Shown here piece by piece: positions 1 to 64,000 of a DNA stretch of 64,000 bases; position 1 is the stretch's first letter, and each line of letters starts with the position of its first letter. The DNA comes from Alistipes sp. (lineage in GTDB: Bacteria > Bacteroidota > Bacteroidia > Bacteroidales > Rikenellaceae): the NCBI GenBank assembly GCA_017463615.1, contig JAFTOU010000012.1, forward strand, positions 1 to 64,000. The letters are read 5' to 3'. The position numbers were made by a program, and so were the translations under genes. The notes under the pieces are model-generated. The model was not told where the DNA came from. It ran no database searches and saw nothing but the letters and a program-made list of their open reading frames with translations.

Positions 1-111
1 CAACAATGGCTGTACGCTTTAGTACTATCCATCGTTGCCACTTTTTGCCGAGCGTTGTAACTGCACCACTTTGACGATAAAATGGTGCAAGGAATAACCG
101 ACGGTGCAAGC

Positions 112-181
112 CACACCCCTAAACATCGTCGCCTTTGGCGACACCTCTAAAAAGCCAATGGCTAACGGTCAACGGCTAAAA
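112..181 (+). repeat. dispersed hairpin-plus-heptad repeat, copy A
   Basis: The copy has a perfect hairpin GTCGCC-TTT-GGCGAC (128-142), then 11 bases ACCTCTAAAAA, then degenerate heptads GCCAATG, GCTAACG, GTCAACG and GCTAAAA (154-181). The same architecture recurs at 918-977, 42264-42305 and 46723-46790. The last heptad contains the stop codon of the neighbouring outer-membrane protein gene, so the repeat has shaped that gene's 3' end. Confidence 0.75.
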
Positions 182-694
182 GTAATACTTCACTCCTACG
201 GTTGGGTTTACGCCCAAGTTGAAGTTGAAGGCGGCTGTGTTCATTGCCACGAAGTTTAGGGATGCCAGACCTGCGGAGAGACCGAAGTGTTTTGTAGGGC
301 GGAACTCCAGTGTGAATAATTGCAGACCGATGCCTACACCTGCGGCGTAGTTGCCCGATGCGGCAGCCATTACAAAGCCCGCCTCTATGCCTGGTGTGTA
401 GTAGAGTCCGTCGCAAAGGCGTAGATAGTATGCGAAGTTTGGACAGGCAGTTAGGGAGTGTATGCCACCGCTGAGGGCATAGCCCACACTTACACCCAAC
501 TTGCAGTTGTTGGCAACAAAAACTCCAAACTCTGGCTGTATCGCAAAGCCTGCCGCTACCTCTCCGTTATTTGCCGATGTGGCCTGAATGGTAATGCCAG
601 TAGTACCGCCGAAAAACATATCTCCCTTCTTCTGAGCCGAAGCTACGCCACAGCTAAGGAGCAGAGCTGCAGCTACGATAAAAAATCTCTTCAT
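176..694 (-). CDS. outer-membrane beta-barrel protein
   Basis: This 172-residue protein has a clear signal peptide (MKRFFIVAAALLLSCGVASAQ). It is rich in Gly and alternating hydrophobic residues and ends in Tyr-Tyr-Phe, a terminal aromatic typical of outer-membrane barrels handled by the Bam machinery. It resembles the small PorT/OmpX-like barrel proteins common in Bacteroidota; its ligand is not evident. The open frame extends upstream to 880, but that part lacks a sensible start, and the ATG at 694 places the signal peptide exactly at the N-terminus. The stop codon lies inside a dispersed repeat. It could be any small barrel family; the cellular location is more certain than the function. 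Confidence 0.75.
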   Translation of the reverse strand: MKRFFIVAAALLLSCGVASAQKKGDMFFGGTTGITIQATSANNGEVAAGFAIQPEFGVFVANNCKLGVSVGYALSGGIHSLTACPNFAYYLRLCDGLYYTPGIEAGFVMAAASGNYAAGVGIGLQLFTLEFRPTKHFGLSAGLASLNFVAMNTAAFNFNLGVNPTVGVKYYF

Positions 695-917
695 AGTCTT
701 ATTTTTTTGGTGAATAGATGTTGCTATGGACAAAAACAGATAACAGCAACAGCCTAAACCATCGCCCTTATTGCCTAAAAAATCGTGTAAAAATGATTTA
801 CTTAAATACGCTAAATACCCCCCCCTCAGCGAGTTATCCCCGCCAAGAACACCGCATAGTATGGAAAACGAGTGGTACATATATCCACAAAGATAGTGAT
901 AATTTGTTGTAATGCAA

Positions 918-977
918 ATTTTGGCTGTTAGCTGTTGGCCATTGGCTATTAGCTTTTTAAGGGTGTCGCTATGCGAC
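918..977 (-). repeat. dispersed hairpin-plus-heptad repeat, copy B
   Basis: Read on the minus strand it is hairpin GTCGC-ATA-GCGAC, the 11-base spacer ACCCTTAAAAA, then heptads GCTAATA, GCCAATG, GCCAACA, GCTAACA and GCCAAAA. Compared with copy A the hairpin stem differs but stays paired. Confidence 0.75.
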
Positions 978-1028
978 GAGAGTTTAGATTTTATTCGGAT
1001 TTAGGAAAACCATCGTAGATGGTACAAG

Positions 1029-1084
1029 AAAAAAGAGAGATTGCAAGTTAAGTTTACTTGAACGAAGCAATGCTCTCTTTTTTA
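1029..1084 (-). terminator. intrinsic terminator, probably of manA
   Basis: AAAAAGAGAG plus ATTGC pairs with GCAAT and CTCTCTTTTT across a single bulged G, with CAAGT/ACTTG pairing inside. A-rich and T-rich flanks allow termination on either strand. The minus-strand gene manA ends upstream of it. Confidence 0.65.
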
Positions 1085-1245
1085 TTGTAATAGCCGCAAG
1101 GCTATCCTAAACCCGCAACGCGTAGAGGAGAAACAGAGTTTACGACATTCTGTCGTTTCCTCCTCGCGGCTCGGCATAGTCTGCAAGCAGTCTCTGCCCT
1201 CGCTCCGCAGCGTCGGTTCTCCAAAAGTTTTTGGAAGGAGTGGTG

Positions 1246-2226
1246 CTAATCAACATAGTACTCCAGCAGGGTAGCGGTGCCGTTGATTGAGATTTCGTTG
1301 GTGTCGGCGGGGAGGAGGAGTACTTCGCCGCGGCGGATGGTCTCTGTGCCATCGTCTGTTGCGATCTCGGCGCTGCCCTCGGTGCAGTAGTAGAGCACGA
1401 AGGAGTCTAAGGCGCAGTGGTTGCGCTCTGCAGAGCCCTCTACCTTGAGGATGTTGCAGGTGAAGTAGTCGCAAGAGGCAATCTCCACAGCCTCGTTTAT
1501 GCGGGCGGTGTACTCACGCTTGCAGTTCTCTACGCCAGAGCTGAAGTCTATAGCATCTACGGCGAGGGCGGTGTGCAGCTCGCGCGATTTGCCCTTGTCG
1601 TCCACTCTGTTCCAGTCAAAGATGCGATATGTGAGGTCTACGGGTTGCTGAATCTCTATCAGCGTAACGCCGCCAGAGATAGAGTGCACCGTGCCCGATG
1701 GGATAAGGAAGGCGTCGCCAGCCTTAATGCTTACGGGCTCAATAATCTCGGCAACAGTACCCTTTGCTACGGCATCTATATACTGCTCGCGGGTGATTTC
1801 AGGATTCTTGAAGCCGATATGGAGCAGTGCGCCTGGCTCGGCATCCACGATATACCACATCTCCGTCTTGCCACAACTATCGTGTCGCTCGGCGGCAATA
1901 TCATCATCGGGGTGCACCTGAACGGATGTTCTGTCCTTGCAGTGCAGGGTCTTGAGCAGCAGCGGGAAGGTGAGACCATAGCGCTCAAAGACGCTCTCGC
2001 CAACCAGTTCACCCATATAGACCTCTATAGCCTCCTGAAGGTTGTTCCCCTTGAAAAAGCCGTTTGATATAACCGAAATATTGCCATCAATGCCCGACAC
2101 ATCCCAACTCTCGCCATAGACTTTGCTCCTATCTACGCGAATGTGCTGACCCCTCTTCATCTCAAGAAGTGCCTCGCCGCCCCAGATGTGCTGTTTGAGT
2201 ATTGGTTTTAACTTAATCGGGTACAT
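1246..2226 (-). CDS. manA: mannose-6-phosphate isomerase, class I
   Basis: This 326-residue cytoplasmic zinc enzyme interconverts mannose 6-phosphate and fructose 6-phosphate, linking mannose use and GDP-mannose supply to glycolysis. Family motifs are clear: the metal and active-site segment SVQVHPDD, then GKTEMWYIVD, IPSGTVHSISGG and QQPVDLTYRIFDW, in the order and spacing of short class I enzymes. The length matches the 310-330 residue form of Firmicutes and Bacteroidota rather than the long enterobacterial form. The start codon at 2226 directly abuts a MITE-like inverted repeat, so its promoter must lie in or beyond that element. The gene is probably expressed separately from the PLP enzyme gene upstream. 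Confidence 0.93.
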   Translation of the reverse strand: MYPIKLKPILKQHIWGGEALLEMKRGQHIRVDRSKVYGESWDVSGIDGNISVISNGFFKGNNLQEAIEVYMGELVGESVFERYGLTFPLLLKTLHCKDRTSVQVHPDDDIAAERHDSCGKTEMWYIVDAEPGALLHIGFKNPEITREQYIDAVAKGTVAEIIEPVSIKAGDAFLIPSGTVHSISGGVTLIEIQQPVDLTYRIFDWNRVDDKGKSRELHTALAVDAIDFSSGVENCKREYTARINEAVEIASCDYFTCNILKVEGSAERNHCALDSFVLYYCTEGSAEIATDDGTETIRRGEVLLLPADTNEISINGTATLLEYYVD

Positions 2227-2227
2227 A

Positions 2228-2421
2228 AAGGTATGTTCTATAAATTAGTAAGTTGTAATTTCCGTTATTGGTAAATTCTATTGCGGTCGCTTTTGGGTTT
2301 ATTTCGGCATCTTTCGCCGCTTTCCTCGGTTACAATAGGCTATTGCGCCCTCAAAAAAGCGGCAAAACCTATCCGAAATAACCTCCAAAATCGTCTCGCC
2401 CTAATTTATAGAACCTACCTT
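2228..2421. mobile_element. MITE-like long imperfect inverted repeat
   Basis: Terminal inverted repeats of 21 bases (2228-2248 and 2401-2421) differ at one position. Further nested pairings are TTTTGG/CCAAAA (2291/2385), TTATTTCGG/CCGAAATAA (2299/2373), GCCGCTTT/AAAGCGGC (2316/2356) and an apical CAATA/TATTG (2333/2341). No reading frame lies within. The element fills the space between the start of manA and the stop of the next gene almost exactly. No target-site duplication is obvious, so a mobile origin is inferred. Confidence 0.55.
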
Positions 2422-2427
2422 AAGAAA

Positions 2428-3720
2428 TTATTTGAACAATGCTTCAACTCTCTCTACAACCTCAGCCTCATTTGGGTCAAGGTCAAAGACAATACTTGGC
2501 TTAAGATGCCAGAGCTGCTTGCCCTCTGTTGCACGACGCTCGCCACCGCCAGTGATGTTGAGCATAATGGTTGCTGAACGGTCAATATTTCCCTTCTCAA
2601 CCTCTGCAATAAGGGTTGCTAGCGCAATTGCTGGTGCAGGGTGGATATCTATACCCTCAGTCTGGAGGAAGAGCTCTGCAGCCTTTGCTGCCTGCAAATT
2701 GTCTGCCATAAGCACATCGCCACCTGTAGCCTTGAGTGCATCGTAGAGTCCGCCCGCCAATGAGTAAGGTGGCTTACGGTTTGAGAGCACCTTTGCATCA
2801 ATGGTCTCCGCATCGCGGCGAGCCTGATCGTTGTCATAAGGGAGCATTGCGCGTGAGTCTGCCTTCCAAGCCTCGTACATAGGCAGGAATGGGGCATTCT
2901 GCGATACCATCAGCTTCATCACATTGTTGCCATAGCGACCATCCTCAATAAGACGCATATTTGCCTCCCAAGCGGCAATAGCGCCAGTGCCGCTACCAAC
3001 AGCCTGGAAGTAGTAGTCTGGAATACGACCGATAGTAGTCACGGCAGAGAGCACAGTTGTAGCCATACCGTCACGACGGGCGATATTCTTCGCGCCACCC
3101 TCGGCGTAGAACATTGGCGACTTGAGCGCAAGGTTGCTCAGGTGTATAGCGTCAAAGTAGTCGCCACCCTTGCGACAGCTGATAAGTTTCACGCAGTCGT
3201 TCAGTGGCTCGGTAAACCACATCGCGCTCAGATTGTCCTCCGGAACAGAGAGCAGCAATGGAATATTATTGTCCGAGCACACCTTTGCAAAAGCGCGGGC
3301 AGTATTACCTGCAGAGGCAACAACCAAAATCTTGTCACACTTCTCGTCTGTGCGGGCGCATACGCTGTAAGCCTCGGTCTCCTTGAACGAGCAGGTCATC
3401 ATCTGCGCACCACGCTCAGGGAAGTAGCCGTTGAAGGTAATGTACAGATTCTCAAGACCTAAAGTCTTTGCAAGACCCTCGCTGCGGTATGTTACGGGGG
3501 CAGCCTCGCATTTGAGCAGGCGCTTGATAGGCAGCCAGTCGCGGAACTTGTAGAGTCCTGGCTGGTCGTCATATACGTTCAGCTGCTTGTTTGCATAGAG
3601 TGCACGAATAAGTGATGGCTTGTTGCAGCCAGCATAGTCAAGTGTCCAACCTGCATCCTCAAAAACATCGCCCGTAGCGACGCAGAGCAGCTTGTATTCT
3701 GTAGGGTTAAATTGTGCCAT
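2428..3720 (-). CDS. cysteate synthase-like PLP enzyme (threonine synthase fold)
   Basis: This is a 430-residue fold-type II PLP enzyme. The probable Schiff-base lysine is K113 in CSFKETEA, SAGNTARAF (136-144) is the phosphate-side Asn loop, and the glycine-rich loop is AVGSGTGAIAAWEA. Genuine threonine synthases carry a YxSTRG-type N-terminus and an FKD-type lysine motif, which are absent. The segment TFNGYFPERGAQ before SFKE resembles, from memory, cysteate synthases, which make cysteate from phosphoserine and sulfite. In methanogens this feeds coenzyme M; in Alistipes-type Bacteroidota cysteate is the head group of sulfonolipids (capnine type). Automatic annotation may call it threonine synthase. 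A promoter lies just upstream at 3747-3778. Confidence 0.62.
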   Translation of the reverse strand: MAQFNPTEYKLLCVATGDVFEDAGWTLDYAGCNKPSLIRALYANKQLNVYDDQPGLYKFRDWLPIKRLLKCEAAPVTYRSEGLAKTLGLENLYITFNGYFPERGAQMMTCSFKETEAYSVCARTDEKCDKILVVASAGNTARAFAKVCSDNNIPLLLSVPEDNLSAMWFTEPLNDCVKLISCRKGGDYFDAIHLSNLALKSPMFYAEGGAKNIARRDGMATTVLSAVTTIGRIPDYYFQAVGSGTGAIAAWEANMRLIEDGRYGNNVMKLMVSQNAPFLPMYEAWKADSRAMLPYDNDQARRDAETIDAKVLSNRKPPYSLAGGLYDALKATGGDVLMADNLQAAKAAELFLQTEGIDIHPAPAIALATLIAEVEKGNIDRSATIMLNITGGGERRATEGKQLWHLKPSIVFDLDPNEAEVVERVEALFK

Positions 3721-3746
3721 AGTAAGTTATTTTATTTCTTATCTTA

Positions 3747-3778
3747 CAAAGATAGGGATTTATTTGCAATTTAACAAA
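3747..3778 (-). promoter_or_regulatory. Bacteroidetes-type promoter of the PLP enzyme gene
   Basis: On the minus strand TATCTTTG (3747-3754) matches TAnnTTTG, with a TTTG (3775-3778) 20 bases further upstream. The gene starts at 3720. The promoter overlaps the end of maf. Confidence 0.55.
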
Positions 3779-4374
3779 TCTGCCGCGAGAAACTGCTCCA
3801 GCTCCACATAGAGTCGCTGCACCGGCAGACCCATAACATTGAAGAACGACCCCTCAATGCCCTCTATCGCCACATAGCCTATCCACTCCTGAATGCCATA
3901 CGCGCCAGCCTTGTCAAATGGACGATATGTGGTGATGTAGTAGTCAATCTCCTCCGCAGTAATGTCGCGGAAGTGAACAGCGCTAACGACCGAGAAGCTC
4001 TGCGAGCGAGTCTTTGTGCGGATAGTTACACCAGTGATAACCTTGTGCGTGCGACCAGAGAGCATGCTGAGCATACTCTCCGCCTCGGCGCGGTCGGCTG
4101 GCTTGCCGAGAATCTTACTGTCGGCAATAACCACCGTGTCGGCAGTAAGAACTATATCTCGCTCCTCCAACGGTAGGGGATAGGCGCTGCTCTTGAGCTG
4201 TGAGAGGTACTGCGCAACATCCTCAGCTGCAAGTGTTGCAGGGTAGCTCTCCTCGCACTCAAATGGCTGGGCAAGGGTAAACTTTATACCACAAGCTGCA
4301 AGTAACTCTCTGCGACGAGGTGAGGCAGAGGCGAGGATTAGGTTGTAACTCTCTAACTTTTTGTGTAGTAACAT
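3760..4374 (-). CDS. maf: Maf family nucleoside triphosphate pyrophosphatase
   Basis: This 204-residue cytoplasmic enzyme belongs to the Maf/YhdE house-cleaning family, which hydrolyses non-canonical or pyrimidine NTPs to NMP and pyrophosphate. Visible signatures are the N-terminal LILASASPRRRELL, TADTVV, LGKPADRAEAESMLSMLSGRTHKVITGV and DKAGAYGIQ, in canonical order. The frame is open up to 4449, but the ATG at 4374 puts the LILASASPRR motif at the usual distance from the N-terminus. A candidate small reading frame ends one base before this ATG. The upstream neighbours are the FAH-family gene and lpxB. Confidence 0.92.
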   Translation of the reverse strand: MLLHKKLESYNLILASASPRRRELLAACGIKFTLAQPFECEESYPATLAAEDVAQYLSQLKSSAYPLPLEERDIVLTADTVVIADSKILGKPADRAEAESMLSMLSGRTHKVITGVTIRTKTRSQSFSVVSAVHFRDITAEEIDYYITTYRPFDKAGAYGIQEWIGYVAIEGIEGSFFNVMGLPVQRLYVELEQFLAADLLNCK

Positions 4375-4375
4375 A

Positions 4376-4477
4376 TTAGAAACGGCGTATTGCTCTTGTG
4401 TGATATATATACTGCTTGTAGTTTGTGCTCTGCTTCTGCGTTGCGGCATCTACAATGTAGACCCAGTACTCGTCCAT
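4376..4477 (-). CDS. candidate small reading frame ahead of maf (33 aa)
   Basis: An ATG-initiated frame of 33 codons, bounded by an in-frame stop just upstream, ends in TAA one base before the maf ATG. The peptide begins MDEYWVYIVDAATQKQ and is rich in Tyr, Gln and Arg. A TACATTTG motif at 4534-4541 on the minus strand could start a transcript that covers it. The tight junction suggests translational coupling or a leader peptide, but there is no recognisable family and it may be chance. Confidence 0.25.
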   Translation of the reverse strand: MDEYWVYIVDAATQKQSTNYKQYIYHTRAIRRF

Positions 4478-4547
4478 CTCGGTAGAGGAGCGGTATTACC
4501 CCTCTGTGGCAATAGATGTTACGACGGCTGGTGCAAATGTATTTCCG

Positions 4548-5120
4548 CTACTTTATCTGGAAGTCAAGTGTAACGGCGTCGTTGAGCGTAACCACCACAT
4601 TCTCGGCCTCCTTTACGGGCAGGAAGTTGCTGGAGGAGAGGAATACAAGGTCGCCCATCTTGAGGGTCAGCTTCTGCGTAACCTCTGCCACGCACTGGTC
4701 TATGGTGGCGATAATGTCACTATCGGTATGCAAAAATGCCTTCTCGCCAATGTTCATAACCAACGAACTCTCGCCACTCAGCTGCTCTGGAGTGAGCCAC
4801 TGAGTACCAATAGCGGTAGAGCGGTCAAAGCAGTACGCCTCCTCGCAGGGGAGTGACTCATTAAGCGCCTGCTGCATAACATCTATAGCCACAAATGTTA
4901 CGCCCGTAGTTACCGAGTCGTAACAGCGCGATGCAAACTTCGGAGCGATGCACTTTGCCAAGCGGGTGATGCGGACAACGATACCGCAGCTGCACATAAT
5001 ATTGTTTGAGAAGCTCGGCAGGTAGAAGTCGTCGTTGTTTCTCAGCACCGCATTGTCGGGGCGCAGGGTTATATATCGGCTCTTTTGTGTAAGAGCATTT
5101 TCAAGTACTACGATTTTCAT
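4548..5120 (-). CDS. fumarylacetoacetate hydrolase-family protein
   Basis: This 190-residue protein resembles the short FAH-fold hydrolase/isomerase proteins of Bacteroidota. The family features seen are an N-terminal MKIVVLE strand, a PDNAVLRNN segment (usually KPD.ALL..N), the core CGIVVRITRLAKCI (usually E.E.V.RI...GK.I) and a C-terminal barrel. It is divergent: the metal-binding Glu-x-Glu of the family reads C-G-I here, so catalytic activity is uncertain. Its ATG directly abuts the stop codon of lpxB with no spacer, which implies translational coupling. The substrate is unknown. Confidence 0.6.
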   Translation of the reverse strand: MKIVVLENALTQKSRYITLRPDNAVLRNNDDFYLPSFSNNIMCSCGIVVRITRLAKCIAPKFASRCYDSVTTGVTFVAIDVMQQALNESLPCEEAYCFDRSTAIGTQWLTPEQLSGESSLVMNIGEKAFLHTDSDIIATIDQCVAEVTQKLTLKMGDLVFLSSSNFLPVKEAENVVVTLNDAVTLDFQIK

Positions 5121-6242
5121 CTATTTAAGTGTATTAACAATTTCTGTTGCGAATCTTTGTGATGCACCCTGGCTGCCAATAAGGCTCTGCAGACGGGCAA
5201 AGTCGGCAAGCATAGCCTCGCGCTTAGAGCCACCCTTGAGTATTGAGCGGAGCTCTGTAGCGGCATCTGCAAGGTCTATCTTTGCGCAGACAATCTCGCG
5301 CACAGCCTCCTTGCCGAGGTTGATATTTACCAGCGATATGTACGGAATCTTGAGCACATAGGGGCGGAGTGCCTCGTAGAGCTTAGGTACATGATAGAGC
5401 ACCATTTCGGGAATACCCATCAGCGCCGTCTCAAGGGTCGCAGTGCCCGATGTCACTATCGCAGCCTCGGCTACAGATAGGGTCTGCTGGGTCTGGTTGC
5501 AGAGGTATTTTATCTTCTCAGAGCCGTACTTGTCGTACACCTCGCGCTCTATCCACGGCACAGCAGTGACAATAAACTGATAGTCTGGAAATAGCTCCGC
5601 TATGGCCGCCATATCGGGTAGGTTTGCCCGTATCTCCGATACGCGACTACCCGCCAGTAGAGCAACGATAGGGCGGGAGTCAAGACCGTTCTGCGCTATA
5701 AACTGCTCGCGTGAGGGTAGTGTTAGCCTTCGCTCGGCAATGTCGTCTACAAGCGGATTGCCACAGAAATGGGGCTCTATGCCCTTGCTGCGGAAATAGT
5801 CGGTCTCAAATGGAAAGATGGTGTAGATGCGATCTACATACTTTTTCAGACTCTTCACTCGCCACTCCTTCCACGCCCATACCTTCGGAGCTATGTAGTA
5901 GTAGACCTTGATACCCTTGCGGTGCGCCCACTTGGCTATGCGCATATTGAACGACGGATAGTCTATCAAGATTATCACATCGGGAGCAAACTGTTCTATG
6001 ACACTCTTGCAGAGGGCAATCTGACCGAATATGGTCTTTAGATTAAGCAAAACATTGACAAAGCCAAAGAATGACATCTGCTTGTAGTGCATCACAAGCC
6101 CATCCTTGCCACCAACCTCAGCCATTCGGTCACCGCCACAAAAACGAAACTGCGCATCGCCATCCTCACTGGCAATACCCCGCATCAACTTACTTCCGTG
6201 CAAATCCCCCGACGGCTCCCCCGCAATGATAAAATATTTCAT
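5121..6242 (-). CDS. lpxB: lipid-A-disaccharide synthase
   Basis: This 373-residue GT19 enzyme of the inner face of the inner membrane condenses UDP-diacylglucosamine with lipid X to form the lipid A disaccharide. Diagnostic segments are the N-terminal YFIIAGEPSGDLHGSKLM, FCGGDRMAEVGG, YYIAPKVWAWKEWR, FPFETDYFRSKG, FCGNPLVDD and VALLAGSRVSEI. The length fits the family. It opens a minus-strand run with the FAH-family gene. TAATTTTG on the minus strand at 6294-6301 is a likely -7 element, which would put heptad repeat copy C in its 5' leader. Confidence 0.95.
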   Translation of the reverse strand: MKYFIIAGEPSGDLHGSKLMRGIASEDGDAQFRFCGGDRMAEVGGKDGLVMHYKQMSFFGFVNVLLNLKTIFGQIALCKSVIEQFAPDVIILIDYPSFNMRIAKWAHRKGIKVYYYIAPKVWAWKEWRVKSLKKYVDRIYTIFPFETDYFRSKGIEPHFCGNPLVDDIAERRLTLPSREQFIAQNGLDSRPIVALLAGSRVSEIRANLPDMAAIAELFPDYQFIVTAVPWIEREVYDKYGSEKIKYLCNQTQQTLSVAEAAIVTSGTATLETALMGIPEMVLYHVPKLYEALRPYVLKIPYISLVNINLGKEAVREIVCAKIDLADAATELRSILKGGSKREAMLADFARLQSLIGSQGASQRFATEIVNTLK

Positions 6243-6246
6243 ACTC

Positions 6247-6282
6247 TTTAGCTTTTAGCCATTAGCCATTAGCTGTTGGCTC
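6247..6282 (-). repeat. heptad repeat, copy C (no hairpin)
   Basis: On the minus strand GCCAACA, GCTAATG, GCTAATG, GCTAAAA and GCTAAA run in tandem. The hairpin and 11-base spacer of copies A, B, D and E are absent. It lies between lpxB and its probable -7 element. Confidence 0.7.
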
Positions 6283-6324
6283 GCTTATTTGTGCAAAATT
6301 AAAAAAAAACGCCGAGAATACCAC

Positions 6325-6351
6325 ATCTGTCAAAAATAATTTCTAAATTTG
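6325..6351 (+). promoter_or_regulatory. promoter of structured RNA copy 1
   Basis: TAAATTTG (6344-6351) matches TAnnTTTG. A weak upstream element (TCTG, 6326-6329) lies at the expected distance. Initiation 4 bases after the box falls exactly on the first base of helix P1 (6355). Confidence 0.6.
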
Positions 6352-6354
6352 TGG

Positions 6355-6591
6355 TGCAGTCCACGGGTTGCAGACATAATTACGCAGAAAGTGTAAGTTT
6401 ATTCTCACGATGGAATCTGGAAAATTCAAAAGGGAGAGGATGAGCGGACATCTTCTCGCGTCGTACCCTGCAATGGGGTATAGGCGTGAGGTTGTTGCTT
6501 ATTTTATCCCAGGGTATTCCAGAACCTCATCGTTAAAATATGCTTCAGCACCACGCTTTCTTTTTGTTATATAGTGCGATGGAGGTGCTAC
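6355..6591 (+). ncRNA. structured RNA/leader, copy 1 of a two-copy family
   Basis: The predicted helices are P1 6355-6362/6366-6372, followed directly by GACATA; P2 6387-6394/6553-6560; P3a 6408-6412/6528-6532; a 3x4 internal loop GAA/ACCT; P3b TCTGGAA/TTCCAGA 6416-6422/6517-6523; P4 6455-6460/6485-6490; and P5 6547-6552/6584-6589. The 5' strand of P5 abuts the 3' strand of P2, and the two helices cross as a pseudoknot. The same set occurs at 14179-14442 with compensatory changes in P1, P3a, P4 and P5. It ends about 11 bases before the start of the next gene, which suggests a 5' leader, although a free RNA is possible. I do not recognise it as tmRNA, RNase P, SRP or standard 6S RNA. Confidence 0.7.
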
Positions 6592-6601
6592 TCGTGTAAA
6601 A

Positions 6602-7093
6602 ATGGCGTATATGAGAAATTTTATTTTGGCATTAGCATTACTTGTGAGTACCACAGCAACAGCGCAAACTTTTAGATTTTTCCAAACCGATAATATTCAT
6701 AATCAGCTGAGATTGAATACTAAAACAGGCGAAGTGGTGCAAATTCAGGATGATGGGCAGGAGTTTTTAGTGCATCCATCCACGACTCCAGATAATACAA
6801 TATCAAACAGATACTCTCTGTATAAAACACAGAATATGTGGACATATATTCTGCTGGATAGCTTTAATGGCAAGCTGTGGCAGTGTCAGTATAGTGTGAA
6901 GGGTTTGGAATATATATCGTCGTGGGTTATCAATAATCAACCGCTATCATCAACAAATACTGCAAAATTTATAGTTCAACCTATGACAAGTATGTACCAA
7001 TACTACTTAATAAACGATGAAACAGGTAGCATGTGGAAATTTCAATGGTCTACAAAAGGTGATGATTATCGCTGGATAGAAAGATTTAAGTAA
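6602..7093 (+). CDS. small secreted protein with three beta repeats
   Basis: This 163-residue protein has a signal peptide (FILALALLVSTTATAQ). The mature part contains about three copies of a short repeat of the form Leu-x-Asp/Asn-x-x-x-Gly-x-x-Trp/Val-x-x-Gln, seen in LNTKTGEVVQIQ, LDSFNGKLWQCQYSVKG and INDETGSMWKFQWSTKG, so a small beta-propeller or beta-solenoid fragment is plausible. No known family is recognised. An alternative start is the ATG at 6611. It is AT-rich relative to the neighbours, as is the next gene 19 bases downstream, and together they look like a transferred or fast-evolving pair under the structured RNA leader. Confidence 0.7.
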   Translation: MAYMRNFILALALLVSTTATAQTFRFFQTDNIHNQLRLNTKTGEVVQIQDDGQEFLVHPSTTPDNTISNRYSLYKTQNMWTYILLDSFNGKLWQCQYSVKGLEYISSWVINNQPLSSTNTAKFIVQPMTSMYQYYLINDETGSMWKFQWSTKGDDYRWIERFK

Positions 7094-7112
7094 TATTTAA
7101 TAGTATACAGTT

Positions 7113-8120
7113 ATGAAAAAGTTTATAGTATTTTTTGGCGCATTGCTGATTTGTGGTGTTGCAGCTGCACAAGAGAAGATTGATTTTTATAAATTTATTG
7201 AGAGTATTGATTGGAACTCAACAAGAGAACAGTTTGTTGAGAAGCATAGGAATATTATACTCCCAGATTCGGTTAGAACTTCAAATGTATTTACTAGGGG
7301 AGATAAAGATATTTTTATCCAAAATATTTGTATTGGGGATATTGCAATTGAAGAAGTTATAATACGCTTTGATACATTAGCAAATAAACTTATAAACATA
7401 TCTATGTCCTATAGTGCTAATTCAGACGAAAGTTCTGACAATATAAAATATCGTCATGATAAGATAACGAATAGCTTAAATGATAATATTGGGGAACCAT
7501 TTTGTGTAGCGTTTTATAGCTATTATTTTCACAATAATTGTGTAATTTCAGATATGAAATTATCTTCTTATCTTTCTTCAAGATTTTTTAAGATTACACC
7601 ACCTGCTCCGCGTTATGAAAAAGACTTTAGAGTTGCAAATTGGGGTGATTCAAAGGAAAAGATACGAGATTTAGAGGGAAGGATGGATGAGTCAGGTGGT
7701 GACAGAGATGCGTATGGTTTTGAAGATCGTTTAGGGGATTTGAAATGTATAGTTATCTATAAGTTTGCAAATGATAAGTTGATTTGGGCAAAATATATGT
7801 TTGAAGATATAGAGGATGATAAGGCAATTTATCATTATAATCGTTTTGAAAAGATGCTTGATAGGAAATATGGAGTTGTTAGCAAAGATGGAACACACTG
7901 GAAAGATGGTAAATATGAGGAGGAATACAAGGATAAAGAGATTGAAGCTATCAAAAAAGAATATAGAAAAAGATATAAGTTCTGGTGCAATGGACCGACA
8001 GAGGTGTTTATGGGGATTATAGATTCTGACAATACTAAAAACGGTTGGTACTTAACAATAGAATACCATAGTCGTGAAATGGAGAAGATTCAAGAACAAG
8101 CCGTCTTTGATGCTTTGTAA
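7113..8120 (+). CDS. secreted protein of unknown function
   Basis: This 335-residue protein has a signal peptide (MKKFIVFFGALLICGVAAAQ). The mature part is rich in Lys, Asp, Tyr and Ile, with no transmembrane segment. It looks like two related halves: each begins with a short WNST/WGDS segment (DWNSTREQFVEKHR near residue 28, NWGDSKEKIRDLEG near 185), as in proteins that carry a duplicated helix-turn-strand domain. No family is recognised. Its low GC contrasts with the housekeeping genes around it. It is probably cotranscribed with the preceding secreted gene and ends at a strong terminator. Confidence 0.7.
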   Translation: MKKFIVFFGALLICGVAAAQEKIDFYKFIESIDWNSTREQFVEKHRNIILPDSVRTSNVFTRGDKDIFIQNICIGDIAIEEVIIRFDTLANKLINISMSYSANSDESSDNIKYRHDKITNSLNDNIGEPFCVAFYSYYFHNNCVISDMKLSSYLSSRFFKITPPAPRYEKDFRVANWGDSKEKIRDLEGRMDESGGDRDAYGFEDRLGDLKCIVIYKFANDKLIWAKYMFEDIEDDKAIYHYNRFEKMLDRKYGVVSKDGTHWKDGKYEEEYKDKEIEAIKKEYRKRYKFWCNGPTEVFMGIIDSDNTKNGWYLTIEYHSREMEKIQEQAVFDAL

Positions 8121-8126
8121 AAGGTA

Positions 8127-8167
8127 AAAACTAAGAGCTAACTGCAATCGCAGTTAGCTCTTAGTTT
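8127..8167 (+). terminator. strong intrinsic terminator
   Basis: A perfect 15-bp stem (8131-8145 with 8150-8164) and an AATC loop are flanked by A and T runs that extend the pairing. It ends the two-gene secreted protein unit and may also serve the opposite strand. Confidence 0.85.
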
Positions 8168-8171
8168 ACTT

Positions 8172-8199
8172 GCCAATGGCCAATGGCTAATAGCCAAAA
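8172..8199 (+). repeat. heptad repeat, copy F (no hairpin)
   Basis: Four tandem heptads GCCAATG, GCCAATG, GCTAATA and GCCAAAA end at the stop codon of trmD. Confidence 0.7.
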
Positions 8200-8874
8200 T
8201 TACTCCAAAAGGTCTGGTCTTAGTACTTTTGTGCGCTCGTAGGCTTGTTCCTCTTGCCACTTGGCGATTTCGGCGAAGTTGCCGGAGGTGAGCACCTCGG
8301 GTACTTTCCAGCCGTTGAACTCTGCGGGGCGGGTGTAGACTGGTGGGGCGAGAAGGTCGTCCTGGAAGCAGTCTGTGAGGGCTGAGGCCTCGTCGCCGAT
8401 AGCGCCTGGTAGCAGGCGGACAACGGAGTCGGTGATGATTGCAGCAGCGAGCTCGCCGCCCGTGAGCACATAGTCGCCGATAGATATTTCGCGGGTGATA
8501 AGGTGCTCGCGGATGCGGTAGTCTATGCCCTTATAGTGGCCACAGAGGATGATGATATTCTCAAGGGTTGAGAGGCGGTTTGCCTCGTGCTGGTCGTAGC
8601 GGATGCCGTCGGGCGAGGTGAAGATAATCTCGTCGTAATGGCGCTCGGATTTGAGCTTCTCAATGCAGCGGAAGACTGGCTCAATCTTCATAACCATACC
8701 CGCCTCGCCACCGAAAGGGTAGTCGTCTACCGTGCGGCGCTTATCGTCGGTATAGTCGCGCAGGTTGTGGATAACAATCTCCACAAAACCGCCCTCCTGA
8801 GCACGCTTGAGGATAGACTCGTTGAGCGGGGAGGTGAGCAGGTCGGGAACTACTGTAATTATATCTATACGCAT
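8200..8874 (-). CDS. trmD: tRNA (guanine-N1)-methyltransferase
   Basis: This 224-residue trefoil-knot SPOUT methyltransferase makes m1G37 in tRNAs that read CNN/GGN-type codons, preventing +1 frameshifting. Seen are the N-terminal [30 protein letters not shown], the SAM-binding knot [13 protein letters not shown] and [16 protein letters not shown], and the C-terminal [22 protein letters not shown]. The length is typical of the family. It follows the MBL hydrolase gene by 12 bases on the same strand, so the two are probably an operon. Confidence 0.96.
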
Positions 8875-8886
8875 AGGATAGCAGTT

Positions 8887-9552
8887 TTAGAATCTTATTT
8901 CGCCATTGATAGCCTCTACGACAAATGGGTTGTAGAGCGACTCGTGACCGATGGTACTCTTCTCGCTATGACCTGGGTAGATGGTAATCTCGTCGCCCAG
9001 AGGAATGAGATTCTCAAGGATGGAGTGCATCAGGGTGCTGTAGTCGCCACCAGGGAGGTCACTGCGGCCGATGCTCTCGCGGAAGAGGGTGTCGCCCGTA
9101 AACATCTGCTGTGACTGCTGGTGCAGAAGACATACGCCACCAGGGGTATGACCCGGGGTGCGGATAATCTTGAGCTCGGTATTGCCGAAGTGGATGCTAT
9201 CTATGGTCTCAAGGTCGATGTCAATCTCTGGTACACTCTCCACCTTGCCCGAGCAGAACATCGAGAAACTCTCGGTAGCCGTTGTGCGCAGATAGTCGTC
9301 CTTAGCGGAGAGGGCAAACTTGACGCCGTACTTATCCTTGAGGAACTTAACGCCTAAAATATGGTCAAAGTGGCCGTGGGTATTTACCGCCATAACGGGC
9401 TTGAGCTTCTGCTCGGCGATAAAAGCAGCTAAGCGGTCGTGCTCCTCTGCAGAGGCGTTGCCAGCATCTATGATGATACACTCCAGACTCTCGTCCCAAA
9501 CAACAAAGGTGTTCTCCTGCAGCGGGTTAAAGACAAATTTTACTATGTTCAT
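8887..9552 (-). CDS. MBL-fold metallo-hydrolase (glyoxalase II-like)
   Basis: This 221-residue cytoplasmic protein of the metallo-beta-lactamase fold has the zinc motif THGHFDH, a second ligand segment RTPGHTPGG, the bridging aspartate in MFTGDTLF and the last histidine in YPGHSEKSTIG. This set matches the hydroxyacylglutathione hydrolase-like group (YcbL/GloB type), usually thioesterases. The substrate is not certain, because glutathione is often absent from anaerobes. TATCTTTG on the minus strand at 9588-9595 is a plausible -7 element. It is probably cotranscribed with trmD. Confidence 0.88.
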   Translation of the reverse strand: MNIVKFVFNPLQENTFVVWDESLECIIIDAGNASAEEHDRLAAFIAEQKLKPVMAVNTHGHFDHILGVKFLKDKYGVKFALSAKDDYLRTTATESFSMFCSGKVESVPEIDIDLETIDSIHFGNTELKIIRTPGHTPGGVCLLHQQSQQMFTGDTLFRESIGRSDLPGGDYSTLMHSILENLIPLGDEITIYPGHSEKSTIGHESLYNPFVVEAINGEIRF

Positions 9553-9695
9553 ATCTCTTTGTTTTATCTGTTATCCATTTTATCTGACAAAGATAGCAAA
9601 TAAACGGTAAAGTTGAAAGAGCCACCGAAAAAATTGACACAAAGAGCACGAATTGCCCCATATTTGCATCTGTCGCCGAAAAAACAGACTTTGTT

Positions 9696-10847
9696 ATGAG
9701 TGCGATTAAATACATTGGCGTTGATGATACGGACCTTGACCTATTTGAGGGTCTGTATGCCATTCCGAATGGGATTTCGTATAACTCCTACCTGATAGTA
9801 GACCGCAAGGTTGCCATTATGGATACTGTAGATATCCGCAAGTGTGAGCAGTGGCTTGCGCTACTGGATAGGGCACTTGAGGGTCGCGAACCAGACTATC
9901 TTGTCGTTCACCACATGGAGCCAGACCATGCGGGCTCGGTGGCGGCTGTTGTTGCGCGATTTCCGAATATCAAGATTGTCTGCTCAGCCCGCGCACAGAA
10001 GATGCTGCCGCAATTTTTTGAGGGTATAGAGTTTGTCCAGCGTACGGTTGTCGTTGCCGAGGGGGATACAATCTCGCTGGGCGAGCATACGCTCAAGTTC
10101 TTTATGGCGCCGATGGTGCACTGGATAGAGGTTATGGTGAGCTATGAACTGCGCGAGCGGGTGCTCTTCTCGGCAGATGCGTTTGGCAAGTTCGGCGCGC
10201 TGAGCCATAGGGAGGAGTGGGCAAAGGAGGCGCGAAGATACTACTTTAACATCTGTGGCAAGTACGGTGTGCCGGTGCAGGCACTGCTGAAGAGGGTGGC
10301 AATGCTGGATGTCAGCGCGATATATCCACTGCATGGACCGCAGCTTACGGAGAATATAGAGTACTATATCGGGCTGTACGACTGCTGGAGTAGGTACGAG
10401 GTGGAGACCGAGGGCGTGTTTATCGCCTACGCATCTATCTATGGCGGTACGGCTGCAGTTGCGCATCGGTTTGCCGATATGCTACGCACGATGGGTATTC
10501 CGAAGGTGGTTGTCTCAGATTTGTGCCGCGAGGATATCTCTGGCGCTGTGGCGAATGCCTTTCGTATGGGTACGCTGGTGCTCGCTGCAGCCTCGTATGA
10601 TGGCGATGTTTTCCCGCCTATGCACGAATTTCTGCACCACCTGCAGTTGAAGGGCTACCGTAACCGTAGGGTGGCAATTATAGAGAATGGCTCGTGGGCT
10701 CCAAGCGCTGCAAGGGCAATAAAGGCGATGCTTGAGCCGATGAAGGATATAGAGATTCTTGAGCCTACGGTGACAATCCTCTCGCGCCTCAAGGAGTCGG
10801 ATATGCCAGCGTTGGAGCGTCTTGCAGAGCAGGTGGTACGACAATAA
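9696..10847 (+). CDS. flavodiiron protein (FprA-type A flavoprotein)
   Basis: This 383-residue enzyme reduces O2 to water or NO to N2O in anaerobes. The N-terminal MBL-like domain carries the diiron ligand motif HMEPDH (near residues 73-79), then His in APMVHWIEVM, Asp in FSADAFGKFGA and His in YPLHGPQL. The C-terminal flavodoxin domain begins near residue 245 with the FMN loop AYASIYGGTAAVAH. All ligand positions are present, so it should be active. There is no rubredoxin domain and no adjacent rubredoxin gene. It diverges from the MBL hydrolase gene across 143 bases. Confidence 0.93.
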   Translation: MSAIKYIGVDDTDLDLFEGLYAIPNGISYNSYLIVDRKVAIMDTVDIRKCEQWLALLDRALEGREPDYLVVHHMEPDHAGSVAAVVARFPNIKIVCSARAQKMLPQFFEGIEFVQRTVVVAEGDTISLGEHTLKFFMAPMVHWIEVMVSYELRERVLFSADAFGKFGALSHREEWAKEARRYYFNICGKYGVPVQALLKRVAMLDVSAIYPLHGPQLTENIEYYIGLYDCWSRYEVETEGVFIAYASIYGGTAAVAHRFADMLRTMGIPKVVVSDLCREDISGAVANAFRMGTLVLAAASYDGDVFPPMHEFLHHLQLKGYRNRRVAIIENGSWAPSAARAIKAMLEPMKDIEILEPTVTILSRLKESDMPALERLAEQVVRQ

Positions 10848-10850
10848 CAA

Positions 10851-10883
10851 AAGATGGTGTTCAAACGAACACCATCTTATTTT
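10851..10883. terminator. bidirectional terminator between convergent genes
   Basis: A perfect 12-bp stem (10851-10862 with 10867-10878) with loop AAAC is followed by a T run. It separates the flavodiiron gene from the convergent SIMPL gene. Confidence 0.85.
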
Positions 10884-11569
10884 TACTCCTTGAGGCGGAA
10901 TTTTGTGTTTACGGAGTAGGAGAGTTTTATCTTCTTGAACTCTACGGGCTCCTCGGCAGGGGTGGACTCCTCGTTGGTGGCTTTTGCCATTGTGCGCATC
11001 ATTACGCGGTCGGAGTAGTAGGTAGGGGTTACGCCGCGGTTGGAGTCGTAGATGTATATGCAGGCGCCGATGGTCTGACCTACAGCCTCGGCAAGCTCTG
11101 TAGCTACAGTTTTGGCGTTGAGCATCGCCTGCTTGCGGCACTGGCTCTTGTACTGCTCAATGTCGGTGTGCGACACGCGCGTGATGTTGATATCCGAGAT
11201 GCCCATCTCGCCCAGCTTATCGTAGACCGCCATAACATCCTCGGCCGTAGAGAGCAGAAGCTGATATTTTGCCGTTGCGAGCGATGTGCCACGCTTGTAG
11301 TAGGAGCTTGACATATTCTCCATAGTCAGCTGCTTCTCGGTATCAATACCGAGCGACTTGAGGGCAGCGACCATCTGTCGGCGCTGCAGTTCTATAGCCT
11401 GACGACCCTTGGTGTCACTCTCGTCAAGGACAATGGAGAGGTATATCTGGTTTGGTACAATCTCTATCTCCGAAAGTCCATTTACTTGGATGTAGTTCTC
11501 CTCACGCTCCTGCGCCATAACTGGCAGGGCAAGTGCCAATGCAAAAATTGCAATCAAAAATCGTTTCAT
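10883..11569 (-). CDS. SIMPL (DUF541) domain periplasmic protein
   Basis: This 228-residue protein has a signal peptide (MKRFLIAIFALALALPVMAQ) followed by a full SIMPL domain. The segment YIQVNGLSEIEIVPNQIYLSIVL is the typical start; repeated Ala/Lys-rich helices and an internal SDINITRVSHTDIEQYKSQCRKQAM segment follow. Members are periplasmic or outer-membrane proteins such as E. coli YggE; their molecular role is poorly defined, with links to oxidative stress. It is a single gene between two terminators. Confidence 0.85.
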   Translation of the reverse strand: MKRFLIAIFALALALPVMAQEREENYIQVNGLSEIEIVPNQIYLSIVLDESDTKGRQAIELQRRQMVAALKSLGIDTEKQLTMENMSSSYYKRGTSLATAKYQLLLSTAEDVMAVYDKLGEMGISDINITRVSHTDIEQYKSQCRKQAMLNAKTVATELAEAVGQTIGACIYIYDSNRGVTPTYYSDRVMMRTMAKATNEESTPAEEPVEFKKIKLSYSVNTKFRLKE

Positions 11570-11626
11570 AGTTCTGTCTGTTTGTTATATAGATAACGGT
11601 GCGAAGTGCAAAAATATTGCAAAAAA

Positions 11627-11657
11627 CGAAGGTTGCCCTTGGGACAACCTTCGTAAA
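11627..11657 (-). terminator. intrinsic terminator of the secreted hypothetical gene
   Basis: CGAAGGTTG pairs with CAACCTTCG (11627-11653), with further CCC/GGG pairing inside. Read on the minus strand it is followed by six T residues. Confidence 0.8.
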
Positions 11658-11673
11658 ATAGTATCTGATGCAA

Positions 11674-12363
11674 CTATCTGTACATACCTATAGTCTTGTA
11701 CATCAGCTCCTTATCCTCTGGCGACATAGGACTCTCGCGGTAGAAGACCAAATCGCCATCCTTGGTGATGAACATCAGCACAAACTTATTATTCACATCT
11801 GGCAGCTTCCACGCATTGCGCAGGCTGTGGTCGTTATCGGCATAGTTGAGCGATGGAACATTCTTGCCCAGCACCATCTTCACAACGCCACGAACAAGAC
11901 CCGATGGCAGCTTCGTATCGGCAAGGTTGAGCACCGCATAGCCCTGAATGTCGGGGCTGTAGGTCTTGCCTTTCTCCTTGAGCTTACCGTCTGCCTTGAG
12001 CTCCTTCTCAAGGTCGCGGTTAGCACTCTCGCGGACATACGACTCAGGGTCTACATAGAAGAGGAACATGTGGCGAGAGCCATAGTCCGGAAGGTCGGAC
12101 AGGTCGTTGCTCAGCGTAACGATAGTGGGGTTTACCACATGATATGGGTTCTCGGGCGATACGCTGTAGAGGAACTCGCGGGTAACGGCATCTGGAGCCA
12201 ATGGGCGAGCCTTCTTGCTTGCCAACTTGGTACTCATCTCGGCAGAGCCTAACTTCTCGCGCTTCTCGCGATCCTTCTCCTTGTCGCTCTTAGCGCTACT
12301 GTCGGCAAAAACGGGTGTTGAAATCAGGAGTGATGCTATTATAAAAAGGTGTTTCAGTCTCAT
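11674..12363 (-). CDS. secreted protein of unknown function
   Basis: This 229-residue protein has a signal peptide (LFIIASLLISTPVFA) and then a highly charged Lys/Glu/Ser linker (residues 22-55). A folded part follows with segments such as YHVVNPTIVTLSNDLSDLPDYGSRHMFLFYVDPESY and FVLMFITKDGDLVFYRESPMSPEDKELMY. No catalytic motif is evident and I do not recognise the family. It sits 27 bases downstream of rlmD on the same strand, so it may be cotranscribed with it, and it has its own terminator. Confidence 0.7.
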   Translation of the reverse strand: MRLKHLFIIASLLISTPVFADSSAKSDKEKDREKREKLGSAEMSTKLASKKARPLAPDAVTREFLYSVSPENPYHVVNPTIVTLSNDLSDLPDYGSRHMFLFYVDPESYVRESANRDLEKELKADGKLKEKGKTYSPDIQGYAVLNLADTKLPSGLVRGVVKMVLGKNVPSLNYADNDHSLRNAWKLPDVNNKFVLMFITKDGDLVFYRESPMSPEDKELMYKTIGMYR

Positions 12364-12390
12364 ATCAATTCAATTTTAGTTTATACAAAT

Positions 12391-13800
12391 CTATCGCTTC
12401 TCTAATTTAACGACATTCTCTACATGGTGAGTATGTGGGAACATATCTACTGGCTGCACGCTAACCACGCGATACATACCGCTCATAAGGGCGAGGTCGC
12501 GCGCCTGTGTTGCAGGGTTGCAGCTTACATAGACAATACGCTTTGGTGCGGCGTTCAGGATAACATCAATAACCGGCTCGTCTACACCCGCACGCGGAGG
12601 GTCAAGGATAATAACATCTGGGCGACCATTGCGTGCGATAAAGTCGTTGTCAAGCACCTTCTTCATATCGCCCGCGTAGAATACGGTATTCTCAATGCCG
12701 TTGATAGCCGAGTTCACCTTCGCATCCTCAATAGCCTCTGGCACATACTCAATACCCACAACCTTCTTGCACTGCTTTGCGCAGAAGTTGGCGATAGTGC
12801 CCGTGCCGGTATATAGGTCGTAGAGGATATCATTCTGCTCAAGCGCTGCCGCCTCGCGGGTGACCTTGTAGAGCTCGTACGCCTGCTCGGAGTTGGTCTG
12901 GTAGAAGGATTTTGGACCTACCTTGAACTGCAGCCCCTCCATACTCTCAAAGATATGGTCCTTGCCAGCGTAGCAGATAGGGGTCTGGTCGGTGAGTGAG
13001 TCGTTCCACTTCTCGTTTACAAAGTATATGAGCGAGGTAATCTCAGGGAAACGCTCCTTGATAGCATCCAGTAGGGCAGTGATGCGCGGCTGGTCGTTCT
13101 CGTTAAAGACTACGCAGAGCATAATGTCGCCCGTAGAGGCTGTGCGGATGATAATGCCGCGCATAAGTCCCTGATGCTCACGCGCATTGTGGAAGGTGTA
13201 ACCGTGCTCTATGCAGTAGGCCTTGATAAAGTCGCGGATGGCATTAGATGGCTCTGCCTGCAGGTGACACTTGCGAATATCAAGCACCTTGTCAAACATA
13301 TTCGGCACATGGAAACCAAGCGCAGGTGCTGGCGCGATGTCGCCACCCTGTGCAATCTCCTCGTAGGTCAGCCAGCGACGGTCTGCAAAGGTAAACTCCA
13401 ACTTGTTGCGGTAGTAGAGCTGCTTTGCCGAGCCTAAGCACGGCTTAACCTCTGGAATCTCTACCTTGCCGATGCGTACCAGCTGGTCGCGCACCTGCTC
13501 GGTCTTAAATCGTAGCTGCTCGGAGTATGGCAGATTCTGCCACTTGCAACCACCGCATACGCCAAAGTGCTCGCACGCAGGCTCACAGCGAAGCTCTGAA
13601 CGCTTTACGAAGTTTACCACCGTACCCTCCATAAAACGACGCTTCTTCGCCTTTATCTGCACATCTACAACATCCCCAGGAACGGTCATCGGCACAAATA
13701 CCACCATCCCGTCGTGATGCCCCATAGCCTTACCCTCCGCCGCGAGGGTCGTTATCTCTAACCCCTCAATGAAGGGTAATTGAGCTCTTTTTCTTGCCAT
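12391..13800 (-). CDS. rlmD: 23S rRNA (uracil-5-)-methyltransferase, RlmD/RumA type
   Basis: This 469-residue enzyme methylates a conserved uracil of 23S rRNA (U1939 in E. coli). An N-terminal TRAM domain precedes the 4Fe-4S cysteine cluster CEPACEHFGVCGGC (near residues 77-90). The SAM-binding domain contains DLYTGTGTIANF, the motif VIILDPPRAG and the nucleophile segment VYVSCNPATQARD, with the catalytic cysteine in SCNP. The frame is open further upstream, but the ATG at 13800 begins MARKRAQLPFIEGLEITTL, the normal TRAM start, and TACCTTTG lies on the minus strand at 13819-13826. Confidence 0.92.
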   Translation of the reverse strand: MARKRAQLPFIEGLEITTLAAEGKAMGHHDGMVVFVPMTVPGDVVDVQIKAKKRRFMEGTVVNFVKRSELRCEPACEHFGVCGGCKWQNLPYSEQLRFKTEQVRDQLVRIGKVEIPEVKPCLGSAKQLYYRNKLEFTFADRRWLTYEEIAQGGDIAPAPALGFHVPNMFDKVLDIRKCHLQAEPSNAIRDFIKAYCIEHGYTFHNAREHQGLMRGIIIRTASTGDIMLCVVFNENDQPRITALLDAIKERFPEITSLIYFVNEKWNDSLTDQTPICYAGKDHIFESMEGLQFKVGPKSFYQTNSEQAYELYKVTREAAALEQNDILYDLYTGTGTIANFCAKQCKKVVGIEYVPEAIEDAKVNSAINGIENTVFYAGDMKKVLDNDFIARNGRPDVIILDPPRAGVDEPVIDVILNAAPKRIVYVSCNPATQARDLALMSGMYRVVSVQPVDMFPHTHHVENVVKLEKR

Positions 13801-13920
13801 AACTTCACAATTAACGCGCAAAGGTAGTAAAAATTTGATGATAAACAATAAAATTACCTTGTCCTATTCAGATGTTCAAATATCAAATAACGCGCAGTTG
13901 CGTAAAAAAATGTGTTTTAT

Positions 13921-13951
13921 TTTGTCAATCAAAAAAAATGTTTTACCTTTG
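13921..13951 (+). promoter_or_regulatory. promoter of tRNA-Lys
   Basis: TTTG (13921-13924) and TACCTTTG (13944-13951) match the Bacteroidetes -33/-7 pattern. The tRNA begins 27 bases further on. Confidence 0.6.
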
Positions 13952-13977
13952 CACCACCAAAAACGATTTGGAGCGAT

Positions 13978-14053
13978 GAATTCGTAGCTCAGTAGGTAGA
14001 GCACAACACTTTTAATGTTGGGGTCCTGGGTTCGAACCCCAGCGAGTTCACCA
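13978..14053 (+). tRNA. tRNA-Lys (anticodon TTT)
   Basis: The acceptor stem is GAATTCG/CGAGTTC. The anticodon stem CAACA/TGTTG encloses the loop CTTTTAA with anticodon TTT, and the T arm is CTGGG-TTCGAAC-CCCAG. The discriminator is A and the CCA end is encoded (14051-14053). Confidence 0.96.
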
Positions 14054-14083
14054 GACGACTGCAGAAATGCGGTCGTCTTTTTT
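14053..14083 (+). terminator. terminator of tRNA-Lys
   Basis: AGACGAC (14053-14059) pairs with GTCGTCT (14072-14078), and a run of T follows. Confidence 0.85.
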
Positions 14084-14147
14084 GTATTTTGTGCTATGGG
14101 AGCATATATAAATCTCCATTTTCTTCGGTAATCTGCGCACAGTCTTG

Positions 14148-14175
14148 CTTGTTTACGAAACTTTTTCTAATTTTG
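14148..14175 (+). promoter_or_regulatory. promoter of structured RNA copy 2
   Basis: TAATTTTG (14168-14175) fits TAnnTTTG, with CTTG (14148-14151) near the -33 position. As in copy 1, helix P1 begins exactly 4 bases after the box. Confidence 0.6.
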
Positions 14176-14178
14176 TAG

Positions 14179-14442
14179 TGCCGTGAGCTATCTCTACGCG
14201 GCAGACATATTTTGATGAAAGTGTATTAGCTTTTATCCCTTTCGGAAATCTGGAAAATTTCATTGCACAGGGGAAGCAACACACTCGTCACTTCGTATTG
14301 TATAGTTTGGGGTGCTTTTTGCCCTATGCTCAATACGAGTGTGGGGTATTGTTTATTTGTGCAGGGCATTCCAGAGCCTCCGAAAGATAGACTAATCAAC
14401 TCCACACTTTCTTTTTATATAATCCACCGCATAGGAGTTGCT
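14179..14442 (+). ncRNA. structured RNA/leader, copy 2 of a two-copy family
   Basis: The predicted helices are P1 TGCCGTG/CGCGGCA 14179-14185/14197-14203, again followed directly by GACATA; P2 GAAAGTGT/ACACTTTC 14217-14224/14404-14411; P3a CTTTCGG/CCGAAAG 14239-14245/14380-14386; internal loop AAA/GCCT (again 3x4); P3b TCTGGAA/TTCCAGA 14249-14255/14369-14375; P4 14289-14300/14331-14341; and P5 CAACTCC/GGAGTTG 14397-14403/14434-14440, which abuts P2 and forms a pseudoknot. Compared with copy 1 at 6355-6591, P1, P3a, P4 and P5 differ in sequence but stay paired, while the TTTATTT and CAGGG segments and a CTTTCTTTTT run are conserved. The next gene starts 26 bases after P5. Confidence 0.7.
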
Positions 14443-14466
14443 ACGGTAACCAAAACTTATTTTCGT

Positions 14467-15582
14467 ATGAAAAAACTGTTCGTGATTATTGTATGTCTAT
14501 TGTGTGGAGTTGCAACATCATTAGCGCAGGAAAGATTAGATTCATTATTCTATCTAAATGGAAAGATAGAAGTTGTTTCAATCTTGAAAAATTCCAGCCA
14601 AGCAATTGAATGCAACTATATTGGCGAAGATTTGGTCTCTTTAATTGAGAAGTCAGAGTTGTATAAAATTGTTTTTAGGAGTGGAAGAGTAGAGGTGTGT
14701 AACGAGGTGAAAAAGGTGGAATATGATCAGATTTATTTTGCTAATGGAAGTATGATTGATGCGAAAGTAGTTAAATTGTCAGAAGAGTCAGTTGACTATG
14801 TATTGCCCAATGAGAACTTACCTATTACCACATATAAATCGTTACTTAACAAAATTGTATTCGCTAATGGTAGAATTGAGAAATTTGGTAATTTGTTGCA
14901 GATTAAACGAATAACATCTGAAGAGCAGTGGGAGGATGTAGTTGTTTCTTATAATGAATCTGATACAAGAGGATTAGAAAGAGTTGCGGAGATATCCAAA
15001 GCATCAGGTTGGGGTGGTGAGCTAGCTTCAGGTGTCGGATATAATAAAGCTATCAAACTTTGTCAAAAAGAGGCAGCAAAACTTAGATGTGGACTTATTT
15101 TGATAAATGCTACACCTAATGCTCAGAATGTACGATATGGAGCGGGTGTTAGAGTTAATGTCACAGCTTATCGTTTGCCTAAACGGAATACGTCTAATGT
15201 AAATACAGAGCCTTTGTCATTGTATGGACTCTATGGGGACGATGCAGTAATAGTAGAGCTGTCAGAGGATGGCAAGCACGGCAAGGCGATAAAGACTTTT
15301 AATATGGTCAGTTCGTATAGGAATGCTCAGCTGAAATGTCAAGAATTAGAGATAGGTGAGGGTTGGAGATTGCCTAATACGGGGGAGATGCTCTCTATTA
15401 TGAAGAATAGAGATGTAATAAACAAAACCCTTAAAGCAGAGGGTCTGGTGCTCTTGTCTTCAAAGTTTAACTATTGGTGTTATGCTGCAGAGCCGACAAT
15501 AATAGATGCAAAAACACTCCAAACAGCAGTCCGCGGTCAAAACCAACTTGCATACGATTACATCGCAATCTTAGACTTTTAA
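14467..15582 (+). CDS. secreted repeat protein with Lcl/DUF1566-like C-terminus
   Basis: This 371-residue protein has a signal peptide (MKKLFVIIVCLLCGVATSLAQ). Residues about 25-140 hold two copies of a 55-residue beta repeat, each starting YLNG/FANG and ending KIVFxxGRxE. A middle section (ASGWGGELASGVGYNKAIKLCQ onward) resembles small periplasmic DUF4156-type folds. The C-terminus (IVELSEDGKHGKAIKT, then GWRLPNTGEMLSI) is a divergent version of the Lcl/DUF1566 module found complete in the proteins at 35114 and 36989, but its YWSSTE motif is degraded to YWCYAAE. Function is unknown. It lies under the structured RNA leader. The start was chosen at the signal peptide; the longer upstream frame runs through the RNA. 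Confidence 0.75.
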   Translation: MKKLFVIIVCLLCGVATSLAQERLDSLFYLNGKIEVVSILKNSSQAIECNYIGEDLVSLIEKSELYKIVFRSGRVEVCNEVKKVEYDQIYFANGSMIDAKVVKLSEESVDYVLPNENLPITTYKSLLNKIVFANGRIEKFGNLLQIKRITSEEQWEDVVVSYNESDTRGLERVAEISKASGWGGELASGVGYNKAIKLCQKEAAKLRCGLILINATPNAQNVRYGAGVRVNVTAYRLPKRNTSNVNTEPLSLYGLYGDDAVIVELSEDGKHGKAIKTFNMVSSYRNAQLKCQELEIGEGWRLPNTGEMLSIMKNRDVINKTLKAEGLVLLSSKFNYWCYAAEPTIIDAKTLQTAVRGQNQLAYDYIAILDF

Positions 15583-15590
15583 TAATACAA

Positions 15591-15622
15591 AACGGCGAAC
15601 AGATTTCTGCTCGCCGTTGTTG
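15591..15622. terminator. bidirectional terminator between convergent genes
   Basis: AACGGCGA (15591-15598) pairs with TCGCCGTT (15611-15618), with CAG/CTG inside. T-rich sequence lies on both sides. Confidence 0.8.
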
Positions 15623-15639
15623 TTTATAAATCAATGTTG

Positions 15640-18228
15640 TTATTCCTTCACCAGGACCACATAGTCGCCAGCGGCGAGGGTGGTGGTGTAGGTTGCAGAG
15701 GTGAGCTCTACAGCGGCATCGGTGATGAGGTTTTTCCAAGTGCCCTGGACTGGAACATTGCAAGTTGCAGTGCTTGAGGCGTTGGTGAAGTTTGCCATAA
15801 CGATGACGCTACCTGCAGTTGTGCTGTAGACCAGGGTCTTAGCTGCCATATTTGCGTCGCCGACCTTCCAAGTGTCAATAGCTGGCTTACCATCAAAGCC
15901 GTACATGTCAGGGTGGGTAGTACGGAAGGTGATGCACTTGCTAACGGCGTCGTAGAGGGCCTTGCGCTCAGCAACCTGCATATACTCCCAATGTACAGGC
16001 TTAGGCTCAACCTTCTGGCTATCATCATCGCCGATAGTTACATCGTAGCCCATCTCGCCAAACTGCCACATCATCTTTGGATATGGAGAGAGGAAGTGGA
16101 GTGCGTAAGCAGCCTGCAGGTGCTTAGAGATACGACCCCAGTCGCTCTTAACATAGCTCTGACCATAAGCGATAGCCTTATAAGCAACGCGCTCCTCGTC
16201 GTGGTCCTCAATATTACCTACGCGACCGAATGCTGCAGCACCGCTGAAGTCACTCTTGCCAGTCCAACCCATAACGGTCTCAGAGTATGGCTCTACAGCC
16301 TTACGCCACAGAAGGATACCCTTGTATGCTGCCAGCTCCTCCTCCTCTTGATAGTCAGAGAGGTGCTCAAGGATGATGTAAGCGTCCTCCTCTACCTCGC
16401 GGATAGCGTCTGCATACTCCTTAATAATTGCAATACGAGAGGCGTCGTAAGCGTTCCAAGTGCCCACATTGCTACCAGAGTTCTTCTGTGTAAGACCCTT
16501 AGAGAGGTCAAAGCGGAAACCGTCAATATTGTACTCTGTGAGCCAGTACTGGAGCATAGTCTTGAAGTACTCGCGGGTCTTTGGATACTCGTGGTTGAAG
16601 TCGTGGAATACATTGAATGGGTGGCGAGCAACCTTGTTGAAGAATGGGTTGTTGTTAGATGCCTGACCGTCGCTGTCGCACCACATCTTCATCCATGGGT
16701 GCAGACCTGTAGCGTGGTTGATAACAATATCTACGATAACGGCGATACCGCGCTTGTGGCACTCGTCAATAAAGGTCTTGTAGTCCTCTACAGTACCGTA
16801 AGCCTTATCGGCTGCGAAGTAGAAGCAAGGGTTGTAGCCCCAGCTGTTGTTGCCGTCAAACTCGTGGATAGGCATCAGCTCAATAGCGTTTATACCCAGA
16901 GTCTTGATGTGGTCGAGCTTTGCAAGGGCAGCCTTCACGCTACGCTCAGTAGTAAAGTCGCGGAACAGAAGCTCGTAGATAGCGAGGCTATTCTGCTTAG
17001 GACGCTGGAAGTCAGCCACCTGCCAGTTGTAGGTTGCAGGGGTGGTAGCGAATACAGAGACTACATCGTTGGTCTTATCGGCAGGATACTGACGAAGGTT
17101 AGGGTAGATAGTACCATTCTCGTTAATCCACTTGTCGTTCCAAGGGTCAAGAATCTTTGTACAGTATGGGTCTGCGCACTTGATGGTCTTATCTACCAGG
17201 AACTGGTATGCCACCTCGGTATTTGGAGCAAGATCGTCAATAGTTGTCCAGAAGTAGTCACCATCCTTCTTCATCATATTTGCGTTAGAAGGGACGAAGT
17301 CGTTGAAGTCGCCCAGAAGCACCACCTGCTCCTTGCCTGGAGCGTAGAGAACAACTGTTGCGCTGCTGCCATTTACGGTTACACCATCCTTAACACCTGC
17401 AGGACGAGCCTCGGTAGGGGTTGTGCCCAAAACGGTTGTGTAGACAAGCTCGGTAACGGTCTTGGTGTTGTTTGTAGCCTCAGCCTTGAATACTGCATCC
17501 TCGCTGGTAGTTGTGCTGTAGGTCCACTTGAGGTCCTTGCCGTCAGATGTAGCTACAACCTGATCGTTCTTGTAGAGGGTTACGGCTGTTGCATCCTTAG
17601 CGGCAACAGATACGGTGTAGTCCTTATTAAGGTCAAGGATAGAGCGGTTTGCAGGCGATACAATCTTCACTGCAAGGCCTGGCTCCGAAATCTCTACGAA
17701 GATATCGCTACCGTTGTCCTTCATCTCCTTAGTACCATCGTCCGAGCGGAATACGAATGCAAGGTGGGTGATGGTCTCCGATGCAGGAATGCCGTAGAAT
17801 GCACGAGGGCCACCCTTGATGGCGAACTTGTAAACATTGTTCTTTACCTTTGTGAGGCGGCAGCTCTTGTCGTTTACATCCCAGTCAAACTTTACATACT
17901 TCCAGTCGGCGGTAGATGTACTTGCTGCGGTGAGAACACCTGTGTGAGCATAAATCTGACCGCTGTAGCCCTCCAGAGCAGTGCCCTCGGTGTTGATGAA
18001 TACGGTTACATCCGTAGTCATATCGGCTGTAACGAATGTAGGGTCGGTAGAGATGAGTGGATACTGCTCATCTGTAGTGTCGCTTGGGTTGTCCTCGCCG
18101 CCATTTGGCTCATTTGGCGTCTGCTGACCACCTCCAATCGGTTTGTTCATAGCGCGGTCTGTGTCGGTACAAGCCGCCATAACAAATGCCGAAAGGAGCA
18201 TTAGGATTAAAAGATTAAGTTTTTTCAT
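15640..18228 (-). CDS. surface GH13 alpha-amylase/pullulanase-type lipoprotein
   Basis: This 862-residue lipoprotein has lipobox FVMAAC and a Gly/Pro/Asp linker. Domains in order are an N-terminal starch-binding or Ig-like region (about 50-180), a second Ig-like domain (about 185-270), an isoamylase-type CBM48 (YAPGKEQVVLLGDFNDF, about 280-385), the GH13 barrel and a C-terminal beta domain. GH13 motifs are DIVINH (about 497), GFRFDLSKG with the nucleophile Asp (about 571), ILEHLSD with the acid Glu (about 618) and EDHDEER with the third Asp (about 674). It probably cuts starch or branched glucans at the outer membrane. It lies downstream of the LytS/LytTR genes but is separated from them by a terminator, so it likely has its own promoter. 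Confidence 0.9.
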   Translation of the reverse strand: MKKLNLLILMLLSAFVMAACTDTDRAMNKPIGGGQQTPNEPNGGEDNPSDTTDEQYPLISTDPTFVTADMTTDVTVFINTEGTALEGYSGQIYAHTGVLTAASTSTADWKYVKFDWDVNDKSCRLTKVKNNVYKFAIKGGPRAFYGIPASETITHLAFVFRSDDGTKEMKDNGSDIFVEISEPGLAVKIVSPANRSILDLNKDYTVSVAAKDATAVTLYKNDQVVATSDGKDLKWTYSTTTSEDAVFKAEATNNTKTVTELVYTTVLGTTPTEARPAGVKDGVTVNGSSATVVLYAPGKEQVVLLGDFNDFVPSNANMMKKDGDYFWTTIDDLAPNTEVAYQFLVDKTIKCADPYCTKILDPWNDKWINENGTIYPNLRQYPADKTNDVVSVFATTPATYNWQVADFQRPKQNSLAIYELLFRDFTTERSVKAALAKLDHIKTLGINAIELMPIHEFDGNNSWGYNPCFYFAADKAYGTVEDYKTFIDECHKRGIAVIVDIVINHATGLHPWMKMWCDSDGQASNNNPFFNKVARHPFNVFHDFNHEYPKTREYFKTMLQYWLTEYNIDGFRFDLSKGLTQKNSGSNVGTWNAYDASRIAIIKEYADAIREVEEDAYIILEHLSDYQEEEELAAYKGILLWRKAVEPYSETVMGWTGKSDFSGAAAFGRVGNIEDHDEERVAYKAIAYGQSYVKSDWGRISKHLQAAYALHFLSPYPKMMWQFGEMGYDVTIGDDDSQKVEPKPVHWEYMQVAERKALYDAVSKCITFRTTHPDMYGFDGKPAIDTWKVGDANMAAKTLVYSTTAGSVIVMANFTNASSTATCNVPVQGTWKNLITDAAVELTSATYTTTLAAGDYVVLVKE

Positions 18229-18360
18229 AGTTTTATAAATTAGTTTTTTGTTAGAATCACTCTCGCAAAATTGAATAAAAACGGTTGTTTGAAAAAATCT
18301 TCGCGCGCGAGCGGCGTAATAAAGTGTATGAGATAGCGAAAAACCTCTATGAATGGGCGT

Positions 18361-18383
18361 AAAAAAGGCGGCAATTTGCCGCC
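18361..18383 (-). terminator. terminator of the LytS/LytTR operon
   Basis: GGCGGCA (18367-18373) pairs with TGCCGCC (18377-18383). On the minus strand it is followed by six T residues, just after the LytTR regulator stop. Confidence 0.8.
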
Positions 18384-18400
18384 CTTTGAGTGTCAATGGT

Positions 18401-19180
18401 TTACATACCTTGCTGCTCTCCACTCTCTAACCACGCCATAAAATCGGCAGTCTTGCTACGGCTGACAAAGGAGTCTATATCGCTGGCAGGCTTGAGTGTC
18501 AGCTTGATACGATTGCCGAGGCGCTTTGCGACATTTCCGACAGCCTTGTCGGCAACGATGCAGCTGCGCGAGATACGGAAGAAGTTGGCAGGGTTAAGCT
18601 CGCGACTGATAGTGTCAAGCGAGATATCCATCAGGTACTTCTCGCCCGAGGTGCTCATCAAATATGTGCAGCCCTCCTCGGAGTAGAAGTAGGCGATGTT
18701 GGCGGTCTCAATCATCACAATCTTGTCGTTGTAGCGCAGTAGGTAACGCTGTTTATAACGGCGTGACTCTGAGGATATTGCACTTCGCAATGCGTCTATA
18801 TCCATATTGGCATTACTCTTAGCCTTGCGCGTGCGGCAACGCTCTAATGCGCGGGAGAGGTCTGTGGCGCTTACAGGCTTGAGCAGGTAGTCGATAGAAT
18901 TTACCTCAAAGGCCTTTATGGCGTAGTTGTTATACGCCGTAACGATGATTACTGGACAAGCTATCTGCACGCGCTCAAAGATGTCAAAGCACTTGCCATC
19001 CGAGAGCTCCACATCCATAAATATCACATCGGGATAGCTCTCTGTGGTCTCAAGATAATTGACGCTCTTATCTACGCTGTCAAGCACGGCGCAGATGCGT
19101 ATATCGTCAAAATTACTTGTCAGCGCCCGGACTAATGCCTGCTGTGCAACAAGCTCATCTTCAATGATTAAAACATTCAT
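18401..19180 (-). CDS. LytTR-family response regulator
   Basis: This 259-residue cytoplasmic regulator has an N-terminal receiver with acidic residues in IIEDE, the phospho-acceptor Asp in VIFMDVELSDG (about 56) and Thr/Lys in VTAYNNYAIKAF and LLKPV. A LytTR DNA-binding domain (about 150-250) carries NIAYFYSEEGCTYLMSTSG and FFRISRSCIVADKAV. It pairs with the LytS-type kinase 12 bases upstream. The position next to the starch genes suggests it controls them, replacing the SusR-type regulator of Bacteroides; that role is inferred. Confidence 0.92.
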   Translation of the reverse strand: MNVLIIEDELVAQQALVRALTSNFDDIRICAVLDSVDKSVNYLETTESYPDVIFMDVELSDGKCFDIFERVQIACPVIIVTAYNNYAIKAFEVNSIDYLLKPVSATDLSRALERCRTRKAKSNANMDIDALRSAISSESRRYKQRYLLRYNDKIVMIETANIAYFYSEEGCTYLMSTSGEKYLMDISLDTISRELNPANFFRISRSCIVADKAVGNVAKRLGNRIKLTLKPASDIDSFVSRSKTADFMAWLESGEQQGM

Positions 19181-19192
19181 AGGTCGGTTGGT

Positions 19193-20557
19193 TTATATTA
19201 GCGGTAGTTTTACTTCAAAGTAGTCGTCGGTTTTAGTAACAACAATATCCTGGCCAATGGCGGCAATATACTGCTTAGATATATTCTTGAGTCCCACCTT
19301 GGTGCTATCGGTGCTGGAGCTCTTTGGCTGGTAGTTGTTGCGAACAACAATATACTCCTGCTCGGTAGTGATGGTTATATGCAGTGGCTGCTCGGCGCGA
19401 ACAATATTGTGCTTAAAGGCGTTCTCTATAAGCACCTGCAGGCTGCACTGGACAACATATCTATTTCGTGTCGTATCGTCAATATCGCGCTCAAGGGTAA
19501 AGCCATACGGAAAGCGCACCTTGAGCAGGTCTGTATATTGGTCAATAAAGACCAACTCCTCCTGCAGACGCACAAGATGTTCGTTCTCGTTTTGAAGCAT
19601 ATAACGATAGAGCGCTGCGAGTTTTCGAACATACTCCGACGCCTCTTCACTCTTCTGCTCCTCAATCAATCCGTTGAGAATATTGAGCGAGTTGAAGAGG
19701 AAGTGTGGGTTTACCTGCTGCTTGAGGATATTATACTGAAATTGTGCCAAACGACGCTTCTCCTGCTCCTTCTCAATGCGACTGCGGGTCTGGTAGACAT
19801 AGGCAATAAGGGCCATCACCACAAAGATTACTAAGCTGGCGATAATGGTGATGGAGAATAGCTGCACAAAGGTAGTATCCTTGAATGGCTCATCTGTGCC
19901 GAAAGGGAGGTTGTAGCCGATGATGATGGCAGAGATGAAGGCTATGGCACCCGTCTCGGTGATAATACCGACCATATAACCCAGTGGGGTAGAGAGCCAA
20001 CTGTATCGGTTGTAGGCAATAAGATAGAGGATGTTGCTACAGATAAGTACGATGATAGCCAGTGAGTTACCCAGCAGCAACCTGAGCGAGATATTTACCG
20101 CCTCCTCGGTGAGCATATCGCCGAAGATTTTGGAGTATATCACGCGGATAAGCAACAGCACGCCAATCATCAACACCATAGGCAGCATCTTTGGCATCCA
20201 TAGGTTGCGGTGCGACCCCCCCCCGATAGCATTGAAGAGAATCAGTAGCCCAAAGCCGATAATCTCCGTAGTTACTAACGATGTTACGGCGTGCAAAGCG
20301 GGTGCGTGGAGGATGTTGGAGAGCAGAATTGCACCGTATGTTCCGCAGATAAATCCGATGATATTTCCGCCAATAACACTTGCAGCAATAACGCCCAGAC
20401 CTTGACCTCGGCGAATGGCGATAATTGTAATCATAGAGACGGTGGCTACTGTAAGTAGCAACTCGTCAGTAACGCCAAAAAAGCCACACAACAGAACGAT
20501 GATTGCGTGGACAACTGCGAATATGTGTATTATGCCAGAACAACGAAGTCCTTTCAT
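19193..20557 (-). CDS. LytS-type sensor histidine kinase
   Basis: This 454-residue inner-membrane kinase has about six to eight hydrophobic segments in residues 10-250 and then a short coiled linker (QTRSRIEKEQEKRRLAQFQ). The His_kinase domain has the phospho-acceptor motif QVNPHFLFNSLNILN (about 281), and an HATPase region carries the N-box LQVLIENAFKHNIV. No periplasmic sensor domain is evident, so sensing is probably intramembrane. It forms an operon with the LytTR regulator and diverges from the MFS/Sus operon across 247 bases. Confidence 0.9.
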   Translation of the reverse strand: MKGLRCSGIIHIFAVVHAIIVLLCGFFGVTDELLLTVATVSMITIIAIRRGQGLGVIAASVIGGNIIGFICGTYGAILLSNILHAPALHAVTSLVTTEIIGFGLLILFNAIGGGSHRNLWMPKMLPMVLMIGVLLLIRVIYSKIFGDMLTEEAVNISLRLLLGNSLAIIVLICSNILYLIAYNRYSWLSTPLGYMVGIITETGAIAFISAIIIGYNLPFGTDEPFKDTTFVQLFSITIIASLVIFVVMALIAYVYQTRSRIEKEQEKRRLAQFQYNILKQQVNPHFLFNSLNILNGLIEEQKSEEASEYVRKLAALYRYMLQNENEHLVRLQEELVFIDQYTDLLKVRFPYGFTLERDIDDTTRNRYVVQCSLQVLIENAFKHNIVRAEQPLHITITTEQEYIVVRNNYQPKSSSTDSTKVGLKNISKQYIAAIGQDIVVTKTDDYFEVKLPLI

Positions 20558-20753
20558 AGGGTAAAATCTCTAAAACAGTTCAAATTTAATACAAAATTAT
20601 CAATTCTACAAACAATTTGTAAATTTTTAATAAATGTTGTGTTGCGAAATGTTGCAAAATACCTTCCCATTCAACCGCTTTTTTCGCCATTTCATAGAGC
20701 AAATTGCACCACTCGCACGACAACATTTTCATGGTAAAAAAATATTTTCAAAA

Positions 20754-20779
20754 TTTGTCTATTGACAATAGTAGTTTTG
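20754..20779 (+). promoter_or_regulatory. promoter of the MFS/Sus operon
   Basis: TTTG (20754-20757) and TAGTTTTG (20772-20779) fit the Bacteroidetes promoter pattern, 26 bases before the MFS start. Between them lies a short inverted repeat TTGTC-TATT-GACAA (20755-20768), a possible operator. The remaining 20558-20753 sequence is AT-rich, with no other feature seen. Confidence 0.55.
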
Positions 20780-20804
20780 AAATTTATTAAAAATTTTTAA
20801 TATT

Positions 20805-22118
20805 ATGCAAATAACAAAACCTAATCTCTCATTCTGGCAGATATGGAATCTGAGCTTTGGATTCTTTGGAGTGCAGATTGCCTATGCGCTTCAGAGTGCC
20901 AACATCAGCCGTATCTTCGCCACTCTCGGAGCAGATCCTCACAGCCTGAGCTACTTCTGGATTCTGCCTCCGCTGATGGGAATGATTGTTCAGCCACTGG
21001 TTGGTACTTGGAGCGACAAGACCTGGTGTCGTTGGGGTCGCCGCAAGCCTTACCTCTATGCAGGTGCGCTTATTGCGGTGCTGGTGATGGTGCTGCTGCC
21101 AAATTCGGGTAGCTTCAACCTCACAATCAAGGCGGCAATGTCTTTCGGTCTGGTTATGCTGATGCTGCTGGACACATCCATCAATATGGCTATGCAGCCA
21201 TTCAAGATGATGGTGGGTGATATGGTGAACGAGGAGCAGAAGGCTAAGGCCTACTCCGTTCAGAGTATGCTCTGCAACGCAGGCTCTCTGGTGGGCTACC
21301 TCTTCCCGTACATCTTCACTTGGCTCGGTATCAGCAATATCGCTCCTGAGGGCGTTATTCCTGACTCTGTAACCTACTCATTCTATGCAGGTGCAGCCAT
21401 TATGATTCTCTGCGTGCTCTACACAGGCTTTACCGTGAAGGAGATGCCTCCGCAGGAGTATGCTAAGTTCCACAACATTGAGGAGAAGAAGGAGGAGAAG
21501 AGCGAAAACCTCTTCCAGCTGCTTGTACACGCACCAAAGGCCTTCTGGCAGATTGGTCTTGTGCAGTTCTTCTGCTGGTTTGCCTTCCTCTATATGTGGA
21601 CATACACCACGGCGGGTATTACCGAGACCGTATGGGGCGCAGACCCGCTTATCACAACCTCGCCAGAGTATCAGGCTGCAGGTAACTGGGTAGGCGTTCT
21701 GTTTGCCGTACAGGCTATCGGCTCTGTGCTGTGGGCTATGGTGCTGCCGCTGTTCCGTAAGATTAAGGTCGGCTACTCGCTCAGCTTGCTGCTGGGTGCA
21801 GTCGGTTTTATCTCTACATTCTTCGTGCACAATCAGTACCTGCTCTTTGTATCATTCATCCTTATCGGCTGCGGCTGGGCTGCAATGCTTGCAATGCCAT
21901 TTGCAATGCTTACCAACTCGCTCTCTGGTAGCGCGATGGGTGCATACTTGGGTCTGTTTAACTGTACAATTTGCTTGCCACAGATTATCGCGGCGCTGCT
22001 CGGTGGTCTGATTTTGTCACTCGTTGGTGGAAGTCAGATTATGATGCTGGTGGTTGCAGGCGTGGCTATGGCACTGGGTGCAGTTGCGGTATTCTTTATC
22101 AGTGAGAAAACAAAGTAA
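20805..22118 (+). CDS. MFS sugar transporter (SLC45/maltose type)
   Basis: This 437-residue inner-membrane protein has about 12 hydrophobic segments. The segment NLSFGFFGVQIAYALQSANISRIFATLGAD and the loop GTWSDKTWCRWGRRKPY are characteristic of the SLC45/GPH-like sugar carriers that sit in Bacteroidota maltose and starch loci. It probably imports maltose or glucose released in the periplasm. It is the first gene of the plus-strand starch operon, with only 32 bases to susC. Substrate specificity is inferred from context. Confidence 0.88.
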   Translation: MQITKPNLSFWQIWNLSFGFFGVQIAYALQSANISRIFATLGADPHSLSYFWILPPLMGMIVQPLVGTWSDKTWCRWGRRKPYLYAGALIAVLVMVLLPNSGSFNLTIKAAMSFGLVMLMLLDTSINMAMQPFKMMVGDMVNEEQKAKAYSVQSMLCNAGSLVGYLFPYIFTWLGISNIAPEGVIPDSVTYSFYAGAAIMILCVLYTGFTVKEMPPQEYAKFHNIEEKKEEKSENLFQLLVHAPKAFWQIGLVQFFCWFAFLYMWTYTTAGITETVWGADPLITTSPEYQAAGNWVGVLFAVQAIGSVLWAMVLPLFRKIKVGYSLSLLLGAVGFISTFFVHNQYLLFVSFILIGCGWAAMLAMPFAMLTNSLSGSAMGAYLGLFNCTICLPQIIAALLGGLILSLVGGSQIMMLVVAGVAMALGAVAVFFISEKTK

Positions 22119-22150
22119 CACCAATATTTTTTATTATTAACACTATTTTT

Positions 22151-25100
22151 ATGAAAAGACTTCTAATGTGTGTGGCAATTACGCTTATGTGCGTAGTTAT
22201 CCCGCCACTTGCTGCCGCACAGGGTGGCAAGGAGGTAAAGGGTGTCGTTGTCGATGCAGGCGGTACTCCGGTAATCGGAGCAACAGTCGCAGAAGTTGGT
22301 ACTCTCAACGGTACGATGACAGACATTCAAGGTCAGTATGAGCTGACCGTAAAAGACAACAACGCTGTTGTTGAGATTAGTTTTATCGGTTACAAGACCG
22401 TACAGCTTGTAGCCTCTTCTGCAGAGCTCGCTCGCGTAACTCTGGTAGAGGATGCTATGGGTCTGGACGAGGTTGTGGTAATCGGTTACGGTACTGTGAA
22501 GAAGAACGATATGACCGGTTCGGTTATCGCAGTAAAGGCCGAGGAGCTCAACCGTGGTGCTCTGACCTCTCCACAGGAGCTTCTCCGTGGTAAGGTTCCA
22601 GGAGTAAATATCGTATCTGGTAGCGGTGCTCCAGGCGCTGGTGCTGAGATTCGTATCCGTGGTGGTGCATCACTCTCTGCAAACAACGACCCACTGATTG
22701 TTATCGACGGTGTGCCTGTAGCAAAGGAGGCAGGTGTCGGTATGTCAAACGGTCTGGCAACTGTAAACCCTAACGATATCGAGTCGTTTACAGTGCTCAA
22801 GAGTGCTTCTGCAACTGCTATCTACGGTTCGCGTGCATCTAACGGTGTGATTATCATCACCACCAAGAAGGGTGCAAAGGGTACTCCTCGCGTATCTTAC
22901 AACGGTAGCGTATCTGTAAAGCACAACTACAACACTATGGATATGATGAACGCTGAGGAGTTCAAGAACCATATCCTTACTGTTGCTCCAGATTTGGCAG
23001 ACAAGTCTGAGGCTCTGTTCGGTAATGCAGATACAGATTGGCAGAAGGAGATTTTCCGCCTCGGTATCGCTACCGACCACAATGTATCTATCACAGGCTC
23101 TGCAGCTAAGGAGAAGATGCCTTATCGTGCATCTATCGGTTATGTTTATGATGGCGGTACTATCCACAAGTCGGATAATCAGCGTGTTACTGCCGACATC
23201 AGCTTGGCTCCAAAGTTCCTCAAGGATCACCTCTCAGTGAACTTCAACGCTAAGGGTATCTACAACCGTGCAAACTATATTGACGGCGGTGTTGTTGGCT
23301 CAGCAGTATACTTTGACCCAACACAGTCTCCTTATGCACTCAACGATGATGGTTCTGTTGATTACTACACCAACAATGGCTACTTCAACTGGTCTACAGA
23401 CCTTGCTTCAATCAACCCACTCTCAATGCTCTACGACCAGTGGGATGCAAACAACTCACTCCGTGCTCTGGGTAACCTCCAGGTAGACTATAAGGTACAC
23501 GGCTTTGAGGATTTGAGCTTCAACCTCAACCTCGGTCTGGATGTAACCTCTACAAAGGGTGATAAGGGTAATATGCCAGGCTCTATCTACGCTAACCGCG
23601 ATGGTGGTGACGATGGTAAGTATAAGACCCGTGGTCGCTACAGCAACTACTCAAATCTCCACTACAACCAGCTGTTGGAGTTCTACGCTAACTACAGCAA
23701 GGAGATTAACAACCACAGCATCAACGCTATGCTCGGTTACTCTTGGTCTAAGAACCACTCAGAGACTACAAACAGCAACTTCGGTCGTGTAGCACCTGCT
23801 GACCCAACCGTATCTCTGTTTGACCGCGTACAGATTGGCGATACTACCTACAGCGCATATCGTAACGCTCTGGTATCTTTCTATGGTCGTTTCAACTACG
23901 CTTACGACTCTCGCTACCTGTTCACATTCACAATGCGTGCCGATGGTTCTTCTCGCTTCGTAGGTAAGAACCGCTGGGGTTACTTCCCATCAGCTGCGGT
24001 AGCTTGGAATATCGCTCAGGAGAGCTGGCTTAAGGACTCTGAGGCTGTATCTGCCCTCAAGCTCCGTCTGGACTGGGGTATCACTGGTCAGCAGGAGTTC
24101 GGCGAGAACTACGCAGCAGTTAAGTACTCTACAATCTCTCAGAACACAACTACTCAGTACCCACTCGGTCCTGATCAGTTCTTCTTCCCAGTTCGTCCAA
24201 ATGCTTACAACGAGAGCCTTAAGTGGGAGGAGACTACTACTTACAATGTCGGTTTGGACTTCGGCTTCCTCCGTGGTCGTATCAATGGTAGCGTAGATGC
24301 TTACTATCGTTACACTGACGATTTGATTTCCTATGTGAATGTTCCTCTCGGTGCAAACTTCTCTAACTATGTGTTCCAGAACATCGGTGCTATGGAGAAT
24401 AAGGGTGTAGAGGTATCTGTAAACTTCATCCCTGTAGAGACTGAGGATTGGAACCTCCAGATTGGTTTGAACGGTACTTGGCAGCAGACTAAGATTACCG
24501 AGCTTCCTTCTGCATACATTGACCTCGGTGGTGCAGGTGGTGGTACTGGTAATACCGTACAGCGTCACCAGGTTGGCTACGCTCCATATACATTCTATGT
24601 ATGGCAGCAGGTTTACGACGAGAATGGCAATCCTATCCAGAATGCACTCGTAGACCGCAACCAGGATGGTCAGATTACCAACGAGGACCGCTATATGTCT
24701 AACAAGAGTCCAAACCCAGACTTCTTCTACGGTGTAAGCCTTAAGCTCGCATACAAGAACTGGGACTTTGGTTTCAACGGTCACGGAACTGTGGGCAACT
24801 ATATGTTCAACGATGTACTTCGTAGCTCAACTACTGCATACTACCGCGATGTTATTGACAAGAAGTATCTTGTAAATACACAGATGGCAGGTGCTCAGTA
24901 TGGCTTTGCAAATAACTCAACTACTGCACAGTGTCTGTCTGATATGTTCCTTGAGGATGCTTCATTCTTCCGTATGGATGATATCAACCTCGGTTACACC
25001 TTCCGTAATGTAGGTCAGAGCGATATTCAGATTCGCCTTGCTGCAGGTGTTCAGAATGTCTTTACACTCACTAAGTACAGCGGTCTTGATCCTGAGAGCT

Positions 25101-25177
25101 CTGTAGCTGGTGGTATTGACGGTAATGTATATCCTCGTCCACGCATCTACAGCGTTCGCTTGGGTATTAACTTTTAA
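22151..25177 (+). CDS. susC: SusC-like TonB-dependent outer-membrane transporter
   Basis: This 1008-residue protein has a signal peptide (to about residue 25), an N-terminal CarboxypepD-reg-like domain (VKGVVVDAGGTPVIGATVAE onward), then the plug with DEVVVIGYGTVKKNDMTGSV, LIVIDGVP, SFTVLKSASATAIYGSRASN and GVIIITTKKGAKG, and a beta-barrel ending in an aromatic residue (GINF). It forms the TonB-powered channel of a SusCD pair and imports oligosaccharides bound by SusD. Starch or maltooligosaccharide specificity follows from the amylase, neopullulanase and GH97 genes downstream. The codon bias (many CTC/GGT/CGT) suggests strong expression. Confidence 0.96.
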   Translation: MKRLLMCVAITLMCVVIPPLAAAQGGKEVKGVVVDAGGTPVIGATVAEVGTLNGTMTDIQGQYELTVKDNNAVVEISFIGYKTVQLVASSAELARVTLVEDAMGLDEVVVIGYGTVKKNDMTGSVIAVKAEELNRGALTSPQELLRGKVPGVNIVSGSGAPGAGAEIRIRGGASLSANNDPLIVIDGVPVAKEAGVGMSNGLATVNPNDIESFTVLKSASATAIYGSRASNGVIIITTKKGAKGTPRVSYNGSVSVKHNYNTMDMMNAEEFKNHILTVAPDLADKSEALFGNADTDWQKEIFRLGIATDHNVSITGSAAKEKMPYRASIGYVYDGGTIHKSDNQRVTADISLAPKFLKDHLSVNFNAKGIYNRANYIDGGVVGSAVYFDPTQSPYALNDDGSVDYYTNNGYFNWSTDLASINPLSMLYDQWDANNSLRALGNLQVDYKVHGFEDLSFNLNLGLDVTSTKGDKGNMPGSIYANRDGGDDGKYKTRGRYSNYSNLHYNQLLEFYANYSKEINNHSINAMLGYSWSKNHSETTNSNFGRVAPADPTVSLFDRVQIGDTTYSAYRNALVSFYGRFNYAYDSRYLFTFTMRADGSSRFVGKNRWGYFPSAAVAWNIAQESWLKDSEAVSALKLRLDWGITGQQEFGENYAAVKYSTISQNTTTQYPLGPDQFFFPVRPNAYNESLKWEETTTYNVGLDFGFLRGRINGSVDAYYRYTDDLISYVNVPLGANFSNYVFQNIGAMENKGVEVSVNFIPVETEDWNLQIGLNGTWQQTKITELPSAYIDLGGAGGGTGNTVQRHQVGYAPYTFYVWQQVYDENGNPIQNALVDRNQDGQITNEDRYMSNKSPNPDFFYGVSLKLAYKNWDFGFNGHGTVGNYMFNDVLRSSTTAYYRDVIDKKYLVNTQMAGAQYGFANNSTTAQCLSDMFLEDASFFRMDDINLGYTFRNVGQSDIQIRLAAGVQNVFTLTKYSGLDPESSVAGGIDGNVYPRPRIYSVRLGINF

Positions 25178-25190
25178 TTGAGTGAAGAAT

Positions 25191-26822
25191 ATGAAAAAGA
25201 TAATAATGATTTTTGCTGCTTTTGCGACGGCTGCCCTCACTTCGTGTGTAGGCGTACTTGACCAGGAGCCAATGTCAAGTGACGTTATCGGCGGTGGCGA
25301 TGTATACTCAAATGAGACATATCGCCTTGGTCAGCTCGCAAAGATTTATGGTAGCTTCAATATTACCGGTAACGATGGTGCTGGTAGTAGCGATATCGCA
25401 GTTGGTGACTCTGGTGCATCTGAGTTTATCCGTGCTTGGTGGTCTATCAATACACTTACAACCGACGAGGCTAAGTGTGTATGGGGCGATGCTTGGGTAA
25501 AGGAGATTGTAACCAACACTTGGACCGATACTAAGAACGATGCTATCTACGCTGCTTATGTTCGTGGCGTGATGATGGTAACCCTTGCTAACGAGTATCT
25601 TCGTAATACTGACGACTCTGACCCAGTTATCGCTGTAGAGCGTGCTGAGGTGCGCGTTCTGCGTGCTATGGCATACTGGATGTTGCTGGATAGCTTCGGT
25701 AATCCTCCATTCACTACAGAGGCTGACCCTATGGGTGCTGTAAAGCCACAGCAGACTACTGCTGCAGAGCTCTACGCTTGGCTTAAGGCAGAACTTGAGG
25801 ATTTGGTATCTGCAGAGTCTAACCTTAAGGATGTTCACACTCAGGTTTACCCTCGCGTAGATAAGGGTGCTGCTTACGGTCTGCTTGCTCGTCTGCTTAT
25901 CAACCACAAGACATACCTCGGCACTGAGGATATGAATGTCTACAAGGAGGCTATGGATGCTGCAAACGAGGTAATTGGTAAGTATACTCTTGCTCCTGAG
26001 TACCGCGAGCTCTTTATGGGTGACAACGGTCAGAACGCTAACGCTCTGGGTGAGATTGTTATGGCTTCTTGCTACGACGCTAACAAGACTCAGTCTTATG
26101 GTGGCGCTACCTACCTTATCGCTGCAAGTACCAACAACAATAACAACCTCGGTCTTGCTGCAGGTTGGGCTGGTCTGAATACCTCTACTCAGTTTGTTGC
26201 AAACCTCATCGGTGCTGCTACTGACGGTGCTGCAATCGGTCAGAATGTAGAGTCGTTCACTACCGTTGATAAGCGTGCGCTTGTATCTCTGAAGTACTCT
26301 GAGAAGAAGGAGCAGGCTATTGACGCGTTTACTGAGGGCTGGCATGTGTTCAAGTTCAACAACTTCCACTCTACAGAGCAGAATATCTATGAGGAGCGTC
26401 CAACAGAGGGCGAAGGTGCTATTGTTGAGCAGTTCGCATCTATCGACTTCCCACTTATCCGTGCAGCTGAGATGTACCTTATCTATGCTGAGGCTAAGGT
26501 TCGTATTGATGGCGGTACTACTACCGACGCTACAGCTGTTAAGTGCATCTCTGACCTTCAGAAGCGTGCAGGTCTGGCTGGCGCACTGACTGGTCTGAGC
26601 CTTGAGGATGTATTTACTGAGATTACTCGCGAGCTCTACTGGGAGGGTCTTCGTCGTACAACTCTGATTCGTTTTGATAAGTATACATCGGCAACATACC
26701 TCTGGCCTTACAAGGGTGGTGCAGAGTCTGGTCAGGCGCTCTCAGAGCACCTCAAGCTCTTCCCTCTGCCAGATGAGGACTTGGTTGCAAATCCAAACCT
26801 TACTCAGAACAAAGGTTATTAA
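25191..26822 (+). CDS. susD: SusD-like starch-binding lipoprotein
   Basis: This 543-residue surface lipoprotein has lipobox TAALTSC. It shows the SusD/RagB pattern of TPR helices: EVRVLRAMAYWMLLDSFGNPPF, DKGAAYGLLARLLIN, DFPLIRAAEMYLIYAEAKVR and a C-terminal ITRELYWEGLRRTTLIRFDKYT with a final LFPLPDEDLVANPNLTQN. It caps the SusC channel and delivers bound glucan. I chose the ATG at 25191 over a GTG nine bases upstream because it starts the signal sequence directly. It lies 13 bases after susC. Confidence 0.96.
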   Translation: MKKIIMIFAAFATAALTSCVGVLDQEPMSSDVIGGGDVYSNETYRLGQLAKIYGSFNITGNDGAGSSDIAVGDSGASEFIRAWWSINTLTTDEAKCVWGDAWVKEIVTNTWTDTKNDAIYAAYVRGVMMVTLANEYLRNTDDSDPVIAVERAEVRVLRAMAYWMLLDSFGNPPFTTEADPMGAVKPQQTTAAELYAWLKAELEDLVSAESNLKDVHTQVYPRVDKGAAYGLLARLLINHKTYLGTEDMNVYKEAMDAANEVIGKYTLAPEYRELFMGDNGQNANALGEIVMASCYDANKTQSYGGATYLIAASTNNNNNLGLAAGWAGLNTSTQFVANLIGAATDGAAIGQNVESFTTVDKRALVSLKYSEKKEQAIDAFTEGWHVFKFNNFHSTEQNIYEERPTEGEGAIVEQFASIDFPLIRAAEMYLIYAEAKVRIDGGTTTDATAVKCISDLQKRAGLAGALTGLSLEDVFTEITRELYWEGLRRTTLIRFDKYTSATYLWPYKGGAESGQALSEHLKLFPLPDEDLVANPNLTQNKGY

Positions 26823-26844
26823 CAAACCCTAAAAGATTGAAACA

Positions 26845-27963
26845 ATGAAATTCTTGAAATATTTTTCAATTGCTGCAGCGGCTCTGCTCTCATTCTCCTG
26901 CCAGGAGGTGGAGAAGACCTATGCAACACCTGCAGACGAGGTTGTAAGTCCTGTACTTAACCCTCACGCAGATATCGTTGTAGACAAGGATGACCTGAAT
27001 ACAGAGGTTACCTTCACTTGGAGTGAGGTAGACTATGGCTATCCTGCACAGGTTACCTACAGCCTCTATGTTGTATATAACGAGATTGAGGCTCTGCTGG
27101 CTCAGTCATTCACTACCAGCTACACTATGACAAAGGAGGCACTGAACAACTTTTTGGTTGATGCTAAGGGTCTGGCAGTGCCAGTAGAGGCTACTACCGA
27201 GCTTAGCTTCTATGTAACTTCTGCTATCTCTACAAATAGCGAGGCTTACACAAAGACTTCAGAGAGCATTACTCTTAAATTCACCTCTATTGAGTCTACT
27301 GCTGCTCCATGGATTCGTAAGCATATCTATGTTCCTGGTGGCTATCAGGGTTGGGCTCCAGATTTGGCTCCAGTACTCTGGGAGACTGCTGAGAATAGCG
27401 GTAAGTACGAGGGTCTGGTAAACCTTATTGATTTGGCTAACCCAACAGCAGAGGTTGAGTTCAAGTTTACTCAGGGTCCAAACTGGGATGTAAACCTCGG
27501 TGGTGCTATTGATGGCATGACCCCAGGTGGAGACAACATCAAGACTGTTCCAGGCGTATACTTCATCTCTGTAGAGGCTGCTGATGACTTCTCTGCAGGT
27601 ACTGTAACACTCAAGCGTGCTGAGGCTATTACCGTTATCGGTAGCGCTGTAGGTGGCTGGGAGCTTGCTAACGACCTTGTTCTGACCTGCACAGACAATA
27701 ACTCTCAGCAGTGGTCTGGTGTTATTGATGCTTGCGCTGGTGGCGAGTTCAAGTTCCGCCTTGTTGGTGGCGACTTTGAGGCTAACCCTTGGGATAAGAA
27801 CTGGGGTGGCGATATCAACCACCTTACCCCTGGTGGTGATAACCTCACAACAGATCTTACCGGCAAGGTTCGCTTTACAATCAACTTCCGCGGCGATATT
27901 CCTGCTCTTGCAGAGGATGTGACTAATCCATCGCCAATATTCGCAACTGTTGCGGCTGAATAA
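26845..27963 (+). CDS. susE: SusE-like outer-membrane starch-binding lipoprotein
   Basis: This 372-residue lipoprotein has lipobox LLSFSC. An N-terminal Ig-like SusE domain (about 30-150, with DLNTEVTFTWSEVDYGYPAQVTYSLYV) is followed by two starch-binding modules. The first starts IYVPGGYQGWAPD and contains WDVNLGG; the second starts TVIGSAVGGWELAND and contains NWGGDINHLTPGGDNL. Size and architecture match SusE of B. thetaiotaomicron. It holds starch at the cell surface and has no catalytic site. A strong hairpin separates it from the next gene. Confidence 0.88.
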   Translation: MKFLKYFSIAAAALLSFSCQEVEKTYATPADEVVSPVLNPHADIVVDKDDLNTEVTFTWSEVDYGYPAQVTYSLYVVYNEIEALLAQSFTTSYTMTKEALNNFLVDAKGLAVPVEATTELSFYVTSAISTNSEAYTKTSESITLKFTSIESTAAPWIRKHIYVPGGYQGWAPDLAPVLWETAENSGKYEGLVNLIDLANPTAEVEFKFTQGPNWDVNLGGAIDGMTPGGDNIKTVPGVYFISVEAADDFSAGTVTLKRAEAITVIGSAVGGWELANDLVLTCTDNNSQQWSGVIDACAGGEFKFRLVGGDFEANPWDKNWGGDINHLTPGGDNLTTDLTGKVRFTINFRGDIPALAEDVTNPSPIFATVAAE

Positions 27964-27971
27964 TTTATAAC

Positions 27972-27996
27972 GGGTCGGTAACCCCGTTGCCGACCC
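27972..27996 (+). promoter_or_regulatory. intercistronic stem-loop between susE-like and susF-like genes
   Basis: An 11-bp stem GGGTCGGTAAC/GTTGCCGACCC (one G-T pair) with loop CCC sits 9 bases after the stop codon. There is no T run, so it more likely stabilises or processes the polycistronic RNA than terminates it. Confidence 0.6.
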
Positions 27997-28012
27997 TAAA
28001 ACAGAAAACGAT

Positions 28013-29611
28013 ATGAAAATTTGGAAATATATTTTGTCGGCTGCAGCACTTCTCTCTATGGGTGCTTGTAACCACGATGCAGACGAGATGGTAGTTCCAG
28101 TAAGAGATATAACTATCGCTTCTCACAGCGCAGTTGTTGTGAACGATATTACCTCTGCTGAGGAGTTTACCCTGGTTTGGTCTGCTGCAAAGTTCGGTGT
28201 TCAGACCGAGGTGGAGTATGCAGTATCTGCAGCTCTTGAGGGCGCAGAGGCTGTTGCTCTGGCAACTACTACTGATCTCTACTACACCACCACAAATGGC
28301 GAGCTGTTCAGCGCTCTGGGCGTTCTTATGGGTGGTCAGTATGAGATAACTTTCACTGTTACTGCTACAGCAGTGGCTACTGGCGAGACTACTACAGATA
28401 CCGAGAAGGTGTCATTCAAGCTGGATAAGGCTGGTTATATGTATGTAGTAGGTGCTTATCAGGGCTGGAACCCTGCAGGTGCTTGCTCTCGTCTGATGCA
28501 GGCTGATGGTGGCGTTATGCGCGGTTTTGTAAATATCCTCTCTGATACTGAGGGTGGTAACGAGGTTAAGATCTGCACACAGCAGAGCTGGAACGGTACC
28601 AACTACGGTATGAAGGATGGCGTGCTGAGCACCGAGCCTGATGCAGGTAACATCGTCCTGACTAAGGGTCTGCACTACCTCCACTTTGATGTTGAGAACC
28701 TCAAGCTGATTGATATTCCACTCACTAAGGTGGGTCTTATCGGTGCAGGTGCTGCATTTGGCGACTGGGCTACTGATGGTGGCGAGTTCGTTTACGATGC
28801 AGAGAACAATGTATGGACTGCAGTTGTTGAGAATGTTACTAAGGATAGCGAGTACAAGGTTCGCTTCAACGATATGTGGGATGTTGTAGATGCTGAGGGT
28901 AATACTTATAACATCTCTCTCGGTGGCGAGTATGGCAACCTGTCAATGGGCGGTGGTAACCTCAAGGCTGGTTATGACGGTAAGGTAACCTTTACCCTTA
29001 ACCTCTTTGATGCACCTTACACCCTTACAGAGGCAGGTCCAGCACCAAAGCTTCTCCACATCATCGGTGGCTATCAGGGTTGGAACCACGCTAATCCTCA
29101 CTCTACAATCAAGGGTGACAATGGCGTTCTTACAGGTTACTTCTATGTGCCTAACGCAGACTCTAAGGAGTTTAAGTTCTGTACTGACCTTAACTGGGAC
29201 GGTATCAACTATGGTATGACCGATGGCGTTATTAGTACTGATGGTGGCGCAGGTAATATCACTCTTGAGCCAGGTCTCTATCTGCTCAAGTTTGACTACT
29301 ATGCAAATGCCTTTACCGCTACTGCTATCACAAAGGTAGGTCTTATCGGTAATGGCGAGCTGTTCGGCAACTGGGGTACTGATGTTGAGATGGCATACAA
29401 CGAGACTACCCAGACTTGGAATGTGACTATTGAGAATGTACCTGCTGACAATGAGTACAAGGTTCGTTTCAACGCAGACTGGGGTATCAACCTCGGTGGC
29501 GACGCTGCTGACCTTACTCAGGATGGTGCAAACCTCAAGACTGTAAAGAGCGGTACTGTTACTTATGTACTTAACATTTTCGCTCACCCATATACTATTG
29601 TAGAGCAGTAG
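28013..29611 (+). CDS. susF: SusF-like starch-binding lipoprotein with four modules
   Basis: This 532-residue lipoprotein has lipobox LLSMGAC. After an N-terminal Ig-like domain (about 30-140) come four starch-binding modules in an A-B-A-B arrangement. The A modules are YVVGAYQGWNPAGA (about 145) and HIIGGYQGWNHANP (about 350). The B modules are KVGLIGAGAAFGDW (about 245) and KVGLIGNGELFGNW (about 440). Trp and ISLGG/INLGG motifs recur. SusF of B. thetaiotaomicron has three modules, so this looks like a duplication of an A-B pair. It is surface-exposed and noncatalytic. Confidence 0.85.
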   Translation: MKIWKYILSAAALLSMGACNHDADEMVVPVRDITIASHSAVVVNDITSAEEFTLVWSAAKFGVQTEVEYAVSAALEGAEAVALATTTDLYYTTTNGELFSALGVLMGGQYEITFTVTATAVATGETTTDTEKVSFKLDKAGYMYVVGAYQGWNPAGACSRLMQADGGVMRGFVNILSDTEGGNEVKICTQQSWNGTNYGMKDGVLSTEPDAGNIVLTKGLHYLHFDVENLKLIDIPLTKVGLIGAGAAFGDWATDGGEFVYDAENNVWTAVVENVTKDSEYKVRFNDMWDVVDAEGNTYNISLGGEYGNLSMGGGNLKAGYDGKVTFTLNLFDAPYTLTEAGPAPKLLHIIGGYQGWNHANPHSTIKGDNGVLTGYFYVPNADSKEFKFCTDLNWDGINYGMTDGVISTDGGAGNITLEPGLYLLKFDYYANAFTATAITKVGLIGNGELFGNWGTDVEMAYNETTQTWNVTIENVPADNEYKVRFNADWGINLGGDAADLTQDGANLKTVKSGTVTYVLNIFAHPYTIVEQ

Positions 29612-29619
29612 TATAACTG

Positions 29620-29647
29620 ACCAGAGAGCTTTGAACGGCTCTCTGGT
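29620..29647 (+). promoter_or_regulatory. intercistronic stem-loop before the GH13 gene
   Basis: A perfect 10-bp stem ACCAGAGAGC/GCTCTCTGGT with an 8-base loop lies directly after the susF-like stop. No T run follows, so it is probably a processing, stability or partial-attenuation element. Confidence 0.6.
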
Positions 29648-29678
29648 TCCTAAGAATTTTATAAAACCAACTAATACT

Positions 29679-30938
29679 ATGTTTAAGAAGTTAATGTTTT
29701 TCTCTCTCATCGCAGCGCTGTTTACCTCCTGCTGCGACACTCCGCAGGGCGCACATCCTTGTTGGACTTACGATGCGGTAGTGTATGAGATGAATGTGCG
29801 TCAGTACACCCCAGAGGGTACTTTTGCAGCAGCTGCAGAGCACCTCCCTCGCCTTAAGGAGCTGGGTGTAGACATTGTGTGGATGATGCCAATCTATCCT
29901 ATCGGCGTAAAGGAGCGCAAGGGTACACTGGGCTCTTACTATGCAATCTCAGACTACTGCGCAACAAACCCAGAGTTCGGTACTTTGGAGGACTTTGACG
30001 CCTTTGTAGCTAAGGCTCACGAGCAGGGTCTGAAGGTTATCATTGACTGGGTGGCAAACCACACCTCGCCAGATGCGCTGTGGATTAACACTAAGCCTGC
30101 AGATTGGTATGTACGCGATGAGCAGGGCAACACTATCGTTCAGTACGACTGGACAGATATTGCGAAGCTCAACTACGACAACCACGATATGCGTGCCGAG
30201 ATGGAGAAGGCTATGCGTTTCTGGATGGAGCGCGGCATTGATGGCTTCCGTTGCGATATGGCGTGCGAGATGCCATTTGATTTCTGGAAGAGCGTAATTC
30301 CGTCACTTCGCAAGGACTATCCGCAGATGTACTGGCTTGCTGAGGGCGAGCATACAGAGCTTCACAACGGCTCTTTTGACGCCTCATACGCTTGGGAGCT
30401 TCACCACCTGCTCAACGCTATTGCGCGTGGCGAGAAGGGCGTAGCAGAGCTGAAGGAGTATATTGCAAAGGATGCAGAGGCATATCCTGCAGAGGCTTTC
30501 CGACTGATGTTTACCTCTAACCACGACGAGAACTCTTGGGCAGGAACAGAGTTTGAGCGTATGGGCGAGGCTGCAAAGGTTATGGCGGTGCTTACATTTA
30601 CGCTGCCAAATGGTCAGCCACTTATCTACACAGGTCAGGAGATGGGTTGGAACAAGCGTTTTGAGTTCTTTGAGAAGGACCACATCCCAGCGTGGGAGCA
30701 GAACGAGTATGCTACCTTCTACAAGTCGCTCACAGAGCTTCGCCACAACAATAAGGCACTTGCAGCCGGCGAGCGTGGCGGAAAGATTGAGTATATTGAT
30801 GCACCAGAGGGTGTATTCGCCTTTACTCGCGCGGTAGAGGGTAACTCGGTTGCGGTCTATGCTAACCTTACAAATCAGCCAATTTCGTTTAACGACATCA
30901 ACCTTGATGCTTGGGGTTGGAGTATAATTACAAAGTAA
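29679..30938 (+). CDS. GH13 alpha-amylase-family lipoprotein
   Basis: This 419-residue protein has lipobox ALFTSC and is a single GH13 catalytic unit with a short C-terminal beta domain. Motifs are IIDWVANHTS (about 120), GFRCDMACEMP with the nucleophile Asp (about 190), WLAEGEH with the acid Glu (about 221) and SNHDENSWAG with the third Asp (about 280). It occupies the SusG position but lacks the CBM58 insertion and is much shorter than SusG (about 690). It probably cuts maltooligosaccharides or starch at the outer membrane. The ATG at 29679 is chosen because it starts the signal peptide; only one base separates its stop from the next ATG. Confidence 0.9.
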   Translation: MFKKLMFFSLIAALFTSCCDTPQGAHPCWTYDAVVYEMNVRQYTPEGTFAAAAEHLPRLKELGVDIVWMMPIYPIGVKERKGTLGSYYAISDYCATNPEFGTLEDFDAFVAKAHEQGLKVIIDWVANHTSPDALWINTKPADWYVRDEQGNTIVQYDWTDIAKLNYDNHDMRAEMEKAMRFWMERGIDGFRCDMACEMPFDFWKSVIPSLRKDYPQMYWLAEGEHTELHNGSFDASYAWELHHLLNAIARGEKGVAELKEYIAKDAEAYPAEAFRLMFTSNHDENSWAGTEFERMGEAAKVMAVLTFTLPNGQPLIYTGQEMGWNKRFEFFEKDHIPAWEQNEYATFYKSLTELRHNNKALAAGERGGKIEYIDAPEGVFAFTRAVEGNSVAVYANLTNQPISFNDINLDAWGWSIITK

Positions 30939-30939
30939 T

Positions 30940-35024
<4,085 letters not shown>

Positions 35025-35052
35025 TTGGAGTCGGTTGGTTTTTTATTTGGGG

Positions 35053-35084
35053 GAGAGGAGCAAATTTGCTCCTCTCTATTTTTT
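35053..35084 (+). terminator. terminator of the starch operon
   Basis: A perfect 24-base palindrome (35053-35076) is followed by a T run, 28 bases after the GH97 stop. Confidence 0.88.
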
Positions 35085-35095
35085 TATTATCTTTG
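35065..35095 (+). promoter_or_regulatory. promoter of the first PEGA protein
   Basis: TTTG (35065-35068) and TATCTTTG (35088-35095) are 23 bases apart start to start. The -33 element lies inside the terminator palindrome of the starch operon. Confidence 0.55.
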
Positions 35096-35113
35096 CAGTA
35101 AATTATCCCGATT

Positions 35114-36910
35114 ATGAAGAGACTTGTCGCAGTGCTCTCTCTGCTCGTCGTTGCTTTTACCGCCGCCGCGCAGATGGAGACCTCTATAATTATTGATACC
35201 CAGTCGTTCCGCGCGGTGCAGGCAGATGCACTTACGGGCGTAAATATTGACCCTATCGGCAGGGATTTGTCGCGTAACGCTTGCGCGAGAGTGAAGATTC
35301 GCTTTGCCAATATGAATCGCGCGCAGGTGGAGGCTCTGGAGGTAAAGTTCCGCTCAAATACCGACCTTACTAAGCAGCGCGTTGCGGAGTACTACGACAA
35401 TGTGCTTGTCCTTGAGATGACCGCCAAGCCCAACACCCGCTTCTACCTCTTCCATCCGGAGTTTGGCGAGAGTAACGAGGTTACACTGGGTCTTGAGGGC
35501 GATAGGGAGTACGAACTGGATGCGCGACTAAATCAGGCGTTTAGTATCGTTGTGGATAGCAATGTCGCTGGGGCTGATGTCTATCTGGATAGTATCTTCA
35601 AGGGCAGGACGGACGATAACTTCCGCTGCACCCTCGCCGATGTGATGATTGGCGTTCATACGCTCAAGGTTGTCTACGGTAATATCAGCCACGAGCAGAG
35701 CATTGAGGTGAACAAAAGCTCCATCTCCTTCCGCCAGAATGTGAATATCGCCAGCTCCAAGCCGCAGTATGTGGTCTTTGTTGTTGAGCCAAGCAATAGC
35801 GTTGTGACTATTGACAATCAGCTCTATGTTGCTGAGGATGGCGTGGTTGTGGCGCTACTGGAGAATGGTACTCACTCCTTTAAGGCTGAGGCGCAGGGCT
35901 ACCACCCGCAGAGCGGCACTTTTACCGTCTCGGGCGAGAAGGTGGAGCGCACAATAACGCTCAAGGGCGACTTTGCAACCGTTACACTTACTGCCGACAG
36001 CGGCGCGGATATATATGTGAACGATAAGAGGGTCGGCACTACATCGTGGTCGGGCAAACTAAATTCGGGCCTCTATATCTTTGAGGCTCGCAAGAGTGGC
36101 TACCGCACCCAGAGCCTTACGCAGCAGATAACCTCCGCGCAACCAACGCAGAGCTATCGCTTGCCCGCCCTAATGCCAATCTACGGCAGCGCAGATATCA
36201 CATCCACCCCCGCTATGGCGGATATCACTATTGACGGCAAACCTGTCGGTCGCACCCCTCTGCTGCTTGACAACCTGCTCACAGGCGAACACACTGTCGT
36301 TATCTCCAAAGTAGGCTATGCCTCTAAAACTCAGAAGATTGTTGTTGCCGATGGTAAAACCACAACCGTAAGCGCAACGCTAACAAAGGTGGCAACTCAA
36401 ACACCAAGCGCAACCCCTTCGTCGTCGGGTAAAACCTACAAGGTTGGCGACTACTACAACGACGGCAAAAAGAAGGGCGTTGTCTTTGAGGTCTCTGCTG
36501 ACGGTCGTCACGGCAAGATTGTAAGTATGAAGCAGTCAAGGGATTGTTTACAATGGTCGTCAGACGCAAATGAACGAAAACGCCTTATTGGAGCTGATAG
36601 CGAAACCGATGGCGCATATAATATGGCAAAAGTAAAGGCTATTGCGGGTTGGCAAAGCAAATATCCAGCATTCAAGTGGTGCGCCGACTTGGGAGAAGGT
36701 TGGTATCTGCCAGCAAAAGAGGAATTGCTGACTATCTACAAGAACAAGGATAAACTTAATGCTAAATTAGCGAATAAAATCGCATCATACTATTGGTCTT
36801 CAACTGAATATAATGAGTTTTGTGCGTGGCTTGTCGGTATGTACAATGGCGACACCCTCTACTACACTAAGCACGACAACGACTATGTGCGCGCTGTCTC
36901 CGCTTTTTAG
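35114..36910 (+). CDS. secreted PEGA-repeat protein with Lcl/DUF1566 module
   Basis: This 598-residue protein has signal MKRLVAVLSLLVVAFTAAAQ. A conserved N-terminal part (DALTGVNIDPIGRDLSRNACARVKI) is followed by about four PEGA-type beta repeats (for example AGADVYLDSIFKGRT, GADIYVNDKRVGT, MADITIDGKPVGRTPLLL; about 150-440), a Ser/Thr/Pro linker and a C-terminal module (about 450-598) opening with YKVGDYYNDG and containing WCADLGEGWYLPAKEEL and YYWSSTEYN. This is the Lcl/DUF1566 fold, related to C-type-lectin-like adhesin modules. It probably binds cell-surface or extracellular ligands. It is a paralogue of the next gene. The module is more AT-rich than the PEGA part. Confidence 0.8.
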   Translation: MKRLVAVLSLLVVAFTAAAQMETSIIIDTQSFRAVQADALTGVNIDPIGRDLSRNACARVKIRFANMNRAQVEALEVKFRSNTDLTKQRVAEYYDNVLVLEMTAKPNTRFYLFHPEFGESNEVTLGLEGDREYELDARLNQAFSIVVDSNVAGADVYLDSIFKGRTDDNFRCTLADVMIGVHTLKVVYGNISHEQSIEVNKSSISFRQNVNIASSKPQYVVFVVEPSNSVVTIDNQLYVAEDGVVVALLENGTHSFKAEAQGYHPQSGTFTVSGEKVERTITLKGDFATVTLTADSGADIYVNDKRVGTTSWSGKLNSGLYIFEARKSGYRTQSLTQQITSAQPTQSYRLPALMPIYGSADITSTPAMADITIDGKPVGRTPLLLDNLLTGEHTVVISKVGYASKTQKIVVADGKTTTVSATLTKVATQTPSATPSSSGKTYKVGDYYNDGKKKGVVFEVSADGRHGKIVSMKQSRDCLQWSSDANERKRLIGADSETDGAYNMAKVKAIAGWQSKYPAFKWCADLGEGWYLPAKEELLTIYKNKDKLNAKLANKIASYYWSSTEYNEFCAWLVGMYNGDTLYYTKHDNDYVRAVSAF

Positions 36911-36951
36911 ATTTAGGCTTTGGAGCGAAGCGATATTTTAGAATTTAATTT

Positions 36952-36975
36952 GCGCCCGACTTTAGGGGCGGGCGC
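36952..36975 (+). promoter_or_regulatory. GC-rich stem-loop between the two PEGA genes
   Basis: GCGCCCG (36952-36958) pairs with CGGGCGC (36969-36975). No T run follows, so it may be a weak terminator or an RNA stabiliser between the paralogues. Confidence 0.4.
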
Positions 36976-36988
36976 GGAGTGATAGATT

Positions 36989-39900
36989 ATGAAGAGATTT
37001 TTTGTTATACTGACTTTGGCTTTTGTGGCGCTAACGGCAGTGGCGCAGGTGGAGCATACCATAACGATTGACGAGCGGTCGTTCCGCGCGGCGCATACAG
37101 ACGCTCTTACGGGGGTGAATATTGACCCGATAGGCAAGGATATGTCGCGCAATGCTTGTGCGCGCATCAAGGTAAAGATGGAGCGAATGAGCAAGGAGGA
37201 GATTGGTGGCATAGAGATTATGCTCCGCTCCAACAATCAGATTATCAAGCAGAAGGTGGGTGACTACGAGAACCTGCTGATATTTGAGCTTACAGCCAAG
37301 CCCAACACCCGTTTCTACTTTCACCACAACGACTTTGGCGACAGCAACGAGGTGACGCTAAACCTTGAGGGCGACCGCGAGTATCTACTTGAGGCGAGTC
37401 TTAATCAGCAGTATCCGATAACGGTAGCCAGCAATGTTGCAGGGGCGGAGGTCTATCTTGACGGCGTATTCAAGGGTCGCACGGACAGCAACTTTGTGCT
37501 GATGATAAAGGATGTACTCTCGGGCGAGCATACACTGCGTGTAGAGCACGGTGCATCCAAGCCGGAGCAGAAGATTGTTGTCAATATGGGCAGCGTCTAC
37601 TTCCGTCAGACGGTAGACCTTACGGCGTCAATACCGCAGTATGTTGTCTTTCAGCTTGCGCCCGCAAATGCGATGGTGGAGATAAACGGCAAGGTGCTGC
37701 AGGATCTCTCGGGCACGGTGATGGAGTCGCTAAGTCAGGGAAGTTACAAGTTTACGGTAAGTGCGCCGAAGCACCACAGCTACAGCGGCACGATAACCGT
37801 TCACAACCAGAAAGTCGTAAAGAACATAACCCTCCAGCCAGCCTTTGGCTACCTAACCCTCACAGGTTCGCAAATTGCGGGCGCGGTGGTTTCGGTAGAT
37901 GGGGCAGTGGTGGATAGCAACACCTACGGTAAGTTAGAGCTTAGCAGTGGCGAGCACACGCTGAAGGTTATAAAGCCAAAGTATAGCCCCTACACAAAGG
38001 CGTTCACAATCGTAGATGGGCAGACCACGACAATATCTCCGCAGCTGACATCCAACTTTGCCAATGTCACCCTTATAGCCACATCGGCAGCGGTGGATAT
38101 ATATGTCAATGACAACCTTGTGGGCAAGGGTCGCTGCACGGTAGAGCTTGAGCCCGGAAGCTATCGCGTGGAGAGTCGTCTGGCAGGTCATCGCTCGGCA
38201 GTAGAGTCGCTGACAATTCCGTCGCAGCAGTCTCAGACGATAAACCTCAAGGCTCCAGAGCCGCAGTATGGCTCGCTCAACATTCTCAGCACGCCACTTA
38301 TGGCATCTATCTCGCTTGACGGCAAGAATGTAGGCGAGACACCGCTGATGTTGCCAAATATCCTTGCGGGCGCACACACCGTAACCCTCTCCAAGAGCGG
38401 ATACAACGACTACACCCAGTCCGTAACCATCGCCGAGGGCAGCCGCAGCGACATAAACGCTAAGCTGACAAAAATCTCAGCCTCAGCACCCGCACCGCAG
38501 AGCTCAACCCCTGCCTACACTCCGTCATCTTCTGGCAAGGTCTACAAGGTGGGCGACTACTACAACGACGGCGTGAAAGAGGGCGTAGTCTTTGAGGTCA
38601 GCGCAGACGGCAGAAGTGGTAAGATTGTGTCGCTGGTGGATAGCAAGAATATGTGCCGTTGGGCGAAGAACGACAGCGATGCGTTGCGTCAGATTGGTGC
38701 GAAAAATCTTAGCAATGGCGAGGATAATATGGCTGTTGTGAAGCTCGCTGCATCTGATTGGCAGAGTAGATATCCTGCATTTAAGTGGTGCGCAGACTTG
38801 GGTAGCGGTTGGTATCTGCCTGCGAAGGGTGAGCTTGAGAAGATTCAGGCAAACAAGTCGCTGATAGAGCCTAAATTGACCGATAAACTTGGCGACAACT
38901 TCTACTTCTCATCCACCGAAAGTGGTACGAAGGATGGCGGCCACTACTGCGTTTACGATGTAAGTATGAAGACGGGCGGCAACCTCACAACTCGCAAGAG
39001 TTACCACAGCTATGCCCGCGCGGTAGCCGCATTTGGCGAAGAAAGCAGCACCCCTGCAGCACCTACCTACACACAGACCCCGTCAGGCTCGGGTGTATAC
39101 AAGGTGGGTGACTACTACAACGACGGCGTGAAAGAGGGCGTAGTCTTTGAGATCAGCGCAGATGGTCGTAGCGGTAAGATTGTTAGTATGAAGCAGTCTG
39201 TTTCTGAATATGAATGGTGTTCTGATTCTAAAGAGCAAAGTTCGCTTATTGGCGCAAGTAGTAGGAGTGATGGAAACTACAATATGGCGAAAATTAAGGC
39301 TCTTCCAGGATGGATGAATAATTATCCTGCATTTCAACACTGTGCTAATTTAGGTAATAATTGGTATCTGCCAGCAATAGACGAACTTACTACTATTTTG
39401 TTAAACAATAAAGTCTTTGACTCTGTGAATAAGGCGCTCATATCACACGGAGGTGATAAGATTTCAAACGATGGCGGAGTTTGGTACTGGTCTTCTACAG
39501 AGGTGAGTAACACAGAGGTCAAGTATATCAATGCATATAAGAAAGAGGTTGGTAATGGCTCTAAATATTTGGAGCGTTATGTGCGTGCAGTCGCAAAGTT
39601 TAATGCAGGCAGCGGAGGAACATCATCTTATACTCCGAGTCAGCCAACATCTAATACTCCAAGTAATCAAATACACTACACCTCTACTGATGGTCAGGTT
39701 GTGGTGCTAAACAAAACAGATGGCTTTGGAGCAAGTGTGGTCTCAAACACCTACAAGAATGGGCAGGGTGTGATAACCTTCTCTGGAACGGTGACAGCTA
39801 TTGGAAATTTTGCATTCTCAAATTGTTACAATTTAGCAAGCATAACTATTCCTGAGAGTGTAACCTCAATTGGGTATTGTGCATTTGCGCATTGTAAGGG

Positions 39901-40432
39901 CCTTACAAGCATAACAATACCTAATAGCGTTATATCTGTCCGTAGGTGCGCAGTATACCACTGTGATAATCTGACAGCGTTCTATGGTAAATTTGCCTCT
40001 GCGGATAATCGTTGTCTGATAGTTGACGGAGTGTTAAATTCATTTGCTCCGAAGGGGATTACACAATATACTATTCCAAGTGATGTAATAACAATTGGAG
40101 AGAGCGTATTTTATGATTTTGACGATTTATTAAGTGTGACAATACCTAACAGCGTTACTGCTATTGAGGCAGAGGCTTTTCAATTCTGTAGTAAATTGGA
40201 GAGCATAACAATTCCCGCGAGTGTCACCAAGATTGGCAAAGGCTCGTTTGTGCTCTGTAGAAACTTGATAAGCGTATACTGCCAGTCCACAACACCACCA
40301 GTACTTGGAAACGAAGATGTATTTAAGGATGTGAGCAAAGATTGTAAAATATATGTTCCAGCATCGGCTGTAAAAATATATAAGAACGCTGAGTACTGGC
40401 GTAAATACTCGGGAGATATTGTCGGTAGATAA
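36989..40432 (+). CDS. secreted PEGA protein with two Lcl modules and BspA-type LRR tail
   Basis: This 1147-residue protein has signal MKRFFVILTLAFVALTAVAQ. Its N-terminal domain (DALTGVNIDPIGKDMSRNACARIKV) and about four PEGA repeats parallel the preceding gene. Two Lcl/DUF1566 modules follow (about 515-690 and 700-875). They begin with near-identical DNA (38543-38630 and 39098-39185) encoding YKVGDYYNDGVKEGVVFE. A Ser/Thr/Pro linker then leads to a BspA-type LRR_5 domain (about 925-1147) with repeats such as NLASITIPESVTSIGYCAF and KLESITIPASVTKIG. It is probably a large surface adhesin. GC content falls sharply inside the second module and the LRR region, a sign of domain exchange. No sortase or T9SS signal is seen. 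Confidence 0.82.
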   Translation: MKRFFVILTLAFVALTAVAQVEHTITIDERSFRAAHTDALTGVNIDPIGKDMSRNACARIKVKMERMSKEEIGGIEIMLRSNNQIIKQKVGDYENLLIFELTAKPNTRFYFHHNDFGDSNEVTLNLEGDREYLLEASLNQQYPITVASNVAGAEVYLDGVFKGRTDSNFVLMIKDVLSGEHTLRVEHGASKPEQKIVVNMGSVYFRQTVDLTASIPQYVVFQLAPANAMVEINGKVLQDLSGTVMESLSQGSYKFTVSAPKHHSYSGTITVHNQKVVKNITLQPAFGYLTLTGSQIAGAVVSVDGAVVDSNTYGKLELSSGEHTLKVIKPKYSPYTKAFTIVDGQTTTISPQLTSNFANVTLIATSAAVDIYVNDNLVGKGRCTVELEPGSYRVESRLAGHRSAVESLTIPSQQSQTINLKAPEPQYGSLNILSTPLMASISLDGKNVGETPLMLPNILAGAHTVTLSKSGYNDYTQSVTIAEGSRSDINAKLTKISASAPAPQSSTPAYTPSSSGKVYKVGDYYNDGVKEGVVFEVSADGRSGKIVSLVDSKNMCRWAKNDSDALRQIGAKNLSNGEDNMAVVKLAASDWQSRYPAFKWCADLGSGWYLPAKGELEKIQANKSLIEPKLTDKLGDNFYFSSTESGTKDGGHYCVYDVSMKTGGNLTTRKSYHSYARAVAAFGEESSTPAAPTYTQTPSGSGVYKVGDYYNDGVKEGVVFEISADGRSGKIVSMKQSVSEYEWCSDSKEQSSLIGASSRSDGNYNMAKIKALPGWMNNYPAFQHCANLGNNWYLPAIDELTTILLNNKVFDSVNKALISHGGDKISNDGGVWYWSSTEVSNTEVKYINAYKKEVGNGSKYLERYVRAVAKFNAGSGGTSSYTPSQPTSNTPSNQIHYTSTDGQVVVLNKTDGFGASVVSNTYKNGQGVITFSGTVTAIGNFAFSNCYNLASITIPESVTSIGYCAFAHCKGLTSITIPNSVISVRRCAVYHCDNLTAFYGKFASADNRCLIVDGVLNSFAPKGITQYTIPSDVITIGESVFYDFDDLLSVTIPNSVTAIEAEAFQFCSKLESITIPASVTKIGKGSFVLCRNLISVYCQSTTPPVLGNEDVFKDVSKDCKIYVPASAVKIYKNAEYWRKYSGDIVGR

Positions 40433-40455
40433 TTTAATTAAGAAAAAATACAACT

Positions 40456-40899
40456 ATGAAGTTCAAATTGTTTATTATTCTGCTTTTTAGTGCTCTTACG
40501 GTCGGATGTGTGAAGAATGTGGAGTACAAGGTTACGGTATTGTTTGAAAACAAGAGTAGTTATGACATCGCCTTTGTCTCGGTGGTAGAGTCGTGGGTAG
40601 ATGGGCAGAAGGTGGCTGTAGGCGCTGAGGATAGGTATACTATCAAGGTTGCAGAGAGTGCGACGGTTACTACAAATAGTCGCGGTGGCGATATTTCGGT
40701 AGGGGATATATGGCTTAATAAGGATATTGACTACATCCGATTTGGGGATGGCCTGAAGGTTGATATTGCAGGGGGTAAGTATATGGATAATGCCACCTAT
40801 ACACTCTTTAGCAGCGAGGCGGATGGAGAGGTCTATATCTACACCTTTACCGACGAGGACTATCAGTATGCTGTGGAGAATGGTACAACATTAGAGTAG
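40456..40899 (+). CDS. small lipoprotein of unknown function
   Basis: This 147-residue protein has a signal peptide and lipobox ALTVGC. The mature part is an all-beta-looking domain (YKVTVLFENKSSYDIAFVSVVESW, DRYTIKVAESATVTTNSRGG, YIYTFTDEDYQYAVENG). Segments resemble small immunoglobulin-like lipoproteins of Bacteroidota, but no family is certain. It follows the large PEGA/LRR protein by 23 bases and precedes the symporter gene by 7 bases, so it may be cotranscribed with either. Confidence 0.7.
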   Translation: MKFKLFIILLFSALTVGCVKNVEYKVTVLFENKSSYDIAFVSVVESWVDGQKVAVGAEDRYTIKVAESATVTTNSRGGDISVGDIWLNKDIDYIRFGDGLKVDIAGGKYMDNATYTLFSSEADGEVYIYTFTDEDYQYAVENGTTLE

Positions 40900-40906
40900 A
40901 GAGTCT

Positions 40907-42118
40907 ATGAGACGATTGATAAAAAATCTTGGCTTCTGGATACTTGTGGCGATGGTTGCAGGTATCGCGGTTGGTGCAGTGATGGGGCAGGGCGCAGCAG
41001 TTTTCGCACCGCTCGGCACGCTATTTATACAGCTGATAAAGATGCTTGTTGTGCCACTTGTGGCTGTCTCTATCATCAGCGGAGCAGCTTCGCTCGGAAG
41101 TTCGCGCTCGGCGGGTAAGATTGGCGTTGTGAGCATCGGCTACATACTGCTTACAACCGTGCTCTCTATCGTTATAGCCATTGTCTGCGGACTGCTCTTC
41201 AAACCGGGTGCATCGTTGGGCGCGGAGGGGGTATCCTCTATTATGGCACAGGCATCGGCAGATGCGGGCACGGCGGCTACTCCTGGATTTTGGGAGACTA
41301 TTATCGGAATGATTCCTGCAAACCCTATTCAGGCATTTGCGGAGGGTAATATACTGCAGATTATCGTCTTTGGTCTCTTCCTCGGCTTTGGTATTGCAGC
41401 CATTGAGCAGAGCAAGCGCGAGAAGGTTGTCAGCGGTCTAAACTATATCCTTGAGGCGCTTATCTGGTGCATCGGCAAGGTTATGCTCGTCGCTCCAATA
41501 GGCGTATTTGGACTTATGGCAGAGGCTACGGGAACATTCGGCTTTACGGTGCTGCTGCAGATTGCTAACCTGCTCTGGGTAGACCTTGTGGCGGTGCTTA
41601 TTATGGGTCTTGCCGTATATCCCGCAACTATCGCTCTGCTCTCGCGCGTTGGCGTGGGGGAGTTCTTCCGCACAATGCTCCGCCCGCAGATTATCGCCTT
41701 CTCCACAGCATCCAGTATGGCTACGCTGCCCGTAACTATGGAGGCGTGCGACAAGATGGGTATCTCTAAGCAGACCTCGGGCTTTGTTGTACCACTTGGC
41801 GCTACGATAAATATGACGGGAAATGCTATCTACTACACACTGGTGGCAATATTCTTCGCCCAGTTCTACGGCATAGAGCTCTCTATGGCGCAGTTTGTGG
41901 CTATCACCGTAACCGCCTCACTCGGCTCTATCGGTCAGGCTGGCGTTCCAGGTCCAACCCTTATGGTTGTCGCCGTGCTCGTCAGCGCAGGCATCCCTAT
42001 TGAGGGCCTGCCACTGCTCTATGCCCTTGATAGAATCTTTGATATGATTCGCACCGTACTAAATATTACGGGAGATGCGGCGTGTGCAGCAGTCACCGAC
42101 CGCTTTGCTTTGGCGTGA
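40907..42118 (+). CDS. dicarboxylate/amino acid:cation symporter (DAACS family)
   Basis: This 403-residue inner-membrane protein has about eight hydrophobic segments and two re-entrant loops. Family motifs are MVAGIAVGAVMGQGA near the N-terminus, IQLIKMLVVPLVAVSIISGAASLG, AFSTASSMATLPVTMEACDKMG (the serine-rich hairpin HP1 region) and VPLGATINMTGNAIYYTL (the TM7 NMDGT-type motif, here NMTGN). GltPh-type carriers have Asp after NM, so Thr here may alter cation coupling or substrate choice. It imports dicarboxylates, glutamate/aspartate or neutral amino acids with Na+ or H+. Confidence 0.9.
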   Translation: MRRLIKNLGFWILVAMVAGIAVGAVMGQGAAVFAPLGTLFIQLIKMLVVPLVAVSIISGAASLGSSRSAGKIGVVSIGYILLTTVLSIVIAIVCGLLFKPGASLGAEGVSSIMAQASADAGTAATPGFWETIIGMIPANPIQAFAEGNILQIIVFGLFLGFGIAAIEQSKREKVVSGLNYILEALIWCIGKVMLVAPIGVFGLMAEATGTFGFTVLLQIANLLWVDLVAVLIMGLAVYPATIALLSRVGVGEFFRTMLRPQIIAFSTASSMATLPVTMEACDKMGISKQTSGFVVPLGATINMTGNAIYYTLVAIFFAQFYGIELSMAQFVAITVTASLGSIGQAGVPGPTLMVVAVLVSAGIPIEGLPLLYALDRIFDMIRTVLNITGDAACAAVTDRFALA

Positions 42119-42145
42119 TAGTGCACCACCTGTGGCACATAGCTT

Positions 42146-42196
42146 AATAGCCTGAATGAGCAGTACAACTTAGTACAGCCCATCCAGGCTATTTTC
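42146..42196 (+). terminator. terminator after the symporter gene
   Basis: AATAGCCTG (42146-42154) pairs with CAGGCTATT (42185-42193), with GTAC/GTAC pairing inside and TTTT after. Confidence 0.6.
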
Positions 42197-42263
42197 ACGA
42201 TGCACCGCATCTGGCGCACTCTGACGCCAAAGTGGGTGCAAAGTTAGGGGTACTGTTAGACTA

Positions 42264-42305
42264 TCGCATAGCGACACCACTGAAAAGCTAATAGCCAAAA
42301 TAGCT
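42264..42305 (+). repeat. dispersed hairpin-plus-heptad repeat, copy D
   Basis: Hairpin TCGC-ATA-GCGA (42264-42274) is followed by C, the 11-base spacer ACCACTGAAAA and heptads GCTAATA and GCCAAAA. It ends at the stop codon of the minus-strand plug-like gene. Confidence 0.72.
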
Positions 42306-42786
42306 ATTTCAACTCTACCACAATAACACCGTTGCTCGTGTCGCCGAATTTCTTGAATTGGTCGCTACCATCGGCACCATCCTTTAGAACGGTGATGGTC
42401 TTGATGTCGTTTGGACTAAATGCCTCCAAGTTATCGGCTCTGTCAAGTGTGCCGTCTGCCTTTTTGATGATAAACATCGGATCGGCTTTTACCTTATCGC
42501 CTCTACCTCCTGCATCTACAACGCGGAGCATTGAACCTTTAAGTTCGTGACTTACAACAACTACATCGTCAAGTTTTTGCTTGACTTTGCCGTCGGTTGT
42601 GATGAGAACAACCTGCTCTACACCCTTGACTACATTCATATTTTTGACATTATCGGCAGGAATAGCATCTACATCCGCCTTTGCTGTCACCTGACCATCA
42701 ACGATATAGAGAATCTTATCATTCTGCTGAGCATTTGCAGCAAGCACTGTGAGCAGGAGCGCTACAATCAAAATAGTTCGTTTCAT
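42304..42786 (-). CDS. orphan TonB-plug-like secreted protein
   Basis: This 160-residue protein has signal MKRTILIVALLLTVLAANAQ. The mature part contains two partial copies of the TonB-receptor plug pattern: ILYIVDGQVTAKADVDAIPADNVKNMNVVKG, then the C-terminal DIKTITVLKDG...FGDTSNGVIVVELK. The latter closely parallels the SusC plug segment that ends SFTVLKSASATAIYGSRASNGVIIITTK. There is no barrel. Similar short plug domains occur attached to antirepressor or BlaR-type proteins in Bacteroidota. Its role may be to interact with TonB-dependent transporters or to act as a periplasmic decoy; this is inference. TATCTTTG on the minus strand at 42833-42840 is a likely -7 element. Confidence 0.7.
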   Translation of the reverse strand: MKRTILIVALLLTVLAANAQQNDKILYIVDGQVTAKADVDAIPADNVKNMNVVKGVEQVVLITTDGKVKQKLDDVVVVSHELKGSMLRVVDAGGRGDKVKADPMFIIKKADGTLDRADNLEAFSPNDIKTITVLKDGADGSDQFKKFGDTSNGVIVVELK

Positions 42787-42906
42787 AGTTAAAATGTTTT
42801 TAGTTAATTCGTTTACCCGGGGTTTTCTGATGCAAAGATAGTGTGTAAAGTGCGAAAGTAGAGTGAAAAGTATGTTAAGAAATGTTAATTAATGTTAACT
42901 CTGTTT

Positions 42907-42933
42907 TTTGCTCCGTTTTTATATATATCTTTG
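42907..42933 (+). promoter_or_regulatory. promoter of the second two-component operon
   Basis: TTTG (42907-42910) and TATCTTTG (42926-42933) lie with the box only 4 bases before the ATG, so the mRNA may be leaderless. Confidence 0.5.
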
Positions 42934-42937
42934 TTGT

Positions 42938-44155
42938 ATGAATCGTAGTTACTTCAGAAATATATCTATCCTTGTTGTGCTGTCGCTCATACTACTGGCT
43001 ACGGTGCAAGGTGTGTGGGTGTATAGGATATACAGAGATTCGGAGAACGACTTTGTGCGCAGGGTAGAGTCGGCGGCATACAAGAGCATATACAAAGCCT
43101 TCCGTATGGATGCCATTCCGGGCATTACTACAGCCAAGAGGGTAAATATAGATCTTACTCAGTTTGCCCTCTACTTTGAGACCAACCTGCTGGAGTTGGA
43201 TGCCCTGCAACCCTACAAGGCGGAGGTTATGGAGGCGCAGACGATGCGTACAATGATGGTGCGCCACCCGAAGCAGCAGATTGTAAATCCTATGACTACG
43301 CAGGTAACTATAGATGACGACGGACTATTCTTGTTGCGATTGACGATAGATATACCTTACAAGGTCTTTTGGAATCGTATGTGGGGAATCATACTTAGCT
43401 CTGTGGCTATAATACTACTGCTTGGACTGGTGTTGCTCTATCTTGTTCGCACAATGTTCCGCCAGAGAACCATTGCACAGATGCGACGCGATTTTACCCA
43501 TAACATCACCCACGAGCTCAAGACCCCAATATCGGTTGCTATTGCCGCTACAGATGCGCTGCAAAACTTCTCTGCCGAGGCGGATAGCAATCGTCGTGCA
43601 AGGTATCTGTGTATAATAGAGTCGCAACTCTCGCAGCTGTCGGCTATGGTGGAGCGCATACTCTCCGTATCGGTAGAGGGACGCGAGCAGAGTTTCAATC
43701 CAGCGCCATTTGATGTAGTGGAGCTACTCTCAGAGCTCAAAGAGGGAGTAATGATAAACTCTCAGAAGCCGATAGATTTTGCTATCATCGCTCCGTCGTC
43801 TCTGCTTATCACTGCCGACCAGTTTCATATTCGCAACCTGATTACTACACTGGTAGATAATGCCATAAAGTACTCTGGCGACTCTCTGACGCTAACTATA
43901 CGGGTCGCGGTGGATAGTGGAGTGGTTATAATCTCCGCTACCGACAATGGCTTTGGAATAGATAAGAGTCACCTAAATCACATATTTGAGCAGTTCTACA
44001 GAGTACCTACAGGCGATGTGCAGGCTGTGAGAGGTTACGGTTTGGGACTCTACTACGCCCACAAGGTGGTGCAGATGCACGGCGGTGAGATTTCGGCGCA
44101 GAGTACTAAGGGTAGAGGAACGACAATAACGATAAAATTACCTTACGATGAATAG
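42938..44155 (+). CDS. sensor histidine kinase (HisKA/HATPase)
   Basis: This 405-residue inner-membrane kinase has a TM helix near residues 9-30, a periplasmic domain of about 125 residues, a second TM (about 155-178), a HisKA domain with MRRDFTHNITHELKTPISV (His about 191) and HATPase motifs LVDNAIKYSG, ATDNGFGIDKSHL and GYGLGLYYAHKVVQMHGG. The start at 42938 is preferred to the upstream in-frame codon because it gives a normal N-terminus. It overlaps the downstream regulator by 8 bases, a classic coupled pair. The signal it senses is unknown. Confidence 0.92.
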   Translation: MNRSYFRNISILVVLSLILLATVQGVWVYRIYRDSENDFVRRVESAAYKSIYKAFRMDAIPGITTAKRVNIDLTQFALYFETNLLELDALQPYKAEVMEAQTMRTMMVRHPKQQIVNPMTTQVTIDDDGLFLLRLTIDIPYKVFWNRMWGIILSSVAIILLLGLVLLYLVRTMFRQRTIAQMRRDFTHNITHELKTPISVAIAATDALQNFSAEADSNRRARYLCIIESQLSQLSAMVERILSVSVEGREQSFNPAPFDVVELLSELKEGVMINSQKPIDFAIIAPSSLLITADQFHIRNLITTLVDNAIKYSGDSLTLTIRVAVDSGVVIISATDNGFGIDKSHLNHIFEQFYRVPTGDVQAVRGYGLGLYYAHKVVQMHGGEISAQSTKGRGTTITIKLPYDE

Positions 44156-44840
44156 TAAAATAGAGGTGCTACTTGTAGAGGATGAGAGAATGCTTGCCGA
44201 GATTCTGAGCGATACGCTCTCCGACCGCGAGTTTAATGTCACTACGGCATACGATGGGCAGCAGGCGCTCGGTATGCTCCACAGCCGAAGTTTTGATATT
44301 GTGGTTACAGATGTGATGATGCCCAAGATGGATGGCTTCACCCTTGTTCGCACACTGCGTGGCGAGGGCATTACAACTCCAGTACTCTTTCTTACTGCCC
44401 GCTCAGCTACGGAGGATGTTGTCCGCGGCTTTGAGGTTGGTGGTGGCGACTTCCTTAAAAAACCTTTCGCTATAGATGAACTTATTGTCCGCATCAAGGC
44501 TTTAGTAGGGCGAGTAAAAGGGGAGAGCATTGAGGACGAAAGGAGATACACTATTGGCCGCTATACATTCACACCTAAAGAGTCGCTCCTCCAATTTGAC
44601 AACCTCCAAATTACCCTCTCTGCCCGCGAGAGCGCAGTGCTTGTACGCCTCTGCCGTGCCGAGGGTGGCGTTGTGGAGGCTTCGGCTATCCTTAAGGAGC
44701 TGTGGGGCGACGATACATTCTTCAATCTTCGTAGCCTAAATGTCTATATTTCCCGTCTTCGCAAGCATCTCGCTACTGACCCGACTATAGAGATTGTGAG
44801 CATTCGCGGGGTGGGGTATAGATTGCGAACTTTGGTGTAA
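44148..44840 (+). CDS. OmpR/PhoB-family response regulator
   Basis: This 230-residue DNA-binding regulator has an N-terminal receiver with acidic VEDERML, phospho-acceptor Asp in VVTDVMMPKMDG (about 53), Thr in FLTARSA and Lys in KKPFAIDEL. The C-terminal winged helix has SARESAVLVRLCRAEGGVV and the conserved LRSLNVYISRLRKHL and GVGYRL. It forms a pair with the kinase it overlaps. The TlpA-like gene downstream suggests a link to envelope redox or stress, but this is inferred. Confidence 0.95.
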   Translation: MNSKIEVLLVEDERMLAEILSDTLSDREFNVTTAYDGQQALGMLHSRSFDIVVTDVMMPKMDGFTLVRTLRGEGITTPVLFLTARSATEDVVRGFEVGGGDFLKKPFAIDELIVRIKALVGRVKGESIEDERRYTIGRYTFTPKESLLQFDNLQITLSARESAVLVRLCRAEGGVVEASAILKELWGDDTFFNLRSLNVYISRLRKHLATDPTIEIVSIRGVGYRLRTLV

Positions 44841-44870
44841 TAATATCGGCTATTGTGCGTTTATAGGTAT

Positions 44871-46037
44871 ATGAGAAGAGTTTTCCTATATCTATTTGTG
44901 GTTGTGGTGGCGGTTGCTTGTAAAAGTCGCTCGCAGTTTACTCTTAGTTGCACGATAGCAGGTGCGACTGAGGGTGAGCAGGTGTGTCTGATATATCCGA
45001 TTAAGCGCGGAGAGGTTTGGCATAGGCAGTGTGATACATCCTATATAAACACGGGTAAGGCTCGCTTTGAGGGTGTGGCAGAGGGGGTTGTGCCAGCATC
45101 TTTGGTCTTTGCCAATATGGATGAGGTGGAGATTTTCGTTGAGCCGTCGGATGTGGAGCTTTATGCAGAGCGCAATGCGCCGTACGACTACTCAATAAGT
45201 GGGTTGAGCATAGATGACGAGTTGAGAGAGTACTGCAAATTCTTCGCCTCCTACAATCGTGATATTTACAACAGGCTATCTCTGATACAGCGCAAAAATG
45301 AGCTGTGGGCTGAGGCGTATGCTAAAGGAGCGGATAATACAGAGAGTCTATGGGCAGAGTTTAACCACCTTGTGGCGGAGTATAGGACTAAGGCGGCTGA
45401 GTGGGCTGCAATGGCGGTAGAGTTTGCAGAGCAGCACCCCGACTATGCAATCTTGCCAAATATTATTGATAGATTTGTGCGTAGTGGGTATGATGTAGCG
45501 ACTGCAGAGCAGATGTGTGACAATCTATCCGACAAGCAGTGCCAGAGCCTACTTGGGGAGCTGATGACAATCCGCAGAGATATAGATAGCCTTAATGGTG
45601 GGCGGGTTGGCAGCAGGGCTCTTGAATTTACACTCAGCTCGGTGGACGGCGATAGGGTAAAGCTACCGAAGTGCAACCCCGAAGGGTATCTGCTTCTTGA
45701 TTTTTGGGCGAGTTGGTGTCAGCCCTGCATAAAAGAGATTCCGAATATTCGGCAGCTAAACGAACAATACTCTGATAGACTGCAGATTATCAGTATATCG
45801 TTGGACAACGACCCTGACCAGTGGCTTAATGCTGTGAAGAGGCATAATCTAACGGAGTGGACTCAGCTGCTTGCAAATAATACAGATGCGGAGGAGTATT
45901 ATTTCTCCGAGCAAGCCGATATCTCTGCAGCCTATGGCGTAGAGCAGATACCTTGCTTTATACTTATAGATGACGCTGGAACAATCATTGGTCGCTATCA
46001 GCACCTAACCGCACAGCAGAGTATAAAATATCAATAA
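44871..46037 (+). CDS. TlpA-like thioredoxin-fold lipoprotein
   Basis: This 388-residue lipoprotein has lipobox VAVAC. An N-terminal DUF4369-type beta domain (FTLSCTIAGATEGEQVCLIYP) is followed by a helical middle region and a C-terminal thioredoxin domain with FWASWCQPCIKEIPNI (CxxC about 283-286) and ISISLDNDPDQW. This layout is the common Bacteroidota periplasmic thiol-disulfide oxidoreductase. The CxxC is intact, so it should be active. It follows the response regulator by 30 bases and is probably in its operon. Confidence 0.88.
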   Translation: MRRVFLYLFVVVVAVACKSRSQFTLSCTIAGATEGEQVCLIYPIKRGEVWHRQCDTSYINTGKARFEGVAEGVVPASLVFANMDEVEIFVEPSDVELYAERNAPYDYSISGLSIDDELREYCKFFASYNRDIYNRLSLIQRKNELWAEAYAKGADNTESLWAEFNHLVAEYRTKAAEWAAMAVEFAEQHPDYAILPNIIDRFVRSGYDVATAEQMCDNLSDKQCQSLLGELMTIRRDIDSLNGGRVGSRALEFTLSSVDGDRVKLPKCNPEGYLLLDFWASWCQPCIKEIPNIRQLNEQYSDRLQIISISLDNDPDQWLNAVKRHNLTEWTQLLANNTDAEEYYFSEQADISAAYGVEQIPCFILIDDAGTIIGRYQHLTAQQSIKYQ

Positions 46038-46059
46038 ATTGCGCAACAAATAGCTACTC

Positions 46060-46668
46060 CTACTCCGAGAAGACCTTGCGGCGGGCGGAGAGGGGGAGGT
46101 GCTGGGTTTTTTCGGAGGGGAGGCTGAGGGGTGTGCCGAAGGGCATTTGGGCGACAAGTCGCCAGTGCGGGGCGATGTCCCACTGGGCAGCGACAGCCTC
46201 GTCTATAAGTGGATTATAGTGTTGCAGGGATGCGCCGAAGCCAAGCTCCTCAATGGCTGTCCAGATGGCGAACTGGTGCATAGCCGAGGTATGGGCGGAG
46301 TACTCCTCAAACTTATCGGCATAGGTCGGGAACTGCTTTTTCATACTCTCCACCACCTCCATATCCTCGTAGAAGAGCACCGTTCCGCAGCCCGCAGCGA
46401 AGTAGTTGTCTATCTTTTCGCGGGTGCCGATATACGCCTCGGCGGTGATAATCTCAGACAGAGCCTGCTTGACGATGCCCCACAGGCAGATGTGGTGGAT
46501 GCCAAATAGAACAACAATGCGCGTAGACTGAGAGTTATATGCCGATGGTACGGCAAGCATTATGCGGTCTATAGTATGTACAATCTCCTCCTCAGATACA
46601 GACTTGGCTGCGCTTATGGCATAATAGCTTCGGCGACGCTCTATCGCCTCAATAAATGTTCGTTTCAT
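46060..46668 (-). CDS. nitroreductase-family protein
   Basis: This 202-residue FMN-dependent nitroreductase-like protein starts MKRTFIEAIERRRSYYAIS, the usual RRS-type FMN phosphate motif. It continues with LAVPSAYNSQSTRIVVLFG and FAIWTAIEELGFGASLQHYNP (a dimer and flavin contact region) and WRLVAQMPFGTP. It groups best with the oxidoreductase type related to fatty acid repression mutant protein 2 (Frm2/HBN1-like), which has the same length and AYNSQS segment. The in-frame extension to 46725 lacks these features, so the internal ATG is used. Confidence 0.85.
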   Translation of the reverse strand: MKRTFIEAIERRRSYYAISAAKSVSEEEIVHTIDRIMLAVPSAYNSQSTRIVVLFGIHHICLWGIVKQALSEIITAEAYIGTREKIDNYFAAGCGTVLFYEDMEVVESMKKQFPTYADKFEEYSAHTSAMHQFAIWTAIEELGFGASLQHYNPLIDEAVAAQWDIAPHWRLVAQMPFGTPLSLPSEKTQHLPLSARRKVFSE

Positions 46669-46722
46669 AGCTGCTTTTTTAGTTATCAGTCTGCAAATAG
46701 TACGCCATAACTTATAGATGCG

Positions 46723-46790
46723 CACCCCTAAATACTATCGGCTCTGCCGACACCTTTGAAAAGCTAATAGCCAATGGCTAACAGCTAATG
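46723..46790 (+). repeat. dispersed hairpin-plus-heptad repeat, copy E
   Basis: Hairpin TCGGC-TCT-GCCGA (46738-46750) is followed by C, the 11-base spacer ACCTTTGAAAA and heptads GCTAATA, GCCAATG, GCTAACA and GCTAATG. CACCCCTAAA precedes the hairpin, as in copy A. The stem differs from copies A, B and D but keeps pairing. Confidence 0.78.
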
Positions 46791-46799
46791 GTATTTTGC

Positions 46800-46826
46800 T
46801 TTGTTTCATATTTTTGCCTATATTTG
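46800..46826 (+). promoter_or_regulatory. promoter of the DUF819 gene
   Basis: TTTG (46800-46803) and TATATTTG (46819-46826) are 19 bases apart start to start, 21 bases before the ATG. Confidence 0.6.
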
Positions 46827-46846
46827 CATAACAAACACTAATCCTT

Positions 46847-48016
46847 ATGATTGTAGTTGAATATCTATTGCTTATAGCGATGTTCTGCCTTACGCCCGCC
46901 GTGGTGATATGGCTCTGCGGGCGATTTCCGCTGTTGGATAAGTTAGGCCCGATAATGGTGCTCTATGCCATCGGTATGGTTGTGGGAAATCTGCCATTTA
47001 TGCCCGATACGATGAAGGTACTGCAGGAGATGATTCCCAATGTGGCTATTCCGCTGGCGATACCGATGATGCTCTTTGGTTGCACATTCTCAAAAAATGA
47101 AGGTAGACTGCAGCTAAAACTTATTCTGAGTGGCTTTAGCTCTGTGGCTATTGCGGTGATTATCGGCTACCTGCTCTTTGGGTGCAAGGTTACTTCAGGG
47201 GCTGAGGTGGGCGGTATTATCTCGGGTATGTATACGGGAGGAACGCTCAATGCAGCGGCTCTGCAGGCGATATTCCGTATTGAGAACGAGATTTATGTGC
47301 TTGTGAACTCCTACGATATTATTATCTCGTTCCTATATTTTATCTTTCTCTTCAGCTTCGGCATTAGGATGTTCCGCCGGCTATATGGCGAGAAGACAAC
47401 CAAGCAGTTGTCGCAGAGTGATAGGGTAGAGATTGAGGGGACAATTCAAGACGCAAAGGCAAATCCTTACAGCGGTATGCTCTCAAAGGCGGGTCTTAAG
47501 AGCGTGGGCACGACCGTAGGTATTACGCTCGTTGTGGTAGCCCTCTCGGCAGGTGTTGCGGTTGTGATGCCTCAGGGATGGTTTATGGTCGTGTTTATAC
47601 TGTTGCTGACCACCTTGGGTGTCGCGGCTTCGTTTGTAAAGCGCGTGCGAGAGCTTAAGTATAGCTACGATATGGGTATGTACCTTATCTACATCTTCAG
47701 CCTTGCTATAGCCTCTATGGCAGACTTCTCAAACCTAAATCTCGCCCAGGGGGTAAATCAGATGGCATTTATGACCTTTGCGGTCTTTGTCTCGCTGGCT
47801 ATACACGCCATCTTCTGCCGCCTTATGCGCGTAGATGCCGACTCCATGGTAATCTCCTCGGTGGCATTTATCAACTCGCCACCATTCGTGCCGATGGTAT
47901 CTGTCGCGATGAATAATAAAAAGACCCTTGTCACAGGCCTCGCCGCCGGCGTTGCGGGCTACGCCCTTGGTAACCACTTCGGCTACCTAATGTCCGAACT
48001 ACTACAGAGGTTGTAA
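46847..48016 (+). CDS. DUF819 family inner-membrane protein
   Basis: This 389-residue protein has about ten to eleven hydrophobic segments. The pattern LDKLGPIMVLYAIGMVVGNLPFMPD, VAIPLAIPMMLFGCTF, SGMYTGGTLNAAALQA and the C-terminal AFINSPPFVPMVSVAMNNKK with GLAAGVAGYALGN is that of DUF819 (YjcL-type) proteins, which are presumed transporters with an inverted repeat. The substrate is unknown. It is a monocistronic gene with its own promoter and a strong terminator. Confidence 0.85.
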   Translation: MIVVEYLLLIAMFCLTPAVVIWLCGRFPLLDKLGPIMVLYAIGMVVGNLPFMPDTMKVLQEMIPNVAIPLAIPMMLFGCTFSKNEGRLQLKLILSGFSSVAIAVIIGYLLFGCKVTSGAEVGGIISGMYTGGTLNAAALQAIFRIENEIYVLVNSYDIIISFLYFIFLFSFGIRMFRRLYGEKTTKQLSQSDRVEIEGTIQDAKANPYSGMLSKAGLKSVGTTVGITLVVVALSAGVAVVMPQGWFMVVFILLLTTLGVAASFVKRVRELKYSYDMGMYLIYIFSLAIASMADFSNLNLAQGVNQMAFMTFAVFVSLAIHAIFCRLMRVDADSMVISSVAFINSPPFVPMVSVAMNNKKTLVTGLAAGVAGYALGNHFGYLMSELLQRL

Positions 48017-48021
48017 TAGCT

Positions 48022-48052
48022 AAGCAGTCAGATACACTGACTGCTTTTTTGT
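48022..48052 (+). terminator. terminator of the DUF819 gene
   Basis: AAGCAGTCAG (48022-48031) pairs with CTGACTGCTT (48037-48046), and a T run follows. Confidence 0.88.
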
Positions 48053-48076
48053 TTTTTTATCTCATGGGGAACTCGA

Positions 48077-48122
48077 ATTATGTGCAGCGCACATAATCAG
48101 CGACGAGATAGCGCAGTCGCTG
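48077..48122. other. two tandem stem-loops in intergenic DNA
   Basis: The first is ATTATGTGC-AGC-GCACATAAT (48077-48097), a perfect 9-bp stem. The second is CAGCGAC/GTCGCTG (48098-48104 with 48116-48122), immediately adjacent. No gene is seen between 48053 and 48203. They could be a small RNA, or a protein-binding or replication-related site. Confidence 0.4.
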
Positions 48123-48196
48123 TAAGGCTTGCACACGAGCAGCGCAATCTGCACAACAAGTAGCCGATGTAGTTGGCTGTCCTCAGATGTAAATAC

Positions 48197-48225
48197 AAAA
48201 AAAGAGATAACCTTTCAGTTATCTC
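48197..48225 (-). terminator. terminator of tRNA-Asp
   Basis: On the minus strand GAGATAAC/GTTATCTC (48204-48211 with 48218-48225) is followed by a run of seven T residues. Confidence 0.85.
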
Positions 48226-48231
48226 CTTCAG

Positions 48232-48305
48232 CGGTGCGTAGGGGACTCGAACCCCTGACCCCGTGCGTGACAGGCACGTATTCTAACCAGCTGAACTAAC
48301 GCACC
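48232..48305 (-). tRNA. tRNA-Asp (anticodon GTC)
   Basis: Read on the minus strand, the acceptor stem is GGTGCGT/ACGCACC, the anticodon stem CGTGC/GCACG encloses CTGTCAC with anticodon GTC, and the T loop is TTCGAGT. The discriminator is G. CCA is not encoded, unlike in tRNA-Lys. Confidence 0.95.
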
Positions 48306-48413
48306 AGAACCTGTTGTTCATCAGTAGTGTTCTTCCTTCCTGATTGCGAGTGCAAAGATAGAGCAAAAAATTCTTTCCTCCAAACTTTTTTGCAACTTTT
48401 TTCAAAAAAAATA

Positions 48414-48947
48414 TCACTTTTTGAAGAAAGAAAATTGCACACTTCCGTAACTTCTTGATTGCCAAAATAATGGATGATTCTCAAAATTATACTTATCGGA
48501 GTGCTCAAAGATGAAGATTCCCTCCTCGTTAAGGATATTGCTATCAAGAACCAGTCCTACGACCTGCTCAAGCCCCTCCAAATCGTACGGAGCATCGGAG
48601 AAAACAATGTCAAAACTCTTTGGGCAGCTACGCAGGTAGAGGAAAACATTTGCCTTGACGGCATAGATATTCTCTGCTCCGAGTGAGCGAGCGGTATTGC
48701 GGATAAAGTTGTGGTGCACGGCGTTAATCTCTACAGATGTAACACTTCGTGCTCCGCGCGAGGCGAACTCGTAGCTCACAGAGCCGGTGCCGGCAAAGAG
48801 ATCCAGCACATCGCACTGCTCAAAGTCCACCAGATTGGTGAGGATATTAAACAGATTCTCCTTAGCGAAGTCCGTCGTAGGTCTTGCTCGCAAGTTCTTA
48901 GGTGGGTTGATTGCACGCCCACGATATTTTCCACTGATTATTCGCAT
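48414..48947 (-). CDS. rsmD: 16S rRNA (guanine966-N2)-methyltransferase RsmD
   Basis: This 177-residue Rossmann methyltransferase starts MRIISGKYRGRAINPPKNLRARPTTDFAKENLFNIL, the diagnostic RsmD N-terminus, with SAM motif DVLDLFAGTGSVSYEFASRGA. Motif IV, normally (D/N)PP(Y/F), reads DAPY (FSDAPYD), a substitution of the first proline that could affect activity. It overlaps the DUF3822 gene by 10 bases, the usual order in Bacteroidota. Confidence 0.92.
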   Translation of the reverse strand: MRIISGKYRGRAINPPKNLRARPTTDFAKENLFNILTNLVDFEQCDVLDLFAGTGSVSYEFASRGARSVTSVEINAVHHNFIRNTARSLGAENIYAVKANVFLYLRSCPKSFDIVFSDAPYDLEGLEQVVGLVLDSNILNEEGIFIFEHSDKYNFENHPLFWQSRSYGSVQFSFFKK

Positions 48948-49543
48948 ACAACCTTATAGTACTTTTTCAGCGCCTTTGCGTACTGCTTAGGTGCTATAAT
49001 ATATATAGGTATACCCGCGTCTGTTGATGTAGCGGCGAGGATATGTGCAACATAGAAGAGCAGCTCGTCTGTAGACTCTATCTCCAAAGCCTCGGCCGTC
49101 TGCAGTCCGTCGTTATAGAGGCGGAGGTAGCAGATATTCTCGGCAAGCTCTACTGCAAGGCACTTCTCGTCGCTATGAGAGTCTGCAAGCAGTGGGGTAG
49201 TGAGCACAAGGCGTGCACCAAGCTGCTCAGCAAGGCTCTGATAGGCGTTGCGATTGATGGCGATAGCTGCGACCATCTGGTTATGCGGTGCGCTATAGAT
49301 GGCAACCTCCTCTGCCGAAGGGTTCTGACCAGTGATGGCAAGAGCCTGCTCGGCTGTAACAGTAGCGGCAAGCGCCTGAGGAAGTAGGGTAGCGCGAGCG
49401 GTATCTACCATAACGACAACATTCCCGCTGCCCTCGGCAGTTGAGCCGAGAGTAGATGCAGAAAAAAAGCGTCCACCCGAAGCGAGACGGATGGACACTT
49501 TAATTGTGGAGTTTTTAGAGCTCCTCCCAGTTACCTGCCTCAT
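48938..49543 (-). CDS. DUF3822 family protein
   Basis: This protein of about 201 residues sits immediately upstream of rsmD, where DUF3822 proteins are found in Bacteroidota. The segment STIKVSIRLASGGRFFSAS resembles the family's N-terminal SIRLS..G.SF motif; later parts (CYLRLYNDGLQTAEALEIESTDELLFYVAHIL) fit an ASKHA-like beta/alpha pattern. Its function is unknown. I chose the ATG at 49543, which overlaps the end of the upstream gene by 29 bases; a downstream non-ATG start is possible. Confidence 0.7.
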   Translation of the reverse strand: MRQVTGRSSKNSTIKVSIRLASGGRFFSASTLGSTAEGSGNVVVMVDTARATLLPQALAATVTAEQALAITGQNPSAEEVAIYSAPHNQMVAAIAINRNAYQSLAEQLGARLVLTTPLLADSHSDEKCLAVELAENICYLRLYNDGLQTAEALEIESTDELLFYVAHILAATSTDAGIPIYIIAPKQYAKALKKYYKVVCE

Positions 49544-50159
49544 TGTTACCTCTCTCCATTGAGCCGAACTTGATGCCCGGATACTTATTGAGAACATTCA
49601 GACAGTTGTCTACCAGGTTGATAACCTCCTGACGATAAACAACGGTATCAAGGAAGTTGATGTAAGGTGCGCGGCACTCTACAGTAGGGATGACAATCTT
49701 AGACTCGGTAGTGAGGATTGTAGCCTCCAGATAGAACTCCTTATTGTCTGAATAAGGGATGTAGCGGAGATTGCGAATATCCTCATCTGAAAGGTGCTTG
49801 AACAGAGAGTCCTTAACTGAATAGGTGAACTTCTCTACATTCTTAAACTTGCGACCATACTTCTTACGAGCCTGAGCCATAGCTACAGAGTCGTCCTCGT
49901 CGATAAGTCGGCGCTCACCCTCCATAGTCTCGTTGAGTACGAAGTTGATAAGAGAGTCAAAGTCTGCAGTAAAGTGCTGGTACTTACTCTTGAACTGACG
50001 CTCTGCGGTACGAATGTCCTTGATACGAGTGATAACCGCCTTCTCGCGAGTCTTCTGCTCCTCAGCAAACTTGATAGGTGTTGAGATAAGTACATAGACA
50101 TAGAAGCCCAGACCTGCAGCTGCCAAAGCAAGCACTAATTGAAGTAATTTCTTTCCCAT
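49515..50159 (-). CDS. membrane-anchored protein of unknown function
   Basis: This 214-residue protein has one N-terminal TM helix (LLQLVLALAAAGLGFYVYVLIS) and a charged, partly coiled region (EEQKTREKAVITRIKDIRTAERQFKSKYQHFTADFDSLINFV). That resembles pilin-like or type II secretion pseudopilin helices. A beta-rich tail ends SMERGNNEAGNWEEL. The family is conserved in Bacteroidota, to my recollection, without a known role. The ATG at 50159 starts the TM helix. It is the first gene of a three-gene run with DUF3822 and rsmD. Confidence 0.72.
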   Translation of the reverse strand: MGKKLLQLVLALAAAGLGFYVYVLISTPIKFAEEQKTREKAVITRIKDIRTAERQFKSKYQHFTADFDSLINFVLNETMEGERRLIDEDDSVAMAQARKKYGRKFKNVEKFTYSVKDSLFKHLSDEDIRNLRYIPYSDNKEFYLEATILTTESKIVIPTVECRAPYINFLDTVVYRQEVINLVDNCLNVLNKYPGIKFGSMERGNNEAGNWEEL

Positions 50160-50251
50160 TTTTAGAAATAATTTTAATTTATAATTTTTTTTATTTAGTT
50201 GCAGAGCTACGAAAAAAATGCTAAGTTTGTAGCCAAATAAAACAACTGAAA

Positions 50252-51670
50252 ATGCAAAGCACCACAATTGCGACCCAAATTTACGCAAAATTATTGTTTC
50301 AACCAACTGAAAACCAAAAAAAAATCATCAATTCTTTGTCAGAATATCTCGCGGATGATGATTTTTCAAGATTTTTTGTGCTAAATGGTTACGCCGGAAC
50401 GGGTAAAACAACCCTTATTGCCGCCGTGGTTTCGGGTCTTAAGTCGTTGGGTATCAAGACCATACTGCTCGCACCAACGGGTCGTGCCGCAAAAGTACTG
50501 TCGCAATACACCTCTCAGAAGGCTTTTACTATCCACAAACGCATCTATCGCGAGCAGACAAACGCAAAATATGAGTCAAAATTTTCGCTCAACCTAAATC
50601 GCGAGTCGGAAGCGGTGTTCATCGTAGATGAAGCATCTATGCTCTCAACGGGTAGCAGTTCGGACAAGACCCTCTTTGGAAGTGGTTCGCTGCTTGAAGA
50701 TTTGATACAGTATGTTCGCAGTGGCAAGTACTGCAGGTTGATACTTGTTGGCGACTCGGCGCAGCTGCCGCCAGTGGGGGATGACTTCAGTCCTGCGCTA
50801 TCTCCTGCGGAGCTGTTGCCATACGGCGATGTGGAGTATCAGACGATGGACGAGGTGGTGCGTCAGGAGCAGACATCGGGCATACTTTTCAACGCTACGC
50901 TGGTAAGGTGTATGCTTGAGAATGGGATATACGAGATACCGCACTTGGAGATGGACTATCCTGATATTGAGCGAGTTAGTGGTGGCGAGTTGCTTGAGAA
51001 ATTGCAGGAGTGCTACGACCGCTATGGACGCGATGAGACGATAGTTATCACCCGCTCAAACAAGCGTGCAAATCGCTACAACGAGGGTATTCGTCGCCAT
51101 ACACTCTATGCCGAGGAGGAGATAGAGAGTGGCGATATGCTGATGGTTGTGAAGAATAACTACCACTACACCGAGCGTATAGAGGACTGCCCGATGAGTT
51201 TTATTGCCAACGGCGATATCGCCCGTCTGAAGAGGATTCGCCGCTTTGAGCAGTTCTACGGCTTCAGGTTTGCAACGGCGGTGCTGGAGTTTGCTGACTA
51301 CGACAATACGGAGATAGAGTGCAAGATACTGCTTGACACCCTCGCCTCGGAGTCCCCATCGCTGACATACGAGCAGCAGCAACAGCTCTTCTACGAGGTG
51401 GAGAAGGACTACGAGGATATAAAGAGTAAAATCAAGCGTTTCAAAGAGATACGCGAGAATCCATACTACAATGCGCTGCAGATAAAGTTTTCATACGCAG
51501 TCACTTGTCATAAGGCACAGGGTGGTCAGTGGAGCGCGGTATTTATTGATAGATTCCTCTTTGGCGACGAGCCGATGAGCAAGGATATGCTCCGATGGTT
51601 CTATACAGCCCTCACGCGAGCTACAGAGCGAGTATTTTTAGTCAATTTTGACGATAGTTTCTTTGAATAA
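50252..51670 (+). CDS. RecD-like ATP-dependent DNA helicase (SF1)
   Basis: This 472-residue cytoplasmic helicase has Walker A NGYAGTGKTT (about 46-54), motif Ia LLAPTGRAAKVLSQYT, motif II VIVDEASML, motif III LVGDSAQLPPVGDDFSPAL, and a C-terminal UvrD_C_2 region with SYAVTCHKAQGGQWSAVFID (motif V/VI) and YTALTRATERVFL. This is the short RecD2/Dda-like form common in Bacteroidota, without RecB/C partners. It unwinds DNA 5' to 3' in repair or recombination. It lies just upstream of mutS, which is consistent with a repair role. Confidence 0.88.
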   Translation: MQSTTIATQIYAKLLFQPTENQKKIINSLSEYLADDDFSRFFVLNGYAGTGKTTLIAAVVSGLKSLGIKTILLAPTGRAAKVLSQYTSQKAFTIHKRIYREQTNAKYESKFSLNLNRESEAVFIVDEASMLSTGSSSDKTLFGSGSLLEDLIQYVRSGKYCRLILVGDSAQLPPVGDDFSPALSPAELLPYGDVEYQTMDEVVRQEQTSGILFNATLVRCMLENGIYEIPHLEMDYPDIERVSGGELLEKLQECYDRYGRDETIVITRSNKRANRYNEGIRRHTLYAEEEIESGDMLMVVKNNYHYTERIEDCPMSFIANGDIARLKRIRRFEQFYGFRFATAVLEFADYDNTEIECKILLDTLASESPSLTYEQQQQLFYEVEKDYEDIKSKIKRFKEIRENPYYNALQIKFSYAVTCHKAQGGQWSAVFIDRFLFGDEPMSKDMLRWFYTALTRATERVFLVNFDDSFFE

Positions 51671-51692
51671 TCGCCTAAAATAGCTATCTTTG
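51662..51692 (+). promoter_or_regulatory. promoter of mutS
   Basis: TTTG (51662-51665) and TATCTTTG (51685-51692) lie with the box 6 bases before the ATG, which implies a nearly leaderless mRNA. The promoter overlaps the end of the helicase gene. Confidence 0.5.
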
Positions 51693-51698
51693 CCAATT

Positions 51699-54365
51699 AT
51701 GGCAGTAGAGAAAAAATATGTTGAGACACCCTTGATGAAGCAGTACTACCAAATCAAGGCTGTACACCCCGATGCGATACTTCTTTTCCGCGTCGGAGAC
51801 TTCTATGAGACCTTTGGCGACGATGCTATAGCGGCATCGGCAATCCTCGGCATCACACTTACAAAGCGTGCTAATGGCGCAGCGTCGGCAGTAGAGCTTG
51901 CAGGCTTTCCATACCATGCTGTGGAGACCTATCTGCCAAAGTTGGTGCGTGCAGGTAAGCGTGTGGCTATCTGCGAGCAGCTTGAGGACCCAAAGACTGT
52001 CAAGGGACTTGTTAAGCGCGGTGTGATAGAGTTGGTCACCCCGGGTGTTACGCTGAGTGATAACTTGGTGGAGAATAAGGAGAATATATACCTCGCCTCT
52101 GTCTGCTTCGGCAAGGAGAAGACGGGTGTAGCATTTCTGGATATCACTACGGGTGAATTTTTCGTTGCCGAGGGCGATGATAGGTATGTAGATAAGCTGA
52201 TATCAAGCCTTGCGCCGAAGGAGATTGTCTACCAGCGTGGCTGTGAGGAGCGTTTCCGCACTGCCTTTGGAACAAAGCACTACACATATCGTCTGGAGCA
52301 GTGGGTATTCTCCTATCAGGTCAATGTAGACAAGCTCTGTACCCAGTTTGGCACTCAATCTCTGCGTGGCTTTGGCGTGGAGGGGATGAACGAGGGTATT
52401 ACCGCTGCGGGAGCGATTCTCTACTACCTTGAGTTTACCGAGCATAAGCAGATTGCCCATATCAGCTCTATCTCTCGTCTTGACCAGAACGACTATGTTT
52501 GGATTGATAAGTTTACCATTCGCAACCTTGAGCTCTTTAGCTCTAATGGTGGCGACAAGAGTTCGTTTGCAAAGGTTATAGACCGCACGCAGACCCCTAT
52601 GGGTGGACGACTGTTGCGACGATGGATAGCGATGCCGATACTTGATATTGAACGCATTACGCGCCGTCAGGATGTAGTGGCGTCCTTTGTGGAGAATAGC
52701 CAGCTGGCATACGCCGTAAGGGAGCAGGTGAGTAGCATTGGCGACCTTGAGCGTATCGCTTCGCGTGTGGCGTCTATGCGTGTCACTCCGCGAGAGTTGG
52801 TGCAGCTGAAGAACTCGCTGGCGGCCATTGAGCTTCTCAAGGCAGCGCTGGAGTCTACAGACTCGCCAGTGCTGCACTCCATAGCCGAGAAGATTGATAC
52901 TCTGGAGGCTGTGCGTCAGCGTTTAGAGCACGATATATATCCAGATCCTGCGGTAAATCAGATTCAGAAGGGCGGTATTATTGCCGATGGCGTAAATGCG
53001 GAGCTGGACGATTTGCGTCGCGTGGCTCTGCATGGCAAGGATGTGCTGCAGACCATTCAGCAGCGCGAGAGTGAGGCTACGGGTATTCCGTCGCTCAAGA
53101 TTAGCTACAACAATGTCTTTGGCTACTATATAGAGGTGCGCAATACCTATAAAGATAGGGTGCCAGAGAACTGGATTCGCAAGCAGACACTGACCGCTGC
53201 CGAGCGATATATTACAGAGGAGCTTAAGGAGTACGAGACCAAGATTTTAGGCGCCGAGGAGCGTATGCTTGTGCTGGAGCAGCAGATTTACAACGAGTTG
53301 CTTGCCTATATCTGTCTACACCTCAAGCAGTTGCAGGCGGATGCTAAGGCTGTGGCGACGATAGACTGTCTGCTCAGCTTTGCAACCCTTGCCGTAGAGC
53401 GAGGCTACTGTCGTCCGACGCTTGACGATGGCGTAAAGATTGAGCTCAAGGCGGCACGCCACCCTGTGATTGAGACCCTGATGGGGGTAGGGGAGCAGTA
53501 TATCCCGAATGACCTTGTGTTAGATTCCGACAACGAGCAGATAATCATTATCACAGGTCCGAATATGTCGGGTAAGTCGGCACTGCTCCGCCAGACGGCT
53601 CTCATTGTGCTTATGGCGCAGATGGGTTCGTTTGTGCCAGCTGCAAAGGCTCATATCGGCATTGTAGATAAGATATTTACCCGCGTGGGTGCGAGTGATA
53701 ATATTTCGCAGGGTGAGTCTACATTTATGGTTGAGATGTTGGAGAGCGCAAGCATCCTGAACAATATCTCTAAGCGAAGCCTTGTGCTGCTTGACGAGAT
53801 TGGTCGCGGAACAAGTACCTACGACGGTATCTCTATAGCTTGGTCTATGGTTGAGTATCTACACAACCATCGCAACCTGCAGCCACGAACACTCTTTGCT
53901 ACGCACTATCATGAGCTCAACGAGCTGGAGCAGATGTGTCAGCGTGTGAAGAACTACCATGTATCGGTGCGCGAGGTGGATAATACAATCGTCTTCCTGC
54001 GTAAGTTGGAGAAGGGTGGTACGGAGCACTCGTTTGGTATTCATGTGGCGCGTATGGCAGGTATGCCGACATCTATCGTAGAGCGCGCAACGACCATACT
54101 AAAGAGTCTTGAGCAGGTCTATGGCGACAATGAGATTGTCCCTTCAGTATCTCCATCGGCACGCAAGCGCTCGCGCAAGCCTTCGCCATCTGTGGCAGGT
54201 GCAGTGCAACCAGCTGCCGATGCAATACAGCTCTCAATGTTCAAGATTGATGACCCTGTGCTCATAAAGATACGCGACCAGATTAAAGACTTGGATATCA
54301 ACAGCTTAACGCCGTTACAAGCACTTAATCTGCTATCCGAAATCAAGAAGTTGGCAGAGGAGTAG
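51699..54365 (+). CDS. mutS: DNA mismatch repair protein MutS
   Basis: This 888-residue protein recognises mismatches with the Phe-x-Glu motif in LLFRVGDFYETFGDDA and uses a C-terminal ABC-type ATPase: Walker A TGPNMSGKSALLRQ (about 618), DNISQGESTFMVEM, Walker B LVLLDEIGRGTSTYDG (about 699) and ATHYHELNEL. The length and domains I-V are complete, and the C-terminal SMFKIDDPVL tail is typical. I start it at the ATG at 51699 rather than the upstream TTG. It is monocistronic and faces udk across a long hairpin. Confidence 0.97.
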   Translation: MAVEKKYVETPLMKQYYQIKAVHPDAILLFRVGDFYETFGDDAIAASAILGITLTKRANGAASAVELAGFPYHAVETYLPKLVRAGKRVAICEQLEDPKTVKGLVKRGVIELVTPGVTLSDNLVENKENIYLASVCFGKEKTGVAFLDITTGEFFVAEGDDRYVDKLISSLAPKEIVYQRGCEERFRTAFGTKHYTYRLEQWVFSYQVNVDKLCTQFGTQSLRGFGVEGMNEGITAAGAILYYLEFTEHKQIAHISSISRLDQNDYVWIDKFTIRNLELFSSNGGDKSSFAKVIDRTQTPMGGRLLRRWIAMPILDIERITRRQDVVASFVENSQLAYAVREQVSSIGDLERIASRVASMRVTPRELVQLKNSLAAIELLKAALESTDSPVLHSIAEKIDTLEAVRQRLEHDIYPDPAVNQIQKGGIIADGVNAELDDLRRVALHGKDVLQTIQQRESEATGIPSLKISYNNVFGYYIEVRNTYKDRVPENWIRKQTLTAAERYITEELKEYETKILGAEERMLVLEQQIYNELLAYICLHLKQLQADAKAVATIDCLLSFATLAVERGYCRPTLDDGVKIELKAARHPVIETLMGVGEQYIPNDLVLDSDNEQIIIITGPNMSGKSALLRQTALIVLMAQMGSFVPAAKAHIGIVDKIFTRVGASDNISQGESTFMVEMLESASILNNISKRSLVLLDEIGRGTSTYDGISIAWSMVEYLHNHRNLQPRTLFATHYHELNELEQMCQRVKNYHVSVREVDNTIVFLRKLEKGGTEHSFGIHVARMAGMPTSIVERATTILKSLEQVYGDNEIVPSVSPSARKRSRKPSPSVAGAVQPAADAIQLSMFKIDDPVLIKIRDQIKDLDINSLTPLQALNLLSEIKKLAEE

Positions 54366-54367
54366 CG

Positions 54368-54432
54368 ATAAAAAAGTGAATTGACCCCAAAAGTTTTTTG
54401 TCCAAACTTTTGGGGTCAATTCACTTGCGACC
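54368..54432. terminator. long perfect hairpin between convergent mutS and udk
   Basis: A 23-bp perfect inverted repeat (54374-54396 with 54404-54426) with a 7-base loop. On the minus strand it is followed by a T run, so it terminates udk; on the plus strand it closes mutS, with T residues further downstream. The stem is far longer than other terminators here. Confidence 0.8.
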
Positions 54433-54438
54433 TCTTTT

Positions 54439-55056
54439 TTATTTCTCAACGATAGAGCGGATATTCTGTATCAACATCTGCACCGCGACGGAGTTGAAGC
54501 CACCCTCGGGGATAATCACATCGGCATACTTCTTACTTGGCTCAACAAACTCTTCGTGCATAGGTTTTACCGTTGTGGTATACTGACTGATGACAGACTC
54601 CATACTACGGCCACGCTCGCGGACATCCCTGAGTATACGGCGAGCAAGGCGCAGGTCGGCATCGGTATCTACAAAGACCTTGATATCCATCAGCTCGCGC
54701 AGCTCCTTATTCTCAAAAATCAGGATGCCGTCAATGATAATAACCTTTGACGGAGCAACAGTGACGCGCTCGTCGGTGCGGTTATGTTCCACAAAGGAGT
54801 AGACAGGACGCTCAATGGTCTGGTTATTCTTTAGCGCGCGGATATGCTCCACAAGCATATCGGTATCAAACGACTGCGGATGGTCGTAGTTGAGCTGTGT
54901 ACGCTCCTCGTAGGTAAGCTCAGGGTGCGCCTTATAGTAGTAGTCATGGCAGAGTGTAGCCACATCATCACCACGGAAAGCCTCCTGAAGTCGCTTTACA
55001 AGGGTACTCTTACCCGAACCTGTGCCACCTGCGACACCAATAACCGTAACTTGCAT
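54439..55056 (-). CDS. udk: uridine kinase
   Basis: This 205-residue cytoplasmic kinase phosphorylates uridine or cytidine to the monophosphate in pyrimidine salvage. Seen are the P-loop GVAGGTGSGKST, the nucleoside pocket CHDYYYKAHPELTYEERTQLNYDHPQSFDTDML, KVIIIDGILIF and the lid DLRLARRILRDVRERGR. The C-terminal EPSKKYADVIIPEGG is typical. It is monocistronic on the minus strand, convergent with mutS. Confidence 0.95.
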   Translation of the reverse strand: MQVTVIGVAGGTGSGKSTLVKRLQEAFRGDDVATLCHDYYYKAHPELTYEERTQLNYDHPQSFDTDMLVEHIRALKNNQTIERPVYSFVEHNRTDERVTVAPSKVIIIDGILIFENKELRELMDIKVFVDTDADLRLARRILRDVRERGRSMESVISQYTTTVKPMHEEFVEPSKKYADVIIPEGGFNSVAVQMLIQNIRSIVEK

Positions 55057-55123
55057 AGTAGTAATGTTTTAGGTACAAAAAATGGGAACAGCATAGGCTA
55101 TTCCCACTCTCTATTTGGTATGA

Positions 55124-57088
<1,965 letters not shown>

Positions 57089-57118
57089 TTAAGTTTTAAT
57101 TACTTCCTAAAAATCACA

Positions 57119-57150
57119 CAAAGATAGATTTTTTTTCTCAAACAACCAAA
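57119..57150 (-). promoter_or_regulatory. promoter of gyrB
   Basis: On the minus strand TATCTTTG (57119-57126) is paired with TTTG (57147-57150), 20 bases between. The start codon is at 57085. Confidence 0.55.
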
Positions 57151-57175
57151 TCTAAATCAAAGATTTAGGCTATTT

Positions 57176-57910
57176 TTATTCATCAAATTCCACCTCACGC
57201 ACTTCGCCCTTGCTGAATAGCAGCGTGCGAGCAGGATAACTCTCTACCAAAGCGGTGTTGTGAGTGGCCATAACTACTGCAGTCCCTGCCGCTGCAATGT
57301 CGTGAAAGAGGCGTACAATACCCTCTGCCGTTACGGGGTCAAGGTTGCCTGTAGGCTCGTCGGCGAGTATCAATTTTGGAGAATTTAGTAGTGCGCGAGC
57401 AATCATAAGTCGCTGACACTCACCACCTGAGAGCTCAAATGGAAACTTAGCATCAGCGCCCTTGAGTCCCACCTGCTCAATCACCTCTGTGATGCGCTGG
57501 TGAATATCCTGTTTGTCGCTCCAACCCGTAGCACGAAGGGCAAAGGCGAGATTGTCGTAAACATTGCACTCCGAGAGCACCTGCAGGTCCTGAAAGACAA
57601 TACCCATACTGCGGCGAAGCTCAGGCAGTTTATTGCTCTTAAGCGTGCGCAAATCAAAGCCCACGACGCTGCCACTGCCCTCAAAGAGTGGCAATGCACC
57701 ATAAAGGGTCTTAAGCAGCGAGCTCTTACCACTACCCACGCGACCGATAAGGTAGACCACCTCGCCCGCGTAAACGCTGATATTCACGCCACTAAGCACA
57801 CGCTCGCCACACTCAAGATAACTCTTCTGAGTCAGATTCTTAAACGGTACTGCGCTATGATACACCGCAATATCCTGCAGTCTAACTACACAATCTCTAC
57901 TCTGTGTCAT
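57176..57910 (-). CDS. ftsE: FtsE-like ABC transporter ATP-binding protein
   Basis: This 244-residue ATPase has Walker A LIGRVGSGKSSLLKTLYG, a Q-loop in GIVFQDLQVL, signature LSGGECQRLMIARALL (normally SGGEQQR), Walker B LILADEPTGNLD and the H-loop MATHN. The segment around VYDNLAFALRATGW matches FtsE of Bacteroidota, which with FtsX controls peptidoglycan hydrolases at division. No FtsX gene is adjacent, as is common in this phylum. A LolD-type exporter is the alternative. The ATG at 57910 is used because the upstream extension lacks family sequence. Confidence 0.82.
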   Translation of the reverse strand: MTQSRDCVVRLQDIAVYHSAVPFKNLTQKSYLECGERVLSGVNISVYAGEVVYLIGRVGSGKSSLLKTLYGALPLFEGSGSVVGFDLRTLKSNKLPELRRSMGIVFQDLQVLSECNVYDNLAFALRATGWSDKQDIHQRITEVIEQVGLKGADAKFPFELSGGECQRLMIARALLNSPKLILADEPTGNLDPVTAEGIVRLFHDIAAAGTAVVMATHNTALVESYPARTLLFSKGEVREVEFDE

Positions 57911-57977
57911 AATACTCTTTTTAGAAGTGGTAAAGATAGTAAATTTTAGGCAAAGAAACAACTATTGGCAGCTTGTT

Positions 57978-58008
57978 TTTGAGATTTGACAAAAATGCAC
58001 TATCTTTG
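57978..58008 (+). promoter_or_regulatory. promoter of ssrA
   Basis: TATCTTTG (58001-58008) is preceded by TTTG elements at 57978-57981 and 57985-57988. The tmRNA begins at 58023. Confidence 0.55.
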
Positions 58009-58022
58009 CACCACTTACAATC

Positions 58023-58422
58023 GGGGGTGACCGGTTTTGACAGCAGGTAGAGTTTGATTGTAAGCACGCCGAGCATTGTGTGGGGTCTCGTAAATCGCAA
58101 CACTCAAACTACAAATGGCAATAATAGCTATGCACTCGCTGCCTAATTTTCTGGGAAAATTAGCTTAATTGATGCACACAAGGTTTGCGTCAACGAGTAT
58201 CCCGAACTGCTATCCCGCTCTCTGATAGCGTGTTCATATGGGGTATCATCAATGGAGAGATAGTGCGATATGTGCCTCGGTTATCGTGCGAGATTTAGGG
58301 GCTGGGGTCAGGGTCTTGGCTGTTGTCTGCCGAACTTTGACAGAAGGACTAAACGACAACTAAGCGTGTAGAAAGCATTTGGGTTCCTTGTTTGGACGCG
58401 AGTTCGACTCTCGCCACCTCCA
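58023..58422 (+). ncRNA. ssrA: transfer-messenger RNA
   Basis: The RNA starts GGGGGTGACCGG and ends with a tRNA-like half containing GTTCGACTC in the T loop and CACCTCC, which pairs with the 5' GGGGGTG. The tag frame at 58117-58146 encodes GNNSYALAA followed by TAA, close to the GENNYALAA-type tags of Bacteroidota. CCA is not encoded. It rescues stalled ribosomes together with SmpB. Confidence 0.95.
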
Positions 58423-58426
58423 CTGC

Positions 58427-58457
58427 AAAAAGACGGATATTCTTCCGTCTTTTTTTG
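58427..58457 (+). terminator. terminator of ssrA
   Basis: AAAAGACGGA (58428-58437) pairs with TCCGTCTTTT (58444-58453), and a T run follows. It also lies just beyond the end of the convergent glycosyltransferase gene. Confidence 0.88.
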
Positions 58458-59660
58458 TTAGCGAATTTCGCGCTCGTAGGCGGTGCGGATGGCGCTCCAG
58501 GTGTAGAGCGCAGATGCGATGTCGTACAGCTTCTGATTAGGAGCAGATGGCTGACAAAGTAGAGTAGCAAGCGACTCTGAATCTGAGAAGTAGAGGGCGT
58601 TACCTAAAGTTGTTTCGCGGTTATAGACGACATCGTAGGCGACAATCTCGCGGGCAAAGAACATAGCCTCCACAAGCGATGGGTTTGTACCGCCAGCACT
58701 ATGGCCGTGGATATATCGCGAGGCGTTATTTCGCAGCGCAAAGAGCGTCTTTAGATCGTAGATTGGGTCAGAGAGTGTGATATTGTCATACTCGCCATAC
58801 TGAGCTCGCAAATTACGCCCATATTCGCTACGATTCCAGTTGCCAACAAAGAGCAATCGCGCACCACTACGGGTAGCTGCCTCAAGGATGATATGGCAGT
58901 TATTTTCAGGTTCTATACGGCAGAGCGCAAAGGCGTACTCGTTAGGCTTAACGCCCAGAGAATCAAGTGCCTTAATCTGGTCATCTAAAGCAACACTTTG
59001 CAGTACATGGTCGCCACCATAGGCGATAAGAACAGAGCGTAGATTATACTGCTGTTGCACATAGTCGGCAATACCCTTATTATCGGAGATAATAGTGTCT
59101 GAAAATCGCACAGCGGCGCGCTCGGAGAGTCTGAGAAACCAGCGAGCCATAGTGCCCCACTTCTGACGGCGATGCTCCAGACCGTCTATATTGGTAACAA
59201 CCTTAGCGCGGCTAAAGAGCCTAAAGATAGGCAGAAATATCGCACCCGAGACGCCCAAAATAAGCACGGTATCATATCCGCCGAGTGCGCGAATGAGTGA
59301 AAGTATATCGTAAGGTATGCTCGCTATACCATTGGCTCTCAGTGGGATATAGCGCAGAGTGGCACCCTTATAACTCTCTAACTTTTCGGGCATATCCTTG
59401 CTGCTACAGAAGACCGTATAGTCTATCGGAGCGTCGGTCTGAACAAGATTTTCAACCAGCGACTCAAAGCCTCCATAGCGGGCAGGAATACCCTGCGTGC
59501 CGATGATAGCGACACGAGTACGCCTTGAACAGCTACTCTGACACTCGCCACTACGGCTACCACAGCCGTGGCAAGGGTTGCTAATCTCAAGCCAGATATA
59601 GCGGCCTAAGAAGAGCGCTGCGAGGAGTACAACTATCAGAGTGACAATGGTTTGAATCAT
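58458..59660 (-). CDS. FeoB-associated Cys-rich membrane segment fused to DUF1972 glycosyltransferase
   Basis: In this 400-residue protein, residues 1-47 are a TM helix (IQTIVTLIVVLLAALFLG) followed by a Cys cluster (Cys 30, 33, 40, 44). That is the layout of the small FeoB-associated Cys-rich membrane protein that normally follows feoB as a separate gene. From residue 48 a DUF1972/GT4 glycosyltransferase begins, with RVAIIGTQGIPARYGGFES, LILGVSGAIFLP, NIDGLEHRRQKWG and ALCRIEPENN. It is probably an inner-membrane rhamnosyl- or other sugar transferase. The ATG overlaps the feoB stop by 4 bases, so translation is coupled to iron uptake. The frame is continuous, suggesting a true fusion or a lost stop codon. 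Confidence 0.8.
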   Translation of the reverse strand: MIQTIVTLIVVLLAALFLGRYIWLEISNPCHGCGSRSGECQSSCSRRTRVAIIGTQGIPARYGGFESLVENLVQTDAPIDYTVFCSSKDMPEKLESYKGATLRYIPLRANGIASIPYDILSLIRALGGYDTVLILGVSGAIFLPIFRLFSRAKVVTNIDGLEHRRQKWGTMARWFLRLSERAAVRFSDTIISDNKGIADYVQQQYNLRSVLIAYGGDHVLQSVALDDQIKALDSLGVKPNEYAFALCRIEPENNCHIILEAATRSGARLLFVGNWNRSEYGRNLRAQYGEYDNITLSDPIYDLKTLFALRNNASRYIHGHSAGGTNPSLVEAMFFAREIVAYDVVYNRETTLGNALYFSDSESLATLLCQPSAPNQKLYDIASALYTWSAIRTAYEREIR

Positions 59661-62020
59661 ATCAGTTGAACTATACGATAAACTAAAAATGCGAGTATCC
59701 AAGCAACTGTCGTAGAGTAGAGCACCGAGGCCAAAGCCCAGCGTTTGCCATACTCAGAGGCGATAGCTGCAAGCGTAGCCAAGCACGGGAAGTAGAGCAG
59801 GATAAATGTCAGGAATGCCAGCACGGAGGCGGTGGTAAAGTCTCCACTGCTGACCAGTCGCTCGCGCAGGTTGTCTTCGCGCTCCGCATCGGTTACAACC
59901 TCCTCATTATCAGCATAGAGCACACCCAGAGTGCTGAGCACGATTTCCTTTGCAGGCACGCCCGAGACGATAGCTACGCTACTCTTCCAATTCAGTCCCA
60001 TAGGGCGGAAAACTGGCTCGCAAGCCTTGCCGATACGACCCATATATGAGTTCTCGTAGTGCTGCTGTGCGCTCTGCCCCTCGCTCTGCATAGGGAAGTA
60101 GGTCAGCGCCCAGACAACCACCGAAGCGACTAAAATAAGACCTCCCATCTTACGCAGGTACTGAGCACAGCGCTCCCACATGTGCGACAAGGTGGCCTTC
60201 ATAGTAGGTACGCGGTATGGCGGAAGCTCCATAACGAAAGGGGTGTCATCTGTAATAGTCATCACGCGGCGCAGCAGTCGTGCCGTAAGGATTGCCACGA
60301 CAATGCCGAGCAGGTAGAGTCCAAAGAGTATTGCAGCCGACTTAGCACCGAAGAATGTACCCAAAAAGAGGACATATATAGGCAGTCGCGCGCTGCAAGA
60401 TGTAAAAGGTATAATCAGGGCGGTAATAAGTCGCACACTTGGCGACTCAATGGTTCGGGTAGCCATAACCGCTGGGACATTACAACCAAAGCCCATAATG
60501 AGCGGTATGAACGACTTACCATGCAGACCCGTCTTGTGCATCAGCTTATCCATAATAAAGGATGCGCGAGCAAGGTAACCCGAGTCCTCCATAAAGGAGA
60601 TAAACAGATAGAGAATCACGATGTTAGGCAGAAAGACTATAACGCTACCCACGCCACCAATAACGCCATCTACCACAAGGTCGCGCAGAATACCTGCAGG
60701 CAGCAACATGTCAAAGAGTCTACCAACAAGTGCAACGCCACTCTCAAGCCACTGTTGCGGGTACTGACCCAGACTAAAGGTACAGTAGAACATCAGCCAC
60801 ATCAGGGCGATGAAGATAGGGTAGCCCCAGATGCGGTGGGTGACAATCTCGTCAATGTAGTAGGATATATCGCGACGATTGGCTGGCTTGCGGTGGTATG
60901 TCTCGCGCAGAGCGCCAGAGATAAAGCCATACTTCTGGTTGGCAAAGGTGGTCTCTATATCCTCGTTGCTATCAAGGTCGGAGGCCAGATGCTCCTGCTC
61001 CTGACGGACAACAGCCATCCAGTTATCAAAGGCGGGCTTATCCTTGAGCATATCCACAACCTCGCTATCGTTCTCCAGCAGTTTCATTGCGAAATATCGC
61101 GGAGGGAAGCACTTAGGCAGCGATTCACGACTCGCCTTGAGTACGCGGGCGAGGGTGGTTACACTCTGCTCTACAATGCCCTGATTGATATGGATATGGC
61201 GCGCACGAGGCTCTGTGCCCTCATAGACGGCGATAATGGTATCAAGCAGCTCCTCAATACCGCGACCCGTGTGCGAGACAACGGGAATCATCGGCGTACC
61301 CATCATCTGACCAAGCAACTGGTAGTCCAGCGTATCGCCCGAAGCCTCCAACTCGTCGTACATATTGAGTGCAACGACCATATTCTGGCTCATATCAATA
61401 AGCTCGGTGGTGAGGTATAGATTGCGCTCTATATTGGAAGAGCAGACCACATTGAGAACAACATCAGGCGGAGAGGTGACAAGGTGCTCGCGAACAAAAC
61501 GCTCCTCGGGAGAGTATGCCGATAGGGCGTATGTTCCCGGCAGGTCGGTGATATGAAACTCGTAGCCACCGTGGTAGAAACGACCGCTCTTAGAGCCGAC
61601 AGTAACGCCGCTATAGTTACCCACATGCTCGTTTGCACCGGTGATGCGGTTAAAGAGCGAGGTCTTGCCACTATTAGGATTGCCGACAAGGGCGATATTT
61701 ATGTGGTGCTTACGGCGGGAGATAATGCTCTCAACGCTCTGATCCTCGGTAGTGCCCACCTGCGCCATCTGCGCCTTGAGTCGCTCAATAGCCTCAGCCT
61801 CTGTGATAACCTCAATCATCTGAGCCTCAGCACGGCGGAGAGTGATGCTGTAGCCGAGAATCTTGTACTGTATAGGGTCGCGCAGTGGAGCATTGAGCAC
61901 AACCTCCACCTCGGAGCCACGGACAAAGCCCATCTCCATAATACGGCGACGGAAACCTCCGTGTCCCAGAACCTTTACAACCGTTGCGGACTCGCCCGCC
62001 TTTAGCTCAGATAGACGCAT
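59657..62020 (-). CDS. feoB: fused FeoA-FeoB ferrous iron transporter
   Basis: This 787-residue protein has residues 1-75 as an SH3-like FeoA domain (MRLSELKAGESATVVKVLGH) and then FeoB with the G domain: G1 ALVGNPNSGKTSLFNRITG (about 110-128), G2/G3 NYSGVTVGSK and ITDLPGTYALSAYSPEE, and G4 VVALNMYDELE. The membrane part has Gate motifs (FIPLIMGFGCNVPAVMATRTI, CSARLPIYVLF) and a C-terminal YFPCLATLAAIASEYG. All G motifs are intact. It takes up Fe2+ across the inner membrane. The start at 62020 begins the FeoA domain. The promoter and a palindrome lie directly upstream, so regulation by iron is likely. Confidence 0.96.
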   Translation of the reverse strand: MRLSELKAGESATVVKVLGHGGFRRRIMEMGFVRGSEVEVVLNAPLRDPIQYKILGYSITLRRAEAQMIEVITEAEAIERLKAQMAQVGTTEDQSVESIISRRKHHINIALVGNPNSGKTSLFNRITGANEHVGNYSGVTVGSKSGRFYHGGYEFHITDLPGTYALSAYSPEERFVREHLVTSPPDVVLNVVCSSNIERNLYLTTELIDMSQNMVVALNMYDELEASGDTLDYQLLGQMMGTPMIPVVSHTGRGIEELLDTIIAVYEGTEPRARHIHINQGIVEQSVTTLARVLKASRESLPKCFPPRYFAMKLLENDSEVVDMLKDKPAFDNWMAVVRQEQEHLASDLDSNEDIETTFANQKYGFISGALRETYHRKPANRRDISYYIDEIVTHRIWGYPIFIALMWLMFYCTFSLGQYPQQWLESGVALVGRLFDMLLPAGILRDLVVDGVIGGVGSVIVFLPNIVILYLFISFMEDSGYLARASFIMDKLMHKTGLHGKSFIPLIMGFGCNVPAVMATRTIESPSVRLITALIIPFTSCSARLPIYVLFLGTFFGAKSAAILFGLYLLGIVVAILTARLLRRVMTITDDTPFVMELPPYRVPTMKATLSHMWERCAQYLRKMGGLILVASVVVWALTYFPMQSEGQSAQQHYENSYMGRIGKACEPVFRPMGLNWKSSVAIVSGVPAKEIVLSTLGVLYADNEEVVTDAEREDNLRERLVSSGDFTTASVLAFLTFILLYFPCLATLAAIASEYGKRWALASVLYSTTVAWILAFLVYRIVQLI

Positions 62021-62027
62021 AACGGGG

Positions 62028-62059
62028 CAAAGGTAGCAAAAAGCTATGATATTTACAAA
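62028..62059 (-). promoter_or_regulatory. promoter of feoAB, possibly leaderless
   Basis: On the minus strand TACCTTTG (62028-62035) lies 7 bases before the ATG, with TTTG (62056-62059) 20 bases further upstream. Confidence 0.6.
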
Positions 62060-62065
62060 TATCAT
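62046..62065. promoter_or_regulatory. candidate iron-regulator operator over the feoAB promoter
   Basis: A perfect 9-2-9 palindrome ATGATATTT-AC-AAATATCAT overlaps the -33 element of feoAB. The symmetry and position suggest a repressor site (Fur- or DtxR-type); the identity of the regulator is inferred. Confidence 0.6.
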
Positions 62066-63423
62066 CAACTACCCAAAGATAGGTAGAGCTTGATGTAGGC
62101 AAGGTACTGTTGGGCAATGATATTTGAGTACTCCATCTGCGTGTTATAGAGTGTTCGCTCGGCGTCAATCACATCAAGGTAGGAGGCAAGCCCGTTGCCA
62201 TAGAGTGCCCGCGTAAGGGTAGAGATACGGTCGTTGGAGGCTATAAGTGCACGATAACGCTCAGACTCTCTGCGAGTTGTAGCAATCTCTACCAGAGCAC
62301 TCTCAACCTCCGATAGGGCTGTGATAAAGCTCTGGCGATAGGCATACAGAGCCTGATTATAGAGCTCTACGGCTGCTCGCTCCTGACTCTTCAGCGCACC
62401 GAAACGGTATATCGGCTGTGCAAAACTGAGCAGGGTACTCCACACCCAACTATCGCCCTTAAATAGACGCGAAATATCGTCCGAGACCACACCTCCCTCG
62501 GCGGTAAGCATCAGCGTAGGTAGGCGAGCTATACGCGCTTGCTTTGCCTTAGCAGCAGAGGCAACGAGGGTTGCGTATGCGCTTGCAACATCCGCACGGC
62601 GATAGAGTAAATCGGATGGCAGTCCTACGGGGATATCTATTGAGGGCGAGTCCGTTAGGCGCGTTATCTCAAGTTGTTTATAGATAGTTGTATCCTGCAC
62701 GCTACTACCCGTAAGGGCTGTAAGGGTAACCATAGTCTGTCGCACCTGCTGCTCGTAGAGCGGGATATCTGCTTGGGCGGTATAGAGCAGACTAAGAGCC
62801 TGTTCGCGGTGTAGACCCGTAGCCAACCCACGCACAAAGAGCGAGTCGGTAAGGCGTGCCGTCTGGGCTCTGAGTCGGGAGCTCTCAATAGCGATAATCA
62901 AATCGCGCTGATACTTGAGCAGGGTATAGTATGTGGTTGCCACCTGCGCCGCCAACGATAGCCTTACGCCACGATACTGCCACTGAGCATACTCAACCTC
63001 AGCGGAGGCCTGTGTTGTAGCCGCGCGCAGTGAGCCAAAGAGGGGTATCTCCCAGCTTGCAGCGGGCTCTATGGCGTAGTGTTGCGTTGTAGGCTGACCC
63101 GAAATGCCCACCTCGCGCCCCAAAGAGAAGGATGGTAGGTACTGAGAGCGAAGCTGACGAAGCGACTGCTGCGCTTGCGTGATTTTAGAGGCGGCAACAA
63201 GCAGGTCGTTATTCTGAGCCAAAGTGGTGGTTATAAGGCGATTAAGGGTTGTATCGCCAAACACACGCCACCACTCGGTAGCTTGATAGGCGCTATCGGC
63301 AAGGGGCACACTCTCGCCACTTTGGTAGGCAAAGCGAGGGGGTATATCAACCGTAGGAGAGATAAGTCGTGGATTACACCCGACAGCAAGCAGTAGGACA
63401 AGTGCTAAGATACTCTGTTTCAT
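62065..63423 (-). CDS. TolC-family outer-membrane efflux lipoprotein
   Basis: This 452-residue protein has lipobox LLLAVGC. It is an OprM/NodT-type outer-membrane factor with paired OEP repeats: WWRVFGDTTLNRLITTTLAQNNDLLVAASKITQAQQSL, YRGVRLSLAAQVATTYYTLLKYQ, GLPSDLLYRRADVASAYATLVASAAKAKQARIARLPTLMLTAEGG and a C-terminal GNGLASYLDVIDAERTLYNTQMEYS. It forms the trimeric exit duct for the RND pump encoded immediately upstream; the ATG overlaps the pump stop by 4 bases. It probably exports drugs, bile salts or metals. Confidence 0.93.
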   Translation of the reverse strand: MKQSILALVLLLAVGCNPRLISPTVDIPPRFAYQSGESVPLADSAYQATEWWRVFGDTTLNRLITTTLAQNNDLLVAASKITQAQQSLRQLRSQYLPSFSLGREVGISGQPTTQHYAIEPAASWEIPLFGSLRAATTQASAEVEYAQWQYRGVRLSLAAQVATTYYTLLKYQRDLIIAIESSRLRAQTARLTDSLFVRGLATGLHREQALSLLYTAQADIPLYEQQVRQTMVTLTALTGSSVQDTTIYKQLEITRLTDSPSIDIPVGLPSDLLYRRADVASAYATLVASAAKAKQARIARLPTLMLTAEGGVVSDDISRLFKGDSWVWSTLLSFAQPIYRFGALKSQERAAVELYNQALYAYRQSFITALSEVESALVEIATTRRESERYRALIASNDRISTLTRALYGNGLASYLDVIDAERTLYNTQMEYSNIIAQQYLAYIKLYLSLGS

Positions 63424-64000
63424 CGTCTTACAATTCGTTTTACAAGGTAATAGAGGGCAGGGTAGAGCACCGCTCCGAAGGTGGTAGCTACGACCATACC
63501 TCCCACAAGGGCAATACCCATAATATTTCGCGCTGTGGAGTAGACACCACTCGCCACAACCAGCGGCATAGAGCCGAGAACAAAGGCTGCTGCGGTCATT
63601 ACGATAGGTCGCAGTCGCATCTTCGCAGCCTCCACGGTAGCCTCCAGCAGTGGTTTTCCCTCGCTCTGCAGGCGTGAGGCGTACTCAACAACGAGGATTG
63701 AGTTCTTAGCCGCCAAGCCGATAAGCATAACGATAGAGATTTGCGTGTAGATATCTATCACAAACTTACTGCTGACAATATGCGCCAGAGCGATAAATGC
63801 CAGCGCCCCGACAACGGCAAGCGGCACAGCTGTGATGATAGCTATAGGCAGGCTATAACTCTCGTAAAGCATTGAGAGTATGAGGAATACAAAGACAACA
63901 GAGATTGCATACACCAACCAACTATTGCCACCCTCGCGACTCTCAAGGGCTGTAGTTCCGCTCCACTCAATACCCATATTCTGCGGCAAAATAGCGGCAG
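63420..64000 (-). CDS. RND efflux permease, C-terminal part (runs off the window)
   Basis: The frame is open to the window edge, so only the last 190 or so residues are seen. They show the HAE1/AcrB-type C-terminus: LPQNMGIEWSGTTALE, TM helices YAISVVFVFLILSMLYESYSLPIAIITAVPLAVVGALA, IDIYTQISIVMLIGLAAKNSILVVEYA, KMRLRPIVMTAAAFVLGSMPLVVASG, and GALVGG-like AGIALVGGMVVATTFGAVLYPALYYLVKRI. The proton-relay TM4 lies outside. It is the inner-membrane pump of an efflux system whose outer-membrane factor is the next gene. Any apparent start inside this stretch is not real. Confidence 0.93.
   Translation of the reverse strand, partial: AAILPQNMGIEWSGTTALESREGGNSWLVYAISVVFVFLILSMLYESYSLPIAIITAVPLAVVGALAFIALAHIVSSKFVIDIYTQISIVMLIGLAAKNSILVVEYASRLQSEGKPLLEATVEAAKMRLRPIVMTAAAFVLGSMPLVVASGVYSTARNIMGIALVGGMVVATTFGAVLYPALYYLVKRIVRR

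Follow-up and report, generated by a model that had tools for sequence, protein, structure and literature searches.

Leaders with two alternative folds are known among riboswitches and attenuators. Among the structured RNAs of the Bacteroidetes, Flavo-1, 6S-flavo, Bacteroidales-1 and Bacteroides-1 are named in PMC2864571, where a Bacteroides-2 motif is given without an Rfam accession. PMC11697453 describes FopS, a 14-member paralogous family of small RNAs in Bacteroides that are about 65–70 nt in length and act in trans on susC-like mRNAs. The RNA analysed here is likewise a structured RNA of this group, and the Rfam models of Flavo-1, 6S-flavo, Bacteroidales-1 and Bacteroides-1 match no copy tested. 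It shares with FopS the character of a multicopy RNA family in the Bacteroidota, but differs in having a body of mostly 174–236 nt that lies in cis ahead of a downstream gene (termed the cargo below) at a fixed distance. Judged from its sequence, the element behaves as a structured regulatory leader; we assign it to no named class.

The window, the 64-kb stretch of DNA that was analysed, contains two copies of the element, both on the forward strand. Starting at the 5′ side, copy 1 has a promoter −7 box of the TAnnTTTG form (TAAATTTG, 6344..6351) and the P1 hairpin (TGCAGTC/GGTTGCA, 6355..6372), which has compensated differences among copies. The RNA body extends from GACATA to the U-tract (6373..6565). 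It contains P2a, or strand e (GAAAGTGT, 6387..6394), P3a (6407..6413), P4a (TCTGGAA, 6416..6422) and P6a (6432..6441), and then returns through P6b (6501..6510), P4b (TTCCAGA, 6517..6523), P3b (6527..6533), P5a (AGCACC, 6547..6552) and P2b, or strand h, which passes into the U-tract (ACGCTTTC plus U-tract, 6553..6565). Beyond the body the hairpin P8 (6576..6595, found by eye) carries P5b (GGTGCT, 6584–6589) in its loop. Two cargo open reading frames (ORFs) follow, of 163 aa (6602..7093; no Pfam match above cut-off) and 335 aa (7113..8120; no Pfam match at E ≤ 0.1), both with a signal-peptide-like start by eye.

Copy 2 is built in the same way, with a −7 box (TAATTTTG, 14168..14175), P1 (TGCCGTG/CGCGGCA, 14179..14203) and a body from GACATA to the U-tract at 14204..14416. 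The ascending part comprises P2a (strand e, GAAAGTGT, 14217..14224), P3a (CTTTCGGA, 14239..14246), P4a (TCTGGAA, 14249..14255) and P6a (14263..14271), and the descending part P6b (14356..14364), P4b (TTCCAGA, 14369..14375), P3b (TCCGAAAG, 14379..14386), P5a (CAACTCC, 14397..14403) and P2b (strand h, ACACTTTC, with the U-tract, 14404..14416). The stem of P8 (14426..14447, by eye) is ACCG/CGGT and its loop contains P5b (GGAGTTG, 14434–14440). The 371-aa cargo (14467..15582) has its start codon 50 nt past the body; by eye it begins like a signal peptide, and Pfam gave nothing above cut-off.

The layout common to both is therefore TAnnTTTG, 3 nt, P1, GACATA, GAAAGTGT and a long imperfect hairpin that holds TCTGGAA/TTCCAGA, followed by ACACTTTC or ACGCTTTC, TTTTT, and GGTGCT or GGAGTTG shortly before the ORF. 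A sequence-only reading of the window had named TAnnTTTG, P1, GACATA, GAAAGTGT, TCTGGAA/TTCCAGA, TTTAT/CAGGG and CTTTCTTTTT, and all lie where it placed them in both copies; its interval of exactly 4 bases between TTTG and P1 has to be corrected to 3, in both copies alike. The P2 helix, in which GAAAGTGT pairs with ACACTTTC or ACGCTTTC, was absent from that reading, as were the many further copies, the leader position and a second, alternative set of helices, all described below. The bodies are 193 nt (copy 1) and 213 nt (copy 2) in length, and the minimum-energy fold of both is the long hairpin. The folding energy is −86.2 for copy 1 (shuffle mean −64.4, z = −4.7) and −93.8 for copy 2 (shuffle mean −65.4, z = −6.1), and 0 of 200 shuffles fold as low.

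A BLAST search of the window's own genome with both stretches returned further copies. A first covariance model (R1) consisted of the joined core with the apical part cut out; its matches were badly placed because the apical region varies, and it was replaced by R2, a model of the body built on 33 aligned natural copies including both from the window (11 from the own genome and 22 others from the genus). R2 omits the promoter, P1, P5b and the start codon, so that these are usable as independent tests. In the 64-kb window R2 finds only copies 1 and 2 (143.6 bits, E = 4e-35, and 197.4 bits, E = 9e-49; both are training sequences), the next scores being 23.5 bits, for a mirror-image hit to the opposite strand of copy 2, and background at 9.9 bits or less. 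The own genome has 17 copies at E < 1e-7, 11 of them training sequences, so that the description as a two-copy family holds for the window and not for the genome. In the genus, 171 of 180 genomes give an R2 match when 12 candidates are scored in each. With 5 candidates per genome, matches were obtained in 132 genomes out of 393 (78 genera out of 207) for the order and in 36 out of 395 (19 genera out of 171) for a sample of the phylum; since the candidates scored were limited, copy numbers per genome are lower bounds. Five of the phylum-sample matches, as judged by R2 score, lie outside the class. As the E-values are rough, 40 order-level loci, which form the top of the match list and are hence biased to strong matches, and 19 loci of the phylum sample, 18 of them outside the order (class-level), were read. 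By eye most of the loci inspected carry the full motif set; among the 40 at order level P4 is misplaced in L116 and correctly placed in the other 39. A scan with an exact pattern found at least 116 stretches; among the matches listed there are 80 named records, of which 57 have Rikenellaceae names in their titles (34 Alistipes) and others include Bacteroidaceae, Muribaculaceae and Prevotella.

The class-level copies from other orders (L310–L328 except L313) are a compact version of 162–183 nt, several of which have an e.f pairing of AGCAT with ATGCT. Two loci have paired copies with hardly anything between them, about 30 nt apart in L142 and about 160 nt apart in L306. Most of the RNA has been lost by natural deletion in L013 (G000:C34:784-842, minus strand), where an element of 59 nt is left, and in L270 (G027:C35); both keep the promoter, P1 and ACATA ahead of the gene.

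The element is not mainly viral as far as exact patterns reach, since viral matches are rare. Weak matches occur in 2 of 50,697 phage records, one of which (L354) has an R2 copy at 167 bits, and scans of viral contigs with exact patterns gave 0, 4, 1 and 0 contigs. Of these five contigs, R2 finds a strong copy in one (L353, 185 bits), a weak copy in another (L349, 22.6 bits) and no copy in three. L349 is an IMG/VR contig with its copy at 6053–6222 on the minus strand; L353 also has ORFs resembling integrases by eye, and could be the host flank of a provirus. A plasmid element was considered and gave no match.

At the gathering threshold, Rfam 15 recognises only a tmRNA and two tRNAs in the window, and at E ≤ 10 the two copies give only chance hits far below the gathering scores of the families concerned. 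There was no hit to the 18 class-level loci at E ≤ 0.5, nor any inside the element at E ≤ 0.1 in the 20 order-level loci searched out of the 40, where two tRNAs and two DUF805b lay outside it. A known Rfam class is ruled out by this lack of a match in the copies tested, and the view that the RNA belongs to no known class has held to that extent. Among the open-access papers listed none describes it. The comparison drew on passages of text, among them ones from PMC8040213, PMC7366714, PMC11701678 and PMC9723704 (the source of the sRNA Rfp18), and the terms looked for in PMC11109978 and PMC8632094 gave no hits.

Across the order the strand starts with the promoter and an optional P1, and continues through ACATA, e (AAAGCGU), a (UUUAUCC), P3a, GAAA, P4a, AAUUUC and P6a. 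The middle part consists of b (GGAUAAGCAG), f (AACGCUCACG), the apical loop, g (CGUGGGCU), c (CUGUUUAU) and P6b. On the 3′ side come GGGU, P4b, ACCUC, P3b, d (AUAAAC), P5a, h (ACGCUUU) and the U-tract, past which hairpin P8 with P5b as its loop is followed by about 17 nt and the AUG. The 5th to 95th percentiles of body length are 174 and 236 nt in 178 copies, with extremes of 59 and 291. P3 is mostly 8–10 bp and P6 mostly 8–13 bp, and these are the most variable helices, with 125 and 150 distinct sequences, respectively, in 172 copies; all 16 own-genome copies listed differ. P4 has 27 different 7-mers in the 172 copies, one of which accounts for 112. In the consensus pairs of the 33 aligned copies there are 181 G–U against 26 A–C or C–A oppositions, and this excess of G–U indicates that selection acts on the transcribed strand.

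The position of the element is that of a 5′ mRNA leader, with putative control of the gene that follows. The sequence TA..TT[TCA]G occurs within 100 nt upstream in 160 of the 170 copies with enough upstream sequence, compared with 28.7 on shuffling. In 131 of 170 copies an ORF of ≥35 aa has its start codon 35–80 nt past the body; the controls gave 17, 14 and 9 of 170 for shuffled downstream sequence, 10 of 169 for the other strand on the upstream side, and 36 of 160 for a shift of 600 nt. From the end of P8 to the AUG the median distance is 17 nt (quartiles 12 and 21; 157 copies), with 61% at 10–25 nt. In 24 elements the first ORF of ≥50 aa is 140–299 nt away, and 16 of these have a small ORF at the usual distance. 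These small ORFs, of ∼36–47 aa and with a shared pattern like Y(L/I)APE.EV..E.GF..S, lie between the RNA and genes for large lipoproteins, for example in L040, L059, L075, L039, L003 and L046; NCBIfam gave no match to five of them, nor Pfam to two. The leader arrangement is not uniform at the class level, since only 7 of the 18 copies outside the order have an ORF of ≥50 aa at 25–90 nt. The remainder comprise two with an ORF at 136 and 179 nt, four at 222–226 nt and five with none within 300 nt. The four (L315, L322, L326 and L327) lie ahead of ORFs that are SusC-like by eye.

The helices proposed in the sequence-only reading are real. Besides the depth of folding in the window, an RNAalifold analysis of the 33 copies has 28 of 46 consensus pairs in which both partners change, with compensation, in one copy or more. 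Covariation was tested by scoring each duplex against partners dealt out among the copies, a procedure that keeps composition and not relatedness. It was applied to 40 distant and 132 other copies, these being 172 of the 178 elements after removal of L030, L033, L116 and L036 (P4 misplaced) and of L031 and L013 (no P4 fit); z values are given below in the order distant/other, negative energy scores being the better. P4 (−14.6/−21.7), P3 (−23.8/−39.9), P6 (−17.8/−47.5) and P5 (−11.2/−14.6) all score well in energy, and a retest by pair score gave 10.3/16.1 for P5 and 5.0/10.3 for P8. The covariation claimed for P5 from AGCACC/GGTGCT and CAACTCC/GGAGTTG exceeds permutation, and the helix is a pseudoknot, formed between the strand just before P2b and the loop of the P8 hairpin ahead of the start codon. 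With homologues in the genus, order and phylum sample and many covarying pairs in the larger alignment, the proposal of a functional RNA family is borne out, and a chance resemblance of two inverted repeats is ruled out.

Two mutually exclusive sets of pairings beat permutation. One makes a single rod (e.h, a.d, b.c and f.g) and the other two hairpins (e.f, a.b, c.d and g.h). With non-overlapping segments the rod pairings a.d (3.3/9.4) and b.c (4.1/8.4) and the hairpin pairings a.b (2.6/6.3) and c.d (5.2/4.4) exceed permutation, the controls being a.c (−0.7/1.2) and b.d (−0.4/−3.6); for a.b in the distant copies, 1 of 200 shuffles was as good. With wider, partly overlapping windows, in which a.d and b.c overlap P3 and P6, the energy z values are −4.0/−11.9 for e.f, −5.3/−10.0 for g.h and −4.9/−10.7 for e.h. 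Nine control pairings spanned −3.7 to +5.1 with these windows, and as the strongest lean in the same direction (e.g, −2.3/−3.7) shows, e.f in the distant copies is only modestly above control. The pair adjacent to P4b, which forms in the hairpin fold only and is unpaired in the rod, is a standard one in 35 of the 39 distant copies that could be parsed (27.4 on shuffling, and at most 32 in 2000 shuffles; one copy unparsed) and in all 128 parsed other copies (shuffled 105.7, maximum 113; four unparsed). The putative stem S1 (GAAA/UUUC) has no covariation in the distant copies (z = −0.6), and is not supported there as a covarying stem. Covariation among the aligned sequences supports P3, P4, P6, P5 and P8 together with two incompatible helix sets. 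Hairpins A (the 5′ half) and B (the 3′ half) are alike, so that part of the second pairing set could be a by-product of the first. In 70 copies, kissing and pseudoknots being uncounted, the mean energy is −72.7 for the rod and −60.1 for two separate hairpin domains; given this mean difference of 12.6 kcal/mol in favour of the rod, the two-hairpin state may exist only briefly. Hairpin B abuts the U-tract in the five examples taken in which the 3′ half was folded by itself, and a simple scan limited to loops of 3–8 nt found no terminator at the U-tract.

The cargo is diverse. An ORF of ≥50 aa lies within 300 nt of 170 of the 178 elements, and these fall into 109 families after removal of nine identical elements from the family analysis. 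A regulon for a single pathway is not supported by 109 families in 170 copies, and with 31 of the 170 in the largest family the cargo is not wholly random. Pfam and PADLOC were applied to 94 of 105 cargo ORFs, 11 short, doubtful or duplicate ones being left out. Pfam found 93 families, of which LRR_5 is commonest (16 cargos); others include zinc ribbons, BACON, DUF4988, CsgG, an EcoRI-type methylase and nucleases. Some cargos resemble defence genes in PADLOC. Two divergent copies in one genome, at G000:C37:58519-58711 on the plus strand (L109) and 53428-53613 on the minus strand (L110), lie ahead of genes for an EcoRI-type adenine methylase and for an SPFH/Band-7 protein that has a GYF_2 domain; a different subtype, represented by these two, may accompany defence genes.

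The gene upstream of the element is shared by 34 pairs of elements and the cargo by 2 of these. In a recheck of 30 pairs, 2 were not re-found, several have only 26–46% identity and may be paralogues, and four have some ORF of the cargo stretch in common. Three genomes have the arrangement lpxB–[RNA–cargo]–trmD, in which the flanks are conserved and the cargo operon differs among all three, with identities between pairs of 67–75% for lpxB and 91–96% for trmD. In three others (G028, G111 and G092) lpxB adjoins trmD without RNA or cargo, and in G005 about 300 bp separate the two genes, again without either. Short repeated GCCATTAGCCATTAGC tracts lie beside lpxB at 6250–6290 in the window, and similar tracts occur in L270, again close to lpxB, and in the window at its trmD edge. 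In the pair L034/L050 (from G027 and G028) the DNA is 96% identical across the upstream gene, promoter and body. Identity is lost in the alignment directly past the U-tract, the BLAST match extending 38 nt, and resumes at 94% about 2.5 and 3 kb on, inside an ORF. The 97% identity of L078/L192 stops 2 nt past the body, and P1, P3 and P6 differ between these copies yet stay paired. Similarity in four more diverged pairs (L066/L073, L065/L084, L152/L212 and L078/L193) stops 8–34 nt past the body. A precise mobile unit with two defined ends is not supported at its right end, the mapped exchange ending inside an ORF.

Comparison of the copies establishes the RNA structure, the leader position, the P5–P8 pseudoknot and the indifference of the element to the gene downstream. 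The reading that we find on balance probable, by a little, is that the element is a bistable, cis-acting leader RNA at the head of exchangeable cargo. That it switches, whether it acts on termination, translation or both, in which direction and upon what trigger are the parts of this reading that we infer. The leader would start at its own promoter and precede the start codon at a near-fixed distance. During synthesis the 5′ half would form hairpin A (e.f and a.b) and the 3′ half hairpin B (g.h and c.d), the loops of which would kiss through the 7 bp of P4. Ending at the U-tract, hairpin B could halt RNA polymerase or hold P5a. Strand exchange proceeding outward from P4, through P3 and P6 and then P2, would convert the pair of hairpins into a single rod, freeing P5a to pair with the loop of P8 next to the start codon, so that termination and/or translation would be reset. 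P3 and P6, different in most copies, might act like bar codes that keep the pairing in cis. Genes would be replaced together with their own P8 and P5b just past the U-tract, and the body would remain.

Extending this to a phylum-wide expression-site RNA is a tentative proposal, possible rather than probable. The body would be resident and accessory genes would come and go past the U-tract, and with each gene would arrive a P8/P5b adaptor that docks on the resident body via P5. The body would be the switch from kissing hairpins to rod, the copy-specific bar codes of P3 and P6 would prevent some 17 sister switches of one cell from pairing among themselves, and captured genes would fall under one common control.

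Some of the same evidence would suit a static leader, in which the rod and the P5/P8 pseudoknot are the sole functional fold and stabilise the mRNA or aid recruitment of the ribosome. To our knowledge this phylum scarcely uses Shine–Dalgarno pairing, and such a leader might be a structured translation enhancer upstream of the start codon. The long hairpin being the minimum-energy fold of both window copies, the rod being so on average in the 70 copies, the spacing of P8 from the start codon and a cargo of many sorts all agree with it. We nevertheless hold it, in either form, to be rather unlikely, as pairs found only in the two-hairpin fold (the closing pair at P4b, c.d and a.b) covary and a conserved U-tract behind hairpin B would be left unexplained. 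Cyclic-dinucleotide riboswitches provide a precedent for one signal that governs many unrelated accessory genes, and the internal loops round P4 (GAAA/ACCTC and AATTTC/AGGGT) could bind a metabolite or signal in this manner. In the order-level copies inspected, conservation is strong in these loops, which border the variable P3 and P6, and the 17 copies in one genome would fit such a signal; yet the cargos share no pathway from which a ligand could be named and the conserved loops are partly accounted for as S2 pairs, so that a ligand-sensing riboswitch seems to us unlikely.

A free-standing small RNA would end at the U-tract, with the downstream genes incidental or simply read through. The body does close with a hairpin and U-tract, and among the class-level copies the five without a nearby ORF and the four with one at 222–226 nt are what it would predict. 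Against this, P5b and P8 lie past the U-tract and covary, either with the body or between themselves, and a start codon stands at the usual 35–80 nt in the great majority of copies; we consider it improbable. Even less probable, in our estimation, is that the element is a DNA recombination site, like the attC of integrons or a target hairpin, that receives cassettes, the RNA fold being a by-product of a DNA hairpin. The change of cargo just past the body in near-identical loci, and different cargo at the same genomic site, are what such a site would give. The predominance of G–U over A–C and the conserved spacing of promoter and start codon are not, and the one exchange that was mapped has its right end within an ORF, at no recognisable site.

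A strongly structured RNA of ∼200 nt that R2 finds in nearly all scored genomes of the genus and more thinly elsewhere in the Bacteroidota, with no Rfam match found, would rank among the larger uncatalogued leader classes, and would link many accessory, surface and defence-like genes to a single control at the level of RNA. If the alternative folds are true, it would be a natural switch operating by strand exchange from kissing loops; if the exchange of cargo at the 3′ end is true, it would offer a route to asking how newly acquired genes come under control.

The bistable leader that we favour can be set beside other known systems. Like riboswitch and attenuator leaders it is a structured 5′ leader that has a promoter of its own, covarying helix sets that would exclude each other, a U-tract and a pseudoknot near the start codon. 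Unlike them, it precedes genes without a common pathway, and its alternatives would be two kissing hairpins and one rod. Integron cassettes have attC hairpins, and the likeness here is that of a hairpin-bearing fixed point beside exchangeable genes; the present element differs in lying upstream of the genes, in having a promoter, in being selected as RNA and in that a defined right end is not supported. In the HIV dimer-initiation site and in ColE1 RNAI–RNAII, kissing between loops can mature into an extended duplex. The progression from kissing to extended duplex is common to these and to the switch proposed for the leader, with the difference that here a single RNA would contain both hairpins and control of a gene would result; the likeness is one of process, and no homology is claimed.
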